Virus record (IMG/VR): IMGVR_UViG_3300025697_000031
Coordinates: 1 to 52,131 of that record
DNA from: a virus
Strand: one strand, 5' to 3'
DNA: 52,131 nt
Shown here: positions 1-52,131 of the stretch, piece by piece
How the letters are laid out: every line of letters begins with the position of its first letter
Numbering within the stretch: the first letter of the stretch is position 1
Program-made: the position numbers and the translations under genes
The notes under the pieces: model-generated
Seen by the model: only the letters and a program-made list of their open reading frames with translations
The model's database searches: none
What the model was told of the DNA's origin: nothing

Positions 1-597
1 TTTTGCCTTAGTTCCATGTAAATGCAAGGTAATAGCTGAACCTTTCTCAGCTTCCCAGCACTTTCGGCAACTTCTGCAATCTCCTGCACAATCATAAACA
101 ATCTCATGATCTTCCCACCGATTATCCAATTCTTTCACATAAGCTATTGGAAAGTCAGTGTTTATGGGCATTCCTGCCCAAGCAGACATGATTGTATGGA
201 AGTTACTTGGAACTCCACAGAAGTCAAGAGAATATGCCTTAGTGAAGGCCATAAACTCAGTTTCTGGGAAAGACTCAGCAATTTCAGCCATAATGCCTAG
301 ATACTCCTGGTTTGGAATATCTCCTCCTACATGCCACCTGAAAAGCCCAGAAGTGCCGAGCTTTCCATGATTTAGCATATAAATGATGGAATCCCGATAG
401 GTTCTAGGAGATTGTTTGAACATCTCCCAGTTCCTATCCCAAGCTGCTTTAGTATGAGGAAACCTATTATAAATAGGTCGAGCATAGCACAACTCATGAC
501 AAAACCCTGAGTTTGGGCAGCTTTCAACAGGAACTACCGAAATATTGGCAATTCGACCTAACTTGCTGTTTTTCTCCGAGATTTTAACATGTGTCAC
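1..597 (-). CDS. GP88-like phage protein, C-terminus beyond window
   Basis: 199 codons are visible, open at the left edge. The start is a GTG at 597 that overlaps the TAG of the upstream gene, with GGAGG 8 nt upstream; ATG codons nearby are out of frame. Early residues contain a cysteine cluster (SCPNSGFCHELCYA) followed by an A-x5-N-type segment, and near residues 172-183 there is a second cluster (CAGDCRSCRKCW). This arrangement resembles the phage 'gene product 88' family, whose biochemical role is not established. It is the last visible gene of the leftward operon. Family call is by motif memory only; the cysteine spacing could also suit an iron-sulfur or zinc protein. Confidence 0.6.
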   Translation of the reverse strand, partial: MTHVKISEKNSKLGRIANISVVPVESCPNSGFCHELCYARPIYNRFPHTKAAWDRNWEMFKQSPRTYRDSIIYMLNHGKLGTSGLFRWHVGGDIPNQEYLGIMAEIAESFPETEFMAFTKAYSLDFCGVPSNFHTIMSAWAGMPINTDFPIAYVKELDNRWEDHEIVYDCAGDCRSCRKCWEAEKGSAITLHLHGTKAK

Positions 598-917
598 TAA
601 TTTATCCTCCAATCTGTGATTTTTCCTCTCATTACACTAGAAGCCGTGTATTGCTCGTCATCTGTCAGCAAAGCTGCATCAAACAAGCGCAACATATTGT
701 TTTCTAGGTCAAGATAGGAACCTTCAAATGAACTATGCCAAACATCATGATTTCTCTGACAAAGTAGGAAACCATCTGATGTTACGCTAACACTTGTGAT
801 TTTTGGGTCAGTATAAGCAACATCGCATATAAACCCCACAAATGCAGCCATTTTAGGTGACATCTCGCTAAATCTAGCAGGATGTAGTTTATTCACTATG
901 GATTCAGGCATTTTCAT
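597..917 (-). CDS. hypothetical protein, 106 aa
   Basis: Unrecognised soluble protein. The start at 917 is chosen over an in-frame ATG at 923 because the AGGTGG ribosome binding site lies 7 nt from 917 but only 1 nt from 923, and because 917 makes an ATGA overlap with the upstream stop. No membrane segment or clear motif; the central part has alternating hydrophobic residues (ITSVSVTSDGFLLC) suggesting beta strands. It is translationally coupled to both neighbours, so it probably shares their expression in the leftward operon. Confidence 0.75.
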   Translation of the reverse strand: MKMPESIVNKLHPARFSEMSPKMAAFVGFICDVAYTDPKITSVSVTSDGFLLCQRNHDVWHSSFEGSYLDLENNMLRLFDAALLTDDEQYTASSVMRGKITDWRIN

Positions 918-1135
918 GACCATACCACCTTTTCATGCTTAATCTCAGTACTTTCCACATCTACTCCTAAGAATGCACAGATTTCATCATTTCCTCCTAG
1001 ACGCTGGGATTCTTCAATAACTTTCCCTGCAATCCGCGAGTAATGAATAAGAAGTTGCTGTTCTTCATATATCTCATCAACTTCTCTGTAATTCCACGCA
1101 GTTTCACCGACAAATCGGAAGATTAGTAAGAACAT
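914..1135 (-). CDS. hypothetical protein, 73 aa
   Basis: Small acidic protein, unrecognised. Start supported by AAGGAGG 8 nt upstream; its first 13 nt overlap the end of the upstream gene and its stop overlaps the next start (ATGA). Predicted mostly helical (YREVDEIYEEQQLLIHYS). Function unknown. Confidence 0.75.
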   Translation of the reverse strand: MFLLIFRFVGETAWNYREVDEIYEEQQLLIHYSRIAGKVIEESQRLGGNDEICAFLGVDVESTEIKHEKVVWS

Positions 1136-1359
1136 GTGGGTTCCTCCTTAAGATCAACAGTTTTGATGTAACCTACCTCAATTCCATTGGAATCTACTAT
1201 AGGCCAGCATCTTTCACCATCAGTCCCTAACATTGCCGCAGTTTCAGTGTAATCTATGATTCTCTCACACATTCCACTCATTTCACTGCGAACATCCGAG
1301 AAGTTTGCATTAAATGCATCATTCTCTAAGGAAATCACCAATTCGATTGACTTGTACAT
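1123..1359 (-). CDS. hypothetical protein, 78 aa
   Basis: Unrecognised. GAAGGAG precedes the ATG by 5 nt. The protein begins with a hydrophobic strand (YKSIELVISL) and has a conserved-looking central helix with a cysteine. Its 5' untranslated sequence (1360-1394) contains CAATCTGTGGT and GTGTATTGC, which recur near 610-656 just ahead of the GP88-like gene, so its leader may be a duplicated expression signal. It lies immediately left of the first inverted-repeat-bracketed cassette. Confidence 0.7.
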   Translation of the reverse strand: MYKSIELVISLENDAFNANFSDVRSEMSGMCERIIDYTETAAMLGTDGERCWPIVDSNGIEVGYIKTVDLKEEPTCSY

Positions 1360-1394
1360 AATTCTCCTTCAATCTGTGGTAAGATGTGTATTGC

Positions 1395-1426
1395 CCTTAC
1401 AATCTGCATAATTCTGCCAACTACCA
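1395..1426. repeat. inverted repeat, cassette 1, downstream arm
   Basis: 32 nt arm whose reverse complement recurs at 1908-1939 with 3 differences in 32. The two arms bracket the single gene at 1447-1893. Core on the minus strand: GCAGAATTATGCAGATTGTA. Confidence 0.85.
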
Positions 1427-1446
1427 GCTTTTTGTAACAGTTAAAG

Positions 1447-1893
1447 CTAGACTATCTTAACATTCGCTTCAATAAAGCGGTTTCTAGTCTGTTCTGCCCA
1501 AACTTCATACTTTTCCTGATTCTTGTCCAGATCCTCATATACTCTCTGAGAAATCCTTGAAAGCTCTATGAATCCAGTAGTTGTTAGACAATTCCCATGA
1601 ATTCTCTTGTAAAAGATGGGAAATGCACCTAAAACACGGTAAATGACTAGGTGTTTGCCTAAGCAGCACAGTTCTGCTGTACTTAGGCGTTTTGTGCTAC
1701 ATTGTAGCCAAACTCCCCATGAATCCCATTCTTTCAATGGAATATTGTTGAGTAGATGATCTTCTAGGTATTTCTCCAGAAGATACTCATATTCTCCCAT
1801 AGGATGATGAGATGTAGGGGTAAATCCGGTAAGCTCTGCAAGTTCAGCATATTTCCTGTAATGATCTTCAGTTGTAGGATGTGCTATCAACAT
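1447..1893 (-). CDS. hypothetical protein, 148 aa (cassette 1)
   Basis: Unrecognised. The reading frame extends upstream to 1971, but the ATG at 1893 has CAGGAG 7 nt before it, and the extension would run through the inverted repeat arm 1908-1939, so 1893 is preferred. The product (MLIAHPTTEDHYRKYAEL...) is mixed alpha/beta with two cysteines in CC and no membrane segment. It is the only gene in its cassette, bracketed by matched inverted repeats. Function unknown. Confidence 0.7.
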   Translation of the reverse strand: MLIAHPTTEDHYRKYAELAELTGFTPTSHHPMGEYEYLLEKYLEDHLLNNIPLKEWDSWGVWLQCSTKRLSTAELCCLGKHLVIYRVLGAFPIFYKRIHGNCLTTTGFIELSRISQRVYEDLDKNQEKYEVWAEQTRNRFIEANVKIV

Positions 1894-1907
1894 ATCGCAA
1901 CTCCTGT

Positions 1908-1939
1908 TGGTAATTGGCAGGATTATGCAGGTTGTAAGG
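1908..1939. repeat. inverted repeat, cassette 1, upstream arm
   Basis: 32 nt, reverse complement of 1395-1426 with 3 transitions. Lies just upstream of the start codon of the cassette 1 gene and 5 nt from the arm of cassette 2. Confidence 0.85.
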
Positions 1940-1944
1940 TATTT

Positions 1945-1977
1945 GCCTATAAAATGCATCATTCTACTCATTATGCT
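1945..1977. repeat. inverted repeat, cassette 2, downstream arm
   Basis: 33 nt arm; its reverse complement is at 2786-2818 with 3 differences. Shares the core ATGATGCA-N2-TTATA with the arms of cassette 3 but matches its own partner best. Confidence 0.85.
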
Positions 1978-1997
1978 ATACTTTGCTCAGGTTGTGC

Positions 1998-2750
1998 TTA
2001 CTTCACTGTAGGTCTGATCCAAACAATGTGTTTCCAATCTCTTACGTACAAATCAGCGAAAAGCACTTCGCTTTTATGTTCTTCTATCCAAACATCCGCT
2101 TCTTCCCTTGTTTCAAACATGATTGAACCATCTTCACCGAAATCCACTGAAGCATATGCAATCATATAGTTTTCTGTGAGAAGTGCATCATTTGTAGGAG
2201 AAACTGCTGGTTTCGCCTTCTTTATAGGAGAAACCATTAGCTTCTGTCCTAGCGTATTCACGACCCATTGGGCTGCTAGCTTTAAGGACATTCTAGGAGT
2301 AATTGCTACAAGCGAGTGGATTGAAGCAGTTTCCCAGAAATCTTTGCGGTTATCAGGGGTAAATACTTGAATCTCCCACTTTGTAGGAGAAATGAATACT
2401 CTATAAAAGAATTCAATATCTCCATGCAGAAACTCCCTACAACCATTAGGTTCTATTTCAAAATGCTTAGGATCAGCAGCAACTATGTAATTCACCGCTT
2501 TTGCACTACTAAACAATGAATCATAGTAGTGTCCGCTGAATCCACTTAGATCCTCATGATAGCTGAGGTAATCTCCTACAATACCAGCCATTCCACTACC
2601 ATATGCTCTAATCAGCACAGGTATCATGTTTTCTGGGTAACCATCACAATGATGATACAAAACAATGGATTTATCCCAGAATGTCTTGGCTTCGCCGGTA
2701 TTCCAATCATTTCCTTCAAAAACTAGTTGAACTTGGCATCTTGTACTCAT
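1998..2750 (-). CDS. hypothetical protein, 250 aa (cassette 2)
   Basis: Largest gene of the leftward block. AAGGAG precedes the ATG. The N-terminus (MSTRCQVQLV ... LYHHCDGYPENMIPV, residues 1-46) has the MSTRCQ and HxDGYP signatures of a phage protein family that I recall only as uncharacterised. The middle is mixed alpha/beta; residues about 172-188 form a lysine/proline-rich linker (PIKKAKPAVSP) followed by a C-terminal domain of about 60 residues (EEADVWIEEHKSEVLFADLYV). The gene fills its cassette exactly between arms 1945-1977 and 2786-2818. Role unknown; position suggests host takeover. Confidence 0.8.
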   Translation of the reverse strand: MSTRCQVQLVFEGNDWNTGEAKTFWDKSIVLYHHCDGYPENMIPVLIRAYGSGMAGIVGDYLSYHEDLSGFSGHYYDSLFSSAKAVNYIVAADPKHFEIEPNGCREFLHGDIEFFYRVFISPTKWEIQVFTPDNRKDFWETASIHSLVAITPRMSLKLAAQWVVNTLGQKLMVSPIKKAKPAVSPTNDALLTENYMIAYASVDFGEDGSIMFETREEADVWIEEHKSEVLFADLYVRDWKHIVWIRPTVK

Positions 2751-2785
2751 TTTGCTCCTTTTTGCAGCAATTGCTGCAGTTCTTA

Positions 2786-2818
2786 AGCATAATGAGTAGG
2801 ATGATGCAGATTATAGGC
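2786..2818. repeat. inverted repeat, cassette 2, upstream arm
   Basis: 33 nt partner of 1945-1977. Only 4 nt separate it from the cassette 3 arm at 2823, so the two neighbouring arms can also form a local hairpin around a TTCG loop. Confidence 0.85.
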
Positions 2819-2822
2819 GTTC

Positions 2823-2856
2823 GACGTATAAAGTGCATCATTCTGCCCATTTGTAG
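2823..2856. repeat. inverted repeat, cassette 3, downstream arm
   Basis: 34 nt; reverse complement recurs at 3436-3469 with 31 of 34 positions matching. Brackets the two genes at 2873-3416. Confidence 0.85.
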
Positions 2857-2872
2857 CTATTTGTCCTATGTT

Positions 2873-3136
2873 TTACGACCTTCTCACACAAAAACCTTGC
2901 TCTTCATCGAACTTAAAGGTTTTGCTGATAAACCGTATGAAACTGCCATCTCTGTGCCTAACTGGAGAGGTTCTGCTAAATTCGGCCCACTCTAAGTAGG
3001 ATTGATTAGCTTCGAACCATTTATCCGCAAGTTCGGCAGTCGCAAATGTTTTCACCTTGAAATCGCCAGAATTGGGGCGAATCGGTGCATTTCTAGCCAA
3101 AGATGTTACAATATACAACCTTCCATCATGAAGCAT
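2873..3136 (-). CDS. hypothetical protein, 87 aa, Trp-containing small-protein family (cassette 3)
   Basis: ACTAGGAG precedes the ATG. The sequence follows a pattern seen in four further genes to its right: an N-terminal strand (LYIVTSL), then F-x4-x-A-x-K-W (FATAELADKWFEAN, near residues 31-44) and an aromatic patch (YLEWAEF). It overlaps the upstream gene at 3126. Basic C-terminus (VRRS). Function unknown; the family is restricted here to the leftward block. Confidence 0.75.
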   Translation of the reverse strand: MLHDGRLYIVTSLARNAPIRPNSGDFKVKTFATAELADKWFEANQSYLEWAEFSRTSPVRHRDGSFIRFISKTFKFDEEQGFCVRRS

Positions 3137-3416
3137 TAGCTTCTCCTAGTTTCTCGCAGATTTCCTCATAATATGGGATTCCCCACGGAGTTCTAGTAGA
3201 AAGACTGCCATCTTCATTGAAACCCCTAGAAAAACAGAGTTTCTCATCAATCATGCCAACAGTTGATACAGTTGTGCATAATTGATGGCAACTTACCCAT
3301 TTCATGCCTAACCTGTTCTTATCGACCCAGAAGTAGGCGGAATAAGGAGTATTGAAGCACTTTGAGCATTTTACCTCATCTTTGAACATTTCATATCTTA
3401 ATATGAACACTCTCAT
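3126..3416 (-). CDS. hypothetical protein, 96 aa (cassette 3)
   Basis: AGAGGAG precedes the start. The N-terminus (MRVFILRYEM) is a strand; residues about 18-21 are CSKC and two further cysteines occur at about 44 and 48, so a zinc site is possible but spacing is not canonical. First gene of cassette 3, and its stop overlaps the next start. No recognised family. Confidence 0.75.
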   Translation of the reverse strand: MRVFILRYEMFKDEVKCSKCFNTPYSAYFWVDKNRLGMKWVSCHQLCTTVSTVGMIDEKLCFSRGFNEDGSLSTRTPWGIPYYEEICEKLGEANAS

Positions 3417-3435
3417 TCTTTGCTCCTCTTTTATC

Positions 3436-3469
3436 CTACAAAAGGGCAGAATGATGCAAATTATACGTC
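3436..3469. repeat. inverted repeat, cassette 3, upstream arm
   Basis: 34 nt partner of 2823-2856. On the minus strand it contains TATAAT, so it may also include a -10 element, but no convincing -35 lies 16-18 nt upstream. Confidence 0.85.
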
Positions 3470-3484
3470 TTTTCCATAGTTATC

Positions 3485-3513
3485 AGTTAGATTCCCCATT
3501 TTGCCCTATATCC
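3485..3513. repeat. inverted repeat, cassette 4, downstream arm
   Basis: 29 nt; pairs with 4469-4497 (26 of 29 identical as reverse complement). In a leftward transcript two of the three differences become G-U pairs. Sequence family differs from the other arms (core TTGCCCTATATCC). Confidence 0.85.
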
Positions 3514-3525
3514 GCCTTGTTTGTC

Positions 3526-3636
3526 CTAGTATCCTATAACTTGCTGCAGGATACCCCATTTTACAAGCATCTTGCGGATAAACTTGCAGGTTTTGCTACC
3601 TATCGGTTGAATCTCGTTGATTTCAATACGTTTCAT
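3526..3636 (-). CDS. small hypothetical protein, 36 aa (cassette 4)
   Basis: Short ORF (MKRIEINEIQPIGSKTC...) whose ATG follows the upstream TGA directly (TGAATG) and has GAGGAG 5 nt before it. Basic, possibly helical. The last gene of cassette 4; it ends 12 nt before the cassette's inverted repeat arm. Support is the strong ribosome binding site and tight packing; no homology recognised. Confidence 0.6.
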   Translation of the reverse strand: MKRIEINEIQPIGSKTCKFIRKMLVKWGILQQVIGY

Positions 3637-3846
3637 TCACTTCTCCTCACTTTCATCTGTTTTGAGGATTTTATAGGTGGCACACCCTTTTTCGGCATGA
3701 AATCCTGTAATTTCCTTCAAAATCCAGTAAACATGGTGACGACCATGAGAAGTTATCCATTTCTCCGCAAAGACCAGAGAATGAAATAGCTCTACATAGA
3801 CGCACCTTGAATTGCGTGTTTTGTAGCAGACTACGTGAGTAATCAT
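3637..3846 (-). CDS. hypothetical protein, 69 aa, Trp-containing small-protein family (cassette 4)
   Basis: Shares with its neighbours an N-terminal strand ending in a YK pair (VVCYKTRN), an F-x-A-E-K-W motif (LVFAEKWITSH, about residues 24-34), an aromatic patch (YWIL) and a C-terminal strand. AGGAAG precedes the ATG, and the gene overlaps its upstream neighbour by 4 nt. Function unknown. Confidence 0.75.
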   Translation of the reverse strand: MITHVVCYKTRNSRCVYVELFHSLVFAEKWITSHGRHHVYWILKEITGFHAEKGCATYKILKTDESEEK

Positions 3847-4046
3847 GAGTACTTCCTAGAAGCGATTCTAAACTGCACAGCTTTACTTTCTTCTGTGAGT
3901 TTATATTCGTTGTCATACAATTCCCACCATTCCAAGGACTTTGCATAGAAAAGTAGGAGATTGTAGGCTTCGCTCGTAGAATCACATTCCATTGCTTGAA
4001 TTGTCTCATGATCTATCAGTTTGAACCAGACTATGTAATGTTTCAT
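3843..4046 (-). CDS. hypothetical protein, 67 aa, Trp-containing small-protein family (cassette 4)
   Basis: Same layout as the flanking genes: IVWFKL strand, a central A-containing helix and an EWWELYD aromatic patch about residues 38-44. Overlaps both neighbours by 4 nt (ATGA type), indicating translational coupling. Unrecognised outside this cluster. Confidence 0.75.
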   Translation of the reverse strand: MKHYIVWFKLIDHETIQAMECDSTSEAYNLLLFYAKSLEWWELYDNEYKLTEESKAVQFRIASRKYS

Positions 4047-4240
4047 GATATTCCCTCCGAATCTACGAAGATATGTGAATGACTACCATCTTTTGTGCAA
4101 ACCTCCCCAATCTCCCACAAAGTCCACCAAATCGGCTTACTTTGCAGTTTAACTAGGAACTTGTATGCACAACTCGCAGAAACGAACGTAAGTACCTTAG
4201 AATCATTATCTTCCATTAGCCTGTAGATTAACATATGCAT
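4043..4240 (-). CDS. hypothetical protein, 65 aa, Trp-containing small-protein family (cassette 4)
   Basis: Starts MHMLIYRL; an alternative ATG lies two codons in. A TAGGAG site lies upstream. Family features: central helix (CAYKFLVKL), WW pair (IWWTLWEI, about residues 37-44) and a C-terminal strand. Coupled to the downstream gene. Function unknown. Confidence 0.75.
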   Translation of the reverse strand: MHMLIYRLMEDNDSKVLTFVSASCAYKFLVKLQSKPIWWTLWEIGEVCTKDGSHSHIFVDSEGIS

Positions 4241-4252
4241 TTCCCATCACTC

Positions 4253-4450
4253 CTAGTATGTTCGTTCAGATTCTACGAAATCAAACAAGATTTCACCAGC
4301 AATTGATACAATCTTGTTGGAGTTGCTATAACTCCACCATTGTAAGTAGTCTCTGCATGAATCAACCCACTTCTCTGCGAAGTACTGGTTAATGAATACT
4401 TTCGACTGAATCTTACTGCGTTTGCCGGTTTTGTACTGTAAAAGAGTCAT
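4253..4450 (-). CDS. hypothetical protein, 65 aa, Trp-containing small-protein family (cassette 4)
   Basis: First gene of the leftward block, next to the control region. Ribosome binding sequence GGAGGTAGGAGCA precedes ATG. Family pattern is clearest here: LLQYKTGK, YFAEKWVDS, LQWWSYS, then a C-terminal strand (EILFDFVES). The upstream inverted repeat arm 4469-4497 lies between it and the control region. Function unknown; a transcript from the control region would express it first. Confidence 0.75.
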   Translation of the reverse strand: MTLLQYKTGKRSKIQSKVFINQYFAEKWVDSCRDYLQWWSYSNSNKIVSIAGEILFDFVESERTY

Positions 4451-4468
4451 TGCTCCTACCTCCTATTA

Positions 4469-4497
4469 GGATATAGGGCAAGATGGGAAACCTAACT
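4469..4497. repeat. inverted repeat, cassette 4, upstream arm
   Basis: 29 nt partner of 3485-3513. Its outer part (CTAACTA, 4492-4498) can alternatively pair with TAGTTAG at 4524-4530. Confidence 0.85.
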
Positions 4498-4782
4498 AAT
4501 TTCTCAGTGTTTCTACTACAATCTAGTTAGTTTCATGAGATAGCCCTCATGTTGACGACGTTTCGTTAACTTTGATTGATTCTACCTGCGAATCATTCAT
4601 TGTAGACCACTATCATCTAGAAGGCTATATCTAAGTGGATTATCCTATAAAGCCGGATTCTCCAGCTGAAATACAGATTGTTGAATATGTTCTGAGTAGC
4701 TTGCCCCAAACATCTGAGAACAAGCGAGGAGCTATGGAAACCCCTCTATTATGTGCAGGAACAACGATAGTTGCGTCTCATC

Positions 4783-4859
4783 TCCTCTTTTCTAGGAGGA
4801 ATCCACCTTTTCAGTGGACGTTGTTCATATAATGGGCATAATCCCCGTTTTCTAGGGGA
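4783..4859 (+). repeat. three tandem short hairpins with matched stems
   Basis: Three hairpins share the form TCCNC-loop-GNGGA: TCCTC/GAGGA (4783-4800), TCCAC/GTGGA (4802-4818) and TCCCC/GGGGA (4842-4859). All loops contain TTTTC. The central stem base covaries (T-A, A-T, C-G), which suggests RNA or cruciform structure under selection. Confidence 0.6.
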
Positions 4860-5108
4860 AGCTCATAGTTTCTGCTGTAAATGACCGTTAACCTGTTAAC
4901 CGTCTCATGATTTTATCCGCACGTGTTAGGCTGCCAGTAGTGACTTAAGACCGTTTACTCTGGCATTGAGGGCGTTTGATTGACGCACTGTAACCGGTGT
5001 ACTTATGGACCTGTTAGGGCGGTTATACACTGTCCACGCGATACTCATGAGCAAGTCAACTTGTCAATGAACCGATAAGAGTATCCATCTTAACGAAGAC
5101 ATCTCAAT

Positions 5109-5164
5109 GGTCAGCTGTCCTATACAGAGGAGACATGTGTCCATGCTAGAGAGGACAGTTGTCC
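5109..5164. promoter_or_regulatory. three GAC-N4-GTC operators at 22 bp spacing
   Basis: GGTCAGCTGTCC at 5109, AGACATGTGTCC at 5131 and GGACAGTTGTCC at 5153 start exactly 22 bp apart, that is about two helical turns. A looser copy (GGGACGATGTCCC) is at 5253. The same palindrome type occurs upstream of several phage promoters, so this is probably a binding array for a phage or host (LexA-like?) regulator. Confidence 0.65.
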
Positions 5165-5440
5165 TTGATCCTGTACGTGTGGGCAGTACAATAACGCCGT
5201 CCTATATAGGTGAGCATGATCCACCTAACTTTGCTTGAATCTATATAGATCTGGGACGATGTCCCTATATCCCCTCATTTATATTACACTGTGGTTAGTA
5301 CTAGTGGAGAGAGGGAGGCGCTGGGAGTTTCTATTATAAACTAGGAGAAATGAGGCGATAGGTTAGCTAAGCAGTGGACTAAGTAGAGTAGAAGTCAATT
5401 TCTCTAGATAGGATAAGGGATACGCTCATTGACTTGAGTA

Positions 5441-5465
5441 CACTGTATACCAAATGCATACAGTG
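5441..5465. promoter_or_regulatory. 8 bp inverted repeat, candidate operator
   Basis: CACTGTAT and ATACAGTG flank a 9 nt centre. No coding sequence covers it. Size and symmetry fit a dimeric repressor site. Confidence 0.45.
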
Positions 5466-5666
5466 CCATCACGTCACACCTAAGTTAGTTCAATCAGTTC
5501 AATCATAACTGAAACTATTGAAACATAGGAGAAATCGACCAATAGTACTCGCATCATAAGTATGAGGAATGTTGCGAGCGCTAAAATAAAATCGCTATAA
5601 CATAGATCAGAATAGCGCTTTAGCGATTGAACAACTCCAAATAGCACGAACAAGACGCAACAACTC

Positions 5667-5700
5667 CCGATAATAGGCCCATTATCGGCTGTTTCTTTCC
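5667..5700. terminator. hairpin, possible weak terminator
   Basis: Perfect 8 bp stem CCGATAAT/ATTATCGG with a 6 nt loop, followed by a pyrimidine-rich CTGTTTCTTTCC. It could end a rightward transcript, but the T tract is interrupted. Confidence 0.4.
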
Positions 5701-5976
5701 TATATTCTAATTGATTGTAGTTAATTGTGATTGAATAGGCCGCCCCTGGGCATCCCCTCCCATACGATAACGCGAGCTACCCTACACTTACGTCACATCT
5801 CCCATTTTCCCGACTCTTCACCCATTAAGCTTTACCATAAACATTCAATCAAAGTTAAAAATCTGTCAGTACTTTACGGAGTCGTAATCTCGCATCCATA
5901 GACCTGCAGGAAAATATAATTTTGAGGATTCTCAGACTCTCTACCCATTCCATCTCCTATAACACAGTAAACCGAC

Positions 5977-6005
5977 TTGACGGTTGCAACAACTTGTGCT
6001 ATAAT
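5977..6005 (+). promoter_or_regulatory. sigma70-type promoter
   Basis: TTGACG, 17 nt, TATAAT; the -35 is preceded by ACCGAC as in other promoters of this phage. It reads into the endonuclease VII gene at 6026 with a leader of about 14 nt carrying TTAGGAGG. Confidence 0.9.
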
Positions 6006-6025
6006 AGCAGTTAGGAGGAATTACA

Positions 6026-6481
6026 ATGACCAAGAAAAGCATGCCGATTGAAGAACTAGCAGAATTATACTACGGAGATGAGAAGGCATCACTGAGAGAG
6101 CTAGGTGCTATTGAGGGCGTTCATAAAACTACCATTAAACGTAGGTTGGAACGCAACGGATACAAGGTTCGTAAAATGGGTCCAATGCGAGGAAGAAAGT
6201 CCAAATTGCCTCTCAGCTTGAAGGAGAGGGCAGAGACGCTGAAGTATCTTTACGGTATGACGTTTGACGATTACGATAGAATGTACAAGGAACAACTAGG
6301 AGGTTGCGCTATTTGCGGCAAAGAGATTCCATCTACTTGGAAAATGGGAGTCCACATTGACCATGATCATAAAACTGGCAAGGTTCGTGGTTTGCTATGC
6401 AGGGCATGCAATCACGGCCTCGGAAATTTCAACGACAACGGGAATACTTTATTATCAGCATGGGAATATCTTGATCGTTGA
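6026..6481 (+). CDS. recombination endonuclease VII-like nuclease with N-terminal HTH
   Basis: 151 aa. Residues 1-50 form a helix-turn-helix-like segment (VHKTTIKRRLERNGY, 32-46). Residues about 70-150 match the phage endonuclease VII family: zinc ligands C94-x2-C97 and C125-x2-C128 around the catalytic HIDHDHKTGKVRG (110-122). In T4 such enzymes resolve branched DNA during packaging; this one is a small variant and could equally act as a nicking or homing nuclease. First rightward gene, driven by the promoter at 5977. The HTH is duplicated in the next gene. Confidence 0.85.
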   Translation: MTKKSMPIEELAELYYGDEKASLRELGAIEGVHKTTIKRRLERNGYKVRKMGPMRGRKSKLPLSLKERAETLKYLYGMTFDDYDRMYKEQLGGCAICGKEIPSTWKMGVHIDHDHKTGKVRGLLCRACNHGLGNFNDNGNTLLSAWEYLDR

Positions 6482-6506
6482 CAAACCGTCAGTTCTATGC
6501 TACAAT
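6478..6506 (+). promoter_or_regulatory. sigma70-type promoter
   Basis: TTGACA, 17 nt, TACAAT. It overlaps the stop codon of the endonuclease gene and drives the HTH gene at 6528. Confidence 0.8.
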
Positions 6507-6527
6507 ACAGATTAAAGGGAGGCCAAT

Positions 6528-6713
6528 ATGAGAATGAGAGCGATAGACAGACTCGCAATGCTGTATTACAAAGGTGCTTCGTTGGAAGATCTAGCCACGA
6601 CGAGGAAGGTACATAAAACTACTATCAAGCGTAGGCTGGAAAGGGCTGGATATGTACTTCGTAAGACAGGACCAATACCAGGGATGAGGATTGACCGTCC
6701 CAGTCTCACATAA
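6528..6713 (+). CDS. stand-alone HTH protein, truncated paralogue of the endonuclease N-terminus
   Basis: 61 aa, start supported by GGGAGG. VHKTTIKRRLERAGY is nearly identical to residues 32-46 of the upstream endonuclease, and the flanking residues (LAxLYY..., RKTGP) also match, but the nuclease domain is missing. It likely binds the same kind of DNA site without cutting, for example as a regulator. It has its own promoter and terminator, so it is a monocistronic unit. Confidence 0.75.
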   Translation: MRMRAIDRLAMLYYKGASLEDLATTRKVHKTTIKRRLERAGYVLRKTGPIPGMRIDRPSLT

Positions 6714-6744
6714 TTACAATCTAGTGGCACCTCAACCTAGCGTT

Positions 6745-6773
6745 AATCCCTTCGAAATATCGAGGGGATTTTT
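6745..6773 (+). terminator. rho-independent terminator
   Basis: 11 bp stem AATCCCTTCGA/TCGAGGGGATT (one G-T) with an AATA loop, followed by TTTTTG. It ends the HTH gene transcript. Confidence 0.85.
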
Positions 6774-6788
6774 GCTTACATAATCTTG

Positions 6789-6839
6789 GACAAATGTCCT
6801 ATCTAGAACCTTGACTTTACGGTTGTTTCGTGGTAAAGT
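6789..6839 (+). promoter_or_regulatory. promoter with upstream GAC-N4-GTC box
   Basis: GACAAATGTC at 6789-6798, 12 nt, TTGACT at 6811, 17 nt, TAAAGT at 6834. Drives the long run of small genes from 6858. Confidence 0.75.
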
Positions 6840-6857
6840 GATTGCGAGGTGATTGAG

Positions 6858-7037
6858 ATGAACGAATGCGAGTGGAAGAACGACCCATGGGATGATTGCT
6901 CTGATATGTGGAAGACAGCTTGCGGTAACCTTTTTACGATCATTGAAGGGAGTCCGTCTGAGAATGGTATGTTATTCTGTTGCTACTGTGGCAAGAAGAT
7001 TGTTGAAGGAGTGATTGAACATGGACAAAAAGACTAG
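6858..7037 (+). CDS. small zinc-ribbon protein, 59 aa
   Basis: ATG at 6858 has GAGGTG 6 nt upstream; a GTG at 6849 is in frame but lacks a site. Residues include a tryptophan-rich acidic N-terminus (WKNDPWDD), then TACGNLF and CCYCGKKI, a C...C-x2-C arrangement typical of short phage zinc-ribbon proteins. Such proteins are common in early regions; the role is unknown. First gene of the operon from promoter 6811. Confidence 0.7.
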   Translation: MNECEWKNDPWDDCSDMWKTACGNLFTIIEGSPSENGMLFCCYCGKKIVEGVIEHGQKD

Positions 7038-7083
7038 GCGCTTAAATGATCCAGAATACAGTAGTTACGAGGTGGTTGGATGA
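7021..7083 (+). CDS. very small ORF, 20 aa, truncated paralogue
   Basis: MDKKTRRLNDPEYSSYEVVG. GAAGGAG lies 8 nt upstream and its stop overlaps the next start. RRLNDPEY also begins the 67 aa gene at 7458 (RERRLNDPEYMKRL), so this looks like a truncated copy of that gene or a conserved short peptide. Overlaps the end of the zinc-ribbon gene. Confidence 0.45.
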   Translation: MDKKTRRLNDPEYSSYEVVG

Positions 7084-7199
7084 GTAGTAGAAACGAACAA
7101 GCTTTGAAGAATAAGATTAACAGGCTTAGACAAGAACGTAATGAAGCTTTAAGAAAACTGGAAGCCTGTGAGAAGTCCAGAACAAATAAGGGAGGCTAA
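7080..7199 (+). CDS. small coiled-coil protein, 39 aa
   Basis: GAGGTGG precedes the ATG, which overlaps the upstream stop (ATGA). Sequence is charged and heptad-like (NKINRLRQERNEALRKL), a single helix. Its last codons contain GGGAGG, the ribosome binding site for the next gene. Function unknown. Confidence 0.6.
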   Translation: MSSRNEQALKNKINRLRQERNEALRKLEACEKSRTNKGG

Positions 7200-7200
7200 C

Positions 7201-7464
7201 ATGAAATGGTTCGGAGCAACAGCAGCTAGAAAGATTGCGAACAAGCATGATGAAAAGCTGAAGAAAATTCTAAGAATGATCAAGGTGCGGTCTAAAGCGG
7301 GGTTTGATACTCTTAACGTGAAGGGATATATCTCATCAATAAAGATCGTCCTAGAAGCATTAGGTTACAAGGTTGAGTGCATCTCGCCTCCTCTATACGT
7401 AAGTGCGAGTGGTTATTATTACGACTACAAGTTGCAAAACAACTACTACAAAATCTCATGGTAA
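7201..7464 (+). CDS. hypothetical protein, 87 aa
   Basis: Start at 7201 has GGGAGG 5 nt upstream. Pattern: basic N-terminus, I-x2-I-x4-K-A-G-F (residues ~31-40), helix ending ALGYKVE, then strands ending KISW. The same pattern (helix, GYxV, ISW end) occurs in the 72 aa product at 10111, so the two are probable distant paralogues. Unrecognised function. Confidence 0.7.
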   Translation: MKWFGATAARKIANKHDEKLKKILRMIKVRSKAGFDTLNVKGYISSIKIVLEALGYKVECISPPLYVSASGYYYDYKLQNNYYKISW

Positions 7465-7661
7465 ATAAACGCGAGAGACGATTAAACGATCCAGAATACA
7501 TGAAGAGACTTCGTTATGTATTCTTCATGTCAGAGGGCAGGAGCGACAAGTTTGTGTACGACTTGGCAGGAGAAAGCTGGGCCGCTGCCTTAATCGAGGT
7601 TTCTCTAGCGACAGAAAGGCTGATGAAGGAAATATGTAGGAGGCTACGATGGCGGAAATAA
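7458..7661 (+). CDS. hypothetical protein, 67 aa
   Basis: The ATG overlaps the previous gene's end (ATGGTAA) and lacks a ribosome binding site, so translation probably depends on coupling. Basic helical protein starting MVNKRERRLNDPEYMKRL; the RRLNDPEY segment is shared with the 20 aa ORF at 7021. Ends RRLRWRK, overlapping the next start. Unknown function, possibly nucleic-acid binding given the basic ends. Confidence 0.65.
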   Translation: MVNKRERRLNDPEYMKRLRYVFFMSEGRSDKFVYDLAGESWAAALIEVSLATERLMKEICRRLRWRK

Positions 7662-7876
7662 CTAAGAAACGCATGCTGCTTCAAGACATCGATCTAGAGA
7701 AGTTTTTCTGGGGAGAGATTAACGGAAAAGAATGGTTTTGTTACAAAAATGGAACATTGTTGATTAGAATCGATCCGAAGAGCATAAATAAACTTAGGTG
7801 CGATTGGTTAGAAGGAAACACAGAAGTCTACAATGTTTTGTACTCACCAATAACTCATCTTCAAACAAAGATCTAA
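7649..7876 (+). CDS. hypothetical protein, 75 aa
   Basis: AGGAGG precedes the ATG by 5 nt. Beta-rich small protein (FFWGEINGKEWFCYKNGTLL) with no recognised motif. Overlaps the preceding gene by 13 nt. Confidence 0.65.
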   Translation: MAEITKKRMLLQDIDLEKFFWGEINGKEWFCYKNGTLLIRIDPKSINKLRCDWLEGNTEVYNVLYSPITHLQTKI

Positions 7877-7885
7877 GGAGACAAT

Positions 7886-8167
7886 ATGAGATATGAAAAA
7901 CTAAAAGAAGGCGATGTAATTGTCTTAACTGAAGAGCATGCACCTTTGCCGTGCGGTAGGTATGTTGTAGTAAAGACGGCTTTCGAAGGCGGTGGTACTG
8001 GACATGGTCCGAGAGGCGTCTATCCGGATGGTCATCACGTATTCTGTGAGACATTGAAAGGAGTGTATAAGAAGATCAGCTTCTACCAGTCTGGCTATTT
8101 TTCTGTGGTGTTCGAATACATCAAACCTGTAGGCAGGGCGAAACGGACGTGGAAAGAGGTAAAATAG
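7886..8167 (+). CDS. hypothetical protein, 93 aa
   Basis: AAGGAG precedes the ATG. Starts MRYEKLKEGDVIVLTEEH and continues with strands (GRYVVVKTAFEGGGTGHGP), the look of a small SH3-like barrel that binds nucleic acid or protein, as in several phage early proteins with 'xGDxV' starts. A histidine/glycine patch (GTGHGPRGVYPDGHHVF) is distinctive. Last gene before the promoter at 8179. Confidence 0.7.
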   Translation: MRYEKLKEGDVIVLTEEHAPLPCGRYVVVKTAFEGGGTGHGPRGVYPDGHHVFCETLKGVYKKISFYQSGYFSVVFEYIKPVGRAKRTWKEVK

Positions 8168-8178
8168 ACAAAACCGAC

Positions 8179-8207
8179 TTGACGGCAGCGTTAAAAGGCT
8201 GTATACT
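8179..8207 (+). promoter_or_regulatory. sigma70-type promoter
   Basis: TTGACG, 17 nt, TATACT, preceded by ACCGAC as at 5977. It restarts transcription inside the early operon for the gene at 8235. Confidence 0.9.
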
Positions 8208-8234
8208 ATAGTTAATCGAAATTAGGAGGTTCAC

Positions 8235-8513
8235 ATGATTAACGTATTTGATGAGAGAGAAGAAGTATGCGAAGACGTAGTTAAGATTCATACGCTCGAA
8301 GGAAAAGCGGGTAGGACATTCTTCGGTCGCGTAGGCACAGCAGAAGGCCTTTTCCTGATAACGAGGACAGGTATTGCTATCCTTTATGATTCGGAGTCGG
8401 GGGACTTAGACAGATACTTTAATTTCAAATATGTTGACGGCAAAAGTACCAGCACAACGGTCATTATACGCAAATGGGTCGATCTTGACATCTATTGGAG
8501 GGAAATATGCTAA
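8235..8513 (+). CDS. hypothetical protein, 92 aa, paralogue of the 9182 product
   Basis: TTAGGAGG precedes the ATG. It shares TFFGRVG ... TTVIIRKWVDLD with the 86 aa product at 9182 (TFYGSCG ... TAVIIRWCDLS), so the two arose by duplication. Predicted beta-rich fold. Function unknown. Confidence 0.7.
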   Translation: MINVFDEREEVCEDVVKIHTLEGKAGRTFFGRVGTAEGLFLITRTGIAILYDSESGDLDRYFNFKYVDGKSTSTTVIIRKWVDLDIYWREIC

Positions 8514-8779
8514 AATTCGAGAATGGTACATATGCAGAGAAGACGATGTCTCCTTTGGAAGCTTCTAAGGCGATGCTTAAGCCGGGAACTCCTCTTCTTA
8601 TCCGCATTGACGGGATGGGTGACTGGGTTCAAGTTTTATTCATCATGAATCTACTTGACAAAGGGATTGAAGTGTTAGGCATGTTCAAAGGGACAGTTAT
8701 CACTTCCCTTTCTAGCAAAAAGACAAGAATCCAAGTATTGGATTGCGACGTAACTATCTACTTTGAGGAGAAACGATGA
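8507..8779 (+). CDS. hypothetical protein, 90 aa
   Basis: The ATG at 8507 overlaps the previous stop (ATGCTAA) with GGAGGG 4 nt before. Basic alpha/beta protein containing LLIRIDGMGDWVQVLF and a C-terminal strand. Overlaps the next gene by 4 nt. Unrecognised. Confidence 0.7.
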   Translation: MLKFENGTYAEKTMSPLEASKAMLKPGTPLLIRIDGMGDWVQVLFIMNLLDKGIEVLGMFKGTVITSLSSKKTRIQVLDCDVTIYFEEKR

Positions 8780-9015
8780 ATCATACTGACAGCATAGCAG
8801 TAGGTACCGGGATTTCTATTGCTCTGGCATTCGAAGCAGGAAAGCTTATTGGCGAAGGGATGAATCATGAAAGAGCCTCTCTGGTTGCTTACGTATCTGC
8901 TGTTCGCGAAATAAGCAACAGTGACTATGATGGTCTAGATTTCGATGAGAAGTTTGTCTTAGAGATGTTGAGCAATACCAGACAGTTCGTTATCGAGGAG
9001 AGTGCCTTATGTTAG
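8776..9015 (+). CDS. hypothetical protein, 79 aa
   Basis: TGAGGAG precedes the ATG (ATGA overlap). Helical, acidic, no membrane segment although IAVGTGISIALAFEAGKLIGEG is hydrophobic. Unknown role. Confidence 0.7.
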   Translation: MNHTDSIAVGTGISIALAFEAGKLIGEGMNHERASLVAYVSAVREISNSDYDGLDFDEKFVLEMLSNTRQFVIEESALC

Positions 9016-9185
9016 AATGGTACGCTTACAAACACTCAAACGGGAAGCTGTTCTTACGTAGGTTCTTCGATCAAGGAGATGTTGATGAAGCCTCTTCATC
9101 TCCTTTCGTTGCGAAGTGTACTAATATGTTTGAAGCGGAGACTTACGAAGAAGCGGTGAAAATAATGGAGGTGTTGTTGGGATGA
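9009..9185 (+). CDS. hypothetical protein, 58 aa
   Basis: ATG at 9009 lies inside the end of the previous gene and GAGAG-like pairing is weak, so coupling is likely. The product (MLEWYAYKHSNGKLFLRRFF...) has the look of a widespread short phage protein with WYAYxHxNG and a C-terminal EEAVKI helix; function unknown. Stop overlaps the next start. Confidence 0.65.
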   Translation: MLEWYAYKHSNGKLFLRRFFDQGDVDEASSSPFVAKCTNMFEAETYEEAVKIMEVLLG

Positions 9186-9442
9186 TTAAATTTGAGAAAA
9201 CTGAAGCAAAATGCAATACAGAATGTCTGACGATTGAAAATTTAGTCCGTAATCATAGAGGGGCTACTTTTTACGGATCTTGTGGTGAAGATGGATGTTA
9301 CAACGAGGGCTATTGGTATGTAAGTTGGGCTGGCGCTGTCTCTCTAAGCGATGCAACTGTATTCTTTGGCGTAGATTCACTAGGCAGAGAAACAGCTGTC
9401 ATTATACGGTGGTGCGACTTATCGATGCGTGAAGTAGAATGA
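9182..9442 (+). CDS. hypothetical protein, 86 aa, paralogue of the 8235 product
   Basis: ATGA overlap at both ends. Shares the TFYGSCG and VIIRWCDL segments with the 92 aa product at 8235. Five cysteines, of which CNTEC near residue 11-15 could bind metal. Function unknown. Confidence 0.7.
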   Translation: MIKFEKTEAKCNTECLTIENLVRNHRGATFYGSCGEDGCYNEGYWYVSWAGAVSLSDATVFFGVDSLGRETAVIIRWCDLSMREVE

Positions 9443-9651
9443 TCTACACAGATCTTAATCAAACCAAGAGTAATTTCATCAAGGCTATTGTCAAACCAAG
9501 GGAATATGTCGTATTTCTTTATGAACATGGCCGAGTTGAATTCATAAACTGGAGCGATAGGTCAGAATTCTTGCCTAAGCGGGGAAAAAACATCGATATT
9601 GACTTCGATGATCCATTCTACGAGTTGACTGAAATTAGCAGGGAGGAATGA
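9439..9651 (+). CDS. hypothetical protein, 70 aa
   Basis: ATGA overlap with the preceding gene. Small beta-rich acidic protein (EYVVFLYEHGRVEF). Its end carries GGGAGG, the site used by the next gene. Unrecognised. Confidence 0.65.
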   Translation: MIYTDLNQTKSNFIKAIVKPREYVVFLYEHGRVEFINWSDRSEFLPKRGKNIDIDFDDPFYELTEISREE

Positions 9652-9848
9652 TGCCAGATATCACAATGTGTAACGGGAAGAGAGATGAAGAAGTTTGCTG
9701 TCAGCGTGACCGGTGCTACAGGTTTATGGCAGTCGCTTCAAGACGGCAATCGTTCTTCGTGACTGCCCCGTTTATCGAGGATAGTTGTGAACACTTTTTA
9801 CTAGACTGGAACTTAGATAGCGAGGAAGAAGCTACCCCAACAAGTTAG
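9651..9848 (+). CDS. small cysteine-rich phage protein, 65 aa
   Basis: Start at 9651 (second of ATGATG) is better spaced from GGAGG than 9648. MPDITMCNGK ... CCQRDRCYRF ... CEHF shows the C...C-x-x-D-x-C-Y-R-F and terminal C-x-H-F pattern of a widespread short phage protein, presumably metal-binding. Function unknown. Confidence 0.65.
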   Translation: MPDITMCNGKRDEEVCCQRDRCYRFMAVASRRQSFFVTAPFIEDSCEHFLLDWNLDSEEEATPTS

Positions 9849-9872
9849 TAATATTTGTGGCAAGGAGGGAAT

Positions 9873-10118
9873 ATGGAAAAGGAATACTGGAGTTGTACAA
9901 TCGGCCCTACCACAAGAGATAAACTTCCACACGGATGTGATTTTCCGATGCGGATGGCTGTCCAACGTGCATACATGGATATTACTGGAGAAAATGCGAA
10001 TCATTGCTGGTCTGGATGGGGTTTGTCAGATTACGTGAAAGATGCAAAGGATTATGCTGCCGCCTATCCGGGAGAAGTACATATGCTTATAAAGGCAAAG
10101 AGGGATAAAGATGTATAG
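9873..10118 (+). CDS. hypothetical protein, 81 aa
   Basis: AAGGAGG precedes the ATG at 9873; an upstream in-frame ATG at 9855 lacks a site. Contains LPHGCDFPMRMAVQRAYMDITG, recalling small phage proteins with a 'P(P/H)GxDxPMRxAVxxA' segment, and WSGWG. Function unknown. Overlaps the next gene by 8 nt. Confidence 0.7.
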   Translation: MEKEYWSCTIGPTTRDKLPHGCDFPMRMAVQRAYMDITGENANHCWSGWGLSDYVKDAKDYAAAYPGEVHMLIKAKRDKDV

Positions 10119-10329
10119 ACACGAAGCGTTTGAAAGAGCTAAGAGACATAACAAACAGTTCAAGAGGGCGAAGAAGTTAATTCGGTCCATGTCTGGTCAA
10201 GGACGCCTCGTTGCTGTGATATCCAGCAATTTGTGGCAAGAAGCGATAAACATGCTTCGAGATGACGGATATGGGGTTAAGAAAGTAGGCCGAGACTACG
10301 TTATCTCGTGGAAAACCGTAATGAACTAA
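10111..10329 (+). CDS. hypothetical basic protein, 72 aa
   Basis: Very basic helical start (RHEAFERAKRHNKQFKRAKK), then a short alpha/beta part ending in MLRDDGYGVKKVGRDYVISW, a layout shared with the 87 aa product at 7201. GGGATAAAG is a weak site; coupling with the previous gene is likely. Probably a small winged or alpha/beta nucleic-acid binding protein, but this is inference. Confidence 0.65.
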   Translation: MYRHEAFERAKRHNKQFKRAKKLIRSMSGQGRLVAVISSNLWQEAINMLRDDGYGVKKVGRDYVISWKTVMN

Positions 10330-10338
10330 GGAGGCAAA

Positions 10339-10554
10339 ATGAGAGGATTCTTGATTCTGTTAGCGTTAATTGGTGGTTTGTTCACAGGTGCAGGTTTTTC
10401 TCTGCTCGGTGGATTATTCGTGATGCTCCTGTGGAACTGGCTAATCCCCGGTATCCTAGGGCTGGGCGTTATCACATTCTGGCAGGCATGGGGATTGACT
10501 TGGCTCTGTTCGATTCTGTTCAAGTCTACGTCAGTGAATTCTAAAAGTGGTTAG
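10339..10554 (+). CDS. small integral membrane protein, 71 aa
   Basis: AAGGAGG precedes the ATG. Two or three hydrophobic segments: residues about 4-20 (FLILLALIGGLFTGAGF), 22-42 (LGGLFVMLLWNWLIPGILG) and 45-62. Short polar tail. It could be a membrane-active early protein or a holin-like protein, but no lysis gene is beside it, so no function is assigned. Confidence 0.7.
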   Translation: MRGFLILLALIGGLFTGAGFSLLGGLFVMLLWNWLIPGILGLGVITFWQAWGLTWLCSILFKSTSVNSKSG

Positions 10555-10747
10555 AAAGACGGACAAATGTCCACACGATCATCTGATTGTTCATTCTAAG
10601 AATAATGAAGGCGTGTGGTTCTATGCTCAATGCGCTGAATGCGGCCTATGTGGGGGAGATGCACCTTCTCCGCATTCGGCTTCAACTAGCTTTAATAAGA
10701 GGCTCGGAAGGAGAAAGCGTGAAACTAGCGAAGAAGAAGATGATTAA
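10547..10747 (+). CDS. small zinc-finger-like protein, 66 aa
   Basis: GTG start overlapping the previous gene. CPHDH...CAECG resembles the Lar-like 'CPxCG ... CxxCG' restriction-alleviation family, but the second cysteine of the first pair is replaced by histidine-containing CPHDH, so the metal site may be altered. Acidic C-terminus (ETSEEEDD). The DNA encoding residues 5-8 contains a GGACAAATGTCC palindrome. Confidence 0.55.
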   Translation: MVRKTDKCPHDHLIVHSKNNEGVWFYAQCAECGLCGGDAPSPHSASTSFNKRLGRRKRETSEEEDD

Positions 10748-10844
10748 GCAGTATGTCTTGACAAGTTTAGGACTAGCGTTTATCATTGCGTTTATGGCAG
10801 TGCTTTTCATGGCCTGTGGCCCACAAGTAGCAGGAGGTGGATGA
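10719..10844 (+). CDS. small lipoprotein, 41 aa
   Basis: GTG at 10719 follows GGAGAAAGC; an ATG at 10740 is an alternative start. Basic N-region (KLAKKKMIKQ), hydrophobic stretch (YVLTSLGLAFIIAFMAVL) and lipobox FMAC followed by GPQ. The mature part is only about ten residues. Such mini-lipoproteins may act in the envelope, for example as superinfection exclusion or Rz1-like proteins, but neither is shown. Confidence 0.6.
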   Translation: MKLAKKKMIKQYVLTSLGLAFIIAFMAVLFMACGPQVAGGG

Positions 10845-11002
10845 TGAAAACAAGATGGATTCGTGAGTGCATCAAAAGAGTTGACGGCGATGACGAATTT
10901 AATGTTGGGGTAGTCGAACAGGCTATACTGGAGCTTGAAGCTATTGAGAAAAAATTCAAGGAGATAGAAAATGATGACAGTGTACAAGTACCCAGTGACT
11001 GA
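10844..11002 (+). CDS. hypothetical protein, 52 aa
   Basis: AGGAGG 6 nt before the second ATG of ATGATG (10841 is the alternative). Acidic, helical second half (AILELEAIEKKFKEIE). Overlaps the following gene by about 30 nt. Function unknown. Confidence 0.6.
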   Translation: MKTRWIRECIKRVDGDDEFNVGVVEQAILELEAIEKKFKEIENDDSVQVPSD

Positions 11003-11270
11003 AGTACGCGACTTCTCTCTAGCTATGCCAAGTGGGGCTAAGTTTCTCAAGATGGATTGGCAGCATGGTAAGTTAGTTATGTGGTGGCACGTAGATCTAA
11101 GCAACCCATTTGTCACCAGACAATTCATGACAGTTGGCACTGGATTAGAGTCGGCGCATGTCCGTAATTGGCAATACCTAGACAGTTATCAGTTATTGGA
11201 AGGTAAGTTCGTCGGACATCTTTTCGTAGGTCAGGAAAATGCTGAAAATACACTAAGGAAGCACTTATGA
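10971..11270 (+). CDS. DUF7352-like protein, 99 aa
   Basis: AAGGAG 7 nt upstream. Sequence MMTVYKYPVTEVRDFSLAMP, GAKFLKMDWQHGKLVMW and FMTVGTG match the pattern of short phage proteins (VYKYPL..., P-x-GA-x-x-L, QxG, RxFxxVGTG) grouped as DUF7352, role unknown. Beta-rich. Overlaps the next gene by 4 nt. Confidence 0.65.
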   Translation: MMTVYKYPVTEVRDFSLAMPSGAKFLKMDWQHGKLVMWWHVDLSNPFVTRQFMTVGTGLESAHVRNWQYLDSYQLLEGKFVGHLFVGQENAENTLRKHL

Positions 11271-11518
11271 AGAAAAGAATAGTCATCGCGTTGGCAGTCC
11301 TGTTCATTGGTTTGCTCATATCCGGATGCCAAGGACAGGTGAGTATAAGGAATTTTGTTGCTCAGAGATATCCAGAAGCAACGTTGACTTCTGTAGATGG
11401 CTCTGATGTCCTATGGCTCGTATCACAGGAGAATGAAATACTACTGGTCAGATATGTTCGTGGAGGAGATTTGAACTTAAATCCTCTGGAAGTAATCGTA
11501 AGCGTGGAGGTAGAATAA
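11267..11518 (+). CDS. phage-encoded lipoprotein, 83 aa
   Basis: Classical lipoprotein signal: MKKR, hydrophobic IVIALAVLFIGLL, lipobox ISGC at residues 18-21. The mature part (about 62 aa) is beta-rich. AAGGAAG lies upstream and the start overlaps the previous stop. Probably exported and anchored in the host envelope; superinfection exclusion is a plausible but unproven role. Confidence 0.75.
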   Translation: MKKRIVIALAVLFIGLLISGCQGQVSIRNFVAQRYPEATLTSVDGSDVLWLVSQENEILLVRYVRGGDLNLNPLEVIVSVEVE

Positions 11519-11655
11519 TGAAGAAGTATTTTTGCATTAACTGTGGTTATCGAGACATGCAGGAAGTTGAAGGAGACTCAAGTATGCTGGAATGCCCTGT
11601 ATGCGGTGCGTTTGCGCCAAAGGATGATACTCCAATTATAGCAGGGGAGAAATAA
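11518..11655 (+). CDS. zinc-ribbon protein, 45 aa
   Basis: GTGGAGG upstream; start shares a base with the preceding stop and its end with the next start. CINC (residues 6-9) and CPVC (27-30) form a C-x2-C...C-x2-C rubredoxin/zinc-ribbon pair. Function unknown. Confidence 0.7.
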   Translation: MKKYFCINCGYRDMQEVEGDSSMLECPVCGAFAPKDDTPIIAGEK

Positions 11656-11891
11656 TGGACGGAAAAAGTCCAGAAATTGTTATAGCTGATTCTCTTGTAG
11701 CAATCGCAAATGCTCTTGAGCGTATTGCAGACGGACAGGCACTGACAAACCGGTTGCTATTGCGTCTTGCGGAGTCAATAGAAGATACAGGCGACGTGGA
11801 TGATGCCCAGCCTTTCTCTCTACTTAACTTCTTGGCTTCGTCCGTCGAGTTTGAGAAAAAAGAGGATCACAATCACAACAAGGAGTGGTAG
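11655..11891 (+). CDS. hypothetical protein, 78 aa
   Basis: GGGGAG upstream. Helical N-terminal half with heptad-like leucine/isoleucine pattern (IVIADSLVAIANALERIADG), then an acidic linker and a polar, histidine-containing tail. Likely an oligomerising helix; unrecognised. Confidence 0.65.
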   Translation: MDGKSPEIVIADSLVAIANALERIADGQALTNRLLLRLAESIEDTGDVDDAQPFSLLNFLASSVEFEKKEDHNHNKEW

Positions 11892-11892
11892 C

Positions 11893-12435
11893 ATGCACAA
11901 CACATGGTTCACAGCTGACACGCACTTTGAGCATGCTGTACTAGCTCATAAGTATCGACCTGAATATGAGACTGTTCAAGACATGAACAATGGCATCGTA
12001 GCAAGATGGAATCAGACCGTTCGTCCAGGCGACACGGTTTACCATTTGGGCGACTTTGCTTGGTATCATCCAGAAGACTTCGTTGACAGGCTTAACGGAC
12101 GCATTCATTTGATCCTAGGCAACCATGACAGTCTTAAACTATGGCAAAAAGAGATGTTCTCGTCTGTACAGGACGTTAAGTGGCTTGGTTCGAAGGAATT
12201 GAAGACATCGAAGGGTTTCTTCCTATCCCATTACGCGCATAGGACGTGGAAGCAGAGGGAATATGGATCGATTCATCTGTACGGACACTGGCATGGTACT
12301 CAACCAGACTTCGGGTTGTCGATGGATGTAGGATGGGATGTATTTGGAAGGCCAATATCGCTAGATGAAATTTCGTTGCTTATGAAACAAAGAGACATGA
12401 AACAGTTGGAAGATGAACTTAGCGAATCAACTTAG
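11893..12435 (+). CDS. calcineurin-like metallophosphoesterase
   Basis: 180 aa; ATG at 11893 follows AAGGAGTGG, and the longer frame upstream overlaps the previous gene. All core metal motifs are present: D9-x-H11 (TADTHFEH), GD at 53-54, GNHD at 76-79, H113, and GHWH at 131-134. The family includes phosphodiesterases and phosphatases acting on nucleotides or nucleic-acid ends; the size and GNHD...GHWH layout match small phage and bacterial YfcE-like or 'phosphoesterase-DNA 2'-like enzymes. Substrate unknown. Confidence 0.85.
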   Translation: MHNTWFTADTHFEHAVLAHKYRPEYETVQDMNNGIVARWNQTVRPGDTVYHLGDFAWYHPEDFVDRLNGRIHLILGNHDSLKLWQKEMFSSVQDVKWLGSKELKTSKGFFLSHYAHRTWKQREYGSIHLYGHWHGTQPDFGLSMDVGWDVFGRPISLDEISLLMKQRDMKQLEDELSEST

Positions 12436-12456
12436 TCGCCTAAAATAGGAGGACAT

Positions 12457-12765
12457 ATGTACAAAGGAAAACGAAGGCGTTTGCGTAAGAAAGATTTGAA
12501 TGAACAAACTACTCTGGTGTTCAATGAAGATGTATGGTACGGTAAATACAAGATCGCTCTTAAAGGGACTAAGCGTAGGTTTTTTAGCCGAAAGAGTGTT
12601 GGCATGATAAATATCAACGGACACTACGGAGATATACTCAGCCTGTTTATCAACATGGATTTGGAGGACATCGATGGAAATGTTGTTTTTGAGGACAGGC
12701 CTTACATTCTACTGCCAGAAGTAGAAGGCCGTAAATACTATTGGGTGGACGAAGATCAGGCATAG
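12457..12765 (+). CDS. hypothetical basic protein, 102 aa
   Basis: TAGGAGG precedes the ATG. Strongly basic start (KGKRRRLRKKD) followed by beta-rich sequence (DVWYGKYKIALKG). Acidic C-terminal half (EDIDGNVVFEDRP, WVDEDQA). Unrecognised; may bind nucleic acid. Confidence 0.7.
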   Translation: MYKGKRRRLRKKDLNEQTTLVFNEDVWYGKYKIALKGTKRRFFSRKSVGMININGHYGDILSLFINMDLEDIDGNVVFEDRPYILLPEVEGRKYYWVDEDQA

Positions 12766-12766
12766 C

Positions 12767-12795
12767 TTGACAAGCGCAGTGATATCGGTTATAGT
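12767..12795 (+). promoter_or_regulatory. sigma70-type promoter
   Basis: TTGACA, 17 nt, TATAGT; it starts just at the end of the preceding gene and drives the gene at 12839. Confidence 0.85.
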
Positions 12796-12801
12796 AATGG
12801 C

Positions 12802-12825
12802 GCAAAGGCCTTAACCGGCCTTTGC
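12802..12825 (+). promoter_or_regulatory. 5' leader hairpin
   Basis: Perfect 9 bp stem GCAAAGGCC/GGCCTTTGC with a TTAACC loop at the very 5' end of the predicted transcript, directly followed by AAGGAGG. It probably stabilises the mRNA or modulates initiation; no T tract, so not a terminator. Confidence 0.75.
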
Positions 12826-12838
12826 AAGGAGGTTTAAC

Positions 12839-13015
12839 ATGGAAGAAAACGGTAGAATGTATCTCGGTGATGGAGTGTATGCTGAGAAAGATGCCGGTAT
12901 GATCGAGCTTTATACGTTCGATGGAATCAGTGAGTCAGATCCAATCTTCATTGACTCGCAGGTTTGGCATGCTCTGAAGATGTTTGCTAAAGCAAGAATG
13001 GAGTGGGAGGTTTGA
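12839..13015 (+). CDS. hypothetical protein, 58 aa
   Basis: AAGGAGG 7 nt upstream. The product (MYLGDGVYAEKDAGMIELYT...) matches the pattern of a widespread short phage protein with YLGDGVYAEFD, a WTxDG-like strand and a C-terminal helix (QVWHALKMFAK). Function unknown; ubiquity suggests a basic early role. Expressed from its own promoter with a hairpin leader. Confidence 0.7.
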   Translation: MEENGRMYLGDGVYAEKDAGMIELYTFDGISESDPIFIDSQVWHALKMFAKARMEWEV

Positions 13016-13016
13016 G

Positions 13017-13442
13017 ATGAATAAGAGAATTTTTGTAGCGATTGCAGTAGCGTTTTTGCTTCCGATGGCGTTGTCTGGTTGTTTGATAATCGATGATCCG
13101 GTTTTGTCTCAAACCGGGTCAAACCAACTACCAGTCATCGGTTTCGGGGCTATCCATTCACCAAACGGGATACAACAGCATGCTCCTTTCGAATACGACA
13201 TTTACGGCAAGGGTTATGATCCAGACGGCTATATTGTCTCATGGGTTATTCGTGTTGATGGCCATACGTTTAGGATCGGCAATAACCAGAACACAGACCG
13301 TATGGCCGATGAGTCGGAGATGATTACATACCAATTTCCTGGTGTCGGATGGTATCCCATCTCAGTAACTGCATTCGACAATGATGGAGGATCTACTACA
13401 TTCGTTCCAGCGCCTGATGGACTATGGCGGATCGAACGATAA
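13017..13442 (+). CDS. lipoprotein with PKD/Ig-like domain, 141 aa
   Basis: Signal: MNKRIFVAIAVAFLLPMALSGC with lipobox LSGC at 19-22. The mature part contains APFEYDIYGKGYDPDGYIV ... YQFPGVGWYPISVTAFDNDG, the D-P-D-G and 'YxFxxxGxYxVxVTVxDNDG' hallmarks of PKD-type beta-sandwich domains. It would sit on the cell surface of the infected host and could block adsorption of related phages. GGGAGG upstream. Confidence 0.75.
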   Translation: MNKRIFVAIAVAFLLPMALSGCLIIDDPVLSQTGSNQLPVIGFGAIHSPNGIQQHAPFEYDIYGKGYDPDGYIVSWVIRVDGHTFRIGNNQNTDRMADESEMITYQFPGVGWYPISVTAFDNDGGSTTFVPAPDGLWRIER

Positions 13443-13537
13443 TGGACTGGCGATTAGTGTTGTTGTATGTCTGTATCGTCATGACGATTGCTATTATGAT
13501 CTGGCCTGAAGATAAGTGGCCTCCATTTGCGTATTAA
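13442..13537 (+). CDS. single-span membrane peptide, 31 aa
   Basis: TAATG overlap with the previous stop, no separate ribosome binding site. WRLVLLYVCIVMTIAIMIW is one membrane span, followed by a short EDKWPPFAY tail. Possibly a partner of the lipoprotein upstream. Confidence 0.5.
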   Translation: MDWRLVLLYVCIVMTIAIMIWPEDKWPPFAY

Positions 13538-13542
13538 AAATG

Positions 13543-13580
13543 AGCCAGGACGAAACGGGAGGTGTCTCGTCCTGGCTTTG
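13543..13580 (+). terminator. rho-independent terminator
   Basis: Perfect 11 bp stem AGCCAGGACGA/TCGTCCTGGCT with a 13 nt loop and a short TTGTATT tail. Ends the early rightward operon. Confidence 0.8.
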
Positions 13581-13617
13581 TATTCGCGGGTTCGAAACGA
13601 GAATACGGGTATTCCAG

Positions 13618-13788
13618 TTATAGTTCTACGTTGGGTCCGCGTCTAATCACGCCTTTCAGGTGATTAGCAATTGTTTCAAGCTTGGCACGATGACAGGCCT
13701 CTTCCTGCATAATGACAAGTGCATCAACGACCAACTGAATCTCCAACGGACTGCCCTCGACTGCTTCAATGCGTACTAGATTTTCCAT
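13618..13788 (-). CDS. hypothetical protein, 56 aa, lone leftward gene
   Basis: Only leftward gene in the rightward half. ATG at 13788 follows AGGAGG by 9 nt; the frame extends to 13887 but the extension is low-complexity. Starts MENLVRIEAVEGSPLEI; helical, with the pattern VVDALVIMQEEACHRA seen in short phage proteins. A TATAAT lies upstream on the minus strand (13816-13811) without a good -35, and a GAC-N4-GTC box lies at 13876-13885. Confidence 0.6.
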   Translation of the reverse strand: MENLVRIEAVEGSPLEIQLVVDALVIMQEEACHRAKLETIANHLKGVIRRGPNVEL

Positions 13789-14089
13789 ATTTTCTTTCCT
13801 CCTGAACACCATTATACACCAAAAAAGCTGATCATCTTCGTTTTTAGAGGGGAAGATTGTCTGTGAAAAAAAGAAGACATTCGTCACCTTTTCTGTATAA
13901 CTTACTACAGGACTAAAAGACTACAAACACTACTAGACCGTAAGTTATCAAAGCACCCTCGGAGACGGGTATGATGTTAGTATAGGTTTATAGTTCAAAG
14001 TCAAGAACAGTAGAATGATAATACTAGTAGATTCATAGATCAAACTCGCGTACGTGCGCGTGATGTATATAGGGGGAGAATTTCAGCCC
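13789..14089. other. intergenic region without genes
   Basis: About 300 bp between the lone leftward gene and the promoter at 14090. Contains a GAC-N4-GTC box (13876-13885) and otherwise nothing I can assign. Confidence 0.5.
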
Positions 14090-14119
14090 TTGACAAATAG
14101 CCGCTGAATATCGTACAAT
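14090..14119 (+). promoter_or_regulatory. sigma70-type promoter (18 nt spacer)
   Basis: TTGACA, 18 nt, TACAAT. Downstream leader has a tandem ACGGGCATA repeat and an AAGGAG. It would add a longer leader to the transcript of the gene at 14235. Confidence 0.7.
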
Positions 14120-14172
14120 GTGTTTAGGAGAGAAAAGCAACGGGCATAAACGGGCATAAGGAGCAAAAAGGT

Positions 14173-14224
14173 GACGAATGTCCACCTCAATAAACTTGAC
14201 GGCGTCATGTTTTTCGGGTATAAT
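14173..14224 (+). promoter_or_regulatory. promoter with GAC-N4-GTC box
   Basis: GACGAATGTC at 14173-14182, 13 nt, TTGACG at 14196, 17 nt, TATAAT at 14219. Near-duplicate of the promoter at 20931-20982, including the GTTTTT tract after the -10. Confidence 0.9.
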
Positions 14225-14234
14225 GTTTTTCAAG

Positions 14235-14420
14235 ATGAAAATTCACATGCTTGAGTGCGAGGATTGCGGGACAAAATGGACTATTTCGGGATTCTTTCTG
14301 GACGACGGCGAAGAGATTTATTGCCCTCACTGCGGAAGTGAAGCCTACAGGGAAGACGCTACAGATGACGTAGAAGAATATGCGCCTCTTAAAAATGCGC
14401 TAGGGTGGGGAAATGGCTAG
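14235..14420 (+). CDS. zinc-ribbon protein, 61 aa
   Basis: C-x2-C at LECEDCGTKW and C-x2-C at YCPHCGSE form a zinc ribbon; the rest is acidic (EDATDDVEEY). The start is uncertain: from the promoter at 14196 the RNA would begin only a few nt before the ATG at 14235 and no ribosome binding site is present, so translation would be nearly leaderless. An in-frame ATG at 14178 preceded by AAGGTG is an alternative for the longer transcript from 14090. Function unknown. Confidence 0.65.
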   Translation: MKIHMLECEDCGTKWTISGFFLDDGEEIYCPHCGSEAYREDATDDVEEYAPLKNALGWGNG

Positions 14421-14724
14421 AGATAAACTTAACAGGAAACTTGACATCGGGGACTTCGTATGTTATCCTACGATGCGTCAAGGCTCACTGGATTCAGCGG
14501 TAGCTTTCATCGTGGAAGTTGGAGGAAATTACCTACGGGTAACGATTCCTACTAGACGAAGAGGCGAAGTCGTTTTGTTTACGAGGCGTATTTATCGGCC
14601 TGACAGATGCATAAAAGTTGACCTGAACAAAGTGAAGCTTGCTGCGGCATCAACTGAGAATGCAGAATACAGGGAAGAGTTAGACGTGATACTTGAAACA
14701 TGGAATAAGAAGTTTGCATTTTAA
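14413..14724 (+). CDS. hypothetical protein, 103 aa, SH3-like
   Basis: Overlaps the previous gene (GGGGAAATGGC). N-terminus RKLDIGDFVCYPTMRQG and strands AFIVEVGGNYLRVTIPTRRRG resemble the 100 aa product at 20595 (VGRNFSIGDIVVFACN ... KKVLITMPS...), so these are probably paralogous small barrel proteins. Function unknown; basic surface suggests nucleic-acid contact. Confidence 0.7.
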   Translation: MARDKLNRKLDIGDFVCYPTMRQGSLDSAVAFIVEVGGNYLRVTIPTRRRGEVVLFTRRIYRPDRCIKVDLNKVKLAAASTENAEYREELDVILETWNKKFAF

Positions 14725-14732
14725 CACATAAT

Positions 14733-14815
14733 GGGTTGTTCGCATAGCGGCAATTGCTCTGGATTGTAGATCCGGCGTCCGAAGGACTTCGTAGGTTCGA
14801 TTCCTACACAACCCA
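14733..14815 (+). tRNA. tRNA-Tyr(GTA)
   Basis: Acceptor GGGTTGT/ACAACCC, anticodon stem CTGGA/TCCGG with loop TTGTAGA, long variable arm GTCC/GGAC (class II), T arm GTAGG-TTCGATT-CCTAC. CCA is encoded (14816-14818). Confidence 0.95.
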
Positions 14816-14844
14816 CCAAAATAACATCTGGGAGGGTGATTATT

Positions 14845-15309
14845 ATGAAGATTAGCGCAGAAGTGTTCAAAGCGTCAAGGGCTGGGAATATCCCACTGGG
14901 AATTCCAGTAGCCGCAAAGGTTGGGAGCAAAGATGTTCTGTTAATTGCCACTGAGGCCGGTCTTCTCAACATTGACACTGGTCTAATCGTCAAAACGGAT
15001 AAGGTTTCTTCATATGGAGAAATTGATGCTGTGTTGACGGTTGAAAGTACAGCCAAGGTAGAAAGCGACATTGATCTTGGCGAGGAAGTTGGTTCGGCCT
15101 GGGTAGTTGAAACAAAAGACGGCAAACATTGGTTCCATTGCTGGGAACCGTCTTATACGTACAATACTGGCTATCAAAGCAGAGCGCAACTCACTTCAAA
15201 GAAAAGCGGGACGCTGCCAACGATCTACAAGATCGAGGCATCAGCCATTAAGACGGCGAAGAAGATGTCCGGCAATGTTGTTCAAGTCACTGTGAATTTG
15301 GGAGGTTAA
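14845..15309 (+). CDS. hypothetical protein, 154 aa
   Basis: GGGAGG 9 nt before the ATG at 14845; an in-frame GTG at 14836 abuts the site and is rejected. Mixed alpha/beta with repeated strand motifs (VLLIATEAGLLNIDTG) and WVVETKDGKHWFHCW. No family recognised. It follows tRNA-Tyr and precedes a second unknown gene by one base, suggesting an operon. Confidence 0.7.
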   Translation: MKISAEVFKASRAGNIPLGIPVAAKVGSKDVLLIATEAGLLNIDTGLIVKTDKVSSYGEIDAVLTVESTAKVESDIDLGEEVGSAWVVETKDGKHWFHCWEPSYTYNTGYQSRAQLTSKKSGTLPTIYKIEASAIKTAKKMSGNVVQVTVNLGG

Positions 15310-15310
15310 C

Positions 15311-15580
15311 ATGAAGAAAATGTTTAGCGTGATTGAAACAGACGAATTCGCGATTCAGTTCATCGATGGAAGTTTCTACAATGGGGTTGACAGTTGTTGG
15401 AAAAGAAATAAACGCGGGAAGTTGGAGCCAATGCTTCTGGAAGATCGTGTGAGATTCTCAAGCGATACTCTCAGGACATTCAAGACGTTGGCGGGGGCAG
15501 ATAATCAGGCCGCTTCTCTGAAGTCTCGTGCTCTTAGCTGCGATGTTATTCCAGTTAGAATTGGGATATTCCCGCGATAA
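15311..15580 (+). CDS. hypothetical protein, 89 aa
   Basis: GGGAGG 5 nt upstream. Beta-rich N-terminal half (FAIQFIDGSFYNGVDSC), basic in the middle (KRNKRGK). Unrecognised; co-transcribed with the preceding gene and tRNA-Ser. Confidence 0.7.
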   Translation: MKKMFSVIETDEFAIQFIDGSFYNGVDSCWKRNKRGKLEPMLLEDRVRFSSDTLRTFKTLAGADNQAASLKSRALSCDVIPVRIGIFPR

Positions 15581-15598
15581 TCAAGCGAGCGAAATAAC

Positions 15599-15681
15599 GG
15601 AAGGTAGGCGAATGGAAAGCAATCCGTTTTGAAAGCGGATATGACCGAGAGGTTATGAGTGTTCGAGTCACTCACCTTCCG
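15599..15681 (+). tRNA. tRNA-Ser(TGA)
   Basis: Acceptor GGAAGGT/ACCTTCC, anticodon stem TCCGT/GCGGA with loop TTTGAAA, long variable arm GACC/GGTT, T arm GAGTG-TTCGAGT-CACTC. Class II. Confidence 0.9.
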
Positions 15682-15709
15682 CAGCTACATCAACGACTAA
15701 GAGGTATCT

Positions 15710-16423
15710 ATGAGCGAGATTAGAGATTTAACCGGCCAGCGATTTGGAAGGTTAGTCGTTATAGAGCCTACTAACATGAGAAAAGATTGTGGCGTTGTAT
15801 GGAGATGTCGATGCGACTGCGGCGCACTCGCTCTCGTCACTAGCCCGCATCTTACCACAGGTGGGACAAGATCATGCGGGTGCCTTAGAGGAGAGTTGCG
15901 TAAACGAGACTTAACTGGGATGAGGTTTGGAAGATTGGTAGCCATAGAGCCTACCGACAAGAGGGTTAATGGTAGCGTTGTTTGGAAGTGTAGGTGTGAT
16001 TGCGGAAATTTTGCATATATCCCTGTGGCTAGTCTTGTTGCCGAGCTTACAAAATCATGTGGGTGTCTGCATAAAGACGTTATGAGTACTAGGAAAGGTC
16101 CGCTAAATCCTAATTGGAACCCAAATAAAACAGACGACGATAGGCATTCTGATCGAAGCAGTCCAAAATACTATGAGTGGCGTCAAATGGTTTATGAAAG
16201 AGATTTGTTTGTGTGCCAAAAATGTGGAAAATTACGTGGAAAACTAAACGCGCATCACATTCTAGGATTCACAGACAACCCAGGATTGCGCTTTGAATTA
16301 AATAATGGCGTGACGCTCTGCGATGAGTGCCATAAGAAATTCCACCGTATTTACGGGAGACATTCAACAGAAGAAATGTTCCTAGAGTGGATAGGTGACG
16401 AATGTCTTTCTGGCACGACTTGA
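15710..16423 (+). CDS. HNH endonuclease with two zinc-ribbon repeats (copy 1)
   Basis: 237 aa. Two tandem units (residues ~6-60 and 67-121) of the form LTGxRFGRLVxIEPT ... WxCxCDCG ... SCGCL bind zinc and probably DNA. The C-terminus (~155-225) is an HNH nuclease: C169-x2-C172, AHH 181-183, NGVTLCxxCH 199-208. Such proteins are free-standing homing-type endonucleases; no intron or inteth is evident. Two further copies occur at 31413 and 42003. Its last codons overlap the -35 box of the promoter at 16420, implying insertion beside or adaptation to that promoter. Confidence 0.85.
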   Translation: MSEIRDLTGQRFGRLVVIEPTNMRKDCGVVWRCRCDCGALALVTSPHLTTGGTRSCGCLRGELRKRDLTGMRFGRLVAIEPTDKRVNGSVVWKCRCDCGNFAYIPVASLVAELTKSCGCLHKDVMSTRKGPLNPNWNPNKTDDDRHSDRSSPKYYEWRQMVYERDLFVCQKCGKLRGKLNAHHILGFTDNPGLRFELNNGVTLCDECHKKFHRIYGRHSTEEMFLEWIGDECLSGTT

Positions 16424-16448
16424 CGGAAGGGTGGAAATGTGCTATACT
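16397..16448 (+). promoter_or_regulatory. promoter with GAC-N4-GTC box
   Basis: GACGAATGTC at 16397-16406, 13 nt, TTGACG at 16420, 17 nt, TATACT at 16443. Likely drives the gene at 16470, the RNA modules and the Ro60 gene. Confidence 0.9.
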
Positions 16449-16469
16449 GTAAATATCGAGGAGGCAAAA

Positions 16470-16712
16470 ATGAAAGAAACGATGCGATTGCTTTTTGGAA
16501 TTGACAACTTTGTAGATACAGCTGAACGTGCTGGTATCAGAGAAGGCGATTCGAATGCGTTTGATATTGCAAACATCGTCACTACGGCCAGATTTGATGG
16601 CATTATCAACGATGTTGAGATGGCGATGCTAATGTATTGCGCTGGCTATCTCCACTCTGTGAATTTAGCTAGAGAAGAACCTATGTCTTTGTTCGAAATT
16701 GATAGCGATTAG
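16470..16712 (+). CDS. small acidic helical protein, 80 aa, family member 1
   Basis: GAGGAGG precedes the ATG at 16470; a GTG at 16395 is in frame but would sit upstream of the promoter's start site. Helical, with a C-terminal segment EMAMLMYCAGYLHSVNLA. Similar ends occur in the products at 18637, 18990 and 19359 (ALMLAEAEGYTSAF, AMLMADLAGFSYG), defining a four-member paralogous family around the tRNA and Ro60 genes. Function unknown. Confidence 0.7.
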   Translation: MKETMRLLFGIDNFVDTAERAGIREGDSNAFDIANIVTTARFDGIINDVEMAMLMYCAGYLHSVNLAREEPMSLFEIDSD

Positions 16713-16725
16713 AAAAGATTAAAAA

Positions 16726-16750
16726 CTTGGCATAGTGTACTTCTGCCAAG
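16726..16750 (+). ncRNA. hairpin preceding the RNA modules
   Basis: Perfect 7 bp stem CTTGGCA/TGCCAAG with an 11 nt loop between gene 16470 and module 1. No T tract follows, so it is more likely a processing or protective hairpin than a terminator. Confidence 0.5.
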
Positions 16751-16756
16751 AAAGAT

Positions 16757-16840
16757 AGGCACCAGCTGCAGGAATGACGGTTACTTCTATCTTACAGAAC
16801 GCCTTAATTGGCATACCCGTCTCCGCTCGTTGCGGTGCTT
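16757..16840 (+). ncRNA. structured RNA module 1, candidate Ro60-associated (Y-like) RNA
   Basis: 84 nt closed by AGGCACC/GGTGCTT (7 bp, one G-U). The 5' strand is followed by AGCTGCAGGAATGACGGTTA, the conserved element of all four modules, and the 3' strand is preceded by GTTGC. Inner hairpins AAGATAG-type and CCGC/GCGG are also possible. No ORF. Confidence 0.7.
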
Positions 16841-16847
16841 TAAGATT

Positions 16848-16947
16848 AGGGACTAGCTGCAGATTGCGGATACTCCTAAGAAATCTGGATGTTTGGTGGA
16901 AACTCTTGGCCGAGCCTGACATCCAGATATCGAATATTGCAGTCCTT
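16848..16947 (+). ncRNA. structured RNA module 2, candidate Ro60-associated (Y-like) RNA
   Basis: 100 nt closed by AGGGACT/AGTCCTT, extendable to 9 pairs. Conserved 5' element AGCTGCAGATTGCGGATACT and 3' element TCGAATATTGC. Contains an internal perfect 9 bp hairpin TCTGGATGT/ACATCCAGA. Confidence 0.7.
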
Positions 16948-16956
16948 GAAACATGC

Positions 16957-17040
16957 GAGACACTAGTTGTAGATTACGGATACTTCTTCTAATGAAACTG
17001 GCTACAAGCCAATAACCGTGGTCGAATGTTACAGTGTCTC
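16957..17040 (+). ncRNA. structured RNA module 3, candidate Ro60-associated (Y-like) RNA
   Basis: 84 nt closed by a perfect 8 bp stem GAGACACT/AGTGTCTC. Conserved 5' element AGTTGTAGATTACGGATACT, internal hairpin TGGCT/AGCCA, and 3' element TCGAATGTTAC. Confidence 0.75.
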
Positions 17041-17047
17041 AAATTAT

Positions 17048-17118
17048 GCTCCTAGCTGAAGAGTACGGTTACTTCTTATATTGGATAAAAAAACACCGTT
17101 CTCGCGTGTTGCAGGAGC
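17048..17118 (+). ncRNA. structured RNA module 4, candidate Ro60-associated (Y-like) RNA
   Basis: 71 nt closed by a perfect 6 bp stem GCTCCT/AGGAGC. Conserved 5' element AGCTGAAGAGTACGGTTACT, internal hairpin AACAC/GTGTT and 3' element TCGCGTGTTGC. Ends about 50 nt before the Ro60 start codon. Confidence 0.7.
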
Positions 17119-17168
17119 TAAAGATGTAGTTGCTGCACAATTATGTGCAAGCTGAAAAGGAGGGAATT

Positions 17169-18506
17169 ATGCAGACGAACAGAAAGGTTACAGGTTTTGC
17201 GCCAAGGACTCACGAAGGCGCTGTGGTAAATAGAACTACAGCAGAACAGGACTTGGTTAGGTCTGTCCTTTCATGCATGCTATTCGAAGACACGTTCTAT
17301 GAGTCAGGAGAAAGCATTGCTGAGAGAATTACCAGTTTAGTCAAGAATGTCGAGCCTGAGTTTGCTGCCAATCTTGCTGTAACAGCGAGGACTGATTACA
17401 ATTTGAGGCATGCGCCTCTCTGGTTGATCGCCTCATTGCTTAAGGACAAGAAGAACAACAGCCTTATCAGGGACTTGGTTTACAACGTAATCCAGCGTCC
17501 TGACGAGCTAGGCGAGATTCTTGCTATGTTCCTTGGTGATTCCGCGAGCGACCCGCATAAGAATAAGTCTATCCCTAGGCAATTAAGACTTGGTATTGCT
17601 GATGCGTTCACCAAGTTTGACGCCTACAGGCTAGGCAAGTATAACCGCAAGGATCGTGCTGTAACGCTTCGAGACGCTATGTTTATCTCTAGGCCAAAGC
17701 CAAAGGATGAAGAGCAAGCAGCTGTCTTCAAGAGGTTAGCAGACGACACTCTTGAGTCTCCGGACACCTGGGAAGTCGCATTGTCAGGTGGAGCCAGCAA
17801 GAGGGAAACCTTCGAGAGGCTAATGGCAGAGAACAAGCTTGGTGCGATGGCCGCCATCAGAAACCTGCGTAACATGACAGAAGCAGGCATTGATACTTAC
17901 AAGATCAAGGAATACCTACTGTCGTTGAACGTTAGTAGAGTTTTGCCTTTCCGTTTCTACGTTGCGGCAAAGATTGAGCCAGTTTTCGAAACTGAGCTAG
18001 AAACCTTGATGCTTAGGGCTTTGGAGTCGCAGCCTAAGTTGAAAGGCAAGACTAGACTGCTCGTTGACACGTCTGGATCTATGCAGACGACCATCTCCGG
18101 AAGGTCGGTGGTTACCGCACAAGAAGCTGGCGCTGTGTTTGGTTCTATGATCAGGGAGTTAGGAGAAGAGGTAAGAGCCTTCTCGTTTGCTTCTACTACG
18201 ATTGAAGTTCCTGCACGTAGAGGTTTCGCGTTTGTAGATTCATTCAGTTCTGGGCAAGTTGGACACGGGACTGACTTTCAGCAAGCTTACAGATTTGCTA
18301 AGAAAGCTGCTCCAGGATTTGACAGGACGATCTTTGTCTCTGACATGCAGTCCCGGTCGAATGTTCCTGCTCCAGATGGAAGAGGCTATATGATGGATGT
18401 CGCGTCCTACGAGAATTCTATCGGATATGGCCCATGGGTTAATATTTGTGGCTTCTCAGCTTCGGCTCTTAAGTGGATGGTAGAGTACGAACAAGGATTG
18501 AGTTAA
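17169..18506 (+). CDS. TROVE-domain Ro60/Rsr-like RNA-binding protein
   Basis: 445 aa; start at 17169 preceded by AAGGAGGG (the in-frame codon at 17130 has no site). Residues ~1-280 are the helical-repeat TROVE ring (for example ANLAVTARTDYNLRHAPLW); residues ~295-440 are a von Willebrand A domain with a complete MIDAS: D300-x-S302-x-S304, T near 369 (GHGTD) and D near 391 (VSDMQS). Ro60 proteins bind small Y RNAs and misfolded RNA ends, and in bacteria the Rsr orthologue works with Y RNAs and nucleases in RNA decay and maturation. Four structured RNA modules lie immediately upstream, the expected place for partner RNAs. A phage copy may protect or recycle the phage tRNA pool. Confidence 0.9.
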   Translation: MQTNRKVTGFAPRTHEGAVVNRTTAEQDLVRSVLSCMLFEDTFYESGESIAERITSLVKNVEPEFAANLAVTARTDYNLRHAPLWLIASLLKDKKNNSLIRDLVYNVIQRPDELGEILAMFLGDSASDPHKNKSIPRQLRLGIADAFTKFDAYRLGKYNRKDRAVTLRDAMFISRPKPKDEEQAAVFKRLADDTLESPDTWEVALSGGASKRETFERLMAENKLGAMAAIRNLRNMTEAGIDTYKIKEYLLSLNVSRVLPFRFYVAAKIEPVFETELETLMLRALESQPKLKGKTRLLVDTSGSMQTTISGRSVVTAQEAGAVFGSMIRELGEEVRAFSFASTTIEVPARRGFAFVDSFSSGQVGHGTDFQQAYRFAKKAAPGFDRTIFVSDMQSRSNVPAPDGRGYMMDVASYENSIGYGPWVNICGFSASALKWMVEYEQGLS

Positions 18507-18511
18507 AATTA

Positions 18512-18543
18512 GGTGGCGGGTTGCGACCTGCCACCAACTTTAT
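18512..18543 (+). terminator. rho-independent terminator-like hairpin
   Basis: 10 bp stem GGTGGCGGGT/ACCTGCCACC (one G-U) with TGCG loop after the Ro60 gene, followed by AACTTTATAT. T tract is short, so read-through into the tRNA genes is possible. Confidence 0.7.
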
Positions 18544-18549
18544 ATACAT

Positions 18550-18623
18550 GTTGTGGGTGGCCGATTGGCAAGGCACCAGGTTGTGGTCCTGGCTCAATGC
18601 GAGTTCGAATCTCGTCCCATAAC
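18550..18623 (+). tRNA. tRNA-His(GTG)
   Basis: Acceptor TTGTGGG/CCCATAA plus G-1 (18550) opposite C73 (18623), the histidine identity pair. Anticodon stem CCAGG/CCTGG with loop TTGTGGT; T arm GCGAG-TTCGAAT-CTCGT. Confidence 0.9.
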
Positions 18624-18636
18624 CAGGGGTGATGAA

Positions 18637-18972
18637 ATGAGCGAGACTACAACAGAAGCGAATGAAGCGATAAAAAAAGTTCTCAACATATTGATGCCGC
18701 CAGAAGATGAACTTGATCAGATGATAGACGACTTCATTCCAGAATTCATTGAGTTAGCTGCTAATAACAGCACTGAAGAAGAATGGATCGAATGTTTCAA
18801 TAAATACGTTCTGAAGTATCAGAAACACTTACCGGCTGTTTGTTTCATGATTATCAAGTACATCGGATTCACTGAAGGATATGACGAAATTTTTGAAGAG
18901 CTGCCTCCAGAAATTGCAGAGGCCTTGACAAGTGAGAACCTTTCTGATATGATTGATGAGTACGATTTATAG
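18637..18972 (+). CDS. acidic helical protein, 111 aa, family member 2
   Basis: ATG at 18637 preceded by AGGGGTG. Strongly acidic and helical. Segment AVCFMIIKYIGFTEGYDEIF matches the C-terminal family pattern also present at 16470, 18990 and 19359. Longer than its relatives by an acidic C-terminal extension (ENLSDMIDEYDL). Lies between tRNA-His and the next family member. Function unknown. Confidence 0.7.
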   Translation: MSETTTEANEAIKKVLNILMPPEDELDQMIDDFIPEFIELAANNSTEEEWIECFNKYVLKYQKHLPAVCFMIIKYIGFTEGYDEIFEELPPEIAEALTSENLSDMIDEYDL

Positions 18973-18989
18973 TTCTAAGGAGGGACAGT

Positions 18990-19256
18990 ATGAATAAAGC
19001 AGAAGCAGTTGTAGAACACATGATGCCGATGTACAAGGCAATCAAAAGTCCGTTGTCTACATTTACATTAGAAGACGTGACTCGTATTGCCATAAGAATG
19101 ACTCGCGTCATGACAAAGGCTATGGTTGGTTATGACTCTCCAGAGGTAGTTAATACCGAGGCGTTGCTTGACGCACTGGAAGATGGCGAAGACATTGTGC
19201 TAATGGCTCTTATGTTGGCTGAGGCAGAGGGTTATACGTCTGCATTCGAAGAGTAA
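18990..19256 (+). CDS. acidic helical protein, 88 aa, family member 3
   Basis: AAGGAGGG precedes the ATG. Helical; ends DIVLMALMLAEAEGYTSAFEE, the family signature. The N-terminal part (AEAVVEHMMPMYKAIKSP) and VTRIAIRMTRVMTKAM are helix-forming. Sits between tRNA-His and tRNA-Met. Function unknown; the co-location of this family with tRNA genes suggests an accessory role there, but that is inference. Confidence 0.7.
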   Translation: MNKAEAVVEHMMPMYKAIKSPLSTFTLEDVTRIAIRMTRVMTKAMVGYDSPEVVNTEALLDALEDGEDIVLMALMLAEAEGYTSAFEE

Positions 19257-19263
19257 AATACAA

Positions 19264-19337
19264 CGATCCGTGGTCTAACTGGTCAAGGCACTTGTCTCAT
19301 AAGCAAGATGATGCTGGTTCGAAGCCAGCCGGATCAA
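19264..19337 (+). tRNA. tRNA-Met(CAT)
   Basis: Acceptor CGATCCG/CGGATCA with C1 opposite A72, D stem GTC/GGC, anticodon stem CTTGT/GCAAG with loop CTCATAA, T arm GCTGG-TTCGAAG-CCAGC. The C1-A72 mismatch recalls initiator tRNA, but the anticodon stem lacks the initiator GGG/CCC pairs. tRNA-Ile2 is an alternative. Confidence 0.85.
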
Positions 19338-19358
19338 TTAGAGTTAAAGGGAGGAAGT

Positions 19359-19619
19359 ATGAGTAAATCTAAGACACATCTGTTAGCAGAAAAGATTTCA
19401 GGAAAAGATATTGATGAAGAACAGTTTGTTGATGTACTCGACAGAGTGGCTGCCTCTGCAAAGATTGTTACGATGATGAATGATGGTGATATGGTTTACG
19501 ATCTACCTGACGACGAATATGTAGAAATCCTTGATTTCTTCGATGAAGAAGACAAGCTGCTTGCGGCAATGTTAATGGCAGATCTTGCCGGATTCAGTTA
19601 CGGGAAAAACAAGCAGTAG
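19359..19619 (+). CDS. acidic helical protein, 86 aa, family member 4
   Basis: GGGAGGAAG precedes the ATG at 19359. Acidic and helical; the end DKLLAAMLMADLAGFSYGKN matches the family pattern hhxAMLMAxxAGYxxG. Between tRNA-Met and tRNA-Lys. Function unknown. Confidence 0.7.
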   Translation: MSKSKTHLLAEKISGKDIDEEQFVDVLDRVAASAKIVTMMNDGDMVYDLPDDEYVEILDFFDEEDKLLAAMLMADLAGFSYGKNKQ

Positions 19620-19632
19620 AAAAGATAAAAAT

Positions 19633-19703
19633 GGGGTTGTGATGTAGTGGCTGCATATGAGCCTTTTAAGCTTTCTGAGTCGGTTCGATTCCGGTCAGCC
19701 CCA
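19633..19703 (+). tRNA. tRNA-Lys(TTT)
   Basis: Acceptor GGGGTTG/CAGCCCC, D stem ATG/CAT, anticodon loop CTTTTAA on a weak stem (TGAGC/GCTTT), T arm GTCGG-TTCGATT-CCGGT. Confidence 0.85.
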
Positions 19704-19706
19704 CAT

Positions 19707-19777
19707 TGGCGAGTGATGTAAAGGCTGCGTGGCAGACTGATATTCTGCTTGACTAGGTTCGATTCCTAGCTCGCCAA
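19707..19777 (+). tRNA. tRNA-Ile(GAT)
   Basis: Acceptor TGGCGAG/CTCGCCA, anticodon stem GCAGA/TCTGC with loop CTGATAT, T arm CTAGG-TTCGATT-CCTAG; CCA encoded. Only 3 nt after tRNA-Lys. Confidence 0.95.
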
Positions 19778-19783
19778 CCAGAG

Positions 19784-19866
19784 GCACCGATGAATACTGA
19801 GAACCTGACAGACATGAGGCAGTCGCGAATGCCGATGAATTCATCTTGGGAAAGTCGGTGCTTTTT
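19784..19866 (+). ncRNA. structured RNA or complex terminator after tRNA-Ile
   Basis: GCACCGA (19784) and TCGGTGC (19855) close a 64 nt interior with possible hairpins GGCA/TGCC and the palindrome GATGAATTCATC, then TTTTTC. This looks like a multi-branched terminator or a small RNA. A 30-codon ORF (19790-19882) overlaps it without a ribosome binding site. Confidence 0.5.
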
Positions 19867-19881
19867 CTATCTGGAGGCCTA

Positions 19882-20208
19882 ATGAAGACAAGCGAAGTAA
19901 TTGAAAAAGCGATTATTGATATTTCTGACGAGTGGTATCATAAGCCGTCTGAAGAAAAACATTCTGCTATCATGCGTAGAGAGTGGGTCGAATTTGAAGT
20001 TGCTATGTGTGTTAGGTCGCTAAATTATACACTGGTGCCTGTTGATTTCTACGAAAGAATCGGGAAAGCAGTTGATGAAAACAAGGGAGTGAAATGGATT
20101 TTACGTTTGAAGAATATCAAAAACTTGCTACAGAAACAGTTTCTTATCCTGAGTCTCAAGCTGTGTTCTATCCTACCTTGGGATTATCGGGAGAAAGTGG
20201 TGAGATAG
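19882..20208 (+). CDS. hypothetical protein, 108 aa, long overlap with next gene
   Basis: TGGAGG precedes the ATG. The first 70 residues (KTSEVIEKAIIDISDEWYHK ... DFYERIGKAVDENKG) are plausible mixed alpha/beta protein. The last ~38 residues are read from the MazG gene in another frame and look like out-of-frame sequence (LRLKNIKNLLQKQFLILSLK). Either the genes truly overlap by 115 nt or a frameshift or lost stop extended this ORF. Function unknown. Confidence 0.55.
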   Translation: MKTSEVIEKAIIDISDEWYHKPSEEKHSAIMRREWVEFEVAMCVRSLNYTLVPVDFYERIGKAVDENKGVKWILRLKNIKNLLQKQFLILSLKLCSILPWDYREKVVR

Positions 20209-20414
20209 CGAATAAGGTGAAGAAAGTGATGCGCGGCGATCCAGGAGCAGACTTCAGTGGCGTCCCAGATGAACTAGGAGACGTTCTGTGGTACCTAGCC
20301 GCAATCGCTTCAGACTTAGGGGTCTCGCTTGAAGATGTTGCCAGAGAGAACATCGAGAAACTGTTTGACCGCAGGGCGAGAGGAGTTATTAAAGGTTCTG
20401 GCGATAATCGATGA
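20094..20414 (+). CDS. MazG-like nucleotide pyrophosphohydrolase
   Basis: 106 aa, GGGAG upstream. All-alpha NTP-PPase signature: E34-x2-E37 in LGLSGESGEIANKVKK and E60-x2-D63 in DELGDVLWYLA, with the conserved R-x-RG-x-I-x-GSGDNR end. Such phage enzymes hydrolyse (d)NTPs or ppGpp-like nucleotides to monophosphate, adjusting nucleotide pools or stringent signalling; substrate here is unknown. Length is typical of phage MazG-like proteins. Confidence 0.9.
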   Translation: MDFTFEEYQKLATETVSYPESQAVFYPTLGLSGESGEIANKVKKVMRGDPGADFSGVPDELGDVLWYLAAIASDLGVSLEDVARENIEKLFDRRARGVIKGSGDNR

Positions 20415-20434
20415 TTTAGGAGTAGAAGGTTGCT

Positions 20435-20608
20435 ATGAAAGAAGCTAGGATACCACTAAAATCCGGGGACGAATATGATGCGTTGACTGGATGGAAGAGA
20501 TATTGTTTCTGGCAACCAGGAGAGAGGAAGAAGATTAAACGAGGGTACAGAAAACGATTACGTAAATCATACAGGAAGTTTGTAAAGGAAATCGATGAAT
20601 CCAGTTGA
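20435..20608 (+). CDS. small basic phage protein, 57 aa
   Basis: AGGTTGCT is a weak site before the ATG. Sequence PLKSGDEYDALTGWKRYCFW followed by PGERKKIKRGYRKRLRK matches a widespread short phage protein (SGDEYDxLTxWR...  RPGxxKxIKRxxNKRxR), strongly basic at the end. Probably nucleic-acid binding; function unknown. Overlaps the next gene. Confidence 0.65.
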   Translation: MKEARIPLKSGDEYDALTGWKRYCFWQPGERKKIKRGYRKRLRKSYRKFVKEIDESS

Positions 20609-20897
20609 TATGGTGGGAAGGAATTTTAGCATTGGCGATATTGTTGTCTTCGCGTGCAATGAAGTCAAAGCTATCAATAGCAGCTATAAAACGTGCGGAA
20701 TGCAACGTGGTGTAGTCAGAGGGGTAAGCGATAATAAAAAGGTTCTTATCACGATGCCATCTGGTTTCGAAGGCAGGGCTAAACGATACGATACTTACAT
20801 TAGGGATGAGAAAAACTCAATCGTTCTCGGCCAGTTTGTGATACCTGAGATAGAACAGTTCCAGGAATTGTTTGACATAAGAGAAGAACTGATATAA
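20595..20897 (+). CDS. hypothetical protein, 100 aa, SH3-like
   Basis: AAGGAAATCG lies before the ATG. VGRNFSIGDIVVFACNEV ... GMQRGVVRGVSDNKKVLI is a small-barrel pattern shared loosely with the 103 aa product at 14413 and the product at 22209. C-terminal acidic helix (EQFQELFDIREEL). Last gene before the tRNA cluster promoter. Confidence 0.7.
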   Translation: MNPVDMVGRNFSIGDIVVFACNEVKAINSSYKTCGMQRGVVRGVSDNKKVLITMPSGFEGRAKRYDTYIRDEKNSIVLGQFVIPEIEQFQELFDIREELI

Positions 20898-20930
20898 AGT
20901 ACTCAATACAACTCGTAAAATTACTCAGGT

Positions 20931-20982
20931 GACGAATGTCCCGCTCAAATGACTTGACGGATGACATGTTTTGTGGTATAAT
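20931..20982 (+). promoter_or_regulatory. promoter with GAC-N4-GTC box (tRNA cluster)
   Basis: GACGAATGTC at 20931-20940, 13 nt, TTGACG at 20954, 17 nt, TATAAT at 20977. Nearly identical to the promoter at 14173-14224, but downstream it meets only ATGTCGTAA and then tRNA genes. Confidence 0.9.
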
Positions 20983-21080
20983 GTTTTTTGAGATGTCGTA
21001 ACAGACTTGTTTTTCATGATTGCTCCTTCTTTCATGACGATGCTCCAGTCTTGGGTCTGGACTTAAACTAGGCCCAACAT

Positions 21081-21152
21081 GGCATCATCGTCTAGTGGTC
21101 AGGATGCTGTCTTTTCACGTCAGTGACGCGAGTTCAATTCTCGCTGATGCCC
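21081..21152 (+). tRNA. tRNA-Glu(TTC)
   Basis: Acceptor GGCATCA/TGATGCC, anticodon stem CTGTC/GTCAG (one T-T mismatch) with loop TTTTCAC, T arm GCGAG-TTCAATT-CTCGC. Confidence 0.85.
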
Positions 21153-21184
21153 CAGCTGCATGAGGGAAACCAATAATGCGGATT

Positions 21185-21246
21185 GGCAAGAGTATCTCAG
21201 TGGTAGAGCGTTTTTCATGCGCTGGTTCGATTCCAGCCTCTTGCCT
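21185..21246 (+). tRNA. truncated tRNA-like gene, ~61 nt, anticodon arm reduced
   Basis: Acceptor GGCAAGAG/CTCTTGCC pairs over 8 bp, the D arm CTC-AGTGGTA-GAG and T arm GCTGG-TTCGATT-CCAGC are normal, but only GTTTTTCATGC lies between D and T arms where about 22 nt are expected. It can form at most a 3-4 bp stem (GCG/CGC). It cannot decode normally; either a decayed tRNA or a tRNA mimic. Confidence 0.7.
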
Positions 21247-21352
21247 CAGATTGTGGTCCTAGGCCACGATTAACCTTACGAGGTTACAGCAGAAAGCCGT
21301 GCTGCCTACTATAGGCTTGACTTTAGCGGATTCAGAGTAAGCCGCAACTTAT

Positions 21353-21427
21353 GACAACGTAACATGAATAGGCCCATGCCCTTGCCGTTAACAAGGATTT
21401 ATGTTGGTTCGAGTCCAACCGTTGTCG
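21353..21427 (+). tRNA. tRNA-Asn(GTT) with C33
   Basis: Acceptor GACAACG/CGTTGTC, D stem CATG/CATG, anticodon stem CCTTG/CAAGG with loop CCGTTAA, T arm GTTGG-TTCGAGT-CCAAC, CCA encoded. Position 33 is C instead of the nearly universal U. Confidence 0.85.
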
Positions 21428-21430
21428 CCA

Positions 21431-21496
21431 AAACTTCTATTCGGCTTGCCCAGCGAATAGCACGAACCGAAAGGTGGAGTAAAAGTTACTGGGCTT
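21431..21496 (+). ncRNA. pseudoknot-like structured spacer
   Basis: Hairpin CTATTCG/CGAATAG has GCCCAG in its loop, which can pair with CTGGGC just before tRNA-Asp; AACTT and AAGTT can close the whole. No ORF. May guide tRNA processing or be an independent RNA. Confidence 0.45.
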
Positions 21497-21499
21497 CAC

Positions 21500-21572
21500 G
21501 GTCATGTAGAGGAATGGTTATCTCAGTCGGCTGTCTACCGATGCTATGCGAGTTCGAATCTCGTCTTGACCG
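21500..21572 (+). tRNA. tRNA-Asp(GTC)
   Basis: Acceptor GGTCATG/CTTGACC (one mismatch), D stem GAG/CTC, anticodon stem GTCGG/CCGAT with loop CTGTCTA, T arm GCGAG-TTCGAAT-CTCGT, CCA encoded. Confidence 0.9.
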
Positions 21573-21910
21573 CCAGCCCGTGATATGCACGGATCTTGAT
21601 TGTTTGCATATGCGCCTCTTGCTGCGTCTCGTTCATTTAAGGAACGGGCAACAATCTTGCAAAATTATGTAAGAAAACCTACTCCATTAGTTGCCACCGA
21701 GAGTGGAGCGTCTATGAAACCCACGGGGTTGACGACGGGTATTGGTGGCCTACAGATTCTGCGGTATGTGCGGAGCGTGGTTGTTTGCATACACCTGTTG
21801 ATTCGGGTGCCTATATATGAATAGGCCCAACAGTCACGGAAAATTTTGAACGGCGTAGCGCAATGTGGCAATGTCGGCTACATTGCAAATAATTTGGTGG
21901 AGGTCGGCGG
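21573..21910 (+). other. noncoding structured region after tRNA-Asp
   Basis: No supported ORF in 338 nt. It holds GATTGTT/AACAATC closing 21597-21660 with an inner CTCGTTC-ATTTAAG-GAACGGG hairpin, then GCCACC/GGTGGC around a nested AACCC-acg-GGGTT hairpin (about 21690-21752), then CACC/GGTG near 21800 and a 10 bp stem at 21860-21886. Likely part of the tRNA-cluster transcript. Confidence 0.5.
21860..21895 (+). terminator. hairpin, possible terminator
   Basis: 10 bp stem GCAATGTGGC/GCTACATTGC (one G-U) followed by AAATAATTT. Could end the first tRNA cluster transcript. Confidence 0.45.
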
Positions 21911-22108
21911 ATGGAAAATGTAATCCACGAAGTAACGGGATTTATGACAGAAGGACCTGGATATTACGAGGAGGAAGGAATCTATGCACCTACTGTATAT
22001 ATTGGCAAGCAAATTGTTGCTATTGGCGATGGTGTATCTAACCCTACTCATCTATCAAGAATGTTGAAGCCAGGAAAGAAATATCGGGTAAGGATTAGCG
22101 AGGTTTAG
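21911..22108 (+). CDS. hypothetical protein, 65 aa
   Basis: GGAGGTCGGCGG precedes the ATG. Beta-rich small protein (YAPTVYIGKQIVAIGDGV, then MLKPGKKYRVRISEV), possibly a small barrel. Unrecognised; sits between tRNA genes. Confidence 0.65.
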   Translation: MENVIHEVTGFMTEGPGYYEEEGIYAPTVYIGKQIVAIGDGVSNPTHLSRMLKPGKKYRVRISEV

Positions 22109-22116
22109 AAACATAC

Positions 22117-22188
22117 AACGGGGTACAGTATTGGTAACTGGGGTGTCTCATAAGCATCTATATGCTGGTTCGAATCCAGTCCCCGTAA
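22117..22188 (+). tRNA. tRNA with CAT anticodon (Met or Ile2)
   Basis: Acceptor AACGGGG/CCCCGTA with A1 opposite A72, D stem CAG/CTG, anticodon stem GGTGT/GCATC with loop CTCATAA, T arm GCTGG-TTCGAAT-CCAGT, CCA encoded. Second CAT tRNA with an unpaired 1-72. Confidence 0.85.
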
Positions 22189-22208
22189 CCAGATTCCGAG
22201 GAGGGAAT

Positions 22209-22478
22209 ATGAATGACAAGGTTTGCAAGGTTTTTGATCGTATCGGGAAACGTTTGTTCGTTGGGGATAAAGTTCTAGTAGTTGCAGATCAAGATGATAT
22301 TGATGAATACGGACCTAGCATGTGTGGCGACGGAATGAGAGGCGTTGTTGATTCTGTGTGTAATGGCAGAATCCGATGTTATGGCAGCTCAGGGAAACAT
22401 CATGATATTCATGCCACACTTGATGACTCTGAACTTGAGCTTACTGGATACTCGCGAGAGTTCCTCAAGCTTAATTAA
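22209..22478 (+). CDS. hypothetical protein, 89 aa, SH3-like
   Basis: GAGGAGGG precedes the ATG at 22209. VFDRIGKRLFVGDKVLVVAD ... GMRGVVDSVCNGRIRCYG has the small-barrel pattern of the products at 14413 and 20595. Cysteines at several positions without a clear metal motif. Function unknown. Confidence 0.7.
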   Translation: MNDKVCKVFDRIGKRLFVGDKVLVVADQDDIDEYGPSMCGDGMRGVVDSVCNGRIRCYGSSGKHHDIHATLDDSELELTGYSREFLKLN

Positions 22479-22537
22479 ATTATGGCTAAACGTACACCGC
22501 CAAATGAGTGCGCGACTGTCGTGAGAGAGCGACAACT

Positions 22538-22610
22538 GTCCTTGTAGCCTAATGGATAAGGCGCAGATTTTCTGAATCTGTTGATGTCAGTTCAAGTCTG
22601 ACCGAGGACC
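22538..22610 (+). tRNA. tRNA-Arg(TCT)
   Basis: Acceptor GTCCTTG/CGAGGAC, D stem GCC/GGC, anticodon stem CAGAT/ATCTG with loop TTTCTGA, T arm GTCAG-TTCAAGT-CTGAC. Confidence 0.9.
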
Positions 22611-22612
22611 CA

Positions 22613-22762
22613 ATGGAAGACAAACTTAGATGTGTAGAAAGACTGTTAGAGACCATTGAGAGAGATGGCATTGAGATGTCGCAAGAAGTACTCGATGGTT
22701 ATTCATGGCTAGTCTGTGGTTGTAGCGCGAGCAAAGCTAAAGAATTACAAATGCAGGAGTAG
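22613..22762 (+). CDS. small protein, 49 aa, wedged between two tRNA genes
   Basis: ATG lies 3 nt after tRNA-Arg; the only ribosome binding sequence is GAGG in the tRNA's own acceptor strand. Its last codons and stop lie inside the next tRNA gene (TAG at 22760). Helical start (EDKLRCVERLLETIERDG) then a C-x-C segment (WLVCGCSASKA). Function unknown; expression would compete with tRNA processing. Confidence 0.5.
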   Translation: MEDKLRCVERLLETIERDGIEMSQEVLDGYSWLVCGCSASKAKELQMQE

Positions 22763-22821
22763 CTCAAATAGAGAGGTCGAATTGTATTGACCGGATGCGG
22801 GTTTAACTCCCGTCTCCTGCA
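22753..22821 (+). tRNA. irregular tRNA, probably Thr(TGT)
   Basis: Acceptor GCAGGAG/CTCCTGC and T arm GCGGG-TTTAACT-CCCGT are good, but the D loop lacks GG and the anticodon arm GGTCG/TGACC encloses an 8 nt loop AATTGTAT. TGT after a U33 is the most likely anticodon; GTA is an alternative. Possibly degenerate. Confidence 0.6.
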
Positions 22822-22825
22822 ACAT

Positions 22826-22897
22826 GCCAGTGTAGCATAATGGCAGTGCGGTCGTCCTGTAAACGACTTTGTGTTGGTCCGATTCCGACCACTGGCT
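22826..22897 (+). tRNA. tRNA-Thr(TGT) with C33 and C55
   Basis: Acceptor GCCAGTG/CACTGGC, D stem GCA/TGC, anticodon stem GTCGT/ACGAC with loop CCTGTAA, T arm GTTGG-TCCGATT-CCGAC, CCA encoded. Both U33 and U55 are replaced by C. Confidence 0.75.
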
Positions 22898-22914
22898 CCA
22901 GGGAAGGAGGGAAT

Positions 22915-23151
22915 ATGATTCTAATCTTAAAGCAGGCGAAAGTAATAATTGATACGTTCAATGGACTTGTGCCTTTTAGGAATCTTACTATATCAGAAAT
23001 AAGTGTAGTGCAAGAACTTATGAAACAGTTCGATTATTTTGCTGAGGGAGATTATCCAATTCTGGAAGAACATTTAGAAAGGGTGGGAAGAGAATGGGAA
23101 TTGAAAATGGGGCTAACAACCGAGAAGGAATTGAATGCCTCGGAACAGTAG
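22915..23151 (+). CDS. hypothetical protein, 78 aa
   Basis: AAGGAGGG precedes the ATG at 22915. Helical (ILILKQAKVIIDTFNGLVPF, then QELMKQFDYFAEGDYPILEE). Its last 58 nt overlap the next gene. Unrecognised. Confidence 0.65.
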   Translation: MILILKQAKVIIDTFNGLVPFRNLTISEISVVQELMKQFDYFAEGDYPILEEHLERVGREWELKMGLTTEKELNASEQ

Positions 23152-23762
23152 ACTGGAAAGAGGCTTGGTATGATTTCGAAGACGTCATCAAGAAACAATT
23201 TGAGCATGGCGGAACGAAATATGCATTTGATGATAACTCTGAATGGACCGATGTATTAACTGGAATGGCACCTGCTTGGCTTCCAGCAACAGTTTCTAAA
23301 TATTGCGGTCGGTTGAAGATCTTCGGTCGAGAGAGAGATTTGATTAAGATCTTCACGTATACTTTTATCGGCTGGCTTCAGGACGGATGCCATAACAAAG
23401 ACTTCCCTAACACGAAACTTTATTCGACAACAGTAGCGGTTAAGTCTGAACATTTCATGACGTTTATGGCTGAGACAGCAACGTGGATCAGCAAATCTTC
23501 AATCGTCGTTGTAGGAAAACAGAATTACAATGCGCTAGACATCATGGCTAAGTTCGATGCGATTTACAACATCTCTGTGATGAATCACATCGCAATGGAT
23601 ATTGCTGAGGCAAGGAACGATGTCCATAAGTCTAATCATGTTATGTGGAATGCGCTAGCAGGTCATGCCTTCGTTGAGTGGTATCAGAAGGGTTTCCACC
23701 TTAGCGAAGTGCATGATGAAGATACGTCAGCCGAGAAGGTCGAAGTAGAAAATTTAGGATAA
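23094..23762 (+). CDS. hypothetical protein, 222 aa
   Basis: GGTGGGAAGAG precedes the ATG. Residues ~30-100 (EHGGTKYAFDDNSEWTDVL ... LPATVSKYCGRLKIFGRERDLIKIFTYTFIGWLQDG) match a pattern I have seen in phage proteins often located near nucleotide-metabolism genes (KYxF...WxD...KYxxRxxxxxxxKDLLKIxTYxxIxWL), function uncertain. C-terminal half is helical with histidines (HIAMDIAEARNDVHKSNHV). Large overlap with the preceding gene. Confidence 0.7.
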   Translation: MGIENGANNREGIECLGTVDWKEAWYDFEDVIKKQFEHGGTKYAFDDNSEWTDVLTGMAPAWLPATVSKYCGRLKIFGRERDLIKIFTYTFIGWLQDGCHNKDFPNTKLYSTTVAVKSEHFMTFMAETATWISKSSIVVVGKQNYNALDIMAKFDAIYNISVMNHIAMDIAEARNDVHKSNHVMWNALAGHAFVEWYQKGFHLSEVHDEDTSAEKVEVENLG

Positions 23763-23768
23763 TAAATA

Positions 23769-23840
23769 TGTCCTTGTGGCAGAATGGAGATGCACCGGTT
23801 TTCGACACCGGCCAATGCAGGTTCAAATCCTGTCGAGGAC
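23769..23840 (+). tRNA. tRNA-Arg(TCG)
   Basis: Acceptor GTCCTTG/CGAGGAC identical to the other arginine tRNA, D stem GCA/TGC, anticodon stem CCGGT/ACCGG with loop TTTCGAC, T arm GCAGG-TTCAAAT-CCTGT. Confidence 0.9.
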
Positions 23841-23857
23841 TCAGAAAGGGGAGATAT

Positions 23858-24484
23858 ATGGACGAGGAAAAGAACCAACCAACCGCTTTGGGAAGTGGTT
23901 TATGCGTTACGCCTAAACCTAAAACCGGAAAAACGTTTGGAGATGTTGAAAAACCCAAGCTTGTAAAGATTCTGAATTACGGCCACCCAAAACTGCGCGA
24001 GGTTGCGAATGAAGTTACCGAGCTTAGTCCTTTCGATGACATCTTAATCGATGACATGATGAAGGCAGTAGCCTCATTCCCCGCCCTAGGAATTGCTGCG
24101 ACACAGTTAGGGCGTAACGTAAGAATCATTATCGTTAACACGATTGCAGAGATAATCCCGATCATTAACCCGAAGATAGTTGAATTTTCTCAGGAAGAAT
24201 CCTCTATAGCCGAAGGGTGTATGAGTATCCTAGGAGCGACTGAGGACGTCGAAAGATCTGACAGGGTTGTCGTGGAAGGCCTTGACGCAGATATGAGAGA
24301 AGTGCGTTACGAATGGTCTGGAATGATTGCCCATATCGCACAACATGAGATTGACCATCTTGATGGAGTAATGATGGTGGACCATCTGAGAGAATACAAG
24401 AGAAACAAGATGCTGAAGAAGCACAGGAAATTCATTAGAGACAAGCGCATGCCGGTACATTCATACCAGATTGCGCTTAAGTAA
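23858..24484 (+). CDS. def: peptide deformylase
   Basis: 208 aa; ATG at 23858 has AGGGGAG upstream, the longer frame runs back through the tRNA. All three family motifs are intact: GIAATQ (78-83), EGCMS (119-123) and HEIDH (163-167), giving the Cys and two His metal ligands plus the catalytic Glu. Removes the N-formyl group from nascent proteins at the ribosome exit. An N-terminal extension of ~30 residues precedes the usual 'ILxYGHPxLR' start. Phage deformylases are known to support synthesis of particular proteins; here it sits between two tRNA genes in the translation-related block. Confidence 0.95.
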   Translation: MDEEKNQPTALGSGLCVTPKPKTGKTFGDVEKPKLVKILNYGHPKLREVANEVTELSPFDDILIDDMMKAVASFPALGIAATQLGRNVRIIIVNTIAEIIPIINPKIVEFSQEESSIAEGCMSILGATEDVERSDRVVVEGLDADMREVRYEWSGMIAHIAQHEIDHLDGVMMVDHLREYKRNKMLKKHRKFIRDKRMPVHSYQIALK

Positions 24485-24490
24485 CAATAA

Positions 24491-24562
24491 GACGGCGTAG
24501 CATATCGGCCATGCTGTAGTCTGCAAAACTTCACTAGGTGGGTTCAACTCCCACCGCCGTCT
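24491..24562 (+). tRNA. tRNA-Cys(GCA)
   Basis: Acceptor GACGGCG/CGCCGTC, D stem GCAT/ATGC, anticodon stem GTAGT/ACTTC (one T-T mismatch) with loop CTGCAAA, T arm GTGGG-TTCAACT-CCCAC. Confidence 0.85.
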
Positions 24563-24603
24563 CATCGATTTATGCTATATTATAATTTAAGAGGAGTAGT
24601 TAG

Positions 24604-26775
24604 ATGCCCAAACCTTACGCAATTACAAATGAGGTGCAGTCAACATTGGCTAGCGCTTGGACCAGACAGGACCAGTCTGAACAATCAGATGTCGTCCTTA
24701 CTAGTGCAGCGGACTTCGATTCCGGTGGCGGGTACGCAAGAATTGGCGGAAGGGAAAGCTTCGCGCTTGTAGAATACACTGGAATTACAACCAACACACT
24801 CACCGGCGTTATTGCCTGTACGTTAGGCGTTGTTGTCAGTTCAGCAGACACGGAGAAAGAATGGCCTGCGCTTACAACTGTTAAACGATCAGCCGTTGCC
24901 GAAGATCTGCAAGACACAAGAAACTTCCAAGACTACGGACTAAGCCCAATGGTTATTACCGGATGTGAGATATCCGAAGGTACTAACGCAGGAACATACA
25001 AAATATCAGCTGGCACACTAGCGTTCCGGGATACAGAACTTGATCCTACATCGCCTCTTCATTTGAATAGTATTACAGAACAGGACAACCAAGCAATAAC
25101 AGCTGCTGATACAACGTACTTCGTTGTCTTGTCCTACGATGGAGATTCTACTCCAACTGTTTCTTTAGCTGTAACCTATGCCGGGGACAATAGACAGATT
25201 CAACTTGGCAATGTGAGAAAAGATGCATCTGACAACGTCCACTTTAATAACGGTGGATTCAGATTCCAGAATGCTGCATTAAAGCTGTCTCGACGTAACC
25301 GAGATATCAACAAACTCATTCTTGCTTCAGGTTGTACTATTGCATGGCAAGCTACAAATGAATTAACAATGGCTGCTGGCGTAGCCTATGTAGGAATCGA
25401 AAGGCATACACCATTTTCAGCTGGCGCTTATGATTCATCAGTGGGTAAGTTTACTTATTGCTGGAGAATTTCTGATGTGTGGCAATACACAGCCGATTCT
25501 ACTGTAATCAGTAATTTGTACTATGATGATAACACTGATGGTACGGGCCACCCAGGCGGAGACTTAGCCAACAAAGCTTATGGAGTCCATTGGGTTTATC
25601 TTCATCCGGACGACGAGCATGTCTACATTGTTTATGGCAGAGATTCTTACTCTCTAGCTGAAGCGAACCTTGCCAATCCTCCAGGTGACTTACCACCACT
25701 TATTTCAGACTTCGGAATCCTTATTGGTAAGATCATTCTCCAAGAAGGAGAAACGGATGCATTCGATGCTGTCCAAATGTCAACAGATACTGAATTTGTT
25801 GGTAGCGGCGCTTCTTCTCATAGCAGCCTTTCGGGGCTAACAGAAGGAGACGACCACACTCAGTACACATTGAAGTCACTGTGGGATGCGTACACGCTAA
25901 TAATGGCTACGTCTGACGATACGCCAATTGCGCTAACTGTACCAGAGCAAACGCTTGTAGGGCGAATAACAGCTGGCACAATTGATGCTCTTACTGCTAC
26001 TGAAGTTAGAACATTGATAGGGGTCGCTGACGGAGCGGATGTAACAGGAGATAACGCACCACAAGCGCATAAAGATTCTCACGACCCAGAAGACGGAGGA
26101 GACGCACTAGACACAGCTGCTGCTGCAGAAATATCTGCTGTTGTTGCCGCTGGTGTTGGCACTTCTAGTTCACTGGCAAGGGCTGACCATATTCATGCAA
26201 TTATTCATGCGATTACAGATAACCATATTGTAACTATTGATGGCTCTCCGAATGACGATGAGTTTGCTAGATTCACAGCAGCGGGATTAGAAGGTTTGAC
26301 AGTAGCTGAGGCAATTACAGCATTGTTAGGTGCTGCGTTGCCTGAGAATACATCTATACAACTAGACCCAGCCCTAAGCGCCGACGGTAAATACTCTGGA
26401 ATTACTGAAACGGGAACGGCTGGCGCTACGCTTGCCTTTGGAGACTTGTGCTATTTTGCAGTCGCTGATAGCAGATGGGAACTTGCTGATGCCACTGTAG
26501 TTGCAACTTCGAAAGGAAGGCTAGGTATTTGTGTCTTAGCGGCAACTGGAGATGCCGAAGCAACTACGATGCTAACGTATGGAAAAGTTAGAGCAGATAC
26601 TGCTTTCCCGACGTTCACAATTGGTGCGCCTGTATTCGTTAGCGAAACTGCTGGGGACGCAACATCAACGATACCTACCAAGGCAACAGATGTTGTTGTC
26701 AGGATTATCGGAGAAGCTGTCACCGGGAACGTGCTGTTCTTTAAGCCTGATGGGGCATACGTTGAATACGTTTAG
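24604..26775 (+). CDS. tail fibre or appendage structural protein, 723 aa
   Basis: GAGGAG precedes the ATG; a lone TATAAT at 24581 could start the transcript. Low-complexity, Thr/Ala/Asp-rich beta sequence typical of fibres. Residues ~400-420 include HSSLSGLTEGDDHTQYTLKS, a motif frequent in phage fibres and appendages; residues ~590-723 (ALSADGKYSGITETGTAGAT ... VFVSETAGDATSTIP) match the C-terminal capsid- or fibre-associated domain seen in many siphoviruses. First of a run of appendage genes. Confidence 0.75.
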   Translation: MPKPYAITNEVQSTLASAWTRQDQSEQSDVVLTSAADFDSGGGYARIGGRESFALVEYTGITTNTLTGVIACTLGVVVSSADTEKEWPALTTVKRSAVAEDLQDTRNFQDYGLSPMVITGCEISEGTNAGTYKISAGTLAFRDTELDPTSPLHLNSITEQDNQAITAADTTYFVVLSYDGDSTPTVSLAVTYAGDNRQIQLGNVRKDASDNVHFNNGGFRFQNAALKLSRRNRDINKLILASGCTIAWQATNELTMAAGVAYVGIERHTPFSAGAYDSSVGKFTYCWRISDVWQYTADSTVISNLYYDDNTDGTGHPGGDLANKAYGVHWVYLHPDDEHVYIVYGRDSYSLAEANLANPPGDLPPLISDFGILIGKIILQEGETDAFDAVQMSTDTEFVGSGASSHSSLSGLTEGDDHTQYTLKSLWDAYTLIMATSDDTPIALTVPEQTLVGRITAGTIDALTATEVRTLIGVADGADVTGDNAPQAHKDSHDPEDGGDALDTAAAAEISAVVAAGVGTSSSLARADHIHAIIHAITDNHIVTIDGSPNDDEFARFTAAGLEGLTVAEAITALLGAALPENTSIQLDPALSADGKYSGITETGTAGATLAFGDLCYFAVADSRWELADATVVATSKGRLGICVLAATGDAEATTMLTYGKVRADTAFPTFTIGAPVFVSETAGDATSTIPTKATDVVVRIIGEAVTGNVLFFKPDGAYVEYV

Positions 26776-26787
26776 CTGAGGTGTAAT

Positions 26788-28344
26788 GTGCAAGAACTAA
26801 AATCAAGAAGTTTTATAGATACCTTACGTACTAAAGATAGTGCGATTACAAAAGATGGTTTCGTAAAGAACTATAAACACGAAACTAGATCTGTAGTAAT
26901 TGAAAAAAGCGACAAAAGCTCAATGATCGACATGTCTCTGAAGTCTTCGTACAAGATGATGGTTGGGGCTGGGAAATCCGTCAGGGTGGCAGAGATACGA
27001 TTGAACGACTGGACTGGGAAACAAGACCTGTTTGATGTACTTGGTTTCTACAACAGAAAAGGCAAGCGTAGCAAGATGTCTAAGGCGTTCACTCTGAAGT
27101 ACGCTGAGGACAAAACTGTAACTGTAACCGAACCAATACCAGACGGGAACGGCAAGGAGTTTAGTTTTGACGTAGTTCGGCCTGATTGGAATAATGCCAT
27201 TACGTTCAAAAAATTAAGTGACCTACCGCACAAAGACATTTCCATCGGCATTTACACAGAGACGGCGATTGGCGAAAAGGTAGAGTGGCTTCCAACCGTT
27301 GATGGATTCGACATATATGAGTGGGCTGACTATGACGTTACACAGATAGACAGCCTTGAACATGATACTGTTAATGGGTCCTTCAACTCTCTCGTAATGA
27401 TCGACGCCACCCACTTCATCCTGGCATATGCAGGAACTGACTATGACGGTTTCATCAAGACATTCAGCATAGACGGAAGCTACGACAATATTACGCAGAT
27501 AGACAGCATTGAACATGATGCTGCTTACGCGTACTACAGCTCTCTCGTAATGATTGACGCCACCCACTTCATCCTGGCATATACAGGCGCTGGCTATGAC
27601 GGTTTCATCAAGACATTCAGCATAGACGGAAGCTACGACATTACAGAGATAGACAGCCTTGAACATGATACTGTTAATGGGTCCTTCAACTCTCTCGTAA
27701 TGATCGACGCCACCCACTTCATCCTGGCATATACAGGCGCTGACAATGACGGCTTCATCAAGACATTCAGCATAGACGGAAGCTACAACATTACAGAGAT
27801 AGACAGCATTGAACATGATACTGTTAATGGAGGCTACAACTCCCTAGTAATGATTGACGCCACCCACTTCATCCTGGCATATACAGGCGCTGACAATGGC
27901 GGTTTCATCAAGACATTCAGCATAGACGGAAGCTACGACAATATTACGCAGATAGACAGCCTTGAACATGATGCTGCTTACGTGTTCTACAGCTCTCTCG
28001 TAATGATCGACGCCACCCACTTCATCCTGGCATATGCAGGCGATGGCGGTTTCATCAAGACATTCAGCATAGACGGAAGCTACAACATTACAGAGATAGA
28101 CAGCATTGAACATGATACTGTTAATGGAGGCTACAACTCCCTAGTAATGATTGACGCCACCCACTTCATCCTGGCATATACAGGCGCTGACAATGACGGC
28201 TTCATCAAGACATTCAGCGTTGAAGAGCCAATAACCTCTAGCATCAAATCAATCAACGGAGTAGCAATCGCAGACATCAAGTCAATCAACGGAGTAGTAA
28301 TCGGAGACATCAAGCAATTCAATGGAGTATCGAACGTCTCATAA
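26788..28344 (+). CDS. tail fibre with six near-identical propeller-type repeats, 518 aa
   Basis: GTG start (GAGGTG upstream). Residues 1-180 form a unique attachment domain. Residues ~185-477 are six repeats of about 50 residues with the core SLVMIDATHFILAYTG and GFIKTFSIDGSY, likely blades of a six-bladed beta-propeller. Repeats are also nearly identical at DNA level (27343-28220). The C-terminus (SIKSINGVAIADIKSINGVV, ~482-501) is the IKxINGV motif found at ends of many phage tail proteins. Probably a receptor-binding or virion surface protein. Confidence 0.75.
   Translation: MQELKSRSFIDTLRTKDSAITKDGFVKNYKHETRSVVIEKSDKSSMIDMSLKSSYKMMVGAGKSVRVAEIRLNDWTGKQDLFDVLGFYNRKGKRSKMSKAFTLKYAEDKTVTVTEPIPDGNGKEFSFDVVRPDWNNAITFKKLSDLPHKDISIGIYTETAIGEKVEWLPTVDGFDIYEWADYDVTQIDSLEHDTVNGSFNSLVMIDATHFILAYAGTDYDGFIKTFSIDGSYDNITQIDSIEHDAAYAYYSSLVMIDATHFILAYTGAGYDGFIKTFSIDGSYDITEIDSLEHDTVNGSFNSLVMIDATHFILAYTGADNDGFIKTFSIDGSYNITEIDSIEHDTVNGGYNSLVMIDATHFILAYTGADNGGFIKTFSIDGSYDNITQIDSLEHDAAYVFYSSLVMIDATHFILAYAGDGGFIKTFSIDGSYNITEIDSIEHDTVNGGYNSLVMIDATHFILAYTGADNDGFIKTFSVEEPITSSIKSINGVAIADIKSINGVVIGDIKQFNGVSNVS
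27343..28220 (+). repeat. six in-frame ~150 bp tandem repeats
   Basis: Units begin near 27343, 27493, 27643, 27790, 27940 and 28087. The variable part of each unit is the stretch just before SLVMIDATHF (TVNGSFN, AAYAYYS, TVNGGYN, AAYVFYS); the rest is almost invariant even at synonymous sites, indicating recent duplication or gene conversion. Confidence 0.85.
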
Positions 28345-28365
28345 TGCAAGATAAAAGGAAATAAT

Positions 28366-31080
28366 ATGTACGGATCTAATTTATACGGAGAGACAGTCTA
28401 TGCTGGTGAAGGAACAGCGGCGTTCACTAAAGAACTGCCTGAGACGATCAGCGCGGCTGCGGCTATCGCCAAAGCCGTTGCAGTAATATATGCCGACACG
28501 ATAAGTCAGTCTGATGCAATGCAAAAAGCCATTGGGGCTATTTATTCAGAGACTGTTAACAAATCCGATGATATTTCAAGAGATATTGGAGTAACTTACT
28601 CGGAAGAAATCGACAAATCTGACACAATCTCCAAGGCTGTCGGCGTTAGCTACGTAGAGAGCATGGGAGTTACCGGCTCACCGGGCAAAGGTGCTGGCAA
28701 ATCTGCTCCAGAAACAGTGAATATCTCTGGAGATAAGAGTATTGTCAAGTCATTTGTTCGTGAGTACACAGATACGCTAGGACTATCTGACGGAGATATT
28801 GCTCATATTATTAGAATCTTTGAGGAAGACCTTGATTTATCAACGTCAGTGTCTGAGGCCATTTCTACGATCTTCTCTAACACGATAAGCATAACCGCTT
28901 CGCCAACCTCTTCGATAATATTAGATCTTCTAACCGAGGAATTGACTTTTGACGATACGTATCATATCGGTGTATTGCTGCATAAGATATTTACAGACGA
29001 CATCAATATCTCAGACGATGAACAGAATGCGATTTCAAGAGCGTTGATTGAGAATCTTGGATTGTCGTACACAATTGCTAGCGCTATTTCAAAAGCTCTG
29101 TCAGCTAGTTTAACAATATCTGACGAAGAATACAGCTCAACATCAAAGCCCTTCTCTGACAGTTTAGGAATATCTGACGACATTACCAAAGGGATAGCAT
29201 CAACGTATTCTGACACGATAAACATCGACGCTTTGGCCGAAGAAATATACGACCTGTTTATCACTAAGACTGAAGAATTGAATGTGTCGGACTCTTCAAG
29301 ATACTCTATGGCGAGGTCTATTGCCGAAGAAATCAGTTTGGCTGATACAATAGATAAATCATGCGGAAGAATATTCGCAGAGACTATAGACCTATCTGAC
29401 GCGATTGTGAAGGCCGTAACTTCTTTCCTCGAAGAAGAGTTAGGATTATCTGACGCAATTGTCAAAGATGTTGCGCGTTTGCTCGAAGATGAGTTAAGCA
29501 TATTGGATGCCTTCTCTTTGAGAAGAGAACTTAACGTTGATGAAACAATTTCGTTAGACGCTGGATTCTCTAGAATTATCGATATTGTCAAAATGGTGAC
29601 AGAAGAGCTAAATCTATCTGACGGGGATGCGGCGAATCTATATCGGATATTTATCGAGACGATGAATCTTTCCGGTTTGGCTTCTCAAGGTGGAGCATAT
29701 ACGTATTCAGATGCGTTGAATTTATCTGACTCGATTTCTTCAGAGATTTCTAGAAGTATAATAGAAGCGATTAGTATCGCTAGCGATGTATTGAATGGCG
29801 TTGATATTACGAAAACAGAGACGCTGTCGCTGTTAGGATCTTTTGTTAAAGCGATGTCTTTCATCAAGGGAGAGGTTCTTTCTATTGATGATGGTAAGTC
29901 GTTTGATGTCGCGAGAGATATTTCAGAGGTGATAAATGCATCTGATGGGGTATCATCTAATATCAGCCTCGCTAATAAAGCGGAAGGGCTATCACTCTCA
30001 GATTCGATCATTAGAGCTACTTCTCTTATAAAGGAAGAATCTGTCTCCATTGATGACAACAAGCTATTTGATGCTGCAAAAAATACTTCTGAAACGGTTT
30101 CATTAGACGCAGCCTATACTAGAGTTATCGATATCGTTAAAATATTAACAGATGAATTGACTCTCTCAGACGGTGACGCGGCAAATATTCACAGGCTTTT
30201 CATTGAAACGATAAATCTTCTAGGCGTAGTTTCTCAAGGAGGAGCATACACGTATTCAGATGCAGTCAATTTATCTGATTCAGTCTCTTCTGGCATTGCT
30301 AGAAGTATAATCGATGCAATTAGTATTTCTGGCAATATGCTGTTTGGCACAGATATTACTAGAGCAGAAACGCTCTCGCTATTGGCTTCTTTTACCAGAA
30401 TAATATCTCTTATCATTATCAAAGAGGAAACTCTTTCTGTAGATGATAGCAAACTATTCGACATAGTAAGAGGCATCTCAGAGACGATGACTATCTCTGA
30501 GCAAGCAGCATTTATTATCTTGCTGCAAAAGTCAGAGACTCTATCAATCTCTGATGAATTGACGGAGAGTATTGGTTTAGCGGCAGCTGAGGAGATGCAG
30601 ATTGCATCTGCACTTGTAGCCGCTATAGAGAAGAAGATGTCTGAAACACTTAACTTCAATGACATCTTGTACTTCGACATAGCTATGGCTTTCGGAGAAA
30701 TACTTAACATAGATGATAGTTTCTTAACAGGGGTTCTTCTCGATGTCGCAGAAGAACTTGCTTTTACAGACGGCGTGTCGTTTGACGCTGTAAAATTATT
30801 CACAGAAGTCCTTTCTCTCGCTGCTTATGCTGGAAAGGCATTACCTCCACTAGATATTTCAGAAATTATCCAAATCGCTGAAGCTGTTGTCAAATCAATA
30901 GATTCGATAAAAGAAGAGGCGCTTGGATTATCCGGTGATGCATTATTTGGCATAGCTAGGATATTGACAGATACGATTGTGCTTTCTGAAAGAGCAAAGT
31001 TCAGCGGATTAGTGTACTCTCCAGAAACAAACATAGCTGTTTCAATCTTAAAGGCAGCGATTAAGGCATACAAAAACTAG
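28366..31080 (+). CDS. repetitive fibre protein, 904 aa
   Basis: AAAGGAAATA precedes the ATG. After an N-terminal tip (MYGSNLYGETVYAGEG) the protein consists of about forty degenerate units of 18-22 residues with the pattern E-T/L-x-L-S-D-x-I-x-K-A. Long stretches recur: QGGAYTYSDA and FDVxxxISE appear twice each. Such solenoid-like repeats fit a long fibre or adhesin. No chaperone domain seen. Follows the six-repeat fibre and probably works with it. Confidence 0.75.
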   Translation: MYGSNLYGETVYAGEGTAAFTKELPETISAAAAIAKAVAVIYADTISQSDAMQKAIGAIYSETVNKSDDISRDIGVTYSEEIDKSDTISKAVGVSYVESMGVTGSPGKGAGKSAPETVNISGDKSIVKSFVREYTDTLGLSDGDIAHIIRIFEEDLDLSTSVSEAISTIFSNTISITASPTSSIILDLLTEELTFDDTYHIGVLLHKIFTDDINISDDEQNAISRALIENLGLSYTIASAISKALSASLTISDEEYSSTSKPFSDSLGISDDITKGIASTYSDTINIDALAEEIYDLFITKTEELNVSDSSRYSMARSIAEEISLADTIDKSCGRIFAETIDLSDAIVKAVTSFLEEELGLSDAIVKDVARLLEDELSILDAFSLRRELNVDETISLDAGFSRIIDIVKMVTEELNLSDGDAANLYRIFIETMNLSGLASQGGAYTYSDALNLSDSISSEISRSIIEAISIASDVLNGVDITKTETLSLLGSFVKAMSFIKGEVLSIDDGKSFDVARDISEVINASDGVSSNISLANKAEGLSLSDSIIRATSLIKEESVSIDDNKLFDAAKNTSETVSLDAAYTRVIDIVKILTDELTLSDGDAANIHRLFIETINLLGVVSQGGAYTYSDAVNLSDSVSSGIARSIIDAISISGNMLFGTDITRAETLSLLASFTRIISLIIIKEETLSVDDSKLFDIVRGISETMTISEQAAFIILLQKSETLSISDELTESIGLAAAEEMQIASALVAAIEKKMSETLNFNDILYFDIAMAFGEILNIDDSFLTGVLLDVAEELAFTDGVSFDAVKLFTEVLSLAAYAGKALPPLDISEIIQIAEAVVKSIDSIKEEALGLSGDALFGIARILTDTIVLSERAKFSGLVYSPETNIAVSILKAAIKAYKN

Positions 31081-31088
31081 GAGTAAAA

Positions 31089-31397
31089 ATGATTAAGATT
31101 GATAGTGTGAATGCCGGTTCTTCAGTTAGGTTTAGAGTGAGTACTTATGATGCAGATGACTGTATCGCTAATGCAGACTCAGTCCCAAGCATTACAGTTT
31201 ATTCAGGAGAGCCTGCGTTTGACACTGTTGTTCTAGCTGAAGTGGTCATGGTCCAGACAGGTCTTGGTGTTTATGATTATTGGTGGGACACTACAGGAAT
31301 GGAGACTGATACGTATTTGGCTGTCGCTCCTAGTGTTGTGGATGCTCATAAGAACAACAACAGGATTCAGATTCGTGTTCTTTCTGCGACTGTGTAG
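31089..31397 (+). CDS. hypothetical structural protein, 102 aa
   Basis: TAGGAG precedes the ATG. An Ig-like or carbohydrate-binding beta-sandwich pattern: GSSVRFRVSTYDADDCIAN ... GVYDYWWDTTGMETDTYLAV. Small proteins of this type often follow phage fibre genes and may be an appendage accessory protein. Function inferred only. Confidence 0.6.
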   Translation: MIKIDSVNAGSSVRFRVSTYDADDCIANADSVPSITVYSGEPAFDTVVLAEVVMVQTGLGVYDYWWDTTGMETDTYLAVAPSVVDAHKNNNRIQIRVLSATV

Positions 31398-31412
31398 AGG
31401 GAGCGATAATTG

Positions 31413-32105
31413 ATGGACAGTAGGATACTTGACTTGACAGGACAAAGATTCGGGAAGTTAATTGTCGTTAATCTTACAGAAAAAAGAAATTCTTCCGGCA
31501 ATGTTGTTTGGAGATGCCAGTGTGATTGTGGGAATTTTGTCTATGTTGCTAGCAGCGACCTTATTAGGGGGCAAAAATCTTGCGGATGTGAAAAAGCTAG
31601 AGATATAACTGGAATCAGGTCTGGCAGGCTTGTTGCGGTTAAACCAACCGAAAGAAGAAATTCTTGTTCAGAGGTAATATGGTTAGCAAAGTGCGATTGC
31701 GGGAATTTTGTGTATGTTGCAGGAAGAGACTTAACTAGAAAACACACGAAGTCTTGTGGCTGTCTTAGTAAAGATATTATGAGTGCTAAAAAAGGCCATC
31801 TTAACAATAACTGGAACCCTAAATTGACTGATGAAGAAAGAGTACATGGTCGTTGTGTTCCTGGCTACTCAAAATGGCGATTTGAAGTTTTTGAACGTGA
31901 CGGCTTTACGTGCCAAAAATGCGGAGATAGCACTGGCGGGAATCTTAACGCTCATCATATTGATAGTTATGCTGACAATCCAGAATCTCGCGTTGAGATT
32001 AGTAACGGGGTAACTCTTTGCGAGGAATGCCACAAAGACTTCCATCATATTTACGGCAATCATTCAACAAGAGAAAAAGTAGAAGAATGGTTAGATTCAA
32101 CGTAA
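31413..32105 (+). CDS. HNH endonuclease with two zinc-ribbon repeats (copy 2)
   Basis: 230 aa, same architecture as copies at 15710 and 42003: two LTGQRFGKLIVV/ITGIRSGRLVAV...CxCDCG...SCGC units, then HNH with CQKCG, NAHHI, NGVTLCEECHKDFH. Start at 31413 (GGGAGCGATAATTG upstream); a TTG just before is ignored. It interrupts the appendage gene cluster. A free-standing mobile endonuclease is the best explanation. Confidence 0.85.
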   Translation: MDSRILDLTGQRFGKLIVVNLTEKRNSSGNVVWRCQCDCGNFVYVASSDLIRGQKSCGCEKARDITGIRSGRLVAVKPTERRNSCSEVIWLAKCDCGNFVYVAGRDLTRKHTKSCGCLSKDIMSAKKGHLNNNWNPKLTDEERVHGRCVPGYSKWRFEVFERDGFTCQKCGDSTGGNLNAHHIDSYADNPESRVEISNGVTLCEECHKDFHHIYGNHSTREKVEEWLDST

Positions 32106-32156
32106 TTCGTGTCATTGTATTCACAAATAAGGATTATATATAGAGAGGCAAATCTT

Positions 32157-32354
32157 ATGCAAATGGAAATGACTAAGAAGAATTCAGAAGGCGAAACTGT
32201 TGATAAGCGTGGAAAGCGCCGCACTGTTGTCGATGGAGTTCTTAAGAATCAAGAGGTAAGTCTTAAAACTGGGGAGTGGGCGGACTTATCTACTATTAAA
32301 ATAGAGGTTAAAGAAGCCGCAGATCTTGCGGCGAGTACTAAAGAAACAAGTTAA
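32157..32354 (+). CDS. hypothetical protein, 65 aa
   Basis: AGAGAGG precedes the ATG at 32157. Charged, with a basic centre (DKRGKRRTVVDG). Unrecognised; placed between the HNH gene and a structural gene. Confidence 0.6.
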   Translation: MQMEMTKKNSEGETVDKRGKRRTVVDGVLKNQEVSLKTGEWADLSTIKIEVKEAADLAASTKETS

Positions 32355-32378
32355 AGCTCGCTTGCTATGGAGGACAGA

Positions 32379-32846
32379 ATGAAAAAAAAGGACAACCTAG
32401 GCCTTCACGGAGAGTTTGAACTGGTTGCCGCACACTCAGATGGTGAGGTATTTGCTACTAGAGAAATACTAAACATCATCACAACGATGGGTCTTACAGA
32501 AGTCGCAAAAATGCTTATCGGAGCAGAGTCTGTTGGTTTTACTTTTGTTGCGATAGGTCTTGGAACTACGACACCTGTACTTGGCGACACAACGCTTGAG
32601 TCAGAGATTACCACGGCTGGCGGCGCACGCATTGATTCTACAAGCGAATCCACGGCTGCCGCAGTAGCGACTATCCCTGTGACGTTTAATTTCACGGCTG
32701 GTGCTTCATTCGCTATCACAGAAGTTGGACTGCTCAATGCGTCGTCAGCAGGAGACTTGTTGGCTCATCAGACCTTCGCAGCTATTAACGTAGCCGAAGG
32801 CGATAGTCTTACAGCAACGTGGACCATCACATCTGCCGGTGTGTAG
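32379..32846 (+). CDS. tail fibre/structural protein, 155 aa
   Basis: GGAGG 6 nt before the ATG at 32379. The sequence IGLGTTTPVLGDTTLESEIT ... FNFTAGASFAITEVGLLNAS matches a phage structural domain common in tail-associated proteins (GTGTxxPxxxDTxLxxEI, then EVGLFN and LARxxF). Last gene before the terminator and tmRNA. Confidence 0.7.
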   Translation: MKKKDNLGLHGEFELVAAHSDGEVFATREILNIITTMGLTEVAKMLIGAESVGFTFVAIGLGTTTPVLGDTTLESEITTAGGARIDSTSESTAAAVATIPVTFNFTAGASFAITEVGLLNASSAGDLLAHQTFAAINVAEGDSLTATWTITSAGV

Positions 32847-32871
32847 TGTAGCATAGCAAACGAAATACTAC

Positions 32872-32899
32872 GGCGGGGCTAACTACCCCGCCATTTTTT
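32872..32899 (+). terminator. rho-independent terminator
   Basis: Perfect 7 bp stem GGCGGGG/CCCCGCC, 7 nt loop, then ATTTTTTAA. Separates the appendage genes from the tmRNA promoter. Confidence 0.9.
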
Positions 32900-32905
32900 A
32901 ACGAC

Positions 32906-32934
32906 TTGACGGATTGGGATTTTTGTGGTATGAT
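32906..32934 (+). promoter_or_regulatory. sigma70-type promoter for tmRNA
   Basis: TTGACG, 17 nt, TATGAT; starts 7 nt after the preceding terminator. The tmRNA 5' end follows the -10 by about 12 nt. Confidence 0.9.
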
Positions 32935-32945
32935 GTAACAAACAT

Positions 32946-33270
32946 GTGGGTGACATGGTATCGATTGGTGCGAGAAATGTTCAGGTGCTAGGCAACATTA
33001 ACAATAACCGAGAACAATCAAACAAACGTTATTTACGACGAGTATTTAACTGCTTTCTCTGCGGGGATAGTTACCTTCGAGAAAAGTATCGACTATAGCT
33101 ATATCAACTAGCAAGCTTCGCAATAACCTAGCTGATTAACAACCGCGAATAGCAGGCGGCGAACTTTGCCAGTCCTAGTAACCGGCTGCGACTTAAAGAC
33201 TGGAGATTCCTAGTGGCATCCTGCCAAAGAACGCAACAACACGCGGGTTCGAATCCCGCCACCTACACCA
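32946..33270 (+). ncRNA. ssrA: tmRNA (trans-translation RNA)
   Basis: 5' end GTGGGTGACATGGTATCGAT and 3' end GGGTTCGAATCCCGCC...CCTACACCA form the tRNA-like domain: acceptor GTGGGTG/CACCTAC, T arm GCGGG-TTCGAAT-CCCGC, CCA encoded. Conserved internal pieces include AGGTGC after the 5' domain and GACTTAAAGACTGG before the 3' domain. The mRNA-like part (about 32990-33090) is A/C-rich, but none of the three frames ends in the usual -LAA type tag, so the tag frame is not assigned. It rescues stalled ribosomes; a phage copy would supplement or reprogramme the host system. Confidence 0.9.
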
Positions 33271-33272
33271 CA

Positions 33273-33345
33273 GGGCTATAGCATGGGCTACACGGCAACT
33301 CGCGAGAAAGGCTGTGTTGTCGTGGGTTCAATTCCCACTAGCCCG
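33273..33345 (+). tRNA. tRNA-like element with aberrant anticodon arm
   Basis: Acceptor GGGCTA/TAGCCC (6 bp) and T arm GTGGG-TTCAATT-CCCAC are canonical, but the middle folds as a 7 bp stem ACACGGC/GCTGTGT with a 14 nt loop instead of a D arm plus anticodon arm. No usable anticodon. Begins 3 nt after the tmRNA; may be a decayed tRNA. Confidence 0.55.
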
Positions 33346-33368
33346 TCAGAGAAGAAAAGGGAGACAAC

Positions 33369-33470
33369 ATGAACAAAAGAAACAGAGACGGTAAAGGCCC
33401 AGCAGGCAAAGGCCCGAAGACTGGAAGAGGCTTGGGTAATTGCCAGCCGACCACTACTCACAAGGTGTAA
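33369..33470 (+). CDS. small Gly-rich protein, 33 aa, DUF5320-like motif
   Basis: GGGAG precedes the ATG. DGKGPAGKGPKTGRGLGNC resembles the DGxGPxGxGPxTGRGxGxC repeat motif found in many small bacterial and phage proteins, here in a very short basic version. Lies between tmRNA/tRNA-like element and a hairpin-rich gap. Function unknown. Confidence 0.55.
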   Translation: MNKRNRDGKGPAGKGPKTGRGLGNCQPTTTHKV

Positions 33471-33640
33471 ATAAGCTTTCAGGCTTATAGTCACGCATTA
33501 TAAGCCTACAGCACTATAAAGATTTTAGCCCTCGGCTAAAAGGCCAGTGAAATTCTGGCAACTTCCCTCCCCGCGAGAAAAAGGGCGGAGATGTTTTCTG
33601 CCCTTTTTCTCCAATATATCAAAACAGGAGATATTAAATT
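33471..33640 (+). promoter_or_regulatory. hairpin-rich gap before head genes
   Basis: Consecutive hairpins: GGCTTATA/TATAAGCC (33482-33506), TTTTAGCC-ctc-GGCTAAAA (33523-33541), GCCAG/CTGGC (33543-33559) and the terminator at 33578-33608. Dense packing suggests a structured 3' or 5' untranslated RNA. Confidence 0.5.
33578..33610 (+). terminator. rho-independent terminator
   Basis: 9 bp stem AAAAAGGGC/GCCCTTTTT with an A tract upstream and T tract downstream, so it can work in both directions. Confidence 0.85.
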
Positions 33641-34102
33641 ATGCAAAAGACAATTCCTTTCAAGGGTGATGGGAAATACTTCCTTACGCACTTCATTGAT
33701 GCTGACCTAGATGCTGCGGAAGTTGCAGCTATCGTTATTACTACTCCGGACACAGCTGTGCGATGTCACGCTACCTTTTCGGTTAACGCTACTCTAGCTG
33801 TAAAGGTCCAGTTGTTTGAGAATCCTACATTGACTGGCGTTGGCACAGCACTAGCAGAACTAAACACCGATAGGAATAGCGCAGCTGTTACGACTGTTGT
33901 CGCTACACACACGCCTACAATCGGTAGCAACGGTACTGCCTTGAGCGAAGGCTTCATCGGTCCATCGTCTGGTGTTGGAATGGCGACTGGCCCAATTGGT
34001 TCTGGAGAATTCGTTCTTAAACAAAATGAGCAATATCTGTTACTTGTCACAAGTCAGACAGCTAACACGCAAGTTTCATTGTCTGCTGAGTGGTTCGAGT
34101 AA
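33641..34102 (+). CDS. structural protein (putative head-associated), 153 aa
   Basis: CAGGAG lies before the ATG. Beta-rich sequence with HFIDADLDAAEVAAIVITTP, VRCHATFSVNATLAVKVQLF and QYLLLVTSQTAN, a pattern I recall from conserved structural proteins encoded beside terminases. Likely a capsid decoration or fibre protein; assignment is from context and sequence style. Confidence 0.6.
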   Translation: MQKTIPFKGDGKYFLTHFIDADLDAAEVAAIVITTPDTAVRCHATFSVNATLAVKVQLFENPTLTGVGTALAELNTDRNSAAVTTVVATHTPTIGSNGTALSEGFIGPSSGVGMATGPIGSGEFVLKQNEQYLLLVTSQTANTQVSLSAEWFE

Positions 34103-34103
34103 C

Positions 34104-34337
34104 ATGACGGGGAAGAGGAAGAAACCAAAGAAACCGTTCATTAAGAAGAGATTTACTTGGAGAGATAGAACTTTTTTGGTAGTTCATTACATTAACAAGA
34201 AACAAACGGCACAGCAAATAGCTGACTTCGTTGGATGTTCTCAGAACACCATACTTAACTGGCTTCATAAATACAATCTACCGATACGAGAACAAGGCTG
34301 GGCAGGACATAATGAACCAAATCGAACAAGCAGCTAA
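34104..34337 (+). CDS. small HTH protein, putative small terminase subunit
   Basis: 77 aa, start coupled to the previous stop. Basic N-terminus (TGKRKKPKKPFIKKRF) and a helix-turn-helix (TAQQIADFVGCSQNTILNWLHKY, about residues 33-56). It sits directly before, and overlaps, the large terminase, where DNA-recognising small subunits normally lie. Much shorter than typical TerS and without an oligomerisation domain, so a regulator is an alternative. Confidence 0.55.
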   Translation: MTGKRKKPKKPFIKKRFTWRDRTFLVVHYINKKQTAQQIADFVGCSQNTILNWLHKYNLPIREQGWAGHNEPNRTSS

Positions 34338-35778
34338 GTTACTCCACCAGCTAGACCTACCTAACTATCCCGAAAGATTAGTAACGGACATCCTAGAAGA
34401 ACAAGTATGGGACAAACAAGTTGAAATTCTTCAGTCAGCTTTCGAGTATGACGAAACTCTAGTTTACACAGGAAACGCAGTCGGAAAGACGTTCATTGGC
34501 GGAAGATTAATACTTGCTTTCTTGCTTGCACACTCACCTCTGTATGGATATGCCGAAGGAAGCACTAAAGTGGTTGTAGTCGGGCCGAAGTTCGAGCAGA
34601 TCCGCAAGCAAATTTGGGGTGAATTACAGGCGGCGTGGTATAAGTTAGGACAAAAGATACCTTTAGGCGAAGGAAAGTTACAAGCGCATGACCTTATCTT
34701 AGGCCCAGGTTGGTATGCCGGGATTTTTGCCGTTGATAAAGAGAATCCAGAGAAGATTCAGGGATACCACGCACCTAACTTCCTTGCGATTATCGAAGAA
34801 GCTACTGGAGTACCGGATGTAGTAAGAGAAGCAATCCAAGGCTGTGCTACTTCAAGCAACTCGCACATTGTTGCATTCACAAACCCAATGAGACTGTCCG
34901 GATGGATGTATGAAGCCTGCACGGATGCTAAGAATCTTGACCTTGAGTCTAAGAAGATCAGGAAGGTCATCCAGGTTTCATGCCTAGACACACCTAACTA
35001 CTTGCTTAAGGAAGATATTCTTCCTGGCATCATGTCCTACAAAGTGGTGAAAAATCGGCAAATTGAGTGGGGAGTAGAATCCCCAATGTATCAAGCTAGA
35101 ATTGAAGGCCGGTGGCCTACAGCTTCTGACGATGCACTTATCCCATATGAATGGGTCGAAGCAGCATGCACTGAAGACAGACTAGCCAAATGTATGAGAG
35201 ATGAAGATAGGCGCGTATGCGCCATGGATATTGCAAGAGCGGGTGACGATCTAACAGTAATGATGCTGTTAGACGGTGACGTTGTTAGCAATATCAGAGC
35301 AGGAAGAACGCCAAACGTTATGAAAGCGGCTTTGATGTTTAAGGAAGCCTACTCAGATTGGGGTGGCTTTGCCGTAATAGATGAAAACGGACTAGGCGGC
35401 GGTCCATATGATAAACTTAAGTATGAGCTACACGTACCTGTTCGTGGATGGATATCACAACGCAAACCAGATGAGAATGTAAAAGAAAGATTTACTAACC
35501 TCAAAGCACAGATCGGGTGGGAGTTAAGAGAAAGATTTAGAGAAGGAACTATCGCAATAGCCAAAGGGCCACATCGCGACCAGTTGAAGAATGACCTGAT
35601 TGGATATCGCGTCGAACCAGACATGAAGGGCAAAACTAAGATCATCGATCCGGACAGGTCGCCAGATTTTGGAGACGCGCTAATCATGGCTCATTGGCTA
35701 CAGAAAAGAGGCGCATCCAACGACGAAGTTGTCTCTGGAAAGAAGGCAATGTCTCATAGCATAAAAAGGGTATACTAA
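34312..35778 (+). CDS. terminase large subunit
   Basis: 488 aa; ATG at 34312 chosen over upstream codons that overlap the HTH gene. ATPase domain with Walker A TGNAVGKT (53-60) and Walker B FLAIIEEATG (~155-165). RNase H-like nuclease domain with acidic residues in MDIARAGDD (~305), VIDENGLGG (~355) and DFGDALIMA (~452). Packages DNA into proheads through the portal. Overlaps the portal start (ACTAATGG). Confidence 0.92.
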   Translation: MNQIEQAAKLLHQLDLPNYPERLVTDILEEQVWDKQVEILQSAFEYDETLVYTGNAVGKTFIGGRLILAFLLAHSPLYGYAEGSTKVVVVGPKFEQIRKQIWGELQAAWYKLGQKIPLGEGKLQAHDLILGPGWYAGIFAVDKENPEKIQGYHAPNFLAIIEEATGVPDVVREAIQGCATSSNSHIVAFTNPMRLSGWMYEACTDAKNLDLESKKIRKVIQVSCLDTPNYLLKEDILPGIMSYKVVKNRQIEWGVESPMYQARIEGRWPTASDDALIPYEWVEAACTEDRLAKCMRDEDRRVCAMDIARAGDDLTVMMLLDGDVVSNIRAGRTPNVMKAALMFKEAYSDWGGFAVIDENGLGGGPYDKLKYELHVPVRGWISQRKPDENVKERFTNLKAQIGWELRERFREGTIAIAKGPHRDQLKNDLIGYRVEPDMKGKTKIIDPDRSPDFGDALIMAHWLQKRGASNDEVVSGKKAMSHSIKRVY

Positions 35779-37958
35779 TGGCTGTCAAAAAACTAACGAT
35801 ACAAAAACCAAAGATGTCTATTATGGGTGTTGCTGGTTCTGATATTTCAGGCGGAGAAGTACAGCGTCCATTTATCCCTACACAACCGCTAGGAGAAGAC
35901 TACAATACAAAATTTACCATTGACATGATCGATAAAATGGTCAACGGTGATGGTCAGGTCTTTGCTGTGTGGAATGCGATTAGCCTAGCCATCCAACAAG
36001 CTGACTGGGACATGGTGCCCTTCAGTGATGATAAAAAAGATAAAGAGATTGCAGAGTTTTTAGAAACAATGATTCGTCCGATGTGGCCTGACATTTTACG
36101 TCAAGCCTTGAACTGTTTATTGTATGGCTTCATGTTATTCGAACCTATTTACGAAGTTGTTGATGGGAAAGTCATCTGGTCTAGGTTAGCCCCTCGCTTA
36201 CCATGGACTGTACAGGATTGGATTCCAGATGACGGCTATCTTAAAGAAGTCGTCCAATATGCATGGGATTACAAAGCTGACAAGTACAAAGAGTACAAGA
36301 TACCTGGAACCAAGATTCTTAGATTCACTAACTGGCAGAATGGATATAACTTCGAAGGACAATCAATTCTACGTGGTGCTTATAAGCATTGGGACCATAA
36401 GAATACTCTCTACAATGTCCTTATCATCAGACACGAGCGATACGGAATAGGTGTACCAGTCGGAACGCTAGACTCAATGGCTACAGACGAGCAGATGAAA
36501 GCGCTTGCTGAGTCAATGAAGAATATGCGTTCGAATGAACTGGGATACTTGTTGCTTCCTAGAGGAACGGACATTGATAAAGCTATCAAGATTCTCGTTC
36601 CGGAAGGTGGAGAGGCTGGCGCTACAGGACTCATCGAAGCTATCGAACATCACAATGTTCAGATTGCACGATCAGTACTAGCTCAATTCATCAACTTAGG
36701 AGATACAAAGACAGGCGCAAGGGCCGTAGCAGAGGACATGTCTTCACTGTTCCTTATGTCTCTAGGTGCCTTTGTAAGATACATCAGCCAGGTAATCTCA
36801 TTCGGAAACTTCGGAGAGAACGAAGGCCTTAAGTATCTAGTCGATGTTAACTTTGGCGAGGTTGAAGGTTATCCTGTATGGAAGTGTGAGAAGATTAAGA
36901 AAGACAACTCCTCAGCAGTTCTTGCTACGATTGCACAACTCGTACAGTCAGGCGCACTAATCCATGATGAGTCGCTAGAGAAGCATACTAGGAGACTGGT
37001 TGGCGTACCTACTGAGAATCTTGTTCCTACTGAACCGCTAGAGACTGAGGTTAATCAAGACAACAACGGTGTTCCTGATAACAAGGGCTTGCCAGCTGAA
37101 AAGCCTGCAACTCCTGAAACTCCTGCAAAGCCTGAAGACACCAAACTTGAACAGCCGCTACTCGGAGAGAATGCAATTCAACGCCTACCTTGGGAAGAAA
37201 ATGTGGACTTTGCGAGAATAGAGTCAGTCCTAGACACAGCTACTTCTGAATGGAAAGTTATTTGGAGAAAGTATCTCAAGCAACAGCTTGATGCACTAGG
37301 TGATTTTGTTGGCGGAACGGTTACAGGTTCTGAAGCTAAACAATTATCGTTGCTGAAGATGCCTTTCATCGAAGAGATGTCAGGAGAATTTCTTGAGATA
37401 ATGAATGATGTTTATGTAGAAGGAAGAGCGTCTGTCCGGAGAGAATTTATCAAACAGACTGACACTTCCTTAGCAGAATATCCGGATGAAGAAGAGCAAG
37501 AGGATGAAGATCGAATGATCCTCCTTGCGATAGCTGCATCGTCAGCTGCGTCTTCACTGTCAGAGATAGTCCACAGAAGCATTATAGATAGCGTAACTAC
37601 AGAGATTGCATCTAAAGGTGAAGCAAGATGGGACGATGTCTCAAGACGAGCATGGTCGATCAGCGACACTCATGTAGATAAAGAGGCTCAATCCATTAAC
37701 TGGGCATTTGGTTTTGGAAGAGAAGGATACGCGAATGAGTACGTGAATCTAATCTCTGTCTCATATTACAGCGCAGTACTTGACATGAACACATGTTACG
37801 TATGTTCTGACATGCACGGCAGAAGTTCTGAGGAAGGTTTCTTCACGACGCCTAACCCAGATTGCTTAGGAAATCAATACGGTTCTGGTGGCAATCCTTG
37901 CAGATGTATTACGATATGGGTACTAAGACAAGGCGTAAGCGTGTCACAGTTCATGTAA
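35778..37958 (+). CDS. portal protein fused to MuF-like minor head domain, 726 aa
   Basis: Residues ~1-430 match the Mu gp29-like (DUF935) portal: WNAISLAIQQADWDMVPF, EFLETMIRPMWPDILRQALN, RFTNWQNGYNFEGQSILRG. A Pro/Glu-rich linker (~430-470) leads to residues ~480-726, which contain the MuF-type end VLDMNTCYVCSDMHG ... CRCI. In Mu these are two proteins (gp29 and gp30); here they are one chain, so the minor head protein would be tethered to the portal at twelve copies. Confidence 0.85.
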   Translation: MAVKKLTIQKPKMSIMGVAGSDISGGEVQRPFIPTQPLGEDYNTKFTIDMIDKMVNGDGQVFAVWNAISLAIQQADWDMVPFSDDKKDKEIAEFLETMIRPMWPDILRQALNCLLYGFMLFEPIYEVVDGKVIWSRLAPRLPWTVQDWIPDDGYLKEVVQYAWDYKADKYKEYKIPGTKILRFTNWQNGYNFEGQSILRGAYKHWDHKNTLYNVLIIRHERYGIGVPVGTLDSMATDEQMKALAESMKNMRSNELGYLLLPRGTDIDKAIKILVPEGGEAGATGLIEAIEHHNVQIARSVLAQFINLGDTKTGARAVAEDMSSLFLMSLGAFVRYISQVISFGNFGENEGLKYLVDVNFGEVEGYPVWKCEKIKKDNSSAVLATIAQLVQSGALIHDESLEKHTRRLVGVPTENLVPTEPLETEVNQDNNGVPDNKGLPAEKPATPETPAKPEDTKLEQPLLGENAIQRLPWEENVDFARIESVLDTATSEWKVIWRKYLKQQLDALGDFVGGTVTGSEAKQLSLLKMPFIEEMSGEFLEIMNDVYVEGRASVRREFIKQTDTSLAEYPDEEEQEDEDRMILLAIAASSAASSLSEIVHRSIIDSVTTEIASKGEARWDDVSRRAWSISDTHVDKEAQSINWAFGFGREGYANEYVNLISVSYYSAVLDMNTCYVCSDMHGRSSEEGFFTTPNPDCLGNQYGSGGNPCRCITIWVLRQGVSVSQFM

Positions 37959-37993
37959 ATAAGGATAAAGTAATATAGGACAAATGTCACCAA

Positions 37994-38030
37994 GAAGAAA
38001 GGGACAGCCTAAACAGCCGTCCCTTCTTCC
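37994..38030 (+). terminator. hairpin between portal and protease genes
   Basis: AAGGGAC/GTCCCTT stem with flanking GAAGAA/TTCTTC complementarity. Weak T tract. Together with GATAAGG/CCTTATC at 38047-38070 it forms a structured 155 nt gap containing a GAC-N4-GTC box at 37979. Confidence 0.4.
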
Positions 38031-38112
38031 CCAAATCAAAGGAGTTGATAAGGCAATCCGTCCTTATCGACACCACTATAGCACAAAACACAGAAGATGT
38101 CAAGGAGACACA

Positions 38113-39369
38113 ATGCCTTGGGATTCAAAGAATTACCCAAATGCTTTTAAGTCTTTGGACAAAGAGGCTAGAGGGAAAGCAATTAAGCAGGCAGAGTCTA
38201 TCAATCTTCAAGCCATTGAAGACGGCGCGACCGTTGAAGAAGCGGCTAGGATAGCGATAGCAGTTGCACTTAAGAACGTAGACACAAAAGCCGAAAAGCT
38301 AGTGTACGATGATGTCAAGCTTGCGAGACTAACCAGCTTACAGGAAATGAAAGAAAACTTTGACAGCGGAATACTAGGAACAAAAGTAGCGATTGACATA
38401 ACCCACACTCCATCAAAAGGAGCAGCAGGATGGATTAAGGGATTGTCTATCAAACCATCGACGTCTAAGATAGGGAAGCAAGCATTGTTTGCTAACGTAG
38501 ACTGGACCAACTTTGGAAAGGAACAAGTCCCTCGTTACGACTATATCTCGTCTGAATACGGTAAGACAACAGATCCGGAATCGCACAAACAAACCAAAAA
38601 CGTACTAAAGGCAGCGACTTTAACTAACCGCCCCTTTGTTAGGGGCATGCGACCGGTAAGTGATAACCCGGATGAAATAGAGATATTAAGAGAAGGGGAT
38701 TATACGCACCCTTTATTTGGTGAATTAAATATCATCAATGAAGACGTGGAAATTTTTACAGAGGTACAAGGAGAAACTATGGACAAATTGAAAAAGTTCC
38801 TCCAGGACGCAGGAGTAAAGTTGGAAGACACCTCGAACATTGAGGATGTAGTCCTTCAGGTCATTGAGGACCAAGGCAAAGAAGTCACAACTCTAACCGA
38901 GCAGGTTGCAACACTAACCGGCAAGGTTACGGAAATGACTACACAGCTAGAAGACAAGGAACCGGACGCAGAGACAACGATTGAGTTGTCTGAACTTAAC
39001 GACAAGGTTGTTAAGCTATCCGCAGACTTCGTCGCTGAACAAGCGAAGAGTGTCGCCCTTGAAGTACAGCTGTTCGATAAAGACAGAGATGTATTCCTGT
39101 CTAGCATGGTTTCTCAAGGCAAGATGCTTCCTGCCGAAATGGACAACTTCAAGCTGCTTTATAAGGCAGATCAGGCAACTACCGTTTCAGTTCTTGAAGC
39201 GCGTAGTCCAGTAGTCAATCTAGAAGAGCTAGGTGGAGAAGGCAACACAACCCTAGAATATGAGGATCGACTACACAATGAGGCCATCAAGCTACAGGAC
39301 GCTGACAGCGACCTTGGCTACATGGATGCCGTTCTAAAAGCAGAATCTAGAATAGGCAAGGAGAAATAA
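38113..39369 (+). CDS. Mu gpI-like prohead protease with scaffold, 418 aa
   Basis: ATG at 38113 follows AAGGAGA; the frame extends to an ATG at 37984, but that extension reads through hairpins. N-terminal ~60 residues (MPWDSKNYPNAFKSLDKE) resemble a ChaB-like domain. Residues ~75-220 match phage gpI proteases (ANVDWTNFG, LKAATLTNRPFV), followed by a coiled-coil scaffold (EVTTLTEQVATLTGKVTEMT) and a capsid-contact tail. It should cleave itself after prohead assembly. Followed immediately by decoration and capsid genes. Confidence 0.8.
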   Translation: MPWDSKNYPNAFKSLDKEARGKAIKQAESINLQAIEDGATVEEAARIAIAVALKNVDTKAEKLVYDDVKLARLTSLQEMKENFDSGILGTKVAIDITHTPSKGAAGWIKGLSIKPSTSKIGKQALFANVDWTNFGKEQVPRYDYISSEYGKTTDPESHKQTKNVLKAATLTNRPFVRGMRPVSDNPDEIEILREGDYTHPLFGELNIINEDVEIFTEVQGETMDKLKKFLQDAGVKLEDTSNIEDVVLQVIEDQGKEVTTLTEQVATLTGKVTEMTTQLEDKEPDAETTIELSELNDKVVKLSADFVAEQAKSVALEVQLFDKDRDVFLSSMVSQGKMLPAEMDNFKLLYKADQATTVSVLEARSPVVNLEELGGEGNTTLEYEDRLHNEAIKLQDADSDLGYMDAVLKAESRIGKEK

Positions 39370-39749
39370 TGGCCCTAGAATATATAATTTATTCACATAC
39401 TTGGGCATCAAGCGGCGACCTTAGCGACTACATCGGCTACGCAGTACAGCTGAATGGAGACGAAGAGGTTGCACTCGCAGATGCAACAAGCGAAACATTG
39501 GGAATCCTACAGAATGGCCCTGACGCTCAAGGCGAAGAGGCAGAAGTTGGGATGATTGGCATTTCCATCGCCGTAGCAGGAGCAGCTATTACACTGTTTG
39601 ATCATGTAGCTCCTGACTCTGCTGGAAAATTACAGACGACTACGACAAACCTTGATGACTTTGTTGGAATCGCAATGACTGCGGCACTTGCCGACGGCGA
39701 TGAGTTTGAAGTATTCTTGCGACCGTTCGGTCAGATGTCTACATCATAA
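39369..39749 (+). CDS. putative head decoration protein, 126 aa
   Basis: AAGGAG precedes the ATG, which overlaps the preceding stop. Beta-rich, Ala/Asp-rich (GYAVQLNGDEEVALADATSE ... DFVGIAMTAALADGDEFEVF), in the position of the capsid-cement protein between scaffold and capsid genes and similar in layout to DUF2190-type proteins. Likely stabilises the expanded capsid. Confidence 0.7.
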   Translation: MALEYIIYSHTWASSGDLSDYIGYAVQLNGDEEVALADATSETLGILQNGPDAQGEEAEVGMIGISIAVAGAAITLFDHVAPDSAGKLQTTTTNLDDFVGIAMTAALADGDEFEVFLRPFGQMSTS

Positions 39750-39764
39750 GGACGGTGAAATAAA

Positions 39765-40679
39765 ATGCAACCTACCAAATCACAGGTACATGTTGATAAG
39801 ATTCTTACCAACATCGCCGTCGCTTACAGGAACAAAAAGTACATCTATCGCGAACTTGCTCCGTTTATTCCGGTGAAGTTTGAAAGTGATAAGTACTACA
39901 CTTTCCCTAAAGCCAGATGGTTTACTAACGAAGCAGCACTTCGTGCGCCTGGAACTAAGGCTCGCCTAAGTGGCTTCCCAGTATCAACTGATTCGTACAA
40001 CTGCGATGAATTCGCACTTGCCACCAAGATTGCTGACCGTGTTCTAGCGAACACAGACAGCCCTCTTACTCTACGTTCTGCTAAGGCAGCATACGTAGCA
40101 GACAAGATTGAAATGGCTCGCGATATTGAATTGGCAACGCTTGTAAATGTTACTGGAACTTGGGGAACTGATAAGACTCTTGATACTACATGGGACAGCG
40201 ATGCCTCTACGCCTATCGAAGACATTATCGATGCTCAAGATACCGTTGGTACAGCTACCGGAGAAGAACTTAACACCGGTGTTATGGGACGCTTGGTATG
40301 GTCGAAACTTCGACGCCACCCTGATATCCTTGACATTCTTTCATCTGTTGAGCGTTCAATTGCTACACCTCAGCTTCTAGCTGCGGCGTTCGACATTGAG
40401 CGAATCCTAATTGGTCGTTCTATCAAGAACACAGCCAATCCGGCACAAACTGCTTCAATGTCCCAGATCTGGGGTAAGCATGCGTTCTTCGCATATGTTA
40501 CTCCTAGTCCCGGCATCATGACTCCAACGGCGTTGTATACGTTCATGTCTCGCGATGCAAGAGTCCGAACATGGTACGATGAGCCTGAAGAGGCAACCTA
40601 TATCGAATCTGGTAACGTCCTTGACTTCAAGGTCGTAGCATCCGACGTCGGATACTACATCCCCATCGCCGTAGCCTAG
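39765..40679 (+). CDS. major capsid protein
   Basis: 304 aa. Position after scaffold and decoration genes and sequence style (LTNIAVAYRNKKYIYRELAP ... FTNEAALRAPG) match the Mu/gpE-like HK97-fold capsid family: an N-terminal arm, a helix-rich spine (residues ~85-115) and a C-terminal A-domain with MSRDARVRTWYDEPEEATYI. No delta-domain scaffold is fused, consistent with the separate scaffold upstream. Forms the head shell. Confidence 0.8.
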   Translation: MQPTKSQVHVDKILTNIAVAYRNKKYIYRELAPFIPVKFESDKYYTFPKARWFTNEAALRAPGTKARLSGFPVSTDSYNCDEFALATKIADRVLANTDSPLTLRSAKAAYVADKIEMARDIELATLVNVTGTWGTDKTLDTTWDSDASTPIEDIIDAQDTVGTATGEELNTGVMGRLVWSKLRRHPDILDILSSVERSIATPQLLAAAFDIERILIGRSIKNTANPAQTASMSQIWGKHAFFAYVTPSPGIMTPTALYTFMSRDARVRTWYDEPEEATYIESGNVLDFKVVASDVGYYIPIAVA

Positions 40680-40688
40680 GAGGCGACC

Positions 40689-41570
40689 ATGAAGTTTAAC
40701 AGAAAGATTCGTGGTCGATATCCTCTGTGGGCTAACACTCTAACGATGTTAGGCGTGGTGGATGACCATCACATTGATATTTCAGGTACATGGGGGACTG
40801 GTATTACCGGTGCCGCCATTGCCTTGGGTGATTATTCAAATGCTATCGCATTTGGTGAAGTCTCTGAGCATGTAATTGGTCAGTGCATCCATATTTCTGG
40901 AAGCACTGATGATGATTCAAACATCATCCCACTTCACGTCAAGTTCACCACAACTGGTGATTCTGGCACGAATGCAGTAGCTCAGGCAGTTTATGGTCGA
41001 ATTGATATTAAGCATGATTTGACTGACTCTTATGCTATCCGTGGCGCTGTCACAATTGACGGTGCCGTAGGAAGTGAAATACCGGAAGTTAATCAGGTTT
41101 ATGGTGTATTCGCAACGCTGGAAACGGCTGCTTGCAATATGGCTGAAACTGGCAACATAGCCGGTATTGGCGTAATGGTTCACGGCACAGAAGACATCAC
41201 TGGAACAGGCTCACCTTTCTACGGAAAGGTAAGTGGAATCCGCATCAACTGGCGCGAAACAAACGCAATGACAGTTGATACATGTGGAATCTATCTGGGA
41301 GTGCAAGCTGGATCAAAGCTTGATACCGGTTATCGGGTCAATGCTTCTGGCACACTAACCAGTGCTTTCCATTCTGAGAATACGACTAGTACGCCTACTA
41401 ACGTGCTGGCCGTTGTTGGCGCGCACACTAACCTGTTTGCGTTGCCAGCTGCAGGAACAGCTCCAGTTGTAGCGGCGGCTACGGGTGCTGGAGTTGCAGC
41501 AGAAGGATCAGTTGTAATCACAATCGATGGGACACCGAAGTATCTACAATACTTTGCGGCCACAGCTTAA
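40689..41570 (+). CDS. virion structural protein, 293 aa
   Basis: TAGGAGG precedes the ATG. Mostly beta, Gly/Thr-rich; ends with PVVAAATGAGVAAEGSVV and TIDGTPKYLQYFA, a C-terminal motif common in virion proteins encoded next to capsid genes. Possibly a head fibre or a second decoration protein. Followed by a terminator. Confidence 0.6.
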   Translation: MKFNRKIRGRYPLWANTLTMLGVVDDHHIDISGTWGTGITGAAIALGDYSNAIAFGEVSEHVIGQCIHISGSTDDDSNIIPLHVKFTTTGDSGTNAVAQAVYGRIDIKHDLTDSYAIRGAVTIDGAVGSEIPEVNQVYGVFATLETAACNMAETGNIAGIGVMVHGTEDITGTGSPFYGKVSGIRINWRETNAMTVDTCGIYLGVQAGSKLDTGYRVNASGTLTSAFHSENTTSTPTNVLAVVGAHTNLFALPAAGTAPVVAAATGAGVAAEGSVVITIDGTPKYLQYFAATA

Positions 41571-41578
41571 ATAATAAC

Positions 41579-41610
41579 GGGGTGAGGTTCATAGCCTCAC
41601 CCCTATTTTA
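41579..41610 (+). terminator. rho-independent terminator
   Basis: Perfect 9 bp stem GGGGTGAGG/CCTCACCCC, 7 nt loop, then TATTTTAA. Ends the head gene transcript. Confidence 0.9.
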
Positions 41611-41616
41611 AGTGAC

Positions 41617-41645
41617 TTGACGAACGATGCTTTTTATGTTATAAT
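41617..41645 (+). promoter_or_regulatory. sigma70-type promoter
   Basis: TTGACG, 17 nt, TATAAT, starting 14 nt after the terminator stem; drives the gene at 41674. Confidence 0.9.
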
Positions 41646-41673
41646 GTATGAAACAAAACCCCAGGAGGGAAAA

Positions 41674-41997
41674 ATGAATATTGAACTTGCAATTAAAGAG
41701 AGGATTATACTATTACAAATTCTTAAAGGCATGCAGAGTGATATTATTACAATGCGTGTTATGAAAAATGTGATGGATGATATAGGTTTCGATTCAGCCG
41801 AGCTAAAAGAGATTGGAATGGAGTACGACAGCGATACCGGGGAAACCCATTGGAAAGAATCTTCTGAATCTACGCGAAACTTCACCATCGATGAGATTAT
41901 TTTCAACAAAGTGAAACAGGTATTCGTTAAGAAGAACGAAGCGAATCAAATCACGCTTGACGATTTGGATCTTTATGAAAAGTTTGTTTCAAGCTAA
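41674..41997 (+). CDS. hypothetical protein, 107 aa
   Basis: AGGAGG precedes the ATG at 41674; in-frame codons further upstream lie in the promoter. Helical, acidic (KEIGMEYDSDTGETHWKESS). It has its own promoter and terminator-insulated position within the structural operon, like a moron gene. Function unknown. Confidence 0.65.
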   Translation: MNIELAIKERIILLQILKGMQSDIITMRVMKNVMDDIGFDSAELKEIGMEYDSDTGETHWKESSESTRNFTIDEIIFNKVKQVFVKKNEANQITLDDLDLYEKFVSS

Positions 41998-42002
41998 TTC
42001 AT

Positions 42003-42692
42003 ATGCATCCGAGCGCTAAAGATTATACAGGGTTTAAGTGCGGAAGATTGACCGCTATTAGGCCGACAGAAAAAAGGATGGGCCACAACATTGTTTGGGA
42101 ATGCTCATGTGAGTGTGGCGGTGTCGCTTACGTAGATACAAGCAGTTTGAAAACTAAAACTATTATTTCTTGTGGATGTGCAAAGAAAAAAGATCTTTCT
42201 GGATTAAGATCTGGCAGGCTTGTAGCCATAGAGGCGACTGACAGAAGAAGCAGCAATGGATCTGTCATGTGGCGGTGTTTGTGCAGTTGCGGAAATATTT
42301 GTTATATTAGATCAGACGCGTTGATTAGTGCATCCACAAAATCTTGCGGTTGTCTTCAAGTAGAGGCTGTCACAGGCAGGAAAGGGCCGCTTAGCCCTAG
42401 CTGGAAGTTTGATAAGACTGATGAGGAAAGGCTGAACGATAGGTCTTGCTCTGAATATTCAGAATGGCATAAAGCAGTATTCGAGCGCGATGATTATACA
42501 TGTCAAAAATGTGGTGAAAGAGGCGGTAAGCTGCGCACGCATCACATTCTTGGTTACGCTGACAACAAAAACGAAAGAACATTACTCAGCAACGGAATAA
42601 CGTTATGTAAAAAATGCCATAAGAACTATCACCATGTGTATGGAAATATTGCTACTGAAGAAACCTTCAACGAATGGATGGAAAAGGAGTAA
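42003..42692 (+). CDS. HNH endonuclease with two zinc-ribbon repeats (copy 3)
   Basis: 229 aa, family of 15710 and 31413: YTGFKCGRLTAI and LSGLRSGRLVAI units with CxCECG/CxCSCG and SCGC, then HNH (CQKCGERGG, THHILGY, NGITLCKKCHKNYHH). No ribosome binding site is visible before the ATG, unlike the other copies. Its last codons (GAAAAGGAGTAACAG) supply the site for the next gene. With 41674 it separates capsid from connector genes. Confidence 0.85.
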   Translation: MHPSAKDYTGFKCGRLTAIRPTEKRMGHNIVWECSCECGGVAYVDTSSLKTKTIISCGCAKKKDLSGLRSGRLVAIEATDRRSSNGSVMWRCLCSCGNICYIRSDALISASTKSCGCLQVEAVTGRKGPLSPSWKFDKTDEERLNDRSCSEYSEWHKAVFERDDYTCQKCGERGGKLRTHHILGYADNKNERTLLSNGITLCKKCHKNYHHVYGNIATEETFNEWMEKE

Positions 42693-42695
42693 CAG

Positions 42696-43145
42696 ATGGC
42701 TGGACAATTCTTAGTTCGTAGGGACGTAGGAAGCGAGCTTTCCATAGAGTTTAGCGAGACAAGCCAGCCCTCAAGCGCCGAGGTAGAGAGCATAATTCTA
42801 GATGTGGAGTCAGAAATAAAAGGGTGTGTCAATGTAGCAAGATTAGCTGTTCCGACGAAAACTGGACAGCCAATCTCATACTCAATTCTCCACAACATCG
42901 TGCTGAACGGCGTTTGTGCCAGGACACAAAGTTCCTACGGTGGGAACGTCTTAAATTTGTCGCCTCGCGAAGAATTGTACTACGCAAGATACAAAGAAGG
43001 CATGGATAGGATTGAAAACTCACCGCGTTTTCTTGTTGACGCGATAGATTTAACAAGCGAGGCAGACACTGACATTAGAAGCACGTTTCTTGATGGAAAC
43101 CCGCTGCAACATGCGTTAAAGCATGAAATGGGGCAAGTTTACTAA
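42696..43145 (+). CDS. head-tail connector-like protein, 149 aa
   Basis: AAGGAG precedes the ATG. Helix-rich (VESIILDVESEIKGCVNVA, ISYSILHNIVLNGVCART), in the position of the adaptor that joins portal to tail. The size and helical content fit gp6-like adaptors, but no diagnostic motif is present. Confidence 0.6.
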   Translation: MAGQFLVRRDVGSELSIEFSETSQPSSAEVESIILDVESEIKGCVNVARLAVPTKTGQPISYSILHNIVLNGVCARTQSSYGGNVLNLSPREELYYARYKEGMDRIENSPRFLVDAIDLTSEADTDIRSTFLDGNPLQHALKHEMGQVY

Positions 43146-43146
43146 C

Positions 43147-43677
43147 ATGTTTCAGCTTTCGTTTGAGATTGCTGGTGAAGACAAGATACTTAAAACGATA
43201 GATGGCATAGGCGAAAGAGTGAAAGACTTCTCTCCTGCTTTCGAAAATATTAGCCAAGACTTTTATCGTTTGATGAAGCAACAGTTTACTATTGGTGGCT
43301 ATACTCCATGGCAACCATTGACCGATAAGTATGCAGCTTGGAAGGCGCGTGTTGCCCCAGGTCAGCCAATAATGGTTCTGTTCGGAGGAATGAGAGACTC
43401 TCTTACCACACAAACAGCGCGTGGAAGCATAAATAATATCTCTCCTCGCGAATTGAAGATTGGAACCAGCACCACTAGCAAGAATGGTTATCACTATCCT
43501 TACGCTCATCAGCATGGACTTGGGAACAACCCAGTCAGGAAAGTAATCGAAGTTCCTGTTGGCACTGCGTCTAAGTGGGTTAGGATGATACGTGACTACG
43601 CAATGTGGGAGATTGGAAGACAAGAAGGCAACTGGAAGTCTGCAATGATGGAAGATTATGGTTTCGAGGAGTCATAA
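43147..43677 (+). CDS. Mu gpG-like virion morphogenesis protein, 176 aa
   Basis: Start at 43147 just after the previous stop. FQLSFEIAGEDKILKTIDGI ... FENISQDFYRLMKQQFTIGGY, WQPLTDKYAAWKARV and YAHQHGLG match the phage virion morphogenesis family (Mu gpG, P2 gpS type), involved in tail completion or head-tail joining. Confidence 0.8.
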   Translation: MFQLSFEIAGEDKILKTIDGIGERVKDFSPAFENISQDFYRLMKQQFTIGGYTPWQPLTDKYAAWKARVAPGQPIMVLFGGMRDSLTTQTARGSINNISPRELKIGTSTTSKNGYHYPYAHQHGLGNNPVRKVIEVPVGTASKWVRMIRDYAMWEIGRQEGNWKSAMMEDYGFEES

Positions 43678-44165
43678 TGGAAGCAATCAAATATGAACTT
43701 GAGAGAAAGTTAAAGGTGAACTTTGATGATGTCCTTGACGACTACAGAACGAGACTAGGAGAGACTTTGGAACTTCCTGTCCCTGCTAGTTATTCGTGGG
43801 ACTTTGATCCTAATTTCACAATCTATAACAAGTATCCAGTATGTCAAATCCTCGGTGCTAAACAAGATGTTGATTCAACTCTGTCATTGGGGTGCGAGCT
43901 AGTTGCTGATAACGAGATAGCAGTAGTAATCATAATGATTGAGCAAGATCCAACAAAGCTTGACAAAATGAAGCATAGGTATGGAGACGCACTTGTGAAA
44001 TTCATGAAGAAATTCAATGCTGGCGACTACGGAAGAGAATACATAACCATGTTCGGTCCAGAATTCAGCATCAATTATACCAGAGCAACCAGAGACGAAA
44101 CAGAAGCAGCTTACGTTGGTTCTGTGTGGGTTTTCACTAAAGCTAGGGTTGACACAACACTATAG
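43677..44165 (+). CDS. tail terminator/completion-like protein, 162 aa
   Basis: GAGGAG precedes the ATG, which overlaps the previous stop. Alpha/beta protein (YKYPVCQI... LVADNEIAVVIIMIEQDP) in the conserved slot between gpG-like protein and tail tube, where tail terminators lie. Assignment is from synteny and fold style. Confidence 0.6.
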   Translation: MEAIKYELERKLKVNFDDVLDDYRTRLGETLELPVPASYSWDFDPNFTIYNKYPVCQILGAKQDVDSTLSLGCELVADNEIAVVIIMIEQDPTKLDKMKHRYGDALVKFMKKFNAGDYGREYITMFGPEFSINYTRATRDETEAAYVGSVWVFTKARVDTTL

Positions 44166-44174
44166 GAGATAATC

Positions 44175-44306
44175 ATGGGAAAGACATTTTATGGTGGCCC
44201 ACCAAAACCACCTAAGAAAGAGAAGGAACCGGTAACTGTTACAAAGACTAAAGCGCCTGTTGTGAAGACCACAGACAAGCCAGCTGAAGTAGAGGAGAAC
44301 AAATAA
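44175..44306 (+). CDS. small Lys/Pro-rich protein, 43 aa
   Basis: TAGGAG precedes the ATG; the stop overlaps the tube gene start. Low-complexity, disordered (PPKPPKKEKEPVTVTKTK). Short disordered proteins in this position are known in some siphoviruses, but no function is assigned. Confidence 0.6.
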   Translation: MGKTFYGGPPKPPKKEKEPVTVTKTKAPVVKTTDKPAEVEENK

Positions 44307-45253
44307 TGCTAACTGAAAAAACTATGGTGCTGGCTAAGCTAGAAACTACGTATGGCGCTGATACCACTCCTGCAGCGGCTACAGACATGGTTGGCGCATA
44401 CAACGTAAGCGTAAGTCCTAATACTGAGTGGAATGACACTGAAACGCAGGACTGTTCTATGTCTGCAAGAGAAGGTACGTTAGGCAAGCAGTATCTCGAC
44501 ATTACATTCGATCATGAACTAACTGGCACAGGAGCAACTCCCGCGACTCCGTTAATCGCGCCGTGCGACGCGCTGCTTAAAGCATGCGGGTACGCATATT
44601 TAGCGGGTGCTTACACTCCGTATACAACTTATCCCGCCGGGGCAAGTTCTGTTACTTTGTGGGTGCATCTAGACGGACAGGTTTGGAAAGCGAGCGGAGC
44701 TAGAGGAGATGTTGAATTTACTCTAGAAGCTGGAAAACCCGCAAAGGCATCATTCACATTCCAATCACTCTTCACGCCTTATGCTCCTCTCGTATTCCCA
44801 GTTGGGCCTTGCGGCGGGGACATTAGCAAGCCTTTTGTCTGTATCAATCAGGCTCTTTCTTGGGGCGGCACTCTTCCAGAAGTTGAATCACTGTCGTTCG
44901 GTTTGAAGAATACACTTTATGCGCGACCAACTCTTGACTCAACTGGTGGAGCGTATGGTATCGCAGGAATTGATATTACCGCAAGAAATGCAGAAGGATC
45001 ATTTAATCCTTTGTCGGCTCTTAATGCAAGTATTCCGTTTCTGACACAATTCCAAGCTGGAACGGCTACTGCTTTGTCGTATGTAATCGCAGATGCGGTC
45101 ACCACGATTACCTTCACTCTGCCTAAGTGCCAAATTATGAATATCACACCTGGGGACAGGTCCGGAACAAGAATCTTTGATCTGCCATTCAGGGCGGCAC
45201 GCTCCGGTGGCAATGACGAAATCACACTTACCTATACGGCAACACCAGAATAG
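44306..45253 (+). CDS. tail tube protein, 315 aa
   Basis: GAGGAG precedes the ATG. Pattern KTMVLAKLETTYGADTTPAA ... SPNTEWNDTETQDCSMSARE is typical of siphovirus tube proteins (first strand, then 'YGTxxTP'). The C-terminal ~100 residues (IFDLPFRAARSGGNDEITLT) form further strands. Polymerises around the tape measure. Confidence 0.8.
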   Translation: MLTEKTMVLAKLETTYGADTTPAAATDMVGAYNVSVSPNTEWNDTETQDCSMSAREGTLGKQYLDITFDHELTGTGATPATPLIAPCDALLKACGYAYLAGAYTPYTTYPAGASSVTLWVHLDGQVWKASGARGDVEFTLEAGKPAKASFTFQSLFTPYAPLVFPVGPCGGDISKPFVCINQALSWGGTLPEVESLSFGLKNTLYARPTLDSTGGAYGIAGIDITARNAEGSFNPLSALNASIPFLTQFQAGTATALSYVIADAVTTITFTLPKCQIMNITPGDRSGTRIFDLPFRAARSGGNDEITLTYTATPE

Positions 45254-45274
45254 TAACCCTTAGAGGAGGGAACG

Positions 45275-45730
45275 ATGAGAGTAGTAGATAGACTAGCTGA
45301 ATTTGAGTACATCCTGAAAGAAGACATCGAGTTGGTGGCAGAAGAACAAACAACGTGGGTTCTTCAAGGTCTACCATATGACATACAGCAGGCTCTAGAG
45401 GCCCGTGTATCGCCTAAGATTAACATGAAGGGTAATACGTTAGCAGATGGCGAAGAAGGCTACAGAGAAGCTTTGAACACTGCTAGTGTGTCAGTAGATG
45501 TTGCTGGTGGTCGTACTGCGCTGCAGTTTGACATCTTGCGACAGGGTATTGTGTCTGTTTCCAATTTGTTAGACAGCGAAGGAAAAGAGGTAGCATACCC
45601 AGGACCAAAGTCACCTCCATTGAAGCTTAAGAATTGGTTTGCTCAATGGATTGGATCTGAAGTCAGAACTGAATTAGCTAATGTCATCATTGAAGGATCA
45701 ACGGTGACAGAAGAAGACGCAAAAAACTAA
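45275..45730 (+). CDS. tail assembly chaperone, short form, 151 aa
   Basis: GAGGAGGG precedes the ATG. Located between tube and tape measure genes like lambda gpG. The frame ends in GCA AAA AAC TAA, that is a slippery heptamer A AAA AAC directly before the stop, so a minority of ribosomes shift to the -1 frame. Sequence includes WVLQGLPYDIQQALEARVSP and a C-terminal helix (WIGSEVRTELANVI). Confidence 0.8.
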   Translation: MRVVDRLAEFEYILKEDIELVAEEQTTWVLQGLPYDIQQALEARVSPKINMKGNTLADGEEGYREALNTASVSVDVAGGRTALQFDILRQGIVSVSNLLDSEGKEVAYPGPKSPPLKLKNWFAQWIGSEVRTELANVIIEGSTVTEEDAKN

Positions 45731-46119
45731 TTCTGCTGGTTGACACTCTCCATCAGAATGATGGCAAATTTCATACATCAGAATGCATGGCGAAAGGCGG
45801 GTGTCGGAGTCTCTTCGATACCCGCCATTGCTCTACCAAATTGGAGTACAAACGTCCTTTCAAGATAGGCAGAGCAGGTGCTAATCAGCGAGTAATAGAA
45901 TTAGAAATGTGTCCAGCTAATTACTTAACACAGGATCATTTCTTCTTGTACTCTCTGTACAATCATTACAAAGAAGGCTTTCTTCCTAAATCAGGTGGGA
46001 TATTATCACAACCAGCAATTTATGTTCAGGCAATGAACATAATTAAGGGAGAGATTTCTAGAATAGAACAAGAGAAACACGATAAGAAAACTAGAAAGTC
46101 TCCAGGCAGGACACGATAA
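45275..46119 (+). CDS. tail assembly chaperone, -1 frameshift product, ~281 aa
   Basis: After slipping at 45721-45727 translation continues from 45727 in the -1 frame with no stop until 46119 (LILLVDTLHQNDGKF ... KKTRKSPGRTR), as in lambda gpGT. An internal ATG at 45787 lies in this frame but has no ribosome binding site, arguing against separate expression. A strong 11 bp hairpin at 45796-45826 lies about 70 nt downstream and may stimulate the shift or pause ribosomes. The extension carries three cysteines and a basic tail. Confidence 0.8.
45721..45727 (+). promoter_or_regulatory. -1 frameshift slippery site A AAA AAC
   Basis: In zero frame read as xxA AAA AAC, immediately followed by TAA. 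Canonical X XXY YYZ heptamer. Confidence 0.85.
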
Positions 46120-46373
46120 TGGGAAGAGAATACCATCTTGAGTATGTTCCATATAATTCATGGAACTATAGAAAAGTAAGGATATGGAAAGAACAACCTG
46201 AAGGCCTGAAAAATGTTTGGGTTAGGACTATAAAGGCAAATTGGGACGGGGCTAAGGTTGTTCTTGGGTTTTCTTTTATAGACGAAGAAGGGGTATTAAA
46301 GAGTAAAACAAAGACATTAAAGATACAGTCAAAGTTTCCAAGATTAGTCAAGCTAAGAACGAGTGTTATCTAG
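46119..46373 (+). CDS. hypothetical protein, 84 aa
   Basis: Overlaps the preceding stop (TAATGGG). Small beta-rich basic protein (YHLEYVPYNSWNYRKVRIW) between chaperone and tape measure. Could be a tail tip or tape-measure accessory protein; unrecognised. Confidence 0.6.
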   Translation: MGREYHLEYVPYNSWNYRKVRIWKEQPEGLKNVWVRTIKANWDGAKVVLGFSFIDEEGVLKSKTKTLKIQSKFPRLVKLRTSVI

Positions 46374-46382
46374 GAGAAAGAG

Positions 46383-49300
46383 ATGGCTCAGGAACTAACC
46401 CTTATTGTTCGCGCTGAAGATAGAGCGTCTCAAGTACTTAAAACTCTTCAAGTGAATGTAAAACAAACAGTTACCGTAACTAAGACAGCAACTGCAGCTA
46501 ACAAAGCGGTCGGAAGATCTGCGCTTACAGCGAGCAAAGGCATTAACTCAATGGCAGCTAGTACCCGACGTATGATTACGGCGGTCGCTGGCGCTTCTGT
46601 CATGTACGCAATGGTTAGGGGAGTTCGTGCAGCGACTAAAGAATACGTAGAATACAACAAGCAACTCCATAACGTATGGACGTTGACTGATTACACAGGT
46701 GAGAAGCTAGGCCAACTAGGTACTAGAGTAAGACACCTAGCAATGGATTTCAACGTTACTGCTTCAGAAAGCTTGAAGGCAATGTACCAGATTTATTCTG
46801 CTACATTCTACGGAGAATCTGCATTCTTGATTCTAGAAGAATCGCTTAAGGGTGCAGCCGCTGGACTTTCTGATGTTTTCACAGTAGCAGACATGATGAC
46901 TACTGTTTTGAATGCTTACAATATGGAAGCATCCGAAGTGGCCCATATAAACGATGTACTATTCACAACAATCAAATATGGAAAAACGACGATGCACGAA
47001 CTTGCAATGCAATTCGGGCGTCTTGCTGGTGTTGCAGCACCTATGGGTGCCGGGATAGAAGAATTATCAGCAGCAATAGCAACGCTTACGAAGCGTGGAA
47101 TAACTACAGATTGGGCAATCACGGCTTTACGTCAGTCAATCATGCAAATCATGCGTCCTAGCACTAAATTAGAAGCAGTTATTAAAAAACTAGGATATAC
47201 CACTGGAACACAGATGTTGAAAGCGCATGGTTTTGCAGAATCTCTAAACATGATCAATCAAGAAGCAAAAAAATCAGGGACTGGTTTGGAAGTATTGTTT
47301 GCTAATATACGTGCAGTTATGGCTGTGCTGCCTTTAGGAACAACAGCTGCAAAAGATTATGCAGAAAACTTGGAGAGATTTGCAGACGTTGAAGGCGCTG
47401 CTGCTGAGGCGTTTAGGAAACAGACTGAAGCTATCTGGTTCCAGTTAGGCGTATTAAGCACAGGACTTAAAGATCTTGGCGCAATAGCTGCTGAAGTATT
47501 CATGCATGACATGGCTATCTATATCAAGGACAACCTTGTGCCTATTGTGAAGACTCTCGCGTTCTACATAGCTATGAACAGAGAAGAGTTGAATTACTTC
47601 ATAAAAGGTGCGGCGAAAGTTATTGGCGTAGTAATGATGATCTACGGATTGTCCAAAGGTTTCTGGCTTCTAACCAAGCCGATTATCTGGTTGATTGCCG
47701 CAGCTGGACTGCTATATGCTGTGTGGGAAACAAACCTATACGGTATCAGAGATATCGTAGACAGCGTCGGGGAATCATTAGATGCTGTAATAACCTGGGG
47801 TCTTGACATGGTCGGCTTAGGCGCAATGACTGAGTCTGTAAAAGGTTGGAGCAACGGACTCAAAGTTGCTATGCTTGCCGGTGCTGGATTAGGTCTTTCA
47901 AGGTTCTTGATAAGCGCTTTGTTCAAGGTAGGCAAAGGCGGTTTCTTCACAGGAGCTAGTGGATTAACAATGTTAAACATAGGCCTTGTCGCTGCGATGG
48001 CTTGGGACATAAAAAACAAGATTGGAAATATAGAAGAGCCTGGAGTCGCAGGAAGTTTGACTAGTGGGGTGTTCGGCGCTGTTCTTGGCGCTATATTAGG
48101 AGTGTCCGCTGCTGTAATCGCAGGGATGAGTGTAGGTTGGATCGTTCCTATTGCTGCTGCTGGATATGTATTAGGCTTAGGCGTTAAGATGTTTATGGAT
48201 GTTGTATGGGATGTTGGCAATGGTCTTGGGGATGTCGAAGGACTGCCGTCTATAGAGGCGTTAACAACTACAGAGGCTACTGTGCAGCGGATCTTGCGCG
48301 AGGGTCCAAAAATGTACAACAGCGGTGGAAGTGTCCCTGGATTCGGATCAGGCGACACAATACCAGCGATGCTTGAGCCTGGAGAATTCGTTATCCCTAA
48401 ATGGATGATGGAAACAGGATTTGGCGATGAGATAGCTAGAGTATGGTCTAATGGCAAAAAGATGGCGAGTGGTGGACCTGCTGGCTTTGCGGCTTCCGGC
48501 GGCGCTGGATCTTTCAACGCAGAAGGCGTCCAGAATCATCTAGACAAACTTATTAGCAAATTAGACACAACAACTCAGAATGTATTAGGCCCAATATCTA
48601 AATTCTTTTCAGCTAACGCACAAGACACAGGTGCGGTGTTAGAATTATTCACTAACCTTATCTCGTTGTTGTCTGCTTCTGAAGAGGCTAAGGTATACTT
48701 CGAAGATCTTATCAGAGATTTAGAGGAAATAGATCTTGATCCATCTGTTATCACTTTCCAAGAGGCGATAGATAATTTCACAAGCACGATAAACGATCTT
48801 CTTAAAGGCGAACTTGTAACAGCGATAAGAGATTTGCTCGGCAACATCTTTGGCATGAACGATGAAGCCGGAGAGGCTGCAAATTCATTCAACATACCTA
48901 AGCTGATGAAGCTTACACGCGCTGCTTGGGGTGCGGCTATTCCTGGACAATCATATGACGCAGGCGGCGGTGAAGAAGACACGACTGCTTGGGAGAGAAT
49001 AGCCAATGGAATATTTGACGCAGTCGCGCTGTTGCTTGGAAACATTATCTGGTCTGAGGTAATAGCCAAAGTTATCTGGGCCGACTACATCAGTCCTTTA
49101 CTTTCATGGATGTGGGAAACATTCATTGAAGGACCAGCTATGTGGGTCTGGGAGAACATCCTTGAGGGACCGGCAAATTGGGTCTGGGAGAATGTTATCA
49201 AAGGCCCAGCTATGTGGGTTTGGGAAAATCTTATCGTAGGACCGGCCATGTGGGTATGGGAAAACCTCATTGAAGGCCCGGCTATGTGGGTCTGGGAGAA

Positions 49301-49871
49301 TGTCCTTGAAGGCCCTACACAATGGGTTTGGGAGAATATAATAGGTGCAGAAATACTAGACGGGATAACCGTTGGAGATGTTGCTTTATGGGCTACAGCT
49401 GTAACGCTTGGCGTAGATGCAGCAAGAGATTTTGGTTATTGGTTTGGGGAATTGATAGGCCTAAGTGAAGAGTCTACTGAATTTCTTGCCGATCTGTCCG
49501 GTATATTTGGAGGGGCATTACTTGGTGCCATGATGGGATATTTTCTTGGCGGGAATGTCGGGGCATGGTTAGGGTTAGCCGCTGGCACAATTATTGGCGC
49601 TGTTGCGGCGCTTGAAGACGGAAGATCAGACCCGTCTGCTTATTCTTTGCCTGGGCAATTCCACTCTGTATTATCTACTGGGTCTGCTACGATACATAAA
49701 GGAGAGGTGGTTGGAACACCACCTATGACTGGTTATGGGAACACATATCAGTATTTCGTAACCCTTCCAAACGTAACAAACGCAGAAGAATTTGCTGAAG
49801 AAATGGAAAGAGTTACTCAGATGAAGAATCTACACGAGACTGGTAATAGATACGGTCCTTACGAGGCATAA
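46383..49871 (+). CDS. tail tape measure protein, 1162 aa
   Basis: AGGAG precedes the ATG. Residues ~1-60 basic helix; ~75-320 match the TP901-type core (LAMDFNVTASESLKAMYQIY ... GRLAGVAAPMGAGIEELSAA). Hydrophobic segments at ~410-450 and ~555-615 fit DNA-ejection membrane segments. SGGSVPGFGSGDTIPAMLEP (~643-662) is the Gly-rich module of many tape measures. Residues ~905-987 are seven copies of a 12-residue unit, consensus GPAMWVWENxIE. C-terminal hydrophobic Gly-rich region ~1040-1085. Sets tail length and may line the channel into the host. Confidence 0.92.
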   Translation: MAQELTLIVRAEDRASQVLKTLQVNVKQTVTVTKTATAANKAVGRSALTASKGINSMAASTRRMITAVAGASVMYAMVRGVRAATKEYVEYNKQLHNVWTLTDYTGEKLGQLGTRVRHLAMDFNVTASESLKAMYQIYSATFYGESAFLILEESLKGAAAGLSDVFTVADMMTTVLNAYNMEASEVAHINDVLFTTIKYGKTTMHELAMQFGRLAGVAAPMGAGIEELSAAIATLTKRGITTDWAITALRQSIMQIMRPSTKLEAVIKKLGYTTGTQMLKAHGFAESLNMINQEAKKSGTGLEVLFANIRAVMAVLPLGTTAAKDYAENLERFADVEGAAAEAFRKQTEAIWFQLGVLSTGLKDLGAIAAEVFMHDMAIYIKDNLVPIVKTLAFYIAMNREELNYFIKGAAKVIGVVMMIYGLSKGFWLLTKPIIWLIAAAGLLYAVWETNLYGIRDIVDSVGESLDAVITWGLDMVGLGAMTESVKGWSNGLKVAMLAGAGLGLSRFLISALFKVGKGGFFTGASGLTMLNIGLVAAMAWDIKNKIGNIEEPGVAGSLTSGVFGAVLGAILGVSAAVIAGMSVGWIVPIAAAGYVLGLGVKMFMDVVWDVGNGLGDVEGLPSIEALTTTEATVQRILREGPKMYNSGGSVPGFGSGDTIPAMLEPGEFVIPKWMMETGFGDEIARVWSNGKKMASGGPAGFAASGGAGSFNAEGVQNHLDKLISKLDTTTQNVLGPISKFFSANAQDTGAVLELFTNLISLLSASEEAKVYFEDLIRDLEEIDLDPSVITFQEAIDNFTSTINDLLKGELVTAIRDLLGNIFGMNDEAGEAANSFNIPKLMKLTRAAWGAAIPGQSYDAGGGEEDTTAWERIANGIFDAVALLLGNIIWSEVIAKVIWADYISPLLSWMWETFIEGPAMWVWENILEGPANWVWENVIKGPAMWVWENLIVGPAMWVWENLIEGPAMWVWENVLEGPTQWVWENIIGAEILDGITVGDVALWATAVTLGVDAARDFGYWFGELIGLSEESTEFLADLSGIFGGALLGAMMGYFLGGNVGAWLGLAAGTIIGAVAALEDGRSDPSAYSLPGQFHSVLSTGSATIHKGEVVGTPPMTGYGNTYQYFVTLPNVTNAEEFAEEMERVTQMKNLHETGNRYGPYEA
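49101..49345 (+). repeat. 36 bp tandem repeat encoding Trp-rich dodecapeptides
   Basis: Seven in-frame units with GPAMWVWEN or close variants (GPANWVWEN, GPTQWVWEN) inside the tape measure gene. Codon choices vary between units, so duplication is old or diversified. Confidence 0.85.
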
Positions 49872-49873
49872 CT

Positions 49874-52131
49874 ATGAGAGACACTACAGCTGGCGAACTA
49901 ATATTACTGCATAATCCAATCCGCTCTGAAGGGTATAAGGTTGAGATTATCAGGAAGTCTAATGATGCAATCGTTGATATTACCGATTTGGTAATGAGCG
50001 GGTCTGTTACGCTATCATCTGATAACCGTGTTTCTACGTGCAGTATAAACATAGAAGACAAGTATCCTGTTTGCAATACAGATGGCGTATCGCCTTATCT
50101 CACTGGATCTTCGTACAATACTCCTGATCAATTGTTATGGCCTGGAAATGAAATTAAAGTATACGTTGCTGTAAATACATTAGGCTCTACGGCGAATACA
50201 TTCAAGATGCTCTTCCACGGGATACTTGGCGACGCCATTGTTCCTGGATCTTCTTCCTCTGGGAAAAAGACTGTGAGTCTAACAATTCGCGACCAAGCTA
50301 AAACATTACAAGACGCATTTATAAAAGGCGAGTTTGTGTATGGAGAGGCAGCTGGGTCACCTGTTGTAGCCGTAATCCAAGGAATACTTGACGATAATGT
50401 TACTGAGACACTGCACGTCAAACCAACTCTCGATGGAAATTATGACATCGATGGGTGTCCATTCGTTGTTACTCCTATCAAGGTAGGTAACTGTTCTGTG
50501 TGGGATGCAATCAATAAAGTAATTGGGACGACTGCATCTGACGACATAGGATATGAGTTGAGGTATAAGTTCCTTCCTAAAAATGATACGTCAACGACAG
50601 ATAATGAAGGCAATACTATCACTATTAGTGCCGATGGATTCTACTTAACGTTGCTTGAGATTGACCAAACACAAACTGTTTCAGATGACAACATAGTAGC
50701 TGGGACTGATTCAATATCTCAGTATAAGATCAACGTATACGATGATACAATCAGGAATGATATTTATGGAGTCTTTTACGCAAGGACTACCAAAGAAAGA
50801 ACAGAGATAAATGTCCAAGACGCCACGTCAATCGCTGCTTATGGAAAAAGAACAATGGTTATCGGGCAGAAAGACTATCCATGGATAGATACGACTGCTG
50901 AAATGGAAGCGTTGATGAGTGTCGCTCTTAATGCGTTAAAAGATGTACCTGCGACGGATGCATTTTCTACTCAGCTTCTGTATCATGTAGAACCTAACGA
51001 TTTGTTAGGCACTACTCTGGCTAGATTAACAACTGGATCTGCTCAAGTGGGAATCACTAAGATTACACATAACTTTGCTACTGGCGGCGGCGCTGGGAGG
51101 AAGAAGAAATCATCGACAACATTTGTCGGAAGAAGAGACGCAGTCGTTGGCGGAACGATAAACCCCGGAGGCGGAGACGATCCTGGGACAACTGTAGCGC
51201 CGACGGTGAGTCCGACGGGATATTCTAGTTCATTTATCCAGGATGTCGATGGTTCTTATACTAGAACAACTCTAAATGTAACTGCGTTTTCAGACGTGTT
51301 GGTTGAATATTACGACTGGAAATATTCGATAGAATCCTCCGGCGAGTGGGTGCCTGCAACTACTTCAGAACCTAGTTACATAGTTTCAAATCAACCACCA
51401 TCTACGAATATTACATGGGCCTGCAGAGTAAAGCTAGTCTCTGAGGATGGTTCAGATAGCAATTTTACTGCATGGTGTGCTGACCAAACAGCTGTCACAG
51501 CGAGTGATGGAATTGCTCCAGCTGCGCCTACGCTAGTCGCTAATGTCGGCAATCAACAATGTGTGCTGACTCTTACAAAACCAGCTACTGATTCTGATGG
51601 CAGTGCTAACACAGACTTCGATTATTTCAAGGTATATTATGACACTAATGCTACGGTTACTACTGCAGATTCTTTCATAACGACAAAGTCAACACAGTAT
51701 CCTTTTCCAGCATCTGTTAGGACTTATTTCAAAGCTGCAGCTGTAGATATTTGGGGGAATGAAGGTGTGCTGTCCTCGATAGACGACGCAATTCCTACCT
51801 CTACAAGTGCTGACGCCCTACAGGCGTTGGCAGATGCAGCGCAGGCACAGTCAACCGCAGACGGCAAGATTGTCGGCTTCTATCAAAACGCGCAGCCTGG
51901 ATCAGGTATGGCTTACGGCGACATTTGGATAGACACTAACGGGCATACGCCGAACACCACGGCAGACATTTACCGCTACCAAGATGCCACGGGTGGATAC
52001 ACGTCTGGCGCGATGACGTGGGTCAACGAACCTACGAGTGCGATAGGGCTTGTCTTCCTTAACGCGGCTTCTGCCCAAGCTACGGCTGATGGAAAGGTAA
52101 CTACCTTCTACCAAGACGCCGAACCTTCCGG
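49874..52131 (+). CDS. distal tail / tail-fibre protein, N-terminal part, open at right edge
   Basis: About 752 codons, no stop in window. ATG 2 nt after the tape measure stop. Residues 1-~410 (AGELILLHNPIRSEGYKVEI ... VMSGSVTLSSDN) resemble distal tail/baseplate proteins following tape measures. A Gly-rich hinge (~430) leads to fibronectin-III-like strands (TAPTVSPTGYSSSF-type, AAPTLVANVGNQQCVLTLTK) and, from ~640, repeat units with ADGKIVGFYQNAQP / ADGKVTTFYQDAEP and GDIWIDTNG typical of host-specificity proteins. The last ~350 bp are visibly more GC-rich than the rest. Confidence 0.8.
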   Translation, partial: MRDTTAGELILLHNPIRSEGYKVEIIRKSNDAIVDITDLVMSGSVTLSSDNRVSTCSINIEDKYPVCNTDGVSPYLTGSSYNTPDQLLWPGNEIKVYVAVNTLGSTANTFKMLFHGILGDAIVPGSSSSGKKTVSLTIRDQAKTLQDAFIKGEFVYGEAAGSPVVAVIQGILDDNVTETLHVKPTLDGNYDIDGCPFVVTPIKVGNCSVWDAINKVIGTTASDDIGYELRYKFLPKNDTSTTDNEGNTITISADGFYLTLLEIDQTQTVSDDNIVAGTDSISQYKINVYDDTIRNDIYGVFYARTTKERTEINVQDATSIAAYGKRTMVIGQKDYPWIDTTAEMEALMSVALNALKDVPATDAFSTQLLYHVEPNDLLGTTLARLTTGSAQVGITKITHNFATGGGAGRKKKSSTTFVGRRDAVVGGTINPGGGDDPGTTVAPTVSPTGYSSSFIQDVDGSYTRTTLNVTAFSDVLVEYYDWKYSIESSGEWVPATTSEPSYIVSNQPPSTNITWACRVKLVSEDGSDSNFTAWCADQTAVTASDGIAPAAPTLVANVGNQQCVLTLTKPATDSDGSANTDFDYFKVYYDTNATVTTADSFITTKSTQYPFPASVRTYFKAAAVDIWGNEGVLSSIDDAIPTSTSADALQALADAAQAQSTADGKIVGFYQNAQPGSGMAYGDIWIDTNGHTPNTTADIYRYQDATGGYTSGAMTWVNEPTSAIGLVFLNAASAQATADGKVTTFYQDAEPS

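What the first reader, a model, noticed from the sequence alone, without database searches (positions are those of the whole stretch)
16757..17118. Tandem array of four structured RNA modules directly upstream of a phage Ro60 gene
Four noncoding units (16757-16840, 16848-16947, 16957-17040, 17048-17118) are each closed by a different 6-8 bp terminal stem (AGGCACC/GGTGCTT, AGGGACT/AGTCCTT, GAGACACT/AGTGTCTC, GCTCCT/AGGAGC), are separated by 7-9 nt, start with a conserved AGCTGNAGANTRCGGWTACT element and end with (TCGNN)TGTTGC before the 3' stem strand. Complete sequence change with preserved pairing in all four terminal stems is strong covariation. Ro60/Rsr proteins act with Y RNAs usually encoded beside them. 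A multi-copy phage Y-like RNA set would be a new RNP system.
Basis: partly seen in the sequence, partly recalled or inferred. Interest (0 to 1): 0.95.

Follow-up and report, generated by a model that had tools for sequence, protein, structure and literature searches.

The report
Phage array of four Y RNAs
This phage carries four small structured RNAs just in front of its Ro60 gene; they are almost certainly Y RNAs, the known small-RNA partners of Ro60 proteins, here in a multi-copy set without the usual tRNA look-alike part.

Summary
In detail: four closed RNA units lie at 16757-17118, 50 nt before an intact Ro60 (TROVE) gene, same strand. The interpretation (Ro60-partner, Y-like RNAs) is strongly supported. 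A covariance model trained without the window finds three of the four units. In 82 non-redundant phage Ro60 loci a model of this RNA gives 235 hits in 75 loci, all on the Ro60 strand, 229 within 1.2 kb of Ro60. A motif scan that used no protein found 78 stretches; 62 hold Ro60, 56 of them just downstream. Relatives carry the same head in short units (median 70 nt) and in units with tRNA-like arms (median 133 nt), i.e. YrlA-type Y RNA; the window's four are all short. So it is not a new RNP system: Y RNAs beside Ro60 in bacteria and phages were reported in 2014 (recalled; cited in papers seen). Under-described: arrays of two to eight units are the rule; the window has an unusual bulged A; and, in seven related loci including crAss001, a circularly permuted form has real tRNA ends and the Y head in place of the anticodon arm. 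Function in infection is untested.

The parts
16420..16448 (+). sigma70-like promoter TTGACG-17-TATACT with TG before the second hexamer, candidate promoter of the operon
   Evidence: 10 of 12 matches; four promoter-like sites found in the region against 2.7 expected, so weak alone
16470..16712 (+). small ORF (80 aa from ATG 16470) between promoter and array; no PHROGs match
16757..16840 (+). Y RNA unit 1; terminal stem 16757-16763 / 16834-16840, bulged A 16764, 2-bp helix 16765-16766 / 16832-16833
16848..16947 (+). Y RNA unit 2, the longest, with a long apical hairpin; most diverged
   Evidence: found by R1; missed by R2
16957..17040 (+). Y RNA unit 3; terminal stem 8 bp, bulged A, 2-bp helix GU/AC
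17048..17118 (+). Y RNA unit 4; terminal stem 17048-17053 / 17113-17118, bulged A 17054; closest to the family consensus
   Evidence: (E 4e-12 with the window-free model)
17155..17164 (+). AAAAGGAGGG, likely ribosome-binding site of the Ro60 gene
   Evidence: sequence
17169..18506 (+). phage Ro60 (TROVE) protein, 445 aa, ATG start behind the ribosome-binding site
18512..18535 (+). terminator-like hairpin (10 pairs, 7 G-C) that would end the operon
   Evidence: two found, 2.0 expected in shuffles, so weak alone

Best explanation
The array encodes four short Y RNAs, the structured RNA partners of the Ro60 protein encoded 50 nt downstream. SHOWN by sequence: each unit has a terminal stem, a single bulged nucleotide, a 2-bp helix, the YGNAG / UU internal loop and a conserved UACU element, and u1, u3 and u4 a second helix that covaries in the family; the same head occurs beside nearly all the related phage and bacterial Ro60 genes examined, mostly in tandem, on the Ro60 strand. 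INFERRED: the operon is transcribed from about 16420-16448 as one precursor, the four units are cut out at the short spacers (7-9 nt), and each is bound and protected by the phage Ro60 through the terminal helix, bulge and internal loop, as metazoan and bacterial Y RNAs are. INFERRED, less sure: the differing apical inserts make the four RNAs interchangeable gates or adaptors for one Ro60 ring, each presenting a different surface to host RNA-processing enzymes (a PNPase-like exonuclease would probably have to come from the host), so that the phage can steer turnover of structured RNA during infection. The confidence given is for the identity as Ro60-partner Y RNAs; for the adaptor step alone it is about 0.35.
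For: Ro60 identity: PF05731 E 8.7e-21, phrog_850, AlphaFold model pLDDT 83.6 whose 13 PDB matches at E up to 0.001 are all Ro60/TROVE structures, among them Thermus phage phiLo Ro60 9l5y, Xenopus Ro with RNA 1yvp and Deinococcus Rsr 2nvo. RNA association: 50 model hits at E up to 1e-3 in 20 phage records (3.0 Mb), 49 within 2 kb of Ro60 and all 49 on its strand, in a zone that is 3.6% of the sequence; 235 hits in 75 of 82 phage loci; 155 hits in 42 of 42 bacterial loci, all on the Ro60 strand (loci counted by eye). RNA-first scan: 62 of 78 stretches hold Ro60, 56 just downstream on the same strand. Structure: sequence-only units pair their own terminal stems 5 of 5 in 147 of 213 cases against a shuffled mean of 13.5, maximum 22; helix 2, not used for selection, is 89% paired with 6 of 7 pairs changed on both sides. 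Bridge to known Y RNA: units of about 130 nt with the same head carry T and D arms, as YrlA does (YrlA described in PMC8394870, passages). 0 of 20 phage records show an RNase PH / PNPase domain at E up to 0.001.
Against: No RNA or binding data exist for this phage. No Rfam family reaches its threshold on any window unit. The bulge is A here, U in 203 of 213 units of the set, C in metazoan Y RNAs (PMC4030889), so this head may not bind like the others. Unit 2 lacks a clean helix 2 and is missed by the window-free model. Seven of 82 phage loci give no R1 hit. At least one 68 kb record (G019) has several such units but no recognisable Ro60. The multi-adaptor step rests only on the diversity of the inserts.
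Confidence: 0.9

Rival explanations
1. The array is a cis-acting leader: Ro60 binds the hairpins in its own mRNA and regulates its own synthesis; the units are not released as separate RNAs.
For: 198 of 235 phage hits lie within 1.2 kb upstream of Ro60 on the same strand; unit 4 ends 50 nt before the start codon.
Against: 31 of 235 hits lie downstream of Ro60; units are separately closed, copy number ranges 1-8, and units stand between tRNA genes in a record without recognisable Ro60. Not exclusive with Y RNA function.
Confidence: 0.08
2. The RNAs are Y RNAs but act mainly as decoys or inhibitors of host anticodon nucleases or tRNA-processing enzymes that attack phage tRNAs, rather than as adaptors for RNA decay.
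For: The phage carries many tRNA genes and a tmRNA; PMC7790460 (passages) proposes that YrlA's tRNA-like domain could competitively inhibit an anticodon nuclease; tRNA-armed forms are common in relatives.
Against: None of the four window units has T or D arms, so tRNA mimicry cannot explain this array.
Confidence: 0.12
3. The units are degenerate or unusual tRNA genes of the phage tRNA cluster.
For: The array lies in a tRNA-rich region; some relatives' armed units are annotated as tRNA or score as tRNA in Rfam.
Against: No tRNA call on any window unit by ARAGORN or Rfam; the head with bulge and 2-bp helix is not a tRNA feature; association is with Ro60.
Confidence: 0.01

Closest known systems
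Bacterial and phage Y RNAs encoded beside rsr / Ro60, including Y RNAs without a tRNA-like domain (e.g. YrlB of the Salmonella rsr-yrlBA-rtcBA operon; that it lacks the domain is recalled)
   Same: Terminal stem pairing the two ends, bulged nucleotide near the Ro60-binding head, position beside Ro60 on the same strand, tens of nucleotides to about 100 nt, more than one RNA per locus.
   Different: Four tandem copies, all short; bulged A and GC/GC or GU/AC second helix instead of the U bulge and GG/CC of most relatives; no RtcB found in the 71.6 kb record of the same phage.
YrlA, the tRNA-mimicking bacterial Y RNA
   Same: The head (stem, bulge, 2-bp helix, YGNAG, UACUUC, CGnnUGUU) is shared with long units in related loci that carry T and D arms.
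   Different: None of the four window units has a T arm or D arm.
Ro60 of Thermus phage phiLo (PDB 9l5y) and Deinococcus Rsr (2nvo)
   Same: Same fold by model comparison (E 2.6e-18 and 1.9e-12).
   Different: About 22% and 19% identity; in a quick tree of 124 proteins the window protein is a long branch without a supported sister.
Putative Y RNAs of Listeria phage CKA15 (PMC12282133, passages)
   Same: Highly transcribed noncoding regions within about 2 kb upstream of an Rsr-like gene, suggested there to be Y RNAs.
   Different: Not tested there and not compared by sequence here.

Membership tests
Y RNA (Ro60/Rsr-associated small RNA) | encoded beside a Ro60 gene | tested here: met
   50 nt upstream of Ro60 in the window; in relatives 229 of 235 hits within 1.2 kb
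Y RNA (Ro60/Rsr-associated small RNA) | 5' and 3' ends pair in a terminal stem | tested here: met
   four stems of 6-8 bp with different sequences; family test 147 of 213 against 13.5 shuffled
Y RNA (Ro60/Rsr-associated small RNA) | bulged nucleotide and short second helix at the Ro60-binding end | tested here: met
   single bulge plus 2 bp in all four units; but the base is A, against U in most relatives and C in metazoa
Y RNA (Ro60/Rsr-associated small RNA) | bound and stabilised by Ro60 in cells | not testable with these tools
   needs pull-down or gel shift
YrlA-type Y RNA | tRNA-like domain with D, T and acceptor arms | tested here: not met
   no T or D arm in any of the four units, no tRNA call
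Ro60 / TROVE protein | TROVE and vWA sequence profile | tested here: met
   PF05731 75 bits against cut-off 23; vWA_Ro60 19.6 bits, under its cut-off 27.7
Ro60 / TROVE protein | Ro60 fold | tested here: met
   Foldseek, TM normalised by query 0.67, 0.71, 0.74 and E 2.6e-18, 2.5e-14, 2.6e-14 for 9l5y_B, 1yvp_A, 9nep_A
Ro60 / TROVE protein | MIDAS DxSxS motif of the vWA domain (motif recalled) | tested here: met
   D300, S302, S304 invariant in 32 aligned proteins
RYPER (Ro60 - Y RNA - PNPase machine) | Y RNA tethers Ro60 to PNPase | not testable with these tools
   no phage-encoded RNase PH domain found in 20 records; host enzyme unknown
rsr-yrlBA-rtcBA RNA repair operon | RtcB ligase encoded alongside | tested here: not met
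   no RtcB match in the 71.6 kb record of this phage; 5 of 20 phage records have one

The most novel reading that the evidence does not exclude
Phages keep sets of up to eight interchangeable Y RNAs for a single Ro60, and some, like this one, use only short forms without a tRNA mimic, so that Ro60 works as a programmable ring whose partner or target is chosen by which Y RNA is loaded. In related phages the same two modules (Y head and tRNA elbow) are built in both circular orders, once with Y-stem ends and once with tRNA ends, which would give the same RNP two different maturation routes; arrays without Ro60 could commandeer the host's Ro60.
Probability: 0.25. Interest if true: 0.7.

Novelty: new member of a known kind. 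Interest (0 to 1): 0.5.

Why it matters
It shows that phage Ro60 genes as a rule come with multi-copy Y RNA arrays that no Rfam Y RNA family picks up (18 loci and the window scanned) and that are in part annotated as tRNAs, and supplies covariance models and culturable phages (CcrColossus with eight units, crAss001 with the tRNA-ended form) in which Y RNA function could be tested genetically. If sets without tRNA mimics are real, the tRNA-like domain is not an obligatory part of a prokaryotic Y RNA set.

Tried and rejected
Rfam at gathering threshold gave only tRNA and tmRNA on the window and only tRNA on 18 loci, no Y RNA family; some of those tRNA matches are armed Y RNA units (L011 2316-2383, L088 4351-4414) or the tRNA-ended form (L028, L059; L091). 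At E up to 10 the array gave one weak microRNA match, taken as chance. Folding energies alone were not decisive. A first regular expression written from memory of bacterial Y RNA found three of the four window units and little that was convincing elsewhere; it was replaced by a structural descriptor. Blastn at the DNA level found only two Brevundimonas phages, inside the Ro60 gene. A pattern for the window's own variant found only the same phage and one weak, Ro60-less stretch. The protein 3' of Ro60 (18553-18972) was not profiled: I gave the wrong frame twice. Key papers on bacterial Y RNA (Chen 2014, Sim and Wolin 2018, Sim 2020) are not held.

Mended on checking: my first count of loci without any tRNA-armed unit, 16 of 64, was too high; Rfam, ARAGORN and arm searches outside the R1 hits showed armed, probably armed or tRNA-ended RNAs in seven of the 16, leaving 9 of 64 (L003 = window, L009, L021, L022, L041, L051, L064, L070, L095). 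That check exposed the circularly permuted form.

Limits: the R1 training set (51 units) holds the four window units and 47 from the loci searched, so hits there are partly by construction; R2 was made without the window to answer this. Units in A4 and A6 were chosen by a descriptor that demands terminal-stem pairing, so only helix 2 is independent evidence. The descriptor also gives background: in 124 loci 39 matches on the opposite strand, 3 inside Ro60 and 41 in the remaining flanks. Of the 78 RNA-first stretches only 46 close under the strict descriptor. Arm detection uses simple patterns and flanks of 1.2-1.5 kb. R3 (six training RNAs) also matches plain tRNAs at about 28-52 bits and reads across neighbouring armed units up to 74 bits, so only hits with a closed acceptor stem were accepted. 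Loci were the best 80 of 480 viral and the best 80 of 238 bacterial relatives; 52 of 176 loci were dropped as near-duplicates.

Full report
WHAT IS THERE. The window is a virus record of 52,131 bases with terminase, portal and head protease genes, 14 tRNA genes by ARAGORN and a tmRNA. L003, from a 71.6 kb IMG/VR contig, matches it over 9.3 kb at 99.99% and is taken as the same phage. Each has a terminal stem of 6-8 bp whose sequence differs from unit to unit, one bulged A, two more pairs, a TGNAG / TT internal loop and the CGG(A/T)TACT element; u1, u3 and u4 also show a second helix, u2 only weakly. Fifty nt after unit 4, behind a good ribosome-binding site, starts a 445-aa protein.

THE NEIGHBOUR IS Ro60. 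PF05731 TROVE matches at 75 bits and phrog_850, RNA-binding protein, at E 1e-39. The AlphaFold model (mean pLDDT 83.6) has 13 PDB matches at E up to 0.001, all Ro60/TROVE structures: the TROVE domain 9kop, Thermus phage phiLo Ro60, Xenopus and human Ro60, Deinococcus Rsr. D300, S302 and S304 of the vWA metal site are invariant among 32 aligned proteins. In a quick tree of 124 proteins the window protein is a long branch without a supported sister.

THE RNA FAMILY. I fetched Ro60 loci from IMG/VR (the best 80 of 480, and seven before), nine named phages and bacteria (the best 80 of 238), and reduced 176 to 124 non-redundant loci. A descriptor (stem of at least 5 bp, one bulge, 2 bp, YGNAG ... 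TT) gave 203 matches within 1.2 kb upstream of Ro60 (85 + 9 + 109) against a mean of 5.8 in Markov-shuffled copies of those stretches; 27 within 1.2 kb downstream, 3 inside Ro60, 41 in the remaining flanks and 39 on the opposite strand of the whole loci. To avoid circularity I also picked units by sequence motif alone: 213 units in 100 of 124 loci; their own terminal stems pair 5 of 5 in 147 cases, against a shuffled mean of 13.5 and a maximum of 22 in 500; the 2-bp helix pairs in 192, shuffled mean 160.8, maximum 168; within loci holding several units, 123 of 173 pair with their own partner and 46 of 374 cross combinations pair. On 45 units with none from the window, helix 1 pairs by construction, but helix 2, never used for selection, pairs in 89% of cells and 6 of its 7 pairs change on both sides.

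ASSOCIATION WITH Ro60. Model R1 (51 short units) gave 235 hits at E up to 1e-3 in 75 of 82 phage loci, all on the Ro60 strand: 198 within 1.2 kb upstream, 31 within 1.2 kb downstream, 6 further upstream; of the seven loci without a hit two hold almost no upstream sequence. Copies per locus: 1 in 3 loci, 2 in 22, 3 in 27, 4 in 13, 5 in 7, 6 in 2, 8 in 1 (CcrColossus); 123 of 160 gaps between neighbouring hits are 40 nt or less, with a median of 7. All 42 bacterial loci have hits, 155 in all, all on the Ro60 strand (loci counted by eye). Over 20 phage records (3.0 Mb) 50 hits reach 1e-3, and 49 lie within 2 kb of Ro60 on its strand, a zone of 3.6% of the sequence; three records (crAss001, RHph_Y65, Streptomyces phage Satis) have none at that level. 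Going from RNA to protein, a pattern scan of IMG/VR found 78 stretches; 62 hold Ro60 within the stretch, 56 of them downstream on the same strand at 84-1331 nt, but only 46 of the 78 sites close under the strict descriptor. Five more stretches come from records with a TROVE gene elsewhere. Of the other 11, seven show no R1 hit and look like chance matches; four do.

THREE FORMS. R1 hits fall in two length classes: 148 without recognisable arms, median 70 nt, and 87 with a T or D arm, median 133 nt. In the long form the order is Y head 5' strand, T arm, acceptor-like hairpin, D arm, Y head 3' strand, as read in Xanthomonas phage 10KY502B; this agrees with YrlA as described in PMC8394870 (passages): a terminal stem that holds Rsr and a domain like the D, T and acceptor arms of tRNA. 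The shared head is what makes the short units Y RNAs too. All four window units are short, and R1 shows no further unit in the 71.6 kb record at E up to 1.

A third form came out of that check. Nine RNAs in seven of the 82 phage loci (L016 = cr106_1, L017 = crAss001 twice, L027 twice, L028, L045, L059, L091) have a 7-of-7 paired acceptor stem as ends and a T arm, eight of them also the GCTCA D-arm motif; where the anticodon arm would be stand the Y head's 3' strand, a short loop and the Y head's 5' strand. In five of them the script closes the Y stem over 4-6 nt, once as GAAA in each of L028 and L091. Three seem to encode CCA after the acceptor (L028, L091, L027 4087-4218; read). Six trained model R3; L045 (100 bits), L027 3951-4079 (88 bits) and L017 4377-4521 (44 bits) did not. 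This is YrlA circularly permuted. In single-sequence folds the acceptor and T arms form in all six training RNAs, the D arm in five; energies are ordinary (z -0.7 to -2.4). The window has no such RNA: its two R3 hits are plain tRNAs.

THE WINDOW VARIANT. The bulge is U in 203 of 213 motif-defined units; three of the five with A are the window's (its fourth unit is not caught by the motif), and its second helix is GC/GC or GU/AC where 164 of 213 have GG/CC. A model trained without the window finds three of four units and misses u2, so u2 is the weakest member.

MECHANISM. A promoter-like site (16420-16448) and a terminator-like hairpin (18512-18535) would frame one operon: small ORF, four Y RNAs, Ro60 (both are weak evidence, near the number expected in shuffles). 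That the RNAs are cut out and bound by Ro60 at the head is inference from Y RNA biology: the bulged base is the primary Ro60 site in metazoa (PMC4030889, passages), and YrlA tethers Rsr to PNPase in RYPER (PMC8394870, passages). None of 20 phage records shows an RNase PH / PNPase domain, so an exonuclease partner would probably be the host's. That different inserts serve different partners is a guess.

WHAT IS KNOWN. From memory, the abstract of Chen et al. 2014 (RNA 20:1715) reports likely Y RNAs near Ro60 in over 250 bacterial and phage species, at least one per species with a tRNA-like domain; the paper is not held. PMC12282133 (passages) cites it for mycobacteriophages and suggests Y RNAs beside an Rsr-like gene in Listeria phage CKA15. 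PMC7765460 (passages) states that several phages have YrlA. PMC7824862 (passages) mentions a TROVE protein in some jumbo phages and its tRNA-like partner in cellular organisms. Nine searches listed no paper whose title or abstract start describes tandem phage Y RNA arrays or a circularly permuted Y RNA; the lists were capped and the library lacks most subscription papers, so this is weak. Hence for the window: a new member of a known kind, with an unusual all-short set.

Noticed in passing
L028 2697-2827, L091 1518-1648, L027 3951-4079 and 4087-4218, L059 4638-4771, L045 105-237, L016 4036-4183, L017 4122-4271 and 4377-4521: Circularly permuted YrlA: RNAs with tRNA acceptor ends, D and T arms (D motif in eight of nine) and the Ro60-binding Y head in place of the anticodon arm, beside phage Ro60 genes including crAss001; three seem to encode CCA. 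Possibly a new RNA form and the strangest thing seen here.
   Followed up: partly
L230 1815-1906 and 6194-6926 (record G019, 68.5 kb): Five strong Y RNA hits between tRNA genes (23 called by ARAGORN in L230) in a phage record with no recognisable TROVE gene: an orphan Y RNA set, possibly for the host's Ro60.
   Followed up: partly
record G012 25982-26048 (L202): A single strong Y RNA hit (E 5e-14) in a 49.7 kb phage record without a TROVE match.
   Followed up: partly
record G011 28034-28124: A Y RNA hit (E 1.6e-7) 36 kb from the Ro60 gene of the same record, the only such distant hit at E up to 1e-3 in 20 records.
   Followed up: no
L010 2278-2352, L011 2316-2383, L014 1664-1731: Y RNA regions labelled tRNA-Ser, tRNA-Thr and tRNA-Gln in deposited phage records (Gurke, 10KY502B, CcrColossus); the last two lie inside R1 hits, the first was judged by eye.
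   Followed up: partly
window 32946-33270: A phage-encoded tmRNA gene (Rfam RF00023, 54.6 bits).
   Followed up: no
window 21186-21245 and 22753-22821: Two tRNA matches by Rfam that ARAGORN does not call; short, with ordinary D-then-T order by eye, perhaps unusual or degenerate tRNAs.
   Followed up: partly
window 23768-24484: A peptide deformylase gene (PF01327, E 1e-37) in the phage.
   Followed up: no
window 15710-16423 and 31410-32105: Two HNH endonuclease genes matching the same family (phrog_374), one just before the Y RNA operon, one about 0.8 kb before the tmRNA.
   Followed up: no
window 17121-17160: A small hairpin (TGCACA / TGTGCA, by eye) between unit 4 and the Ro60 ribosome-binding site, perhaps controlling translation.
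   Followed up: no
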